Below are positions 1 through 33,548 of a DNA stretch of 33,548 nucleotides, in pieces; position 1 is the stretch's first letter; each line of letters begins with the position of its first letter. The position numbers and the translations under genes are program-made. The notes under the pieces were generated by a model that saw only the letters and a program-made list of their open reading frames with translations, did not search any database and had not been told where the DNA came from. The DNA comes from a virus: the IMG/VR virus record IMGVR_UViG_3300046007_002096, positions 1-33,548 of that record; one strand, 5' to 3'.

Positions 1-1273
1 GAGTCACATATTCTACAGTGGTACATTCGCTTGCATCAAATGAAACAAACCATGACATCGTAGAACTGTCAAACTGTATTATGTCATTTGCTTCAGCAAC
101 TAAATCGCCCCATGCTACTGTACTATTACCTTCACTACCTATATCTTCAACGATTAGATATCTTCTACCGTTAATAGGGCCTGGAAGTCCTGCGTTTGGA
201 CCAGTTAATTGAGGATTAATGACGCTATCTACCGGATTGAGTGTGTTTTGAGGTAGCGTGTCAGGATCTATATTATAGATTAGTAATCTATCATCGACAG
301 GATCAGGCACTATAGTTCCAACAATATCATTTTCCATATATGGATTCTGTAACCAAATTTGACTAATACCTGGCTTCCACGCCCCATAAGCATTCAGTAA
401 ACTAGTCCAATACAAATCAGTGTTGGGAGGTGAAGGGTCATTTAAATCTGTGTTAGGTGGGTAGAATGCTTCATTGGCAGGTAATAATTGTAATTTGTTT
501 CCTATCAATAATACTTTGTAACCAAAAGGACTTATTTTCTGTCGTGTTCCTAATAATAAATCTTCATCTTGTATGTCTTGTAGTGCTGTACCTTTGTAAA
601 TGCTAGCGATAATTTTATGTATGACGCCCATTTTCTTGAGCTTGCTGCTAGTACTGATCCATATAGGAATATAAAACTTCCAGCTTAAAACATCTATTGG
701 ATTTCCTGTGCCTATAGGAATAGTGCGTGAACTAAAAGTTAATCCGTCTTGATAAACTACTGTCAATGATGTCCAGTCAACAAAGTTATCTGTGCTTTGT
801 ATTTCTAAACTAGGATTGAAAATCGTTCCTAATTGTTCGATTAATTCTAATTTTTGATTATAGTTTGTTGTCCAAAAATCTACTTGTAGTCTAAGCGTAT
901 AAGGAACAGGCATAAGACGTTCGATTGTAAATGCCTGACCTTGTGTATTTTCGTATGATTCAGTTTCATTATTGTAGGCGCGCTGTCTTACTTGTAGCTT
1001 TTCAACGAAGAAAGGTTCTTGTGTACGTTTCTGATCGTACTCTAAACCTGTGATAAAATAAGTTATCATCGGTGCGCTAGGCAAAGAACTTGGACTATTA
1101 TTTTGTATAATCGTCTGAACCTGTCTACTTTGATCACCATACATCACAGGTACACGAACAAGAATATCATTGCCGTTGGGATCTTTGCCTTTAGTCACAT
1201 ACCAGTTACTAAAGATTTTCGCAAACTGTAATAAGAATCTGCGTATCTGATTGTCGTAAAAAAATTGTGCCAT
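1..1273 (-). CDS. gp15: gp15-like tail sheath stabiliser/completion protein (3' part outside window)
   Basis: The minus-strand frame opens with ATG at 1273 and stays open to the left edge, so at least 424 residues are visible and the C-terminus is missing. The N-terminus (MAQFFYDNQIRRFLLQF, then a LVRVPVMYGD segment near residue 42) follows the pattern of T4 gp15 (FYNSSFRRY..., then FIRVPITYAS). T4 gp15 caps the end of the sheath and tube and joins the tail to the neck. T4 gp15 is 272 residues, so this version carries a long C-terminal extension; that part holds a Pro/Asn-rich stretch and W-rich segments I do not recognise. The start lies 3 bases past the gp14 stop codon, so the two are probably co-transcribed and translated in a coupled way. 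There is no good Shine-Dalgarno. The family call is fairly secure and the function is inferred from T4. Confidence 0.75.
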   Translation of the reverse strand, partial: MAQFFYDNQIRRFLLQFAKIFSNWYVTKGKDPNGNDILVRVPVMYGDQSRQVQTIIQNNSPSSLPSAPMITYFITGLEYDQKRTQEPFFVEKLQVRQRAYNNETESYENTQGQAFTIERLMPVPYTLRLQVDFWTTNYNQKLELIEQLGTIFNPSLEIQSTDNFVDWTSLTVVYQDGLTFSSRTIPIGTGNPIDVLSWKFYIPIWISTSSKLKKMGVIHKIIASIYKGTALQDIQDEDLLLGTRQKISPFGYKVLLIGNKLQLLPANEAFYPPNTDLNDPSPPNTDLYWTSLLNAYGAWKPGISQIWLQNPYMENDIVGTIVPDPVDDRLLIYNIDPDTLPQNTLNPVDSVINPQLTGPNAGLPGPINGRRYLIVEDIGSEGNSTVAWGDLVAEANDIIQFDSSTMSWFVSFDASECTTVEYVT

Positions 1274-1276
1274 GAA

Positions 1277-3001
1277 TTACTCTATTGGTGGTATATTGTC
1301 AGGAGCGATGTCCAAAATACTTGATAATGGTTGCGCCGATGGAATCACCTTTTCAGAATTATTAAAGTATATATCTGATTGATTGTTGATGAATCCCGAA
1401 ATTTGTGATTGATCTGTATTTGTGAATCCTGTCTCTGTTCTAACATTAGTTGAGATTCTTACCCAAATTTGTCCATCCCAACGGTATAATATTTGCGGAA
1501 AATAATCTATACGTAAAAAGTAATCTCCCACTTGAGGGTTTTGTGGGAAAGCGATACCGGCGCCGCTCGGTAAGCCGTTCGGAGGAATCGCATCACCTGT
1601 CAGATAACCTGCGCTGTATCCAAAACTACGAGGACTTGCGCGAGTGATATATTGGAATGCAGGATCACAGTCAGCACGCCAGTCCATCTGTGTGCTAATC
1701 GTTCCAGTAAATCCTGGCTGTGTAGGATCAGCATCAGCAGTAGCATAAGTATTATCCGCTGTACCGTATGGCCCAGTAACTGGGCCCATTGATTGTACTG
1801 TTAGATACTTGTCACCTTGCAATGCTCTTGTACCTGAACCTTCTTTTAACACATGCGGTTTAGTTTCACTTACTTCTAAATTAGCCTGAATAAATTTATC
1901 AAACTTATCTGACAAATCGCTGTCAGCAGTCATATCCCAAATACTTTTGATAACGTCTTTGCTGATTCTTAAACCGACACTAGGATTTTTAAACTTGGGG
2001 TTACGCATATAAACTACCGTCGCGTAACTTCCAGTTTGTGGCGCGCCGCCGCTATAAGTAACTACATTAACAGGTGGAGCTGGCTGATCTAATTTATCAG
2101 ATAACACACCATTACTTTGGTATATACCATATGTAGGAACAACATATAGATCATTATTGTTGTATCCTGCTTTAGGTACAATACGCTTTGCTTCTTGTAG
2201 TTGAGCATCGTTGACTTGTAAATTTTTATTGTAAGTTGATAAAATGTCTTTTAGATTTTGTTCTGTACTTAATTTCCAATATTCCTCATTAGGCGGTGCT
2301 ATGCCGGCAGGAACTTCTTTTATTGATTCATAATTCTTGTCGCCGTAACTGATAATATATCCAGGCGGATAAACTTTATTCTTGTCCCAATCTCCAAGAT
2401 AGTTGTCTTGATTGATTGGCTCTTTGAGTATGTTGCTAAATTCTTGGCTATCAACTAATGGCTCACACTTGATGCGCCATAGATGTGGATACCAAGTTTG
2501 ACTAAATCCTTCACTTGCGAAGTTTGCGTCTGTAATCTGATAGAAACGTTTTAGCGCAACCGGTATCGTTTCATTAAGAGGATTATAATCAAGCAAGTGC
2601 GGTAGTTCAAGAACGTCGCCCACCATAAGTTTTCTACCAACGATGTCGATCATGTCATTGTAGTGAACGGTTATGAAAATTATGTCATTATTCAAGAATA
2701 AGCCGAATTGGCTTAGATCGAAATCTAGGTTCTGTACATTATAATGACCACGCAATCTATAAATGTTCGTGTCGTACTTCCTATCACGATTTTCTAAAAA
2801 CAGTAAGTCCTGTATCTGTAATGGATCTGGACTTATATATTGGGGTTGTGTATAGTCTACGCTGGGGGTCTGAGCGACTGGACCTATGTATTTGTGAATA
2901 TATAAATCCGTACCACCAACAGTAAATTGCTCTGAAATTACCTTATCAAAGTACTTATAATCGTTGGATTTTGTTGGATGATACAGCGACAGTTTGGGCA
3001 T
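1277..3001 (-). CDS. gp14: gp14-like neck protein, enlarged
   Basis: This is a 574-residue neck protein, counted from the ATG at 3001 (MPKLSLYHP). A TTG eight codons upstream is in frame but lies across the promoter-like CTAAATA box, so the ATG is preferred. T4 gp14 (256 residues) helps close the head after packaging and forms the neck with gp13. Residues 1-190 match the gp14 layout, with YISPDPL near 55, MVGDVLELPHLLDYNP near 126 and a YQIT...W.P..WRI segment near 154-177. The C-terminus (GDYFLRIDYFPQILYRWDG, then a SGFINN motif) resembles the long gp14 of marine T4-like phages. Residues 203-243 look like a CBM5/12-type carbohydrate-binding module. It heads a minus-strand pair with gp15 and has a late-type box five bases before the ATG. 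Confidence 0.8.
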   Translation of the reverse strand: MPKLSLYHPTKSNDYKYFDKVISEQFTVGGTDLYIHKYIGPVAQTPSVDYTQPQYISPDPLQIQDLLFLENRDRKYDTNIYRLRGHYNVQNLDFDLSQFGLFLNNDIIFITVHYNDMIDIVGRKLMVGDVLELPHLLDYNPLNETIPVALKRFYQITDANFASEGFSQTWYPHLWRIKCEPLVDSQEFSNILKEPINQDNYLGDWDKNKVYPPGYIISYGDKNYESIKEVPAGIAPPNEEYWKLSTEQNLKDILSTYNKNLQVNDAQLQEAKRIVPKAGYNNNDLYVVPTYGIYQSNGVLSDKLDQPAPPVNVVTYSGGAPQTGSYATVVYMRNPKFKNPSVGLRISKDVIKSIWDMTADSDLSDKFDKFIQANLEVSETKPHVLKEGSGTRALQGDKYLTVQSMGPVTGPYGTADNTYATADADPTQPGFTGTISTQMDWRADCDPAFQYITRASPRSFGYSAGYLTGDAIPPNGLPSGAGIAFPQNPQVGDYFLRIDYFPQILYRWDGQIWVRISTNVRTETGFTNTDQSQISGFINNQSDIYFNNSEKVIPSAQPLSSILDIAPDNIPPIE

Positions 3002-3006
3002 AGTAG

Positions 3007-3013
3007 TATTTAG
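3007..3013 (-). promoter_or_regulatory. late promoter box CTAAATA for gp14-gp15
   Basis: CTAAATA reads on the minus strand and ends five bases before the gp14 ATG. It resembles the T4 late -10 box (TATAAATA) with C in place of the leading TA. The spacing would place the transcription start on the A of the AUG. No Shine-Dalgarno is seen, which fits a leaderless message. Confidence 0.55.
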
Positions 3014-3040
3014 TATAAAAATCAATGACTTACAAAGGTA

Positions 3041-3069
3041 TTGACTTTAGCCCTGTTTTAGCGTAAAAT
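3041..3069 (+). promoter_or_regulatory. sigma70-like early promoter of the 3099 operon
   Basis: TTGACT (3041-3046) and TAAAAT (3064-3069) are separated by 17 bases, close to a consensus sigma70 promoter. Unlike the other sigma70-like promoters in this window it leaves a leader of about 23 bases, carrying GGAG (3090-3093) five bases before the ATG at 3099. It should be read by host RNA polymerase early in infection. Confidence 0.75.
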
Positions 3070-3098
3070 ATATAAATTAGTGAAACAACGGAGTTGTC

Positions 3099-4229
3099 AT
3101 GGTAAAGCACAAAGTAGAAATTAGAGAGTTGAAGCCTAAAGACTTTGACTTGAAGCACATAGGTCCCGAACCCAGTTTCAATGCTGATTTGGTCGCGACT
3201 GATTGGGAACTCGCTAAAGCGTTCAATTGGTATAATCATTTTTACGATAACAAGGACGCTAAAGAATTCATCGCCCAATATTTAGATGTTGCGGGCAAGC
3301 AACAAGTTGCTAAAAGCATACGCCGTGTCAACGATAGGCATGTCAAGACCACTTATGGTTGGCTAGCGCGTTGTATCCTGAGGGGAAGTGTAGTGTCAAA
3401 CGACACGTTGGCTAAACTTCAGAGTGAGGTTGATCGTCTTGTGTCATTCACAACGGTCGATACCTCTGACGAGGAAGCCCCTGCTAGCAATCGCCCCAAT
3501 GTGCAGGAGATAATGCGTGAGCGCACTCAGCAAGTTGGTGGTGAACTTGAGGGTCTATGGGATGATTATCTGAAGTCTGGTGCTGGTAAGGAAGGCATCA
3601 AAGCTATGGACTTGTTGTCTCAGCGCAACATTCTCCCGCAACATGTACCTATGTTGGTCAGCGCGTGGGAAGGTAAGTTGTATGAGTACGAAGAGGTCCT
3701 TGCAGGTAAGGACGAGCAGTTGAATGAAGCCTATGAGCGTTTTGGTAAGGTTCAGTTGAAGAACATTATCAATACTATTCAGACTGTCATCGCTGATCTC
3801 AATGCGTATATCAATCTCAAGAAGGCTGGCAAGAAGCCCCGCGCTAAGAAGCCTGTGCCGGTTGAGAAGATTGTGAAGCGTCTCAAATATCTCAAGAACT
3901 TCAAGTTGGAGAAACTTGAACTTGAGAGTGTAAGCCCGACTAAACTTCATAACTGTAGCGAGGCTTGGGTCTACGACACTAAGAAGCGCAAACTTCATCA
4001 CTATGTTGCTGACGAGTACACTAAGAGCATTAGCGTCAAGGGCAATACTGTAGTTGGTTTCTGTACTAAGGAATCAGAAATCAAAACTCTACGTAAGCCC
4101 GAACAGCAAATCAAAGAGATTATGGGTAGCAAGCCTGCTGCACGTAAATTCTTTGATAACATCAAGGCGGTATCGGCAAAGCCGAACGGTCGCTTCAATG
4201 CGAATATGATTATCTTGAGGGCATTTTAA
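3099..4229 (+). CDS. conserved hypothetical early protein, 376 aa
   Basis: I do not recognise the function. It is a soluble, highly charged protein with no signal peptide or membrane segment. Residues 195-275 are Lys/Glu-rich and probably helical, with a basic patch KKAGKKPRAKKP near 242-253 that could bind nucleic acid. The C-terminal third (about 285-345) looks more globular, with YDTKKRKLHHYV followed by short beta-like segments. It is the first gene behind the sigma70-like promoter at 3041 and has a good Shine-Dalgarno (GGAG), which suggests strong early expression. Its codons are G/C-richer than those of the SGNH-like gene downstream. The next gene starts one base after its stop. Candidates include a host-takeover or DNA-binding protein; this is inference only. 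Confidence 0.6.
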   Translation: MVKHKVEIRELKPKDFDLKHIGPEPSFNADLVATDWELAKAFNWYNHFYDNKDAKEFIAQYLDVAGKQQVAKSIRRVNDRHVKTTYGWLARCILRGSVVSNDTLAKLQSEVDRLVSFTTVDTSDEEAPASNRPNVQEIMRERTQQVGGELEGLWDDYLKSGAGKEGIKAMDLLSQRNILPQHVPMLVSAWEGKLYEYEEVLAGKDEQLNEAYERFGKVQLKNIINTIQTVIADLNAYINLKKAGKKPRAKKPVPVEKIVKRLKYLKNFKLEKLELESVSPTKLHNCSEAWVYDTKKRKLHHYVADEYTKSISVKGNTVVGFCTKESEIKTLRKPEQQIKEIMGSKPAARKFFDNIKAVSAKPNGRFNANMIILRAF

Positions 4230-4230
4230 T

Positions 4231-4428
4231 ATGAGTAAATATGAGTTTGATCCAATCGAAGAACGTATGCGAACATTGATGACGGTAATTGATACCGCTA
4301 TCTTGTCAACGAATGATCGTAATGATCAATTGATGTTGGCATGTGCTATGATGCAACGCACAAGAGAAATCTTTGATGCTACGTTAGGTGAGAATGGACG
4401 ACGACAGATGTTTAAGGATTTAGTATGA
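4231..4428 (+). CDS. small conserved hypothetical protein, 65 aa
   Basis: This is a 65-residue acidic helical protein (MSKYEFDPIEERMRTLM...) without recognisable catalytic motifs. It begins one base after the previous stop codon, and its own stop overlaps the MazG-like start as ATGA (4425-4428). It is therefore the middle gene of a tightly coupled early operon. Close packing and the absence of a better overlapping frame support it as real. The function is unknown; association with nucleotide metabolism is suggested only by its neighbour. Confidence 0.6.
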   Translation: MSKYEFDPIEERMRTLMTVIDTAILSTNDRNDQLMLACAMMQRTREIFDATLGENGRRQMFKDLV

Positions 4429-4874
4429 GCCAAGTTGATCTAAACAAATATAAGGATTTCGTAGAGGCAGTCACTAGCAAGCCTAGTCAAGACCTAACTG
4501 AGTTTATGAATCGTCTTGATCGCATCGACGCTAATTATGAGTCATATGGTCCAGACGGTGAATATGTTCATGGTCCAGATATCAATGTACCACTATTGCT
4601 TTGTGGTGCTATTGGTCTTGGTAGCGAGACAGGTGAGTTTCAAGAAATCGTAAAGAAGATCGTGTTTCAGGGCAAGCCCCTTAATGAAGAAGCACACTTT
4701 CATATGAAGCGTGAACTAGGTGATATCATGTGGTATTGGATCAATGCTTGCCGCTCATTGGGTCTCAATCCAAATGATGTTATAGCAGAGAACGTAAAGA
4801 AACTTGAAGCGCGTTATCCGGGCGGCAAGTTTGACGTTTACCATAGCGAGAATCGTAGAGCAAACGATCTTTAA
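4425..4874 (+). CDS. mazG: MazG-like nucleotide pyrophosphohydrolase
   Basis: This 149-residue protein carries the metal-binding signature of the all-alpha NTP pyrophosphohydrolase (MazG/dUTPase-2-like) superfamily: E68-T-G-E71 with E74 close by, then E97-L-G-D100 about 25 residues later. The family hydrolyses (d)NTPs to monophosphates. Phage versions are thought to clean or recycle nucleotides, and earlier ideas about lowering host ppGpp are not settled. The C-terminal ARYPGGKFD segment is typical of the family. The length suits a single-domain phage MazG rather than the two-domain bacterial enzyme. It starts inside the previous stop (ATGA), so it is translationally coupled. The family is clear; the substrate is not visible from sequence. 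Confidence 0.85.
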   Translation: MSQVDLNKYKDFVEAVTSKPSQDLTEFMNRLDRIDANYESYGPDGEYVHGPDINVPLLLCGAIGLGSETGEFQEIVKKIVFQGKPLNEEAHFHMKRELGDIMWYWINACRSLGLNPNDVIAENVKKLEARYPGGKFDVYHSENRRANDL

Positions 4875-4882
4875 ATTCAACT

Positions 4883-5647
4883 ATGAGTAAGTTTCGGCTA
4901 GCGACAATAGGTTGCTCTCATAGCAGTTACTATGCAGGACTTCCTTGGCCTGTACCATTGTCACAAATTATTGATGCTGAACTACATATGGCATATAGTG
5001 CCGGTGCAGGAAATGAAATCAACACTTTAAAAATTCATGAATTGTTGGATCGCTATAATCCAAATCTTTTGGTAGTGCAATTAACAGACCCTAACCGATT
5101 TATTGTCGGATTAGATTACCTGTCATCACATGAAAGTTTTCCTTATGAAGATTTAACAGGACCCTTTAATCATAAATTAGTTAACTTTTATACATTCAAT
5201 CATACTGAAAACATACAAAATTTACAGCGCATGGTAGGAAAAAAATTTCATAATGATCTTGATCAGTTTATTAAAGATAATGTTATTACAAGTGAGTATA
5301 ATTTAGATCATAAGATAGTATCTACTATGCTAGCGATGGATAATTTAGCAAAAATATATAAAATACCTTTAGTATTTTTTGCATGGACACTTGACATCAC
5401 AAAGCATCTAAAAAAGCACGGATATCAAAAATTAGTAGATAATTTTAATATAGTGCCTTCTTTTGTTGAAGAATTCGTCAGTCACAATGATCTTAAACCT
5501 ATATCTACCGGAATTACAGCAGGTCATCACGATACAAAAAATCATATAAGGATAGCGACCGAGTTCGTTCTTCCTTACTTATTATCTAAAAAATTAGTTC
5601 CCGAACCCGTAAAGAATATAGCTGACCTCTACGAGAGTCCCGTATAA
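4883..5647 (+). CDS. SGNH/GDSL-hydrolase-like protein
   Basis: This is a 254-residue protein with a layout like SGNH hydrolases. A first strand ends in IGCSHS (candidate nucleophile S12), then comes GAGNE (G43-N44), a strand LLVVQL (62-67), and a C-terminal HHDTKNH with D217 and H221 as a possible Asp-His pair before a final helix. SGNH enzymes are esterases or acetylhydrolases acting on lipids or sugars; a role in modifying a host glycan or a virion component is possible but unproven. The gene is more AT-rich than the three before it, which suggests a different history or expression level. It starts eight bases after mazG with no Shine-Dalgarno. It may be read from the promoter at 3041. The fold call is moderate and the enzymatic role uncertain. 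Confidence 0.5.
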   Translation: MSKFRLATIGCSHSSYYAGLPWPVPLSQIIDAELHMAYSAGAGNEINTLKIHELLDRYNPNLLVVQLTDPNRFIVGLDYLSSHESFPYEDLTGPFNHKLVNFYTFNHTENIQNLQRMVGKKFHNDLDQFIKDNVITSEYNLDHKIVSTMLAMDNLAKIYKIPLVFFAWTLDITKHLKKHGYQKLVDNFNIVPSFVEEFVSHNDLKPISTGITAGHHDTKNHIRIATEFVLPYLLSKKLVPEPVKNIADLYESPV

Positions 5648-5650
5648 ATA
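5643..5650 (+). promoter_or_regulatory. late promoter box TATAAATA upstream of gp13
   Basis: An exact TATAAATA overlaps the stop codon of the SGNH-like gene and lies 22 bases before the gp13 ATG. It is flanked by a five-base inverted repeat (TCCCG at 5638-5642, CGGGA at 5660-5664), so the box sits in the loop of a possible hairpin. Confidence 0.65.
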
Positions 5651-5672
5651 AGATAGTATCGGGAAATAAATC

Positions 5673-6458
5673 ATGTCAGCGGACCCACTTTCAGTTCCAA
5701 CAAATGCTAATCTACAGCAACTAAAAGAAACGATGTTCAATAACCTAAGATTGCGCTTAGGTGGTGACATCATTGATTTAGAGTTGGACCCACAGCACTA
5801 TGAAGCCGCTTACGATTATGCTATTAAAATTTATCGTCAACGCGCTCAAAATGCTACTATTGAAAGTTACACGTTGATGACTATCATAAAGAATGTTGAT
5901 ACATATACTCTTCCCTCTGAGTACATCAACGTTCGCGCCATTTTTCGTAGAACAGTAGGTCTAGAAACTGGTCCAAGTTCGACATCATTTGATCCATTTA
6001 GTAGCGCGATATTAAACACCTATCTCTTGAATTATAACTATACAGGTGGCATGGCTACATATGATTTCTATGCGGGCTATGTCGAGTTGGCAGCCCGTAT
6101 GTTCGGTGGTTATGTGACATATACATTCAACCCTGTAACAAAAGTATTGCGTGTTGTGCGTGACTTTAAGGGTACCGGCGAGCGTGTATTGATCTGGGCT
6201 GATATGATCAGACCAGAAACAGAATTATTACAAGATCCGGGTGCAGGTGTTTGGATCGCTGATTTCATATTAGCACAATTAAAAATTATTATCGGTGAAG
6301 CCCGCGAGAAGTTTGGAACTATTGCTGGACCGGGCGGTGGTACTACCCTCAATGGCGGTAACATGAAGGCAGAAGGCAAGGCAGACCAAGAAAGATTGCT
6401 TGAAGATTTACGCAGATATCAAGATTACAGTCAACCATTAACTTGGATTCAAGGTTGA
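5673..6458 (+). CDS. gp13: gp13-like neck protein
   Basis: This 261-residue protein resembles the gp13 neck proteins of marine T4-like phages. It has an N-terminal NLRLRLGGDIIDLELDPQHY segment (25-44) followed by an alpha-helical YDYAIKIYRQRAQ, a LPSEYINVRAIFR strand near 79-91, and a C-terminal half with NPVTKVLRV and ADFILAQLKIIIGEAREKFG. In T4, gp13 (309 residues) forms the head-to-tail gate together with gp14. The last residues (YSQPLTWIQG) recall the family's hydrophobic tail. A late box lies at 5643. Here gp13 is separated from gp14 by the early operon and lies on the opposite strand. The family call is good; the length is shorter than T4 but normal for marine relatives. Confidence 0.75.
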   Translation: MSADPLSVPTNANLQQLKETMFNNLRLRLGGDIIDLELDPQHYEAAYDYAIKIYRQRAQNATIESYTLMTIIKNVDTYTLPSEYINVRAIFRRTVGLETGPSSTSFDPFSSAILNTYLLNYNYTGGMATYDFYAGYVELAARMFGGYVTYTFNPVTKVLRVVRDFKGTGERVLIWADMIRPETELLQDPGAGVWIADFILAQLKIIIGEAREKFGTIAGPGGGTTLNGGNMKAEGKADQERLLEDLRRYQDYSQPLTWIQG

Positions 6459-6483
6459 CATCCCCTTAAAATTTTATTATACT
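6455..6483 (+). promoter_or_regulatory. sigma70-like promoter, leaderless geometry (dNMP kinase)
   Basis: TTGACA (6455-6460, overlapping the gp13 stop codon) and TATACT (6478-6483) are 17 bases apart. Only six bases separate the -10 box from the ATG at 6490, so the expected start of transcription is the A of the AUG. No Shine-Dalgarno is possible on such a message. Confidence 0.8.
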
Positions 6484-6489
6484 GTATAC

Positions 6490-7107
6490 ATGATTGTAGG
6501 TATTGCTGGTTTTATTGGAAGCGGCAAAGATACTATTGCCGATTATCTAATCACGTTTAAGGGTTTTAAACGTATGAGTTATGCTGGTCCGCTCAAGGAT
6601 GCAGTAGCTGCTATCTTCAATTGGGATCGTGAATTACTTGAAGGTACTACTCACTATAGCAGAGAGTGGCGCGATACGGTTGATACTTGGTGGGCTGAAC
6701 GTTTAAATATACAACATTTGACGCCACGTTTCGTATTGCAGCAATGGGGTACAGAAGTAGGACGCAGGGCGTTTCATGATGATATTTGGATCGCTAGCGT
6801 AGAGAATAAACTACGCACGATTAAAGATAATATTGTTATAAGTGACTGTCGTTTTCCTAATGAATTGCGTAGCATCAAAAACGCCGGGGGCATTACTATT
6901 AGGGTCAATAGAGGTCCCAACCCCGAATGGTATGATGCCGCACTTCAATATAATCGCGGTAACAAACACGCTAAGTCTATATTAGAGGAGTATAACATCC
7001 ATGCTAGTGAATACAGCAGTGTTGGTCTTAATTATGATTACTATGTTGATAACAGCGGCACAGTAGACGAATTACATCGTAAGGTCGACTCAATAATCAA
7101 CTTGTAA
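6490..7107 (+). CDS. deoxynucleoside monophosphate kinase
   Basis: This is a 205-residue P-loop kinase with Walker A GFIGSGKDT at residues 7-15. It also has YAGPLKDAV near 36-44, a LLQQWGTEVGRR-type segment near 82-93 that matches the dNMP kinase family around T4 gp1, and VISDCRFPNE near 116-125. T4 gp1 (241 residues) phosphorylates dGMP, dTMP and hydroxymethyl-dCMP to diphosphates for phage DNA synthesis. Here the base specificity cannot be read, and no sign of modified cytosine synthesis is in this window. It is a single gene behind its own sigma70-like promoter, so it is expected early. Its last 18 bases overlap the end of the antisense zinc-ribbon gene. Confidence 0.82.
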   Translation: MIVGIAGFIGSGKDTIADYLITFKGFKRMSYAGPLKDAVAAIFNWDRELLEGTTHYSREWRDTVDTWWAERLNIQHLTPRFVLQQWGTEVGRRAFHDDIWIASVENKLRTIKDNIVISDCRFPNELRSIKNAGGITIRVNRGPNPEWYDAALQYNRGNKHAKSILEEYNIHASEYSSVGLNYDYYVDNSGTVDELHRKVDSIINL

Positions 7108-7443
7108 GTCACCGCGCTTCCAAGTCACTTCTTTGCGTTTAACCACTTCTACGCAATTCAAACATATAGTTCTTAAGTTAGATAATTTGTTATTTTTTAA
7201 GTCCCCGTCTATATAGAACACAGTCATTTGTGTAGGATATATGCTTTTAAATCCGCATATATCGCAATAGTTTTTCTTTTTATAACCTGACTTTTCCCAA
7301 GAAAACTGTTTGGACTTAAGTTTGGGTTTCTTTTTACCGCATTGGTCACATAAACTTCTATAATGTGTAACCCCCTCACGTATATAGTTTATAGCCCTAT
7401 AATGCTTGTTACACTCTTTACACATTGGTCTAGTGATAGGCAT
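7090..7443 (-). CDS. HNH-like zinc-ribbon protein, antisense
   Basis: This 117-residue basic protein has four CxxC knuckles (C8/C11, C32/C35, C60/C63, C94/C97). Between the last two is an HNH-like core, FYIDGDLKNNKLSNLRTIC, in which Tyr-Ile-Asp-Gly stands where HNH nucleases have the catalytic His (HHID or HHxD). Related small proteins occur beside tail sheath genes in marine T4-like phages and are sometimes labelled HNH endonuclease. Loss of the His makes nuclease activity doubtful; a DNA- or RNA-binding role fits as well. The gene is convergent with the dNMP kinase (18-base overlap) and divergent from the tail sheath. Its ATG follows a CTAAATA box by five bases, the same spacing as gp14. 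Confidence 0.75.
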   Translation of the reverse strand: MPITRPMCKECNKHYRAINYIREGVTHYRSLCDQCGKKKPKLKSKQFSWEKSGYKKKNYCDICGFKSIYPTQMTVFYIDGDLKNNKLSNLRTICLNCVEVVKRKEVTWKRGDLQVDY

Positions 7444-7448
7444 AAAGA

Positions 7449-7455
7449 TATTTAG
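7449..7455 (-). promoter_or_regulatory. late promoter box CTAAATA (zinc-ribbon gene)
   Basis: CTAAATA on the minus strand ends five bases before the ATG at 7443, the same box and spacing as at gp14. The expected transcript would begin at the AUG. It lies back to back with the tail sheath promoter. Confidence 0.55.
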
Positions 7456-7502
7456 TAAATAACCTTCGAAGGTTTGCTAATAGACGTTTTTTTCATATTT
7501 GT

Positions 7503-7510
7503 TATAAATA
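7503..7510 (+). promoter_or_regulatory. late promoter box TATAAATA of the tail sheath gene
   Basis: An exact T4-type late box lies 55 bases before the tail sheath ATG. It leaves the longest late leader in the window, containing a hairpin (7524-7537) and a weak Shine-Dalgarno AGGA (7553-7556). Confidence 0.75.
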
Positions 7511-7523
7511 ATATTAAGCATTT

Positions 7524-7537
7524 AGGGTTGTTACCCT
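7524..7537 (+). promoter_or_regulatory. hairpin in the tail sheath leader
   Basis: AGGGT (7524-7528) pairs with ACCCT (7533-7537) around the loop TGTT. It would sit at about the 10th-20th base of the transcript. No T-run follows, so it is not a terminator. It could protect the 5' end of this abundant message. Confidence 0.4.
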
Positions 7538-7565
7538 CAAAATATAACATATAGGAAAAACGAAC

Positions 7566-10500
7566 ATGGCATTAACATCACCTGGCGTAGAAGTTACAAT
7601 CATTGACCAAAGTCAATATCTTCCAGCCCAAACAGGATCAGTTCCGTTGGTTGTCTTTGCAACAGCGGCAAATAAAGCGAACCCTACAGATACAGGCGTA
7701 GCATTAGGTACAACAGCTGCGAATGCAGGAAAGTTATATCTAGTAACTAGTCAGCGTGATCTAGTATCTTTATACGGTAACCCATTCTTTTACACAACAA
7801 CAAACGGTACTCCAATTCAAGGTTACGAATTAAACGAATATGGATTACTAGCTGCATATTCTGCACTAGGTGTGACAAATCGCGTGTATGCACTACGCGC
7901 CGATATTGATTTGGCAAGTTTAGTAGGTCAAACAGGACGTCCAGTAGGCGCTCCAGATGATGGCGCATATTGGTTAGATACAACTTTGACTAATTGGGGT
8001 ATCTATGAATTTAATGCAACTACAGGTCAGTTCACACTTCAAGATCCTTTAGTTATAACAGATGCAGATAACGTAGTCAGTGGTCTTCCAGCAGGGTACT
8101 TAGGTTCTGTAGGATCATACGCTGTGATCGCATTGCAAACTACAGCGGTCCCAACAGCGACAACGGCTCAGCAATTTTTCTATAAGAATTCATTCAATGA
8201 ATGGGTAGCATTGGACAGTAACGAATGGCATGATACAGTTCCTTCAATTACTGGTGCTAATTCAAATCCAGCATTAACAGCAGGACAAACTTTTGCCGTC
8301 ACAATTACTGATCAAAACTTAAATCCACAAACAGCAACAATCACTGTTCCTGGACTTGGATCAAATAATGTAACAGGCGTTGCTGGTGCTATCAATGATT
8401 TGGGTTGGTCAAATCTATCAGCAGGAGTCAATTCAGCTGGACGTTTGTTAATTTATACAAAGAAAAGAGTAGATATTGCTGCAGGTACTGGTACAGTATT
8501 GACTGACCTAGGTATTACCGCAGGTGCATATTTCTCACCAAGCTTTTTCTTAGGTACAGCATCACAACAACCACTATGGCAGACAGGTCAATCACAACCA
8601 CGTCCTAGCGGTTCTGTATGGATAAAGATAGGCGCAGCAGGTAACGGTTTTAATCCTGTAATGTCAGAGTATGACGGTACAGTAGATGCCTGGATCGCAA
8701 AAACTATCACTTTGGCTAATGGAGACGCAGCGGCTATCGACGCGCTAGATGCGACAGGTGGTCAAGCAATTCCAGCTGGCACGATTTATGCACAGTATTC
8801 ATATAATTTTACTTTTGCTCCATGTCATCCAGGACCAATATATTTCTGGAAGCGTCTAGCAACAGGCCCAACTGTAGTGACTGGCACTAACACTAGCCCA
8901 AGTTTCGATGCAGGTCCATATACAGCATCAATCTTTATCACTACTCCAAACAGCACAGCTTGGTCAGGTCCTTATACAATGACTTTGGCAGATAATACTT
9001 TTGCTGAAGATTTCGTAGAAGCCTGGCAGTTAGCAAGCGTTCCTTACACAACGGCTGAAGTGACTACAGACGGTGCAATTCAAATCACTCATACATTGGG
9101 TGGATCAATTAGAATCAACGACATTGACGATACGACAGGTACTTCAAATGGATTGATGGCTGAAGCAGGATTTGTAGCTGGATCAACAGATGGTTGCAAA
9201 CCAGGCTTTATCGAATTCACTAGTTTTGATGTCGCGCAAAGCAGCACTTCAGGTGCAGGTGCAGGGCTACAAATCTCAGTGGCTATCGCAATTGGTGACC
9301 AATATCTAGGGGGTGCAATCAACGCAGGTGGTACTGGTTATGTTGTAGGAGATACAGTAACTTTTGCAGGTACTGACTTGGGCGGCACATCAGCTAACGA
9401 TCTAGAAATCGTAATTAATAATGTAGGCGCCGGCGGTGCTGTGCTTGGCTATGTATTCGGAAGCGGCGAACCAAACGTTCCTGATTATCATTACGAAGTT
9501 CAACTAAGTAATTGGGTAGAATTCAGCTATACAGCAAATGAAGGTGCCCCAACTGAAACTCCAGCAAATAATACTAATTGGTATTATAGTGTGACAGATG
9601 AAGTTGATGTCATGGTTAAAACTTCAACAGGTTGGAAAGGTTATCGTAACGTAAACTTTGATAGTAGCGGTTTCCCACTACCATCAGGTACAAACACAAC
9701 TGATCCAAACGGTCCGCTTGTAAGCGCAAGTATACCAACTACACAATCAGACGGTACAGCATTAGCATATGGTGATTTGTGGGTAGATACCAGTGCTGAA
9801 GCACTTGAAAATTATCCAGTAATCAGCCGCTGGCAGAATGTTGACGGCGAAGATAAATGGGTATTGATCGATAATAGCGATCAAACAAGTTCAACTGGTA
9901 TCGTATTTGCTGACGCTCGTTGGTCAAGCAATCAAAATACTATCAACCCAGCAAACGATCCAATTCCAACTATCAAATCATTGCTAACAAGCAATAATAC
10001 TGATTTGGATGCCCCAGCAGCAAATTTATATCCAGTAGGATGTTTGTTGTTCAATACTCGTCGTAGCGGTAATAACGTAAAACAATATAGAAGCAACTAC
10101 TTCAATGCTGTTTCATTCCCAGACGAAACATTGCCAACAATTCGCAGCACTTGGGTAAGTGTAAGTGGATTACAATCAAATGGCAGTCCTTACATGGGTC
10201 GCAAGGCACAACGTGCAATGGTAGTTGAATCACTACGCAGCGTATTAGCAACTAATACAGCGATACGTGATGAAGATAACTTCTTTAATCTAATGGCTAC
10301 ACCAAATTATCCTGAATGTCAGCCAAATATGATTGAAGTCAACGGTGCCCGCGGCGAGACTTGCTACATTTTAGGTGACACTCCAATGCGTCTACCAGAA
10401 AGTGCAACAGCAATTCAAGCATGGGCAACTAACGCAGCAGGTGCTACAAGCACAGGTGAAGCAGGATTAGTGACACGCAACACTTATATGGGCTTGTTCT

Positions 10501-11141
10501 ATCCAAGTGGTCTAGCAACAGACTTAAGTGGTAACGAAGTAGCGGTTCCGGCAAGTCACATGATGCTACGCACATTCTTGCGCAACGATACAATCGCTTA
10601 TCCTTGGTTCGCAGCTGCAGGTGTTCGTCGTGGTATCATCGATAATGCGTTAAGCATCGGTTATCTTGACAGCACGACTGGCGAGTTTATCACTACTAAG
10701 ACAAGACTTGGTATTCGTGATACATTGTATGAAAACTTCATCAACCCACTAGTGTTCTTCACTGGTAACGGCTTGTTGAACTATGGTAACAAGACATCAT
10801 TCAATAGCCAGAGCGCATTGGATAGAACTAACGTAGCAAGACTCGTTGCTTATATCCGTCGTCAATTGACTATCGCAGCAAGACCATTCGTATTTGAACC
10901 AAATGACACAACAACACGCCAAGAAATTTCAGGTGTAGTCGAGTCATTGATGATTGATCTAATTGCGAAGAGAGGTATCTATGATTACTTGGTTGTTTGC
11001 GATGAGTCAAACAACACACCAGCAAGAATAGATCGTAATGAGTTGTGGATCGACGTAGCAATTGAGCCAGTGAAGGCTGCTGAATTCATCTACATCCCAG
11101 TACGTATATTGAACACTGGTGAGATTGGAAATCAGGGATAA
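7566..11141 (+). CDS. gp18: gp18-like tail sheath protein, very long
   Basis: This is the contractile tail sheath subunit. The N-terminus (MALTSPGVEVTIIDQS) and the region to about residue 120 match the family. The C-terminal part from about residue 870 carries the conserved sheath core: MGRKAQRAMVVESL, ALDRTNVARLVAYIRRQL near 1084, RQEISGVVESLM, and RGIYDYLVVCDE near 1136. At 1191 residues it is almost twice T4 gp18 (659). The extra length lies in the middle (about 130-850) and consists of Thr/Gly/Ala-rich beta-type segments, including a GTGYVVGDTVTF module near residue 589. Such insertions would lie on the outer surface of the sheath. The frame is uninterrupted, and a late promoter and leader hairpin precede it. 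Sheath identity is very secure; the role of the insertion is unknown. Confidence 0.93.
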   Translation: MALTSPGVEVTIIDQSQYLPAQTGSVPLVVFATAANKANPTDTGVALGTTAANAGKLYLVTSQRDLVSLYGNPFFYTTTNGTPIQGYELNEYGLLAAYSALGVTNRVYALRADIDLASLVGQTGRPVGAPDDGAYWLDTTLTNWGIYEFNATTGQFTLQDPLVITDADNVVSGLPAGYLGSVGSYAVIALQTTAVPTATTAQQFFYKNSFNEWVALDSNEWHDTVPSITGANSNPALTAGQTFAVTITDQNLNPQTATITVPGLGSNNVTGVAGAINDLGWSNLSAGVNSAGRLLIYTKKRVDIAAGTGTVLTDLGITAGAYFSPSFFLGTASQQPLWQTGQSQPRPSGSVWIKIGAAGNGFNPVMSEYDGTVDAWIAKTITLANGDAAAIDALDATGGQAIPAGTIYAQYSYNFTFAPCHPGPIYFWKRLATGPTVVTGTNTSPSFDAGPYTASIFITTPNSTAWSGPYTMTLADNTFAEDFVEAWQLASVPYTTAEVTTDGAIQITHTLGGSIRINDIDDTTGTSNGLMAEAGFVAGSTDGCKPGFIEFTSFDVAQSSTSGAGAGLQISVAIAIGDQYLGGAINAGGTGYVVGDTVTFAGTDLGGTSANDLEIVINNVGAGGAVLGYVFGSGEPNVPDYHYEVQLSNWVEFSYTANEGAPTETPANNTNWYYSVTDEVDVMVKTSTGWKGYRNVNFDSSGFPLPSGTNTTDPNGPLVSASIPTTQSDGTALAYGDLWVDTSAEALENYPVISRWQNVDGEDKWVLIDNSDQTSSTGIVFADARWSSNQNTINPANDPIPTIKSLLTSNNTDLDAPAANLYPVGCLLFNTRRSGNNVKQYRSNYFNAVSFPDETLPTIRSTWVSVSGLQSNGSPYMGRKAQRAMVVESLRSVLATNTAIRDEDNFFNLMATPNYPECQPNMIEVNGARGETCYILGDTPMRLPESATAIQAWATNAAGATSTGEAGLVTRNTYMGLFYPSGLATDLSGNEVAVPASHMMLRTFLRNDTIAYPWFAAAGVRRGIIDNALSIGYLDSTTGEFITTKTRLGIRDTLYENFINPLVFFTGNGLLNYGNKTSFNSQSALDRTNVARLVAYIRRQLTIAARPFVFEPNDTTTRQEISGVVESLMIDLIAKRGIYDYLVVCDESNNTPARIDRNELWIDVAIEPVKAAEFIYIPVRILNTGEIGNQG

Positions 11142-11148
11142 TTAGAGT

Positions 11149-11156
11149 TATAAATA
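11149..11156 (+). promoter_or_regulatory. late promoter box TATAAATA of gp19
   Basis: An exact late box ends five bases before an ATG at 11162. That ATG opens a four-codon ORF rather than gp19 itself, which begins at 11178. Confidence 0.7.
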
Positions 11157-11161
11157 GAATT

Positions 11162-11176
11162 ATGGAGAAATACTAA
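11162..11176 (+). CDS. possible leader mini-ORF (MEKY) before gp19
   Basis: This is ATG followed by three codons and TAA, placed five bases after the late box and ending one base before the gp19 ATG. If the transcript starts at this AUG, ribosomes could load here and reinitiate at gp19. The same bases also supply GGAG (11164-11167), ten bases from the gp19 ATG, so a plain Shine-Dalgarno explanation is equally possible. Confidence 0.3.
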   Translation: MEKY

Positions 11177-11177
11177 A

Positions 11178-11813
11178 ATGGCTGCAATATCATTAAACAG
11201 AATGTCAGTTGCTGGTAGTGACGGAGGTTCTGGTAACCAAGGCTTATTAATGCCTAAACTACAATATCGCTTTAGAGTTAAGTTTCTAAACTTTGGCGTA
11301 GACACATTAGCAGGTTTAAGTCTTACTAGACAAATCGTTGACGTAGCAAGACCAACTGTACAGTTTGATCAGGTAACACTACCTGTTTACAACAGCACAG
11401 TAAAACTAGCTGGTAAGCATCAGTGGACAGACATCACATGCACGATTCGTGATGAAGCTACAGGTGAAGTTTCTAAGGCAGTTGGCCAGCAGTTACAAAA
11501 GCAATTAGACTTTATGGAACAGGCTTCAGCAGCAGCAGGTCAAGATTACAAGTTCCAAACTAATATTGAAATATTAGATGGTGGTAACGGCACTTCAGCA
11601 CCAGTAGTACTAGAAACTTGGGAACTATATGGTTGCTGGTTACGTACAGCTAACTACCAACAGTTAAACTATGGCCAAAGTGATGCTGTAACTATTCAGT
11701 TAACAATTTGCTATGATAATGCATTGCAGACACCACTAGCAAGTGGCGTAGGCGCACCAATCGGCAGATTACTATCAGGTAGTTTGGCTAGCGGAGTCGG
11801 CACAGTAACCTGA
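11178..11813 (+). CDS. gp19: gp19-like tail tube protein
   Basis: This is the tail tube subunit, the inner channel for DNA ejection. The 211-residue protein follows the gp19 pattern: a LQYRFRVKFLNFG strand near 29-41, LTRQIVDVARPTVQFDQVTLPVYNS near 49-73, a KHQWTDITCTIRDE strand near 80-93, and a late W-E-L-Y-G-C-W-L stretch typical of tube-fold proteins. T4 gp19 is 163 residues; the extra length is mainly a Gly-rich N-terminus and a Gly/Ser-rich tail. It follows the sheath gene as in T4 and has its own late box. A perfect 14-base palindrome spans its stop codon. Confidence 0.88.
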   Translation: MAAISLNRMSVAGSDGGSGNQGLLMPKLQYRFRVKFLNFGVDTLAGLSLTRQIVDVARPTVQFDQVTLPVYNSTVKLAGKHQWTDITCTIRDEATGEVSKAVGQQLQKQLDFMEQASAAAGQDYKFQTNIEILDGGNGTSAPVVLETWELYGCWLRTANYQQLNYGQSDAVTIQLTICYDNALQTPLASGVGAPIGRLLSGSLASGVGTVT

Positions 11814-11821
11814 TATCAGGT
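11808..11821. repeat. perfect 14-base palindrome at the gp19 stop codon
   Basis: ACCTGATATCAGGT is self-complementary and contains the gp19 stop TGA. In RNA it can fold as a five-pair stem with an ATAT loop. No T-run follows. It may slow 3' decay or set the ratio between gp19 and the next gene, or be a protein binding site. Confidence 0.5.
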
Positions 11822-11832
11822 AAATTAACCTA

Positions 11833-13086
11833 ATGTCTTGGGGTGGATACAATAAAGGCTATTGGGCCGAACAATTGCAAAATGCCCTCGGTGCTTTCAT
11901 AGGAACACCGGGGGCTCCTAGTGGGGCATATCTAAGAGATTTTCGCCATGCTGCAAAAACTTTTGTAAGCGACACTTATGCTCTCGCTCCTAAATTCAAG
12001 TTTCTTTTTCACACATATTTTAATATTAATCCAGCTGCTCTTGATTCAACGATGACAGCAAATTTTAGTAATTATGGATTATTAGTCAAAGATATAAGAT
12101 TACCTAGCTATCGTTTTGCGACACATACACTAAATCAATATAATCGCAAAAGAATTGTTCAGACTAAGATCAATTACGATCCAGTAGAAATTACTTTTCA
12201 TGATGATAACAGTAACGTTATAAACAAGTTGTGGTATGCATATTATACATATTATTATAAAGATGCTGCTAAACTATCAAAAAATCCAGGTAGTAACACA
12301 ACTCAAAGCACACAAGCAGATTTTAATACAAGAAATACTTATAGTGATGATGCGCAAGGTAGTTTTGACTGGGGATATGTAGGCGAGATAAGCACAAATG
12401 CATCCGGCGCAAATACTAAAAAACCTTTTTTTAATAATATAACTGTGTATGGATTTAATCAACACCAATATATTGCTTATCAATTAATAAATCCAATGAT
12501 TGCAAATTTTGCTCACGATTCTTATGATTACGATCAAGGTAACGGAGTGATGCAAAATCGTATGACTATAGAATACGAAACAGTGCAATATTACGAAGGT
12601 GCATTCAATGGTGAAACATTACCTAATATTGAGACAGGTAACTTTGCTGATGCAGCAAATTATGATAGAGAATTAAGTCCTATCACTGTTCCCGGAGCTA
12701 ATGGCAAGATATTAGGTCAGGGTGGGTTCGTAGACGGTATAGGTGGTTTTGTAAATGCATTAGGCGATAAAAATATTTTAGGTGCCATAAAGATAGCAGG
12801 TGCCACTTATAACAATTATAAATCATATAATGCAAAAACCGCGCTTAAACAAGAAGCTGAAAATTTACTATTAGGCGCCTTAGGTCAGTTAAAAGTAGGA
12901 CCTACAATACGTAATCAACAAACACAAACTCCTGTAAAACAAGAGACACCTACAAACAATGGTGCAGGTTCACCTACAATATCTAATGGTTCACAACCGG
13001 GCGTAGTAGGAGGAGATCCAACAGCAGGTTCTCAAGTACCTTCTACCACTTCACCGCGCCAACCTAGAGTAAGAGGACCAATCTAA
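11833..13086 (+). CDS. tail-tube-like structural protein (possibly gp54-type tube initiator)
   Basis: This 417-residue virion protein has a tube-fold flavour. KFKFLFHTYFNIN near 55-67, LVKDIRLPSYRFATHTLNQY near 86-105 and KINYDPVEITFHDD near 113-126 parallel the order of strands in gp19. A second set follows (FNNITVYGFNQHQY, then MTIEYETVQYYEG). T4 has two enlarged tube-fold proteins, gp48 and gp54, that start the tube on the baseplate, and the arrangement here is closest to gp54. The C-terminal 110 residues are Gln/Thr/Pro/Gly-rich and probably disordered. It starts 19 bases after gp19 without its own late box, so it is co-transcribed. The structural class is fairly sure; the exact T4 equivalent is not. 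Confidence 0.6.
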   Translation: MSWGGYNKGYWAEQLQNALGAFIGTPGAPSGAYLRDFRHAAKTFVSDTYALAPKFKFLFHTYFNINPAALDSTMTANFSNYGLLVKDIRLPSYRFATHTLNQYNRKRIVQTKINYDPVEITFHDDNSNVINKLWYAYYTYYYKDAAKLSKNPGSNTTQSTQADFNTRNTYSDDAQGSFDWGYVGEISTNASGANTKKPFFNNITVYGFNQHQYIAYQLINPMIANFAHDSYDYDQGNGVMQNRMTIEYETVQYYEGAFNGETLPNIETGNFADAANYDRELSPITVPGANGKILGQGGFVDGIGGFVNALGDKNILGAIKIAGATYNNYKSYNAKTALKQEAENLLLGALGQLKVGPTIRNQQTQTPVKQETPTNNGAGSPTISNGSQPGVVGGDPTAGSQVPSTTSPRQPRVRGPI

Positions 13087-13448
13087 TGTTGTACGATATA
13101 CAAAGACAAACACAAGAACAAACAGTAAAAATTTTTGATGCCTTTTACAAACAAAATACAGTTATTCCCACAAATCAATATGACTACGTTAAAAGTTATT
13201 TTGATAGCGTATGTGACACAAAACAAATAGCAGCAAATTTTACTGCTGTATTTTTTAGAATGGCAGAAGCGAACGGTATAGATGCTATGGTTTTGCTTGA
13301 AGAATTACAAGGTAGAGCAAAAACAAAAGTTGATTTAAGTCAAATAATGGCTTATTACTTTAACAGTTTCAAATCAAAGACTAGCTTATATGGATTAGCA
13401 GTAGTTCCTACTCCTAATCAGGCAGTAGCAAGAAACGTTGTATTATAA
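13086..13448 (+). CDS. conserved hypothetical virion-cluster protein, 120 aa
   Basis: This 120-residue mostly helical protein has FDAFYKQNTVIPTNQYD near 18-34, a NFTAVFFRMAEANGIDAMVLLE segment near 51-72, and the ending PNQAVARNVVL. Similar small proteins sit among tail and head completion genes in marine T4-like phages; their function is unknown. The start shares one base with the preceding stop (TAATG), implying translational coupling. gp4 begins one base after its stop. A tail or baseplate assembly factor is the likeliest role given its position, but nothing in the sequence proves it. Confidence 0.6.
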   Translation: MLYDIQRQTQEQTVKIFDAFYKQNTVIPTNQYDYVKSYFDSVCDTKQIAANFTAVFFRMAEANGIDAMVLLEELQGRAKTKVDLSQIMAYYFNSFKSKTSLYGLAVVPTPNQAVARNVVL

Positions 13449-13449
13449 T

Positions 13450-13887
13450 ATGGCAAATTTTGCTCAAGGCAAATATCAGTGCAAAAACAAAGGTAAGTAT
13501 ATAGGCACTCATGTACCTAGATATCGCAGTGGTTGGGAATTAACATTTATGATGTTTTGTGACAATCATGATAGCGTGATATCTTGGGCCAGCGAATCTA
13601 TACAGATACCCTATAGAAATCCACTGACCGGCAAATCCACAATTTATGTGCCGGATTTTTTTGTGCAATATCAAGATAAGCATGGAAGACAGAGGGCTGA
13701 ACTTGTTGAAATAAAGCCCAAAAAGCAAAGCCTTATAGAAAGTAGAACAGCAAGTGCTAGAGATAGAGCAGCTGTAGCAGTAAACCATGCAAAATGGGCA
13801 GCAGCAACTGCCTATTGTAAGAAGGCAGGATTGACATTCAGAGTCATTACAGAGGACGATCTTTTCTATAAGAAGGGCAAAAGTTAA
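13450..13887 (+). CDS. gp4: gp4-like head completion protein
   Basis: This 145-residue protein, taken from the ATG at 13450, starts one base after the previous stop. A TTG four codons earlier is in frame but would overlap the previous gene. It matches T4 gp4 (150 residues): GKYQCKNKGKY at the N-terminus, YRSGWELTFMMFCDNHDSV, WASESIQIPYRNPLTGK, YVPDFFVQY and LVEIKPKKQ, ending with AKWAAATAYCKKAGLTFRVIT. The E...PDF...EIKP pattern is that of a TnsA-like nuclease fold, with candidate active-site residues in PDF and EIK. In T4, gp4 acts late in head completion so that heads can join tails. This is a secure call. Confidence 0.88.
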   Translation: MANFAQGKYQCKNKGKYIGTHVPRYRSGWELTFMMFCDNHDSVISWASESIQIPYRNPLTGKSTIYVPDFFVQYQDKHGRQRAELVEIKPKKQSLIESRTASARDRAAVAVNHAKWAAATAYCKKAGLTFRVITEDDLFYKKGKS

Positions 13888-13895
13888 AATAAATA
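13888..13895 (+). promoter_or_regulatory. late promoter box AATAAATA of gp16
   Basis: A one-mismatch late box overlaps the end region of gp4 and lies four bases before the ATG at 13900. A start of transcription at the AUG is expected from the T4 spacing. Confidence 0.6.
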
Positions 13896-13899
13896 CTTC

Positions 13900-14373
13900 A
13901 TGACCAAAAAGTTAGAAGAGTTGTTTGAACTTGCAAGTGGTACTGAAGAAAGCAAAGACATAGAATTGCCCCCTGAAACACAAGAAGTTACAGAAACAGC
14001 ACTTAACAATCTAGAAAAGATTGAGAACGCATTACCTCAGGTGCGTGGGTTAGAAGTAGCGGACCATGAGATGGACGATCTTGCTGACCTAGCCAAAAAC
14101 AGTTATAAAGATTTGATGGATCTAGGTATGCAGGTCGATAGTCGCTACAGCAGCGAAATCTTTAATGTCGCAGGTACTATGTTAGGACATGCCATCACAG
14201 CAAAAACAGCAAAAGTACAGAAAAAATTAAAGATGATTGAGTTACAACTTAAGAAAGCAGGTCTTGATCAGAAACTTGCAAGTAAGGAAGAAAAGATCGA
14301 GGCTACCCCGTTAGGTGAAGGGAAAGTACTTGACCGTAATGAATTACTTAAGTCCTTGATAAGTAAAAACTGA
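13900..14373 (+). CDS. gp16: probable small terminase subunit (gp16-like)
   Basis: This 157-residue acidic, helical protein has the shape of T4-type small terminase: an acidic, poorly ordered N-terminus, then a helical hairpin (LADLAKNSYKDLMDLGMQV, then SSEIFNVAGTMLGHAITAKT) and a Lys-rich helix (KVQKKLKMIELQLKKAGL). In T4, gp16 (164 residues) forms rings that regulate the gp17 packaging ATPase and help choose the DNA. The segment with EIFNVAGTMLGHA parallels the MEVFATLMGQM stretch of T4 gp16. The large subunit is not next to it; it is followed instead by head-targeted proteins. A late box is four bases from its ATG. Function is inferred from this layout, so confidence is moderate. Confidence 0.6.
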   Translation: MTKKLEELFELASGTEESKDIELPPETQEVTETALNNLEKIENALPQVRGLEVADHEMDDLADLAKNSYKDLMDLGMQVDSRYSSEIFNVAGTMLGHAITAKTAKVQKKLKMIELQLKKAGLDQKLASKEEKIEATPLGEGKVLDRNELLKSLISKN

Positions 14374-14380
14374 AATTAGT

Positions 14381-14388
14381 GATAAATA
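14381..14388 (+). promoter_or_regulatory. late promoter box GATAAATA (14408-20046 unit)
   Basis: A one-mismatch late box lies 19 bases before the ATG at 14408, leaving a short leader. It probably drives the two head-targeted proteins up to the terminator near 20090. Confidence 0.6.
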
Positions 14389-14407
14389 TTAGATACAGGA
14401 TATACGT

Positions 14408-15040
14408 ATGAAAAGCCTAAAACAATACATTGCTGAAAGTGTACATTTATATGATGTAACAATTAAAATTGCTGGAGAAATTGATAAAAATTTCATAGAT
14501 TTGTTCATTCACAATCTAAAGAAGTTTGATCCAGCAACTCCAATCACACCTAAGACACTTCCTATCGCTAAAGATGCTTATGGTTTTCCAGGCTTAAGCA
14601 ACGAACCAGTAACACTACTACGTTGCAAGTTCCGTTATCCTGCTACAGAACCAATGGTGCAACAGCTGGCACAACTATTAGGTTATAATGTAAATTATGT
14701 ACGTTTAGTTGATAGCAAATATGACGACAGCATCAATAATGAAAGCGAACAGTATGCTAATCAGATGGAACATAGTCCTGTATTGACACATGAAGAGATG
14801 GAAGATGCGGGCGATGCAGCTAAAAAAGCAAATAAAGATTATAGTAATTCATATCTAGATAGCATCAAAGCACAAAGCAAGGATGGTTTCCAAGGCAAGG
14901 ATATTCCTTATGATGCAAAGCGCACTCCAGACAGTTTCGATCCATTCAAGCCATACCTAGATGATAAATCAAAGGGCAACAAGAGCCCAATGACAAACAT
15001 CACACGCCCTGCTAAACCAAAAACAGGCGCGATGGCGTAA
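14408..15040 (+). CDS. putative internal head protein with capsid-targeting N-terminus, 210 aa
   Basis: This 210-residue hydrophilic protein begins MKSLKQYIAES, a pattern like the capsid-targeting sequences of T4 internal proteins (a short amphipathic helix ending in a gp21 protease site). Here the site would be I-A-E followed by S, at residues 8-11. Residues 15-110 look globular, with alternating strands and helices (VTIKIAGEIDKNFIDLFIHNLKKFD; VTLLRCKFRYP; LLGYNVNYVRLVD). The second half is charged, Asn/Ser/Lys-rich and probably disordered. It precedes the giant protein at 15052 by 11 bases and shares its promoter. A role in prohead assembly or as a packaged protein is inferred from the N-terminus and the late context. 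Confidence 0.6.
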   Translation: MKSLKQYIAESVHLYDVTIKIAGEIDKNFIDLFIHNLKKFDPATPITPKTLPIAKDAYGFPGLSNEPVTLLRCKFRYPATEPMVQQLAQLLGYNVNYVRLVDSKYDDSINNESEQYANQMEHSPVLTHEEMEDAGDAAKKANKDYSNSYLDSIKAQSKDGFQGKDIPYDAKRTPDSFDPFKPYLDDKSKGNKSPMTNITRPAKPKTGAMA

Positions 15041-15051
15041 GAGGTTTTATC

Positions 15052-18000
15052 ATGGAATTTAAGAAATTTCTACAAATAGTTAATGAGGCTGAATCAACAG
15101 CCGAAAAAGATGATAAGGCCAAAAAGGCAGGCGAAGAAGTCACTAAGGATATTGAATATGACGAAGGTCATAAGGGTAGTGATGACGAGCGTGCTGAAAA
15201 GGCAGGCAAGAAAGTTGCTGCTGATATCAGATATGATGATAAGAAAAAGAAATCATTAAAAGAATATTTTGAAGAAACTGAACAAGAAATATTAAACGAA
15301 GGTCAGTTTCCTATTCCTGTAGTTGGTCCAGATAATAAACCAGTACCAGGACAAGCAGGATTTTTAAACGTGAATGTTCCTGGACAAGCAGGCGTAGCTG
15401 TCAATGATATGCTACGTAGATTAGGTGCAAGAGGTTTGAGCATCATACTTCCACCAAATAGAATTCAACAACAGCAACAACAAGCCGCACTAGCTGCTGC
15501 TAAAAGAGCATCAGTGCAAACATCAGGCAAGCAAGTTGCAGAAGATAGCATAGAAGAAGGCATCGACGATATATTAAAATTAGGTGCAAAATACGGCGAC
15601 GATATCAGCAAACAATTTAAGAATTTTACTAGCGGATTTAAAAATCCACAAGGTGCAATGAATTTACCAAATCAATCATTCGCATCAAAAGCAGGTGCAG
15701 CAACATCAAGAGGCGGTCCTGCAATAGGAGCAGGCGCCGGCGCAGCAGGCATGGCTGCATTAGCGGGTGACGATAAACCTGCTGCAGATAATAAACCAGC
15801 AGCCGCAGCAGACAATAAACCAGCAGCGGTAGCTCCTGCTGCTCCATTTAAATCTAACGATCCTTTCGATCCAAATACAAGAGCGTTAAATGCCATAACA
15901 AAAAATGCAGGTGTTGATTCTAAACCATTAGCATTTAAGCCTTCTGTTACAATAAGACGTACAATAGATTCACAACCAAAGGCTACTGCCGAACCTGAAG
16001 CTCCTATTTCGCCAGTAGCTCCTGCAGCCGCTGCAGCAACAGCAGGTGGCATGAGTGATGAAGAGCGTTACGGTAAGGTAGGAGCAGAAATTCGTCGCCT
16101 CGGCGGTGATGAAGCATATAAGAATAGACCTAAAGATTATCAAGGTAATATTGATTACTTAAATAAATTAAGAACACAAAAAGCAGGAGACACCGCAGCT
16201 CCAACAGCTCCGGCAACTCCAGCAACTCCTGATCCTGCTGATGCACTTGAACCTGTAACTGTTACTGGTAAGCGCACTCAACCTAAAGATCAAGATAAAC
16301 CAGGCGATGCAGAATTAGGCCGCCTATTAAATCTTGCCGGTGCTAATACATATGATGAATTAAACAATTATTTAAAAACCGGTAGCACACAGGCTCCTGC
16401 TCAACCAGCAGCACCTAAAGACGATACATTAGATCAATTACAAAAAGATGTTGATACTGTAAATCAAGAGCCAGTAGACGCAGCAGGTGATGTTGAACAA
16501 CCATCAGAGCCAGCAGAAGAACCTGCAAAGGCAGATGTAAAAACAAGTTATCAAATCAGAGATCCAAATACTGGTAGAACTAGACCTGTATCAAAAGAAA
16601 AATATGACAGCATGGTTGGAAGAAATCAAATAGATGCTAATGTGCCTCTTGATTATGCATTCAAGGTAAGAAATCCTAGTGGGGAAATTGAAACAGTAAC
16701 TTATAAAGATAACCCAGAAAGATGGTCACAAATAGCAAGTCAAAATGCAGGCGCAGTAGGTGATCTTAATACAAGATTAGGAGCACAATTAGGACCAAAA
16801 GAAAAAGAACCTGACGTTAAGGGTGATGGAAAGAGTTTATTTAGAAAACTTTTCAACATCGGAAAAGACGATCAGGGATACTATATGGGTAAAAAACGCG
16901 GTAAAGACAATGCTCCAGAAAAAGAACCTGCAGAAGAAATGCTAGATGAAGCTGAAAAACTAAAGGTTCAAATGGACAAGCGAGGAGGCGGAGTCATATA
17001 TAATGCTTTCAAAAAAGATAAACCTGCTGATGTTGTAAAACCGACAGGCGAGTACAAAGACAAGTCTGTTGAAGAATTGAAATCCATGCTTGCTAAACTA
17101 AAGAAGTCTGGACCGCACGATGAAAATAGTCCACAAGCAAAGAAAATGCGTCAAATCAATTTTGCTTTAAGAGCGAAAGGTGGCTGGAAGAAAGGTGAAG
17201 GTGCAGCAATGAAAGAGGAACAACTTGATGAAAAAGCAAAGAATCCATATGCTATTGGTATGGCACAAGCTATGAAATCAAAAGGTGATAAACCACCATT
17301 AAAGAAGTCAACAATCACTAAGGCACATGATATTGCTAAGTCAATCAAAAAGAAAACTGACGAAGCAGAAATTCCGCATTCAGGTCCAGACTATGGTGCT
17401 GGATTAGGTGCGGGTCGTAAAGATAACGTATTAGAGGCAAAGCCGGATTTCTTAGACCTAGATAAAGATGGTAATAAGAAAGAATCAATGAAGAAGGCAG
17501 CAGCCGACAAAAAGAAAAAACAGGTAAAAGAATCTATGAGCAATCTATTAAAAGCAGCATATAGCGAAGGCTATGTACACGGTCTACGTGAGCAACCATG
17601 CCGCGTAAAACACTACGAAGATATGGAAGAAGCAAAGCATTACTTTGAAGGTTACAAATGTGGCCTAGAAGAATGCTATGGACTTGTTCCAGGACGTGGT
17701 TATGTTGATGAAGAAACATCACAAGATGTGGTAGACGACATGGCAAGTTTTGGCGCTGTCGATGAAAATACAAATCAAATGGCAGCAGTACCAGTTCAAA
17801 AGCCACAAGCACAACAGGTAAATACTTCAGCAACTAATCCTGCTCCGCAAGCAAATGTACCTGTGAAGCCAGTTGCTACTGCTATGCCGCAACAACCACA
17901 AATGAATGTAGGTGGCGTTGCTGCAACTAAACAAGATGGCTCATCAAACATGGGCGCTGTAATGCAAAGCCGTGCAAACTTAAGCAATATCGGCCAACAA

Positions 18001-20046
18001 GCCGCACAACAAACAAACGAAGATGATTTAGATGAAATGGACAAAGGTGATTGGTTGAAGCACAAAGCAAAAACTACACCAGGTGACACATTCAAAGCAT
18101 TTGGTCAAACATTCAAAGATAAAGACGTTTCAGAAACATATGCATTTGAAGATTTAGAGAATCAATTAAGTGCGCTATTAACAGAAAGCAAAGTTGTTAA
18201 TGAAGGTCTTTCTGTATCAATGTCAACCGGTCAACAAGGTAGTCCAGATAGCGTAAGCGTTACTGCAACAGACGGCGATAGCGAAAAACTATTAGCATTC
18301 ATCAAGCAAGTGGGTCTAGGTGGTTTAGCAGATAAAGTAGAACCAATCGACACACCTGCTGAACCAGCAGTAGCAGTAGTCAGCGATTACGGCGCACCAA
18401 AATTTGGTGGTCATGATATGCCAAGCATGGATGACTTACTATCAAAACTAACAGGTATTGAATCACACGATCATGGTCACGATCATGGTGATGAAGAACA
18501 TACTTGTAACGAGTGCGGCATGATGGAAAGTTCATCCGGTTGTGAAAAAAAAACTGAAGAAGTTTTAGAAACTACAATTGAAGCGCAAATAAAGTCAGAT
18601 CAACTTGATGAGGCTGCACCAGCATTAGCAGCATTAGGCAGATTAGCAGGTCTAGCAGGTCGTGCTGCATTAGCAAATCCTGGCAAAACTGCAATGATAG
18701 CAAAACGTGCCGCAAATGCATTCAAAAAAGATAAAGAAGAAGTAGATGAAACCGAAACATTAGATCAGCGTGAATTTATGGTCGCTGAAGATGACGGTGA
18801 AGGCTATGAACAAAGCCAAGCAGATGCAGGCAAGATTGACAGCGCACTAGCATTAAGCGGCACATCAAAAGGTGGTGCAACTAATGAAGATGCGGGTGAT
18901 GTCAATAGTTCTATGAAAGACATCATGTCAAAATTAGATGACATTGACAAGCCTGATAGTCCTGAAGCCGAAGTAGTTTCATTACCTGGTGCAGACAATC
19001 TAGGAAAAGGCGCTGATGGCATGCCAGAATTTGATGTAAAAAATCAATCAAGCAATACTTCATCATATGAAGTAGATGGCAAACAAGCTTCAAAAGCAGA
19101 ATATGATAATGCTATGAAGAATTTCAAGATGCCAACAATGCCAACAATGCCGGATAATCTAGGTAATGATCCTTTTGATGTCCAGTTTAACCCTAAAGTT
19201 AGTGAGCCTCTTTCCACTGTGAAAGTTGGAGATAATAATTTTGCTGATATATACAAAAATATGACGGACAAGATGCGAGACAAAATCGCAGCCATGACAC
19301 AAAATATGGGCGGAGCATTAGGTAAAATGGGTCAATCTTTCGGTAATATGGGCCAGGGAGATGAAAAATACATCACACTGCCTGGTGGATCAAAAGTGAA
19401 TATGGCAGACTTTGATAAGTATGTTCTACCTCCTGTAGATGTAACATCAAAGAGAGCAACTCCAAAAGATCAAGACTTACCCGGTGACAGACAACTAGGT
19501 GATTTATTAAATCTATCAGGTGCTAATACATATGATGAATTAGCAAAATGGTTAAAGAACAGAGGTCGTCCGGAAGATTTACAACCTGTAACTATTCAGT
19601 CAAGAAAAAGAGATAATACTTCAACACCTCCTCCAACTGATGACATGTTGCAACCAGTACAAGTTACTGGAAAAAGAGTTCGTGAACCAAGTGAAAAGGA
19701 CGTACTTGATACTCCGGCGTCGCCTATGACTGATATGGATAGTTTAAAGGCACAACTTGACGCAATGTTAAAGGGTATGCCTGGCATGGAAGGCGATAGT
19801 GATGAACTATTAAAGAGTGTCATGCAACAGACAAAACTTGACGAGTGGGCAAATGATGCAGGTCAAAAAGGCACAGATGCAGCATTCACACGCGATACTG
19901 ATTTTATGACTCAGACTATCAGCGGTGGATTGAACAAGCCTAAATCAACAGGTCAAACTACAATACCTGTTATTGCTGGTCAAGAAGCAAGAGAAGGCGA
20001 CGAAGATGTTAAAGCCTGGAAGAAACTAGCAGGTCTAGCAAAGTAA
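15052..20046 (+). CDS. giant low-complexity head-associated protein, 1664 aa
   Basis: This is a 1664-residue, highly charged, Ala/Pro/Lys/Glu-rich protein, largely disordered, with no enzyme domain I can recognise. The N-terminus MEFKKFLQIVNEAES resembles a capsid-targeting sequence. It contains many matches to the T4 prohead protease motif (L/I-x-E before A, G or S): residues 81-83, 167-169, 631-633, 1043-1045 and 1185-1187. There are two copies of a roughly 45-residue module (about 400-444 and 1461-1504, with LLNLxGANTYDEL) and shorter V-x-V-T-G-K-R repeats. Other motifs are an EF-hand-like loop (D802-L-D-K-D-G-N), a KKSTITKAHDIAKSI motif near 750, and a His/Cys cluster (1139-1164). The start has a Shine-Dalgarno, TAAGAGG, seven bases upstream. 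A scaffold, core or packaged protein cut by the prohead protease is the best guess. Confidence 0.65.
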   Translation: MEFKKFLQIVNEAESTAEKDDKAKKAGEEVTKDIEYDEGHKGSDDERAEKAGKKVAADIRYDDKKKKSLKEYFEETEQEILNEGQFPIPVVGPDNKPVPGQAGFLNVNVPGQAGVAVNDMLRRLGARGLSIILPPNRIQQQQQQAALAAAKRASVQTSGKQVAEDSIEEGIDDILKLGAKYGDDISKQFKNFTSGFKNPQGAMNLPNQSFASKAGAATSRGGPAIGAGAGAAGMAALAGDDKPAADNKPAAAADNKPAAVAPAAPFKSNDPFDPNTRALNAITKNAGVDSKPLAFKPSVTIRRTIDSQPKATAEPEAPISPVAPAAAAATAGGMSDEERYGKVGAEIRRLGGDEAYKNRPKDYQGNIDYLNKLRTQKAGDTAAPTAPATPATPDPADALEPVTVTGKRTQPKDQDKPGDAELGRLLNLAGANTYDELNNYLKTGSTQAPAQPAAPKDDTLDQLQKDVDTVNQEPVDAAGDVEQPSEPAEEPAKADVKTSYQIRDPNTGRTRPVSKEKYDSMVGRNQIDANVPLDYAFKVRNPSGEIETVTYKDNPERWSQIASQNAGAVGDLNTRLGAQLGPKEKEPDVKGDGKSLFRKLFNIGKDDQGYYMGKKRGKDNAPEKEPAEEMLDEAEKLKVQMDKRGGGVIYNAFKKDKPADVVKPTGEYKDKSVEELKSMLAKLKKSGPHDENSPQAKKMRQINFALRAKGGWKKGEGAAMKEEQLDEKAKNPYAIGMAQAMKSKGDKPPLKKSTITKAHDIAKSIKKKTDEAEIPHSGPDYGAGLGAGRKDNVLEAKPDFLDLDKDGNKKESMKKAAADKKKKQVKESMSNLLKAAYSEGYVHGLREQPCRVKHYEDMEEAKHYFEGYKCGLEECYGLVPGRGYVDEETSQDVVDDMASFGAVDENTNQMAAVPVQKPQAQQVNTSATNPAPQANVPVKPVATAMPQQPQMNVGGVAATKQDGSSNMGAVMQSRANLSNIGQQAAQQTNEDDLDEMDKGDWLKHKAKTTPGDTFKAFGQTFKDKDVSETYAFEDLENQLSALLTESKVVNEGLSVSMSTGQQGSPDSVSVTATDGDSEKLLAFIKQVGLGGLADKVEPIDTPAEPAVAVVSDYGAPKFGGHDMPSMDDLLSKLTGIESHDHGHDHGDEEHTCNECGMMESSSGCEKKTEEVLETTIEAQIKSDQLDEAAPALAALGRLAGLAGRAALANPGKTAMIAKRAANAFKKDKEEVDETETLDQREFMVAEDDGEGYEQSQADAGKIDSALALSGTSKGGATNEDAGDVNSSMKDIMSKLDDIDKPDSPEAEVVSLPGADNLGKGADGMPEFDVKNQSSNTSSYEVDGKQASKAEYDNAMKNFKMPTMPTMPDNLGNDPFDVQFNPKVSEPLSTVKVGDNNFADIYKNMTDKMRDKIAAMTQNMGGALGKMGQSFGNMGQGDEKYITLPGGSKVNMADFDKYVLPPVDVTSKRATPKDQDLPGDRQLGDLLNLSGANTYDELAKWLKNRGRPEDLQPVTIQSRKRDNTSTPPPTDDMLQPVQVTGKRVREPSEKDVLDTPASPMTDMDSLKAQLDAMLKGMPGMEGDSDELLKSVMQQTKLDEWANDAGQKGTDAAFTRDTDFMTQTISGGLNKPKSTGQTTIPVIAGQEAREGDEDVKAWKKLAGLAK
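16252..16383 (+). repeat. ANTYDEL module, copy 1 (inside the 15052 gene)
   Basis: This encodes about residues 401-444: V-T-V-T-G-K-R, then PKDQDKPGDAELG, LLNLAGANTYDEL and YLK. It matches the second copy at 19432 in order and spacing. The modules may be small folded units in an otherwise disordered chain. Confidence 0.7.
19432..19563 (+). repeat. ANTYDEL module, copy 2 (inside the 15052 gene)
   Basis: This encodes about residues 1461-1504: V-D-V-T-S-K-R, then PKDQDLPGDRQLG, LLNLSGANTYDEL and WLK. It is followed by two shorter echoes, PVTIQSRKR and PVQVTGKR. Confidence 0.7.
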
Positions 20047-20067
20047 TTTGTCGTTAATATAGTTAAA

Positions 20068-20098
20068 AATACCCGGCTAATCACCGGGTATTTTTTTT
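20068..20098 (+). terminator. rho-independent terminator after the 1664-aa gene
   Basis: AATACCCGG (20068-20076) pairs with CCGGGTATT (20084-20092) around a seven-base loop, followed directly by a run of T to 20098. It lies 22 bases after the stop codon and separates the head unit from the tail fibre genes. The A-run before the stem could also allow weak termination on the other strand. Confidence 0.92.
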
Positions 20099-20121
20099 GG
20101 CAATTGCTTTGCTATAAAAAC

Positions 20122-20129
20122 GATAAATA
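20122..20129 (+). promoter_or_regulatory. late promoter box GATAAATA of the first tail fibre gene
   Basis: A one-mismatch late box lies 24 bases after the terminator and 23 bases before the ATG at 20153. The leader carries AAGGA (20138-20142), ten bases before the ATG. Confidence 0.65.
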
Positions 20130-20152
20130 CTATATTAAAGGATACTGGATAG

Positions 20153-22540
20153 ATGGCACAGCAGAATATAGATTTCGGTAGTTTTCCCGATGATCCAGAT
20201 GCAGATGCGATACGCACTGCGTTTGAAAAAGCACAAGAAAACTTTAATGAATTATATCAATTACAGACATCTAGCGGCGTCTTATCCATCAATCGTGCCA
20301 AAAAAGAGAAGGGCTTAACCGTAAATCCCACTTTTGGTAATGTTATCATCAGTAACGACTTTTATCAACTAAAAGTAAAAACACAAAGTTTAGGCGTAGG
20401 ATTAACTCCAGGATCTGAATTAGATCAAATCATTATCGATTCAGGGTTGTCAAATCTATGGATTGATTTGCTTGACAATACAGTTATCAACGAATCACTA
20501 ATTATAGGCAATATAAGCCCGGGCAATCCTAATGTCACAATTGCTAACGGCAATGTTGTAGCGACAAACAACATCACAGCAACAAACTTTTTCGGTAATG
20601 TAGGAAACCTAACTACTCTTAACGTTACAGGTAACATATTAGCAAATAACATAACTAGCAACGCTAATCTTGCTGTGGGTAATGTTATCACAGCTAATAT
20701 TGCTAATATTTCTAATACTGTTAACGCGGCAAATATTAATGCTTCAAATGTTGTAAGCACTTCAAATTTAACTGTTACGAATACAGCCAATATTGCTACA
20801 GCAAATGTCACTGGATTATTGACAGCAGGAAACATAATATCCGGTAACGCAAATTTAGGCAATCTTGCTCAAGCAAATTTTGTCAATGCATCATCAGTCA
20901 GCGCAGGCAATGTACGCACTGATAACTTGTTATATGCAAATGGCCTGCCTTGGGATTTACAATATCCAGCTGGCGGCGCAGGTCAAATTCAATATAATGA
21001 TGGTAGCAATAATTTTGCAGCAAGTCCTAATTTGATTTTTGATGCCGCTAATAGTAATTTAAATGTGACCGGTAATGTTAACGCAACATATTTTGTTGGT
21101 GACGGTGGCGGATTATCAAATCTATCTATCGGTAATATTACCGAAATTGAAAACGGTTCATCAAATATTCGCGTATACCCTAATAGTAATGTTACTATTT
21201 CAGTAAACGCACAACCAAACGTAGTACAATTTGGACAATTACAAACAACGTTTGCTACAGATATTCTCGCAAATGGTCATGTTGGATATATAGATGAAAT
21301 TTATTTAAATGTTGAACTAACAACACCTAATTTACATGTGACTGGTGGCATAGCAAATTTAGGTTATGCTAATAAAGTTCAAATATTTGGTGGCGCATCA
21401 GGACAAGTATTAACCACAGACGGCATCGGAAATCTAACTTGGGGTATAGGTGGCATAGGCGCTACCGGCGCTACTGGTCCACAAGGCGCTACAGGTATAG
21501 GCGCTACCGGCGCTACTGGTCCACAAGGCGCTACAGGTCTCGGTGCTACTGGTGCTACTGGTGTTCCTGGAGCGACAGGTGTTCCTGGTGCTACTGGCGA
21601 TAGATATTTCACAACAAGTAATACATCACTTACTATCGCTACCGGACCAGCAACATTGACAGTAGGTATAGGTTTAGCATACGCTACCGGTCAAGAAATT
21701 TCTATTGCGCATAGTTTAGCGCAACGTATGTTTGCTACTGTTGCCGCATATAACAGTGCAACAGGAGTGATGATAGTTAGCGTATCTAGTGTAGTAGGCA
21801 CATTAGGTAATGTGTACAGTAGTTGGCAGGTAAATCTAGCTGGAGCGGCAGGTATACCTGGTAGCACAGGAGCGACTGGCGCTACTGGTGTAGCAGGTTT
21901 AGTTGAAGGACCTACTCAACCCGTAGATACAACTGTATTATGGTATGATACAAGTACACCTGGCATAGATGGTGTAGGTGCTACAGGTCTTACAGGTGCG
22001 ACAGGTCCTTCAGGTGGCCCAACAGGAGCAACAGGTGCTACTGGTCCTGCATTGTCTAATGCTACTACTATCGATATAACAAATACAAATGGGTTAACAA
22101 CAACATATTATCCTACATTTGTTGAGAACAGAACAACTAATCAGATTTTGCGTGGAGATGTTGATCTAACATATCGCACAGATACTAATACTCTGACGAC
22201 AGAAAATATATCTTTAAGTGGTAATTACTTAAGAAGTGTAGCGACTGGTATTAGTGCTGCCGGATCAACACAAGGCACAGCGACAGCAATAACAAAAGAT
22301 ATAAACATTGTAAGCACAGTAAGTGCAGGGCAAGGTATTGTATTACCTACAGCAATTGCAGGTATGGTAATCATAGTTAATAATACAAGCGCGACAAGTT
22401 TAAACGTATATCCAGCAACAGGCGCAACGATTAATACGTTGTCGACCAACACAGCTTATACTCATGTAGCCGGTGCAAGTTTACAGTACTTTGCTGTAAG
22501 CGCGACACAGTGGTATACAGTCGGAGCAAGTTACGCATAA
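20153..22540 (+). CDS. collagen-like tail fibre protein 1, 795 aa
   Basis: This 795-residue fibre has four parts. First, an N-terminal attachment region (about 1-70) with an R-x-A-F-x-K-A-x-x-N-F-N-E-L pattern that recurs in the protein at 27860. Second, a long Asn/Thr/Ala/Ile-rich beta-helix-like stretch (about 100-290, GNVxxxN-type repeats). Third, three Gly-X-Y collagen-like blocks (about 435-482, 566-582, 606-632) around a TTSNTSLTIATG...WQVNLAG domain. Fourth, a C-terminal domain of about 105 residues starting YLRSVATGISAAG and ending QWYTVGASYA. That C-terminus is shared with the next gene. Collagen-like phage fibres form trimers, and the tip domain is expected to contact the host or act as a trimer cap. 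It lies directly after a terminator with its own late box. Confidence 0.8.
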   Translation: MAQQNIDFGSFPDDPDADAIRTAFEKAQENFNELYQLQTSSGVLSINRAKKEKGLTVNPTFGNVIISNDFYQLKVKTQSLGVGLTPGSELDQIIIDSGLSNLWIDLLDNTVINESLIIGNISPGNPNVTIANGNVVATNNITATNFFGNVGNLTTLNVTGNILANNITSNANLAVGNVITANIANISNTVNAANINASNVVSTSNLTVTNTANIATANVTGLLTAGNIISGNANLGNLAQANFVNASSVSAGNVRTDNLLYANGLPWDLQYPAGGAGQIQYNDGSNNFAASPNLIFDAANSNLNVTGNVNATYFVGDGGGLSNLSIGNITEIENGSSNIRVYPNSNVTISVNAQPNVVQFGQLQTTFATDILANGHVGYIDEIYLNVELTTPNLHVTGGIANLGYANKVQIFGGASGQVLTTDGIGNLTWGIGGIGATGATGPQGATGIGATGATGPQGATGLGATGATGVPGATGVPGATGDRYFTTSNTSLTIATGPATLTVGIGLAYATGQEISIAHSLAQRMFATVAAYNSATGVMIVSVSSVVGTLGNVYSSWQVNLAGAAGIPGSTGATGATGVAGLVEGPTQPVDTTVLWYDTSTPGIDGVGATGLTGATGPSGGPTGATGATGPALSNATTIDITNTNGLTTTYYPTFVENRTTNQILRGDVDLTYRTDTNTLTTENISLSGNYLRSVATGISAAGSTQGTATAITKDINIVSTVSAGQGIVLPTAIAGMVIIVNNTSATSLNVYPATGATINTLSTNTAYTHVAGASLQYFAVSATQWYTVGASYA
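21455..21538 (+). repeat. 42-base perfect tandem repeat, two copies, in collagen-like coding
   Basis: Units 21455-21496 and 21497-21538 are identical at every base, including the third codon positions. They encode [13 protein letters not shown]-type triplets. Perfect identity points to recent duplication by slippage or unequal recombination. Confidence 0.9.
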
Positions 22541-22550
22541 CATATAGGTC

Positions 22551-22558
22551 AATAAATA
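22551..22558 (+). promoter_or_regulatory. late promoter box AATAAATA of tail fibre 2
   Basis: A one-mismatch late box lies in the 28-base gap between the two fibre genes, ten bases before the ATG at 22569. No Shine-Dalgarno is visible. Confidence 0.55.
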
Positions 22559-22568
22559 GTAGAATATT

Positions 22569-24890
22569 ATGGGTGTATTAAAATATTACGATAGTTTGAC
22601 ATCAACATGGTTACCGGCTATAGCCGGTGTTCAAGGCGCTACTGGCCCAACAGGTGGTACCTACACCCACGAACAATTAGTGGCAGCATCAGTTTGGACT
22701 GTAAATCATAATTTGGGAGAGCGATATCTTAACGTTGAAGTAATTGATAGTGCAAATCAAAATGTAAGCCCTCTTACTTATCCTACTATAAGCTTTTTAA
22801 ATTCTAATACACTTACTATTACTTTTGCGTCACCGCAAACAGGATATGCCGCGATAAGTTATGGTGGCATGGGTGCTACTGGACCTATGCTTGATTATCA
22901 AACAAGCACAACAGCATCAATCAATCTAGAGATTCCGTCGACTATTTCTTGCACAGTAGATACCGGTTTACCCTACGTTGCCTTTCAAAATATTATTTTC
23001 ATTGCTGACGGTGAGACAGACAAATATATGACTGGTGTAGTTCAGTCATATAATATAGCGACAGGTGCATTAGTTGTAAATGTGACAGGTGGACAGGGTA
23101 GTGGTACTGGTCCTTATACGCCTTGGACAGTCAATATATTTACGCCAATGGGTGCTACTGGTTTAACTGGTGCGACAGGCGCTACAGGTTTACAAGGTGC
23201 TACAGGTGCAGCTGGCGGCGCATACATCCACACACAAAGTTCGTCATCGACAACGTGGAACGTAACTCACAATCTCAACAGTTTATATGTAAACGTTGAA
23301 CCAGTTGATAGCACTGGTAATAGTTTTGTAGGTAGATATGACTATCCTACAATTACATTCAATACGGCTAATACGCTTACATTGACATTCACAAGTTCAG
23401 TGACAGGTTATGCCGCTATATCAGCAGGTGGGCAAACTGGTGCGACCGGTAGTGGTGCTACTGGAGCGACAGGACTTACCGGTGCTACTGGTCCAAGCGG
23501 TGGACCAACAGGCGCGACTGGTGCAGGTAGTACAGGCGCGACAGGTATTCAAGGCCCGACTGGTGCTACAGGTGTTCAAGGTAGCACAGGTCCCGTAGGA
23601 AGTACTGGCCCAGAAGGTGCTACTGGAAGCACAGGGCCAATTGGTAGTACTGGTCCAATCGGTAGCACTGGACCTACCGGTGCTACTGGAAGCACAGGAC
23701 CAATAGGTAGCACAGGTCCACAAGGTGCTACTGGCATAGCGGGACCTACTGGTGCTACTGGGCCACAAGGATTTAGCACATCAGCATTCAATTATAGAAT
23801 AGAGGCTAGTGATATTACACCTCCACCAAATAGTGGTTTCATTGAATATAACAACGCTACACAGACATCATCAACAAATCTTTATATCAATCATCTAGAT
23901 AACGACAATATTGATATCAGCATTTTCTTGAACTTATTACAAGCCACAGAAGTATTGACTATACAAGATAGCACTAATGCTGCTAATTTCCAACAATGGA
24001 CTATTACTTCAGCGGTAACAAATAATGGAACATATCATACTATTCCTGTAACATTATTAGCGAGCGGTGGTACTGGTACATCAGGTTTCGCTAACAATCT
24101 CAATGTCATATTAGCATTGACAAATGGTGTGACTGGTGCGACTGGATTGACAGGTAGCACTGGTGCAACTGGCGTCATTGGACCAACTGGTGCGACTGGA
24201 TTGACAGGTAGCACTGGACCCGAAGGTGCTACAGGTAGCACTGGACCAATAGGTAGCACTGGACCACAAGGAGCAACAGGACCTATAGGAGCGACGGGTA
24301 GCACAGGACCAGAAGGAGCAACAGGACCTATAGGTGCGACAGGTAGTGCAGGTGTTGCTGGTGGTTCTAATACACAAGTACAATTTAATGATGCTGGTTC
24401 ATTTGGTGCAGATGCTAATCTAACATTCAATAAAACAATTGGTAGATTAAGTGCTACTCAATTAACCGGCACAGTAACAACAGCCGCACAGCCTAACATT
24501 ACTAGTGTCGGTACGTTAACATCATTAACATCATCAGGTAATATCAGCGGCGCAAACGTCATAGCATCAGCATACCATATACGTTCAGTGGGTACAGGCA
24601 TATCTGCCGCAGGTGGTAGTCAAGCCGGTGCTACTTTATTAACAAAAGAAATTAACGTGGTGAGTACTGTAGGTTCTGGTGAGGGAGTGCTTTTACAAAC
24701 AGCAGTTGCAGGTATGACAATTATTATAACTAACAATGGTGTAAACCCACTTAGCGTGTATCCAGGAATAGGGGCACAAATAAATACGGGTGGTGCAAAC
24801 GCTGCCTACTCACAACCGTCAGGTTCTACGTTGCAATTTGTAGCCATAGCAACTACGCAATGGTATACAGTTGGCGCAACTTATGCTTGA
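22569..24890 (+). CDS. collagen-like tail fibre protein 2, 773 aa
   Basis: This 773-residue fibre is a paralogue of the preceding one. It has two copies of a domain of about 70 residues (about 35-103 and 218-290) with the pattern W-x-V-x-HNL, NVE, YPTI-x-F, NTLT and TGYAAIS. Collagen-like Gly-X-Y blocks lie at about 194-217, 287-400 and 523-598. A domain between the first HNL copy and the first collagen block ([13 protein letters not shown]...WTVNI) corresponds to the one in fibre 1. The C-terminal domain ([13 protein letters not shown] to [10 protein letters not shown]) matches fibre 1. Collagen blocks are longer than in fibre 1, so the shaft is probably longer. The next gene starts eight bases after its stop. 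It is likely a trimeric tail fibre or whisker for host attachment. Confidence 0.8.
23437..23772 (+). repeat. collagen-like Gly-X-Y coding repeat, long block
   Basis: More than a hundred residues of G-A-T, G-S-T, G-P-x and G-P-I triplets, built from nine-base units. Triplet order varies but many units are identical at DNA level. It makes the region prone to length change. Confidence 0.85.
24130..24362 (+). repeat. collagen-like Gly-X-Y coding repeat, second block of fibre 2
   Basis: Another run of GAT, GST and GPx-type triplets (about residues 522-598), including repeated copies of [10 protein letters not shown] and STGPEGATG. It leads into the N-terminal side of the tip region. Confidence 0.85.
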
Positions 24891-24898
24891 GGATAAAA

Positions 24899-27820
24899 AT
24901 GAGTAATCCAATCACATGGGTTACAGCATCAGGTATCATCGGTGTATACCCTGCTGAAGTTGCTATGGTCTATCGTCTTGCTGCGATAGCAGAACTACCC
25001 TATACTATTACTAAATTTGAAATAATAAGCGGTAGTTTGCCAGAAGGACTTTCTTTTCGAAAAGACGGTAAAATTTCTGGAACTCCTCAAGTCATTACTA
25101 ATGACATAAGTAGCGAATTTGTTGTTCGTGTAACCGCTAGTGATGGAACAAACACAGCATTTAAAGATAGAACATTCAGTATAACAATAACAGGAGAGGC
25201 AACTCCACTATTTACAACTCCTGAGGGACTGTTGTTTACTACGGAAGATAGCACATGGATTGAGTTTCCTATCGAATACTCTAATCCTATATCTACGAAC
25301 GAAGTATTGATACGTGTATTGCAAGGTCAATTGCCTCCAGGATTAGAAATAAATGAATTTGGACTTATTCGCGGTTATCCGACTCCGCCTACGTCTCAAG
25401 TTAACTTGCCGGAAGTTGATACATCAGCATTTGCTTCCGACAACACAAATAATTCTATAACAGTGTTAAGCACTAATGATTTTGTCATCAATAGACCTAT
25501 AGTTTTTACAGGAACAACTTTTGGCGGGATAGTTTCAGGAGACGTATATTATATTAAAAGTATTATCAACGCTACACAAATTACAATTTCTATAGCGCCA
25601 GGAGCTGATACTTTTATAGTAGATACAGCAGCAGGGTTCATGGATGTGACTTTGCCCGCGACATCAATAGGCAACCCGACTAAACGTCAGTATAACTTTA
25701 CTCTTGATCTTTTGAGTGAAAAAGGCAACGACAGGGCATCATATGCTATAACAGTTGTAAATCAAAATTTGAGTCCCAGCCAGGGCGGTCCTGGTAAAGC
25801 AGTAGGCACAAGAATACCTACAATTTTAAATACAAGACCATCGACTTATGATATTGAATCCAATGAAATAGATTATGGTTATTATGTATTACCACCTGCA
25901 GGCTCTGTCAATCCCCCCGGCATTACTTATAATCCTACTCAAAATGCATACATAGGCGAATTTCAAAGCGACAATTTTTTTAGTTTTCATTTATTAGGTT
26001 ATGATTTTGATGGTGAACAACTGAATTATATCATTGACGGACAGCCTCCTTGGTTGAACTATGATGGTACTACAGGATGGTTATACGGTAATCCTATCAC
26101 CGCGCCTAACTCAATTGAAGAATATAGTTTTTTAGCTAGAACATTTAAAACTGTAGGACTTAGCACATATAATAGTGTTGACTTTAATTTTAGTTTTAAA
26201 GTTAGTAATGGAATTTCAGGCACTGTCAACTGGATAACAGACAGTGATTTAGGACAAATATATAATGCATCTTTAAGTTACTTTAAAGTTAAAGCAACAT
26301 CTGATGTAGATTTAGAATATGTATTAGAATCAGGTTCATTGCCGCCTAATTTGACTTTACTTGATGACGGTGAAATAATAGGCATAGTAGCATATCAACC
26401 TAGTGACAATTACCAACTACAGAATGATTCAGCAACGTTTACTTTTAGTGTCACGGCAAAAGCAATTGATCCGGCTCTATCATCTTTTATAACTAGCACA
26501 AAAACATTCACGATAACTGTATATCAAGAATATAGCGAACCTACAGACAACTTATATATTAAATGCACTCCTACTGCTAAAGATAGAGACATCATAAGTT
26601 CATTATTAACTGATCCGGAACTAATACCAGAAGAATATTTGTATAGACCAATAGATCCAAATTTTGGTAAAGCTAAGAACGTGACCTATGCACATGCATA
26701 TGGCATCAACTCTAGCAATCTTGCTGAGTATCTAGAAGCGGTCAAGAAAAATCATTATTGGAGAGATGTGACATTAGGACAGTTAAGCACTGCCGTCGCT
26801 AGAGATGAAAACAATAATATTATTTACGAAGTCGTATACAGCAATATCGTAGATAATCTAGCTGTATATGATCCTGAATTCGGCATTGATTATAGATACA
26901 GTACTAGCATACCAGAAGAAATATTTTGGCCAAGATTCATCGATTTAAATTTAGGACCTTGGTATACTACAAGCACAGAAATCTACACAAGCTTTATATT
27001 TAATCAAGAAGCTGAAATAATTACTAATTTCCGTGAGTATTCTTTGTTGACTCAAGACGGCATACCATTATTACTAAATGGCGGCATACCTACATTCTAT
27101 ACTAGTTTGACCCCAGGATATGCTAGAATATTATATCCTAATAGTTTAGATAACATGCGTTTACGTGTAGAGCAAGAGTTGGGGTCAAATAGTAATTTTA
27201 GATTATTACCATTATGGATGACTAGTCAACAGCGTGACGGCAATACATTAGGCTTTACTCCTGCTTGGGTGATAGCCTATACTAGACCTGCTGAATTAGT
27301 TAATGTGACATCAGTTCAAACGATAGGAAATGACACATTACAAATATATGCGGTTATAGTAGATGATGTTTCTAACCTAGTCGTAGGCAAACCAATCGTG
27401 TTCTCAGGTAATATTTTTGGAAATATCGTCAGCGGAGCAACTTATTATATCAAACAGATAGGAGCTCCGGGATATCCAAACGCTATTATTTTAAGTACTT
27501 CTAAAAATGGCATTACTTATAAATTGGTCACAGAGACCGGGAATATGTCTGGAGTGTTTGATCCAATTAGTTATGCTGAGATCATACAAGAACGCATTCA
27601 AACTGAATGGCCATTCACGCTTAATGAGATTGATTTTGAGATAGATAGATTCTCTGTCAATAAGCAAATCACATATAATTATGATACATTGCTTGCTACA
27701 CCAACTTGGTCAGAATATCCTAGTGCTACACCACCACCTGATCCAGCCGATTCAAGTGATTTTTATGTGATATTCCCGAACAAGACTATTTTACCAAAAT
27801 CTAGCCAATATAATTTATAG
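24899..27820 (+). CDS. large He_PIG-like adhesin/fibre protein, 973 aa
   Basis: This is a 973-residue virion protein. The ATG at 24899 (MSNPITW), eight bases after the previous stop and with GAGGA just upstream, is preferred over an in-frame codon at 24860 inside fibre 2. It has several Ig-like He_PIG repeats, recognisable by L-P-x-G-L/N-x-L...G-x-I-x-G: SGSLPEGLSFRKDGKISGTP near 45, GQLPPGLEINEFGLIRGYP near 146, QPPWLNYDGTTGWLYGNP near 380, and SLPPNLTLLDDGEIIG near 480. Two copies of a PIVFxG...YYIK module lie near 200 and 838. The C-terminal third is different, with many Tyr/Pro/Trp. Related long proteins occur in marine T4-like phages as virion structural proteins. A host-contact or fibre-linking role is likely. 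Confidence 0.7.
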   Translation: MSNPITWVTASGIIGVYPAEVAMVYRLAAIAELPYTITKFEIISGSLPEGLSFRKDGKISGTPQVITNDISSEFVVRVTASDGTNTAFKDRTFSITITGEATPLFTTPEGLLFTTEDSTWIEFPIEYSNPISTNEVLIRVLQGQLPPGLEINEFGLIRGYPTPPTSQVNLPEVDTSAFASDNTNNSITVLSTNDFVINRPIVFTGTTFGGIVSGDVYYIKSIINATQITISIAPGADTFIVDTAAGFMDVTLPATSIGNPTKRQYNFTLDLLSEKGNDRASYAITVVNQNLSPSQGGPGKAVGTRIPTILNTRPSTYDIESNEIDYGYYVLPPAGSVNPPGITYNPTQNAYIGEFQSDNFFSFHLLGYDFDGEQLNYIIDGQPPWLNYDGTTGWLYGNPITAPNSIEEYSFLARTFKTVGLSTYNSVDFNFSFKVSNGISGTVNWITDSDLGQIYNASLSYFKVKATSDVDLEYVLESGSLPPNLTLLDDGEIIGIVAYQPSDNYQLQNDSATFTFSVTAKAIDPALSSFITSTKTFTITVYQEYSEPTDNLYIKCTPTAKDRDIISSLLTDPELIPEEYLYRPIDPNFGKAKNVTYAHAYGINSSNLAEYLEAVKKNHYWRDVTLGQLSTAVARDENNNIIYEVVYSNIVDNLAVYDPEFGIDYRYSTSIPEEIFWPRFIDLNLGPWYTTSTEIYTSFIFNQEAEIITNFREYSLLTQDGIPLLLNGGIPTFYTSLTPGYARILYPNSLDNMRLRVEQELGSNSNFRLLPLWMTSQQRDGNTLGFTPAWVIAYTRPAELVNVTSVQTIGNDTLQIYAVIVDDVSNLVVGKPIVFSGNIFGNIVSGATYYIKQIGAPGYPNAIILSTSKNGITYKLVTETGNMSGVFDPISYAEIIQERIQTEWPFTLNEIDFEIDRFSVNKQITYNYDTLLATPTWSEYPSATPPPDPADSSDFYVIFPNKTILPKSSQYNL

Positions 27821-27833
27821 TAGGTATAGCGTA

Positions 27834-27841
27834 TATAAATA
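27834..27841 (+). promoter_or_regulatory. late promoter box TATAAATA (430-aa gene)
   Basis: An exact late box lies four bases before an ATG at 27846, which opens a five-codon ORF overlapping the true start at 27860. Confidence 0.7.
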
Positions 27842-27845
27842 CATT

Positions 27846-27863
27846 ATGGAATTTAACACATGA
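27846..27863 (+). CDS. possible leader mini-ORF (MEFNT) before the 430-aa gene
   Basis: This is ATG, four codons and TGA, with the TGA overlapping the next start as ATGA. It lies four bases after an exact late box. As at gp19, a ribosome that loads on a leaderless AUG here would terminate on top of the real start. No Shine-Dalgarno is seen for either ATG. Confidence 0.35.
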   Translation: MEFNT

Positions 27864-29152
27864 GTAGCATTAACACAAACAGCCTAGATGTCAATTACCC
27901 GATTCCTGGACAAAACAATAGTACACAGGGATTTCGTAACAATTTTGTTAATATCAAACAAAATCTTGACATTGCAGGCAGTGAAATAAGCGATTTACAA
28001 AATAAGGCAGTGTTAAAATCAGCATTAGCCAACACAGTCATAAACAATGACATGGCAAATACTCTAATTGCCAATGCGTCTACGCTTCAGTTTCGCGCTA
28101 CTACATACAATTTAGGCAATGCCCTTGTAGGTAATGTGTTGATTGATTGTACTTTAGGAGACGTACAGTACGGTACATTGGCAGGTAATATCACATTAAA
28201 TTTCGGTAGCTGGGCGCCTACAAATACAGAAGGACATGTAGAATTAAATTTAGCAAGAGCTAATGCTAATGTTGATGTTTATATATTTTTCCCAAGCGAC
28301 ACACCATTTAGAAGTATTGAATTGTTAGAAAATTATGTGCTAGCAAATAACACTCCTGCATTGACTTTCCCTTATGGTAGCACAAAAATTAACTTATTGC
28401 TCACAACAACAGATTGCGGAAATACAGTCGATATAACTCCAAGCAACAGACCATTTAAGAGTACATCAATACAATATGGTGTGCCTCCAAGCACAGGCAG
28501 ATTGGGTGATACTAATGGCACGATATATGTTCCCGATAGCGTGAGCCAACTTAAAGTAACAAACACAACGACCGGTTCTGATATATTCACTACTGCCAAT
28601 ACAGCAACCTTATATACAGGTATGCCCTTACAGTTTACTGGTTCGGTATTCGGTGGTATTTCAACATCAAACACATATTATGTGAGAAACCTAGTATCAG
28701 GTACAACATTTACAGTATCAGATACGACGACATTAACAGCAAACGTAACTCTATCGACTTCATCAGGTAACATGTATTTAAATCCTATAAGCTACATATA
28801 CGTTGCTGTTGATGATTATAGTGCTAATGCTATTAATAGAAGCATAACTAGCACTACTGGTCCAAATATAATTACTGTATCAGGTAGCACAGCGAATTTA
28901 GTTGTGAATTATCCGATTATTTTCATGACGGATGACCCTACAGGAAACTTAGCAGGTGTTGAGATCGGATATCCTTATTATATTAAGAGCGTTAGCGGTC
29001 CTAACATAACGATCAGCACAACTAGAAATAATGGTGTAGCAGGTCCTGAGTACCAAGGTATTACCTCAGTAACGTCAGGTAACGTAGACTTTGATTATAC
29101 TGTCTATGATGGTCCGGACATCTTTCGCAGGATTCCACTACAGCCGTTCTAA
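27860..29152 (+). CDS. fibre-type structural protein, 430 aa
   Basis: This is a 430-residue Thr/Asn/Ser-rich beta-type protein. The N-terminus has YPIPGQNNSTQGFRNNF followed by NIKQNL, the same F/N-rich helix pattern as the first tail fibre, which suggests a shared attachment mode. The middle (about 80-190) looks like a beta-sandwich. Two modules of the PIxF...GxxYYIK type follow (near 255-310 and 345-415), related to those in the 973-aa protein upstream. The C-terminus is DGPDIFRRIPLQPF. It may be a fibre or an adaptor of the same attachment apparatus. A late box and a mini-ORF precede it. The structural class is likely; the precise role is unknown. Confidence 0.65.
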   Translation: MSSINTNSLDVNYPIPGQNNSTQGFRNNFVNIKQNLDIAGSEISDLQNKAVLKSALANTVINNDMANTLIANASTLQFRATTYNLGNALVGNVLIDCTLGDVQYGTLAGNITLNFGSWAPTNTEGHVELNLARANANVDVYIFFPSDTPFRSIELLENYVLANNTPALTFPYGSTKINLLLTTTDCGNTVDITPSNRPFKSTSIQYGVPPSTGRLGDTNGTIYVPDSVSQLKVTNTTTGSDIFTTANTATLYTGMPLQFTGSVFGGISTSNTYYVRNLVSGTTFTVSDTTTLTANVTLSTSSGNMYLNPISYIYVAVDDYSANAINRSITSTTGPNIITVSGSTANLVVNYPIIFMTDDPTGNLAGVEIGYPYYIKSVSGPNITISTTRNNGVAGPEYQGITSVTSGNVDFDYTVYDGPDIFRRIPLQPF

Positions 29153-29155
29153 TTT

Positions 29156-29392
29156 ATGGAACATCCTTTCGTAAACGATTTATCCAATAAAAGTTTAGAA
29201 GAACTTCAAACTGACATAAGTAATTTGTCGGCTAAACTAAACTTTGCGTATAGAGCGAATCACAGGCAACTTATAAACCAAATACAAATGGCTTTAGAAA
29301 GTTACCGTAATGCTTATACTAAAAAGATGGATGATTTAATTAAAAAGCAAAACATCACTACTCAAGTTGTTATCGACAAGAAATCCAAATGA
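29156..29392 (+). CDS. small coiled-coil conserved protein, 78 aa
   Basis: This 78-residue all-helical protein (MEHPFVNDLSNKSLEELQTDI, then LNFAYRANHRQLINQIQMALESY) resembles a small hypothetical protein conserved in marine T4-like phages. The heptad-like pattern suggests a coiled coil. It starts three bases after the 430-aa gene and its stop overlaps the next start as ATGA (29389-29392). No catalytic motif is visible and the function is unknown. Confidence 0.65.
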   Translation: MEHPFVNDLSNKSLEELQTDISNLSAKLNFAYRANHRQLINQIQMALESYRNAYTKKMDDLIKKQNITTQVVIDKKSK

Positions 29393-29925
29393 ACATACAA
29401 ATAGAAAAAGATTTTACATTTATGACTGCCATTCACTTTGAATCAAAGTACATGGTAAATCTATATGAGATGAATGCAAAAATGGAAGTTTGTACTGAGG
29501 ATGTGCGCGAACAAAACATCGCCATTGAACGTATGAATTACTTTCTTACAGGCCAAATCGAAGATGTCATATTTGTACAAAACACTGAAAAAGAAGCTAT
29601 ACAAAATTACACAAACGCTGGTATAAAAGTTTGCATAGTACCAGAAGAACCTTACGATCAGATAATAGGGATGTTACTTGTAAACAAATGTAATGCTATC
29701 ATGGAAGGTAGGATAGTAATTACTGATATTACTTTTGGTAGTAAATTGAGTAATTTGATAAAATTTAACATACAAGGCGAGATCGCTAAACTTGAATACC
29801 CGGAAGATTCTTGGTATAATAAAAATACTCTAGCATTAGCAGATAAAAATAAAAAAGAAAAAATCGTGACCCTTTTTGATAAAAATAATTGGGCAGAACT
29901 AGAATTGACTTGGAAGCAGAAATAA
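29389..29925 (+). CDS. conserved hypothetical protein, 178 aa
   Basis: This 178-residue soluble mixed alpha/beta protein runs FMTAIHFESKYMVNLYEMNAKMEV, then AIERMNYFLTGQIEDVIFVQ, VCIVPEEPYDQIIGMLLVNKCNAI, and a Lys-rich C-terminus ending in LFDKNNWAELELTW. I do not recognise the family. It is translationally coupled to the preceding 78-aa gene (ATGA). Its last codons contain the -35 box of the promoter for the DnaE-like gene. A regulatory or nucleic-acid-related role is possible, but nothing visible proves it. Confidence 0.6.
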   Translation: MNIQIEKDFTFMTAIHFESKYMVNLYEMNAKMEVCTEDVREQNIAIERMNYFLTGQIEDVIFVQNTEKEAIQNYTNAGIKVCIVPEEPYDQIIGMLLVNKCNAIMEGRIVITDITFGSKLSNLIKFNIQGEIAKLEYPEDSWYNKNTLALADKNKKEKIVTLFDKNNWAELELTWKQK

Positions 29926-29933
29926 TTTAAAAT
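29905..29933 (+). promoter_or_regulatory. sigma70-like promoter, leaderless geometry (DnaE-like gene)
   Basis: TTGACT (29905-29910) and TAAAAT (29928-29933) are 17 bases apart, with six bases to the ATG at 29940. This is the same geometry as at 6455 and 31139. The -35 box lies inside the coding end of the preceding gene. Confidence 0.75.
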
Positions 29934-29939
29934 ATTTGA

Positions 29940-30446
29940 ATGCACACAGACAAATATGGGCAAATCATCTTAAGTGAAGATGACATTTGCAATCTTTATC
30001 TAAACGATCCTACGCGACATTTCAAAACTATAATAACAGATAGCGATATTTTTATTCCTTCTATATTGGAACTTGAAAATATTCCAATACTTAAGAAAAG
30101 TTTTGATATCAATCTTTCTGTTGAAGAGTTTGATAAGATTAACCAAAACAATTGGTATATGCCTGAGTTCTATAAAAATTTAGACGTTGCACAATTCGTG
30201 CTAGATAAATGCAACAGTGAAGCCGAGTTACAGAGAGCAGGTGAAGAACTACTGTTATTTCAAGAACGTAACATGTTTGAACTTCTAAAATATCTTACAT
30301 ATCTGGTCGACACTATGCGACAGAACAAGATAGTTTGGGGAGTGGGTAGAGGTAGTAGTGTAAGTAGTTTTGTTTTGTATCTTATAGGTATTCATAAAAT
30401 AAATAGTTTGTATTATGATTTGTCGATTGACGAATTTTTAAAGTGA
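29940..30446 (+). CDS. DnaE-like (DNA polymerase III alpha) fragment protein, 168 aa
   Basis: The last 70 residues match the part of family C polymerases leading into the active site: LLFQERNMFELLKYL, then VWGVGRGSSVSSFVLYLIGI (GRGSS at 136-140) and LSIDEFLK, like GPGRGSAAGSLVAYxLGI...ERFLN in DnaE. In DnaE the GRGS loop is in the palm and contacts the incoming nucleotide; the catalytic Asp residues come just after FLN. Here the protein stops at FLK, so the catalytic residues are absent. Similar short proteins occur in marine T4-like phages, so this is a family and not a local break. Residues 1-80 show no known domain. It may bind nucleotides or act on the host replisome. It is expressed from its own sigma70-like promoter. 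Confidence 0.75.
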   Translation: MHTDKYGQIILSEDDICNLYLNDPTRHFKTIITDSDIFIPSILELENIPILKKSFDINLSVEEFDKINQNNWYMPEFYKNLDVAQFVLDKCNSEAELQRAGEELLLFQERNMFELLKYLTYLVDTMRQNKIVWGVGRGSSVSSFVLYLIGIHKINSLYYDLSIDEFLK

Positions 30447-30456
30447 GGCAAAATTT

Positions 30457-30774
30457 ATGGCACAATATAGATCAGCGCAAGGCAAAGTAATTGACATGAA
30501 TGCATTGATAGCAAAAAATGAAAAAGTAAGGGCTGTTGGCAACATGAAAGTTAATGCTAGAGGCGATACGATTGATAGCCAGGGCAAAGTTATAGTCCCA
30601 GTCACGCAAAAAGTGGGCGCTGCATATGAAGCGACAGTCGGGAATAGAAACGCGCAAGCGAAAAAGTCCAAATTACCTAAAACTAACTTGTCCAAAGAAG
30701 AAATTGAGTTAGAAGAATTCGATGAGTTAAACAAAGAAATCGAACAAATAAAGGCTAAGGAGAATAAAAAGTAA
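30457..30774 (+). CDS. conserved hypothetical protein, 105 aa
   Basis: This 105-residue basic protein starts MAQYRSAQGKVIDMNALIAK, has VRAVGNMKVNARGDTID near 24-40, and ends in a Lys/Glu-rich helix. The N-terminal half is strongly patterned like a small protein found in many marine T4-like phages, usually next to gp31; its function is unknown. GAGG overlaps the previous stop and lies eight bases before the ATG. Four bases separate its stop from the gp31 start region, so the two are co-expressed. Confidence 0.7.
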   Translation: MAQYRSAQGKVIDMNALIAKNEKVRAVGNMKVNARGDTIDSQGKVIVPVTQKVGAAYEATVGNRNAQAKKSKLPKTNLSKEEIELEEFDELNKEIEQIKAKENKK

Positions 30775-30777
30775 TTT

Positions 30778-31134
30778 ATGGCAAATATTAATCCATACAA
30801 AGTAGGGAAACTTAAAGCATTAGGAGATACAATCATTGTATCTGAAATGGAATTTAGTGAACGAATCAGCGCGGGTGGTATTATTCTACGCAATGATGAC
30901 ACTAAGAGCGCAGGTATCAGACCTCGTTGGGGTAAGGTATATGCTGTAGGACCCGAAGCAAAGGGTGTGAGTGTTGGACAATATATTTGCGTAAGTCATG
31001 GCCGTTGGACGCGCGGAGTCAAAATTGAAGATGAGAATGGAGAACAGACCATTCGCAAGGTTGACCCAAAAGACATTCTACTCGTAAGCGATGAGCCCGT
31101 TAACGATGCTACGATTAGTGATAAGGAAATCTAA
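30778..31134 (+). CDS. gp31: gp31-like co-chaperonin (GroES family)
   Basis: This 118-residue Cpn10/GroES-type protein has LGDTIIVSEMEF (15-26), a mobile-loop region with ERISAGGIIL (28-37) that shares SAGGI with GroES, RWGKVYAVGPEAKGVSVGQYI (50-70) for the beta-barrel, and KVDPKDILLV at the end. In T4, gp31 (111 residues) replaces GroES on host GroEL so that the major capsid protein can fold in an enlarged cage. The acidic insert near 84-90 and the length fit the phage type. It lies between a small conserved protein and gp44, in the unit started by the promoter at 29905. The family call is secure; the GroEL partner and capsid role are inferred from T4. Confidence 0.88.
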   Translation: MANINPYKVGKLKALGDTIIVSEMEFSERISAGGIILRNDDTKSAGIRPRWGKVYAVGPEAKGVSVGQYICVSHGRWTRGVKIEDENGEQTIRKVDPKDILLVSDEPVNDATISDKEI

Positions 31135-31138
31135 ACTG

Positions 31139-31167
31139 TTGACATTGTTCAATCGTTATAATAAACT
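31139..31167 (+). promoter_or_regulatory. sigma70-like promoter, leaderless geometry (gp44)
   Basis: TTGACA (31139-31144) and TAAACT (31162-31167) are 17 bases apart, with six bases to the ATG at 31174. A TATAAT also occurs at 31157-31162, but its distance from TTGACA (12 bases) is too short. Confidence 0.7.
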
Positions 31168-31173
31168 GTTCGC

Positions 31174-32097
31174 ATGAAAAATAATCTCTGGGTAGAAGCA
31201 TACAGACCTAAAACTGTTGCCGAATATGTTTTTGTTGATCAAAAGCAAAAAGATATGGTAACAAACTGGATCAAGGACGAGAGTTTCCCTCATTTGTTAT
31301 TGAGCGGAGATCCCGGCACAGGCAAGACAACGTTAGCAAGGGTCTTGATTCAAGAATTAGGTATTGAAGATTTCGACGTATTCGAAGTCAACGCATCACG
31401 CACAAGAGGCATTGATGTAATACGTGATCAAATAAACAGTTTCGTGCAGACTATGCCGTTCGGCAAGTTCAAGGTAGTGCTGTTAGACGAAGCGGACTAC
31501 TTAACACCTCCGGCGCAAGCCGCCTTGAGAAATGATATGGAAGCGTATCACATGACAGTACGCTATATCCTGACTTGTAACTATGGGTACAAGATCATTC
31601 CTGCACTAAAGAGTCGCTGTCATGAGATGCATATCGCTAATACTGATATCACAGAATTCACAGCAAGAGCCGCCACAGTACTCGTAAGTGAAAACGTAGT
31701 GTTCGATCTAGATGTACTTGATACTTATGTACGTGCTACTTATCCAGACTTGCGTAAGTGCTTAAATCAATTACAAGTTAACAGTCAAACAGGAACACTA
31801 CTTGCTCCGGATAACGCTACGTTTAGCGAAGATGCTTTATTGGTAAAAGCAACAGAATATTTTAAATCTGGTAATATTGTTGATGGCAGACAAACACTAC
31901 AAGAATATATCAAAACATACCCTACAAGGGCTGAGGATATATACACTTGGATGTATGATAATCTAGATTTATGGGGTAAGGATAATCAAAGTAAAGATAA
32001 TGCTATCATTACTATACGAAATGGTCTAGCAAATCTAACATTAGTGGGTATTCCTGAGATTGCTATCGCAGCAACTATGATTGAACTTACGTCATAA
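31174..32097 (+). CDS. gp44: gp44-like sliding clamp loader ATPase
   Basis: This 307-residue AAA+ clamp loader subunit has LWVEAYRPKTVAEYV at the start (typical of gp44/RFC), Walker A GDPGTGKT (45-52), Walker B VVLLDEAD (101-108), sensor 1 LTCNY (133-137) and an SRC motif (147-149) with the arginine finger. In T4, four gp44 and one gp62 form the loader that places the gp45 clamp on DNA for replication and for late transcription. The length is close to T4 gp44 (319). The gene after it is not an obvious gp62. It has its own sigma70-like promoter with the leaderless spacing. Confidence 0.93.
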   Translation: MKNNLWVEAYRPKTVAEYVFVDQKQKDMVTNWIKDESFPHLLLSGDPGTGKTTLARVLIQELGIEDFDVFEVNASRTRGIDVIRDQINSFVQTMPFGKFKVVLLDEADYLTPPAQAALRNDMEAYHMTVRYILTCNYGYKIIPALKSRCHEMHIANTDITEFTARAATVLVSENVVFDLDVLDTYVRATYPDLRKCLNQLQVNSQTGTLLAPDNATFSEDALLVKATEYFKSGNIVDGRQTLQEYIKTYPTRAEDIYTWMYDNLDLWGKDNQSKDNAIITIRNGLANLTLVGIPEIAIAATMIELTS

Positions 32098-32100
32098 ATA
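32093..32100 (+). promoter_or_regulatory. late promoter box CATAAATA (92-aa gene)
   Basis: A one-mismatch late box overlaps the gp44 stop codon and lies five bases before the ATG at 32106. Confidence 0.55.
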
Positions 32101-32105
32101 AACCT

Positions 32106-32384
32106 ATGAGATATTTACTTATAACTTTTTATAGAAAACCGGGCGGTCAGATTGATGAACAAGCACGTTTTGTTAAACGTGTACGTAACAGTGATGTATC
32201 CATGAGCAATATTATAATGGATTATGGACTACGCAAGATTGAAAAATGTGTAGTAGAAGGAAATAAGTTAAACAAGTCTTTTGATGAATTAAACGACTAT
32301 TATAAAAAAATCTATCCGCAAATGGTCAATCAACTTGAAAAAGAAGGACCTGAATTAGCGAAGCGTAAAGAAACGGGGAAATAA
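32106..32384 (+). CDS. conserved hypothetical protein, 92 aa
   Basis: This 92-residue protein begins MRYLLITFYRKPGGQIDEQ, with a central IIMDYGLRKIEKCVVEG strand pair and helical YYKKIYPQMVNQLEKEG. It resembles a small protein conserved next to gp44 in marine T4-like phages. It is shorter than gp62 and lacks clear gp62 features, so I do not call it clamp loader small subunit. It could be a regulator or partner of replication. A terminator hairpin overlaps its stop codon. Confidence 0.65.
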   Translation: MRYLLITFYRKPGGQIDEQARFVKRVRNSDVSMSNIIMDYGLRKIEKCVVEGNKLNKSFDELNDYYKKIYPQMVNQLEKEGPELAKRKETGK

Positions 32385-32399
32385 ATTCCCCGTTTTTTA
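32372..32399. terminator. convergent rho-independent terminator
   Basis: AACGGGGAA (about 32372-32380) pairs with TTCCCCGTT around a short ATAAA loop, followed by a T-run on the plus strand. The stop codon of the 92-aa gene is in the loop. On the minus strand the same stem follows the phoH stop codon but with a weaker T-run, so it may serve both directions. Confidence 0.9.
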
Positions 32400-33167
32400 T
32401 TAACGATATAAGTCTAGAACGTGTTCGATCATTCTATGTCGTCTTATATCTCTTGTCTCAAATTCACATACACCGATACCGTATACAGGATTCTCTTGTA
32501 ATCTACTAGTTAAATCTAATAGACCATTGTCAGCGGTTCGTCTGTCGGTTTGTTCGATGTCACCCGTCACAACGATTTTGCTACCTTGAGCAATACGTGT
32601 CAATAGCATTTTAATTTGACTTGGCGTAGCATTTTGTGCCTCGTCAAGTATTATCCAACTGTTCTTAAAGTTTCTACCGCGGCAGAATGCTAGCGGAGTT
32701 ATCTCAATGATTTGTTCATTTAACATGTGGACTAATTCTTTCATGCTATAGTATTCTTTCAATACATCTAACAATGGACGTACCCAAGGCTCCATCTTGC
32801 TGTTCAGATCACCAGGTAAAAATCCATGCTTCTCATCATCGACCGCTACCGCAGGTCTAGTCAATATGATCTTATCGCAGTCTCCGTTTCTTAGGGACTT
32901 GATCGCGGCTAGCATCGCTAAGTAAGTCTTACCGGTGCCAGCTGGACCGGATACAACTACGATGTCTAAGTCTCTGTCGATGAGTGATAGGATGTATTTT
33001 TCTTGATTGACTGACTGCGGTAGCAGTTCTATTGGTTTCCGTTGTCGTTTATAATTTTCTTGATTAAAGTCTATCGTTTCTGTAACGTAGAAGGGGTTTT
33101 TCTGATAATTTTTCATTTGATGATTTTGTTGTTCTTTTCTTAAAGCGCCCGTCTTTCTTTTGCTCAA
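32400..33167 (-). CDS. phoH: PhoH-like ATPase
   Basis: This 255-residue PhoH-family P-loop ATPase has Walker A GPAGTGKT (74-81), RPAVAVDDEKHGFLPGD (104-120) with the family's GFLPG, Walker B WIILDEAQN (171-179) and GDIEQTDRR near 202-210. PhoH genes are very common in marine phages. The name comes from a phosphate-starvation gene, but the phage function is not established; RNA-related roles have been suggested. The start is TTG at 33165-33167, chosen because AAGGAG (33175-33180) lies exactly seven bases upstream and the frame has no ATG until residue 18. It is the only gene in this part on the minus strand, convergent with the 92-aa gene. Confidence 0.92.
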   Translation of the reverse strand: MSKRKTGALRKEQQNHQMKNYQKNPFYVTETIDFNQENYKRQRKPIELLPQSVNQEKYILSLIDRDLDIVVVSGPAGTGKTYLAMLAAIKSLRNGDCDKIILTRPAVAVDDEKHGFLPGDLNSKMEPWVRPLLDVLKEYYSMKELVHMLNEQIIEITPLAFCRGRNFKNSWIILDEAQNATPSQIKMLLTRIAQGSKIVVTGDIEQTDRRTADNGLLDLTSRLQENPVYGIGVCEFETRDIRRHRMIEHVLDLYR

Positions 33168-33174
33168 GTGATGT

Positions 33175-33180
33175 CTCCTT
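33175..33180 (-). promoter_or_regulatory. strong Shine-Dalgarno of phoH
   Basis: AAGGAG on the minus strand lies seven bases before the TTG start. It is the best Shine-Dalgarno in the window and decides the start codon. It contrasts with the many genes here that have none. Confidence 0.8.
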
Positions 33181-33202
33181 TGTGAATGAGATAAATTGTC
33201 AT

Positions 33203-33221
33203 CTCTTAAATATTTAAAGAG
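33203..33221. repeat. AT-rich near-palindrome upstream of phoH
   Basis: CTCTT and AAGAG flank an AAATATTT core, making a nearly perfect inverted repeat of about 19 bases between phoH and the right-edge gene. No clear sigma70 promoter for phoH is visible in the 161-base gap, so this may be an operator or a leader hairpin. Confidence 0.35.
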
Positions 33222-33264
33222 TTAACCTTCGCAATAATGACATAGTATTTGGCAAGATTTAATG

Positions 33265-33272
33265 CATAAATA
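33265..33272 (+). promoter_or_regulatory. possible extra late box CATAAATA in the phoH/33330 gap
   Basis: A one-mismatch late box on the plus strand, 57 bases before the right-edge gene and 45 bases upstream of its better-placed box at 33318. It may be chance in AT-rich DNA. Confidence 0.3.
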
Positions 33273-33317
33273 TAACACTGTTGTCCAATATCTTCCTTTA
33301 TAATATCCCTGTTTTCT

Positions 33318-33325
33318 GATAAATA
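33318..33325 (+). promoter_or_regulatory. late promoter box GATAAATA of the right-edge gene
   Basis: A one-mismatch late box lies four bases before the ATG at 33330, the same near-zero leader seen at 13888 and 27834. Confidence 0.6.
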
Positions 33326-33329
33326 CTCT

Positions 33330-33548
33330 ATGACCACTAAAATTGCGGATAAATGGTTTGATGGAATAGATTTCGTTAGTATAGTAGACACTATCAAGGG
33401 TGTCATGACTAGTGACGGCACTATGTCTGTTTTACTTGATTTTGAGAGGGTATTAGATCAGTGTGATCTATACGCATTTAAAAATTGGATTAATGGCGAA
33501 TTAGTTCAAGGCCCCGACACCGGACGTTATAATGTTTCATGTGTTTTC
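33330..33548 (+). CDS. conserved hypothetical protein, 5' part only
   Basis: The first 73 residues are visible (MTTKIADKWFDGIDFVSIV, then MTSDGTMSVLLDFERVL and YAFKNWINGELVQGP). The frame is open to the right edge. The F-K-N-W-x-x-G-E-L-V-x-G-P pattern resembles a small late protein conserved in marine T4-like phages; its function is unknown to me. The start is set by the late box four bases upstream. No stop is seen, so the full length cannot be given. Confidence 0.65.
   Translation, partial: MTTKIADKWFDGIDFVSIVDTIKGVMTSDGTMSVLLDFERVLDQCDLYAFKNWINGELVQGPDTGRYNVSCVF

Follow-up and report, generated by a model that had tools for sequence, protein, structure and literature searches.

The window, i.e. 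the whole 33,548-nucleotide stretch analysed here (IMG/VR virus record IMGVR_UViG_3300046007_002096, positions 1 to 33,548), carries three genes, for a deoxynucleoside monophosphate (dNMP) kinase, a DNA polymerase III alpha-like (DnaE-like) protein and the clamp loader subunit gp44, each with a sigma70-like promoter directly ahead of the start codon:

6455–6460, plus strand: −35 box TTGACA of the dNMP kinase promoter, overlapping the stop codon TGA (6456–6458) of the upstream gene
6478–6483, plus strand: −10 box TATACT, 17 nt after the −35 box and 6 nt before ATG6490
6490–7107, plus strand: dNMP kinase (phrog_139, PF21448), predicted leaderless early gene
29905–29910, plus strand: −35 box TTGACT of the DnaE-like promoter, within the end of the upstream gene
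29928–29933, plus strand: −10 box TAAAAT, 17 nt after the −35 box and 6 nt before ATG29940
29940–30446, plus strand: 168-aa DnaE-like protein (phrog_11127, PF07733), predicted leaderless early gene
31139–31144, plus strand: −35 box TTGACA of the gp44 promoter
31162–31167, plus strand: −10 box TAAACT, 17 nt after the −35 box and 6 nt before ATG31174
31174–32097, plus strand: gp44 clamp loader subunit (phrog_168), predicted leaderless early gene

A sequence-only reading of this DNA had claimed a fixed geometry at the three sites, and a scan of the whole window bore this out: the pattern TTGAC(A/T)-17 nt-TANNNT-6 nt-ATG was matched at ATG6490, ATG29940 and ATG31174 with no further matches, and TTGACN-N17-TANNNT-N6-ATG was found three times on the plus strand, not at all on the minus strand and not at all in the reversed control. 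It is the spacing that the sites have in common, and not the TATACT motif named in that reading, which occurs at the kinase alone. About 0.03 sites were expected per window from first-order Markov simulated genomes (Poisson P ~6e-6); as the pattern was defined post hoc, after the sites had been seen, the relatives were used as the real test. The spacer between the hexamers is 17 nt at all three sites, within the 16–18 nt taken for sigma70. The −10 boxes before ATG29940 and ATG31174 are imperfect, that of gp44 keeping four of six consensus bases, so that the exact TTGACA/TATAAT consensus with a free gap had no match in the window. A better TATAAT lies ahead of gp44 at 31157–31162 with a spacer to the −35 box of only 12 nt; relatives retain the gap-6 hexamer.

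Since a −10 hexamer occupies −12 to −7, the 6-nt gap puts the predicted +1 on the A of the ATG. The start codon is ATG at all three early sites and no Shine-Dalgarno (SD) sequence stands ahead of it. The start codons of the leaderless candidates are fixed by protein homology: the P-loop of the kinase falls inside its first ~14 residues, so near the N-terminus that a translation start further downstream is impossible, and the DnaE-like relatives align from residue 1. The 168-aa DnaE-like protein itself gives a partial domain match (PF07733 positions 19–94, with a GRGS motif), and phrog_11127 proteins are common to many jumbo phages.

Searching 15 related IMG/VR genomes (2.84 Mb) yielded 76 pattern matches versus one for the reversed-pattern control, and in eight genomes 51 matches were observed versus 1.6 expected from simulated first-order Markov genomes, confirming that the recurrence is unlikely by chance, as had been proposed. 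The 150-kb record G001 contains copies of the three window genes at 99–100% identity, and has these three sites plus four others; several members of the group are fragmentary. Independently of gene calls, the distance from each sigma70-like promoter to ATGs opening at least 60 codons was then determined in eight genomes (1.71 Mb), and this revealed 37 cases at gap 6, six each at gaps 5 and 7, otherwise ~2 per gap up to 18 with almost nothing at 8–18, and a second broad hump at gaps 27–35, which is that of ordinary leaders. The gap-6 peak was present in all eight genomes, and was absent from them when GTG, TTG, CTG, ATA, ATC or AAG was put in place of ATG. The spike and the near-empty gaps up to 18 thus indicate that a promoter of this kind either sits immediately before the start codon, at a single fixed distance, or is far enough away for a leader to fit between. 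The same distance test gave no gap-6 peak in T4, cyanophage P-RSM4, PA5oct or RaK2. The annotated early members comprise dNMP kinase, gp44, thymidylate synthase, two exonucleases and a primase; the assignment of the class to DNA metabolism therefore stands for all three window genes, and across the lineage for many, not all, of the annotated early members. In an arbitrarily drawn set of IMG/VR contigs, perfect sigma70 promoters likewise peaked at gaps 6 (13) and 7 (9) among the 46 matches listed whose ORF had 50 codons or more, and leaderless early genes may be common among environmental phages.

Conservation of the 6-base gap, named beforehand as a check, was examined family by family. For the DnaE-like protein, 50 non-redundant upstream regions were collected, 37 had a scorable promoter and 35 of these lay at gap exactly 6, against 0.06 expected from shuffles; the most conserved columns of the upstream alignment are the two hexamers, not the bases immediately before the ATG, and all 38 leaderless members fall within one supported clade of 44 rows in the tree. 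Similarly, phrog_11279 had gap 5 or 6 in 13/13 regions. Across these two families, the kinase and gp44, almost nothing was found at gaps 7–14. The other two window families keep the gap in part. Among 34 scorable kinase relatives, 11 had gap 6, 22 had a gap of 19–29 nt, often together with an SD, one had 15 and none 7–14; well-supported branches of the kinase tree require at least five changes of leaderless state, so that the same two solutions have been reached repeatedly in different lineages. In this family the −35 box is conserved partly because the stop codon of the upstream gene lies inside TTGA. For gp44, gap 6 was kept in seven of 12 scorable relatives, while many relatives had no promoter at that place. 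Many orthologues retain their class at 40–95% identity.

The sequence-only reading had also supposed a dedicated early class of three. The early class is real, but it comprises more genes than three, and a larger late class accompanies it, with five candidates in the window. The T4 late motif is present in many upstream regions of the window, and those bearing on the start codons, with two contrasting leadered cases at the end, are:

33318–33325, plus strand: late promoter GATAAATA, 4 nt before ATG33330
33330–33548, plus strand: virion structural protein family (phrog_12928), predicted leaderless late gene, cut by the window end
13889–13895, plus strand: late promoter ATAAATA, 4 nt before ATG13900
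13900–14373, plus strand: phrog_16202 family protein, predicted leaderless late gene
7449–7455, minus strand: late promoter CTAAATA, 5 nt before ATG7443
7090–7443, minus strand: HNH-endonuclease-like 117-aa protein, predicted leaderless late gene, its 3′ end antisense to the kinase
3007–3013, minus strand: late promoter CTAAATA, 5 nt before ATG3001
1277–3001, minus strand: virion structural protein (phrog_11591), predicted leaderless late gene
32094–32100, plus strand: weaker late candidate ATAAATA, 5 nt before ATG32106, overlapping the gp44 stop codon
5643–5650, plus strand: late promoter TATAAATA with an ordinary leader, 22 nt before ATG5673
11149–11156, plus strand: late promoter TATAAATA with a leader containing GGAG, 21 nt before ATG11178

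When TAAATA-to-ATG distances were tallied over the eight genomes, peaks appeared at 4 (47 cases) and 5 (81 cases), with ~6 per gap at 8–15 and a second rise at 17–25. The T4 late promoter box occupies −13 to −6 (PMC1524935), so a gap of 5 would set +1 on the A of the ATG; as the late gaps are divided between 4 and 5, no unique +1 is predicted for the late class. The boxes are TATAAATA-like, with a variable first base (G, C, A or T, not always T). The virion family of ATG33330 had the box at gap 4–5 in 44/46 diverse upstream regions and phrog_16202 in 26/35 relatives, the HNH-endonuclease-like gene is late-leaderless in G002, G005 and G012 too, and the ATG32106 candidate is common only to the close relative G008. 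For the minus-strand ORF at 1277–3025, the start is most likely ATG3001, directly after the late promoter, and not TTG3025. Virion proteins belong to the late set, as does the terminase large subunit in G001 and G008. A relative of the gp55-type late sigma is encoded in four of the eight genomes (G002, G003, G005 and G013) and was not found in the partial genomes G001, G007, G008 and G012. In the virion gene family of ATG33330 (e.g. L472–L551) the late promoter is almost always GATAAATA, the corresponding T4 sequence being TATAAATA and that of Aeh1 CTAAATA. The late class was examined in this lineage and four control phages, and the two leaderless classes together make up ~5–13% of called genes in these genomes.

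An SD of at least 4 nt was detected in 0–25% of early leaderless, 0–29% of late leaderless and 41–58% of other genes, and the first 40 nt were less structured in the leaderless candidates (p 0.02 for early, 2e-6 for late), the gene calls being crude so that the ‘other’ genes in both comparisons include wrong starts. Ribosomal protein bS21, which has a possible link to SD-independent translation, is encoded in G001 (L244, G001:9110–9265), G002, G005, G007 and PA5oct, not in G003. Phage bS21 was rejected as the cause, in that PA5oct has bS21 without the class and G003 has the class without bS21. Escape from the T4 translational repressor RegA was dropped as an idea as well, RegA being found in T4 only.

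Altogether, we consider it very probable that two promoter classes, one read by host sigma70 and the other by a phage gp55-type sigma, have been joined directly to start codons, so that the mRNAs made from them are leaderless; 70S ribosomes would probably initiate on the 5′ AUG of these mRNAs. At the early genes, host sigma70 RNA polymerase would bind TTGACA/TATAAT and start on the A of the ATG, leaving no leader; such a class had been claimed beforehand, and geometry and conservation support it with predicted starts. At the late genes, the gp55-type sigma would act from the ATAAATA or CTAAATA box 4–5 nt before the ATG. Most likely, judging from the literature, a 70S ribosome with initiator tRNA would then bind the 5′-terminal AUG, with no leader or SD needed. 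In E. coli, 70S ribosomes bind a 5′-terminal AUG, the AUG being required and a 5′ AUG sufficient, and a peak with ATG only fits this published need (PMC4965119). The analysis itself establishes the geometry, its conservation, the shortage of SDs, the near-empty gaps and the gp55 relative in four of the eight genomes, whereas where the transcripts begin and how ribosomes enter are inferred. The same phages also carry ordinary leadered genes.

Coincidence with compact packing, where short intergenic spaces bring promoters near starts and no selection places +1 on the A, would agree with the short intergenic gaps before leaderless genes and with the boxes that overlap upstream stops at 6456 and 32095, but it predicts a spread of gaps, while a one-position spike at 6 followed by near-empty gaps 8–18 was observed, and T4, PA5oct, RaK2 and P-RSM4 lack such a spike; we regard it as extremely improbable. 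Equally improbable is that the sites are promoters for downstream genes only, with the adjacent ATG translated from longer upstream transcripts: same-strand upstream genes are close, making read-through likely, but the fixed distance to the ATG is left unexplained and the ATGs would lie in longer transcripts without an SD. Somewhat less remote, though still unlikely, are real promoters giving messages with one to three extra 5′ nucleotides, or several starts, that are translated by another SD-independent route; the six cases each at gaps 5 and 7 beside the 37 at gap 6, and the split of the late gaps between 4 and 5, accord with such near-leaderless messages, but that gap 6 and ATG dominate speaks for the importance of exact placement.

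Why promoters would be fused to start codons may have to do with space saving, with translation when 30S initiation is limiting, or with silencing of read-through transcripts. Concerning the last, a design in which the fusion makes translation depend on the message’s own promoter, the same with host sigma70 and with the phage late sigma, is a speculative idea that we hold to be rather doubtful: an upstream read-through transcript would hold the ATG internally without an SD and so be silent.

Leaderless messages are already known, and what is new here is the promoter-fused starts in early and late genes of T4-like phages. The lambda cI message from PRM is likewise a phage message, one that 70S ribosomes bind at its 5′-terminal AUG (PMC4965119; first discovered in lambda, PMC3160421), but it concerns one repressor gene of a temperate phage, whereas the present case involves many genes, early as well as late, in a T4-like lineage, as predicted from sequence. 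The bacterial TANNNT leaderless genes of Actinobacteria and Deinococcus-Thermus similarly have a −10 box ~12 nt before the start and no 5′ UTR (PMC3160421, PMC12340547); those are cellular, while the phages here retain the full TTGACA-17-TATAAT and add a second class with a phage-encoded sigma. T4 late promoters (gp55, TATAAATA) have the core motif in common with those found here, and this group also codes for a gp55 relative, but the T4 box-to-ATG distance has no peak at 4–5 and its commonest gap is ~28. Pseudomonas phage PA5oct is the closest named phage by gp44 (49% identity) and has the same order of DnaE-like, chaperonin and gp44 genes, but shows no peak at gap 6 or 4–5, and its DnaE-like gene, whose start overlaps the gene before it, has no promoter of this kind there. 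Three same-geometry promoters do occur in PA5oct (NC_071039) at 12831, 65629 and 248668, with ATGs opening ORFs of 3–6 codons, possibly 5′-terminal AUG mini-ORFs. Megablast of the window’s first 25 kb against named phages returned a short mazG match only, and two long proteins with collagen-like repeats at 20153–24890 are perhaps tail or fibre proteins. A Burkholderiaceae host was not retained, since the virion-protein search of genome contigs gave one weak MAG match, which is too little. A literature search, with most subscription journals outside it, found no such class reported in T4-like phages, which is weak evidence of novelty.

Leaderless messages tend to be regarded either as curiosities of individual phage genes or as something typical of particular bacterial phyla. 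In this widespread lineage of large, uncultivated T4-like phages, predicted leaderless genes are maintained both early and, unexpectedly, late, in a near all-or-none manner with gap 6 or a full leader. If the insulation by silent read-through were true, early genes inside late clusters, for instance the kinase, which lies between virion genes, would be separated in time. The rule predicts transcript starts to the base and corrects start codons, and these phages offer a natural system for following the fate of leaderless messages in the infected cell.
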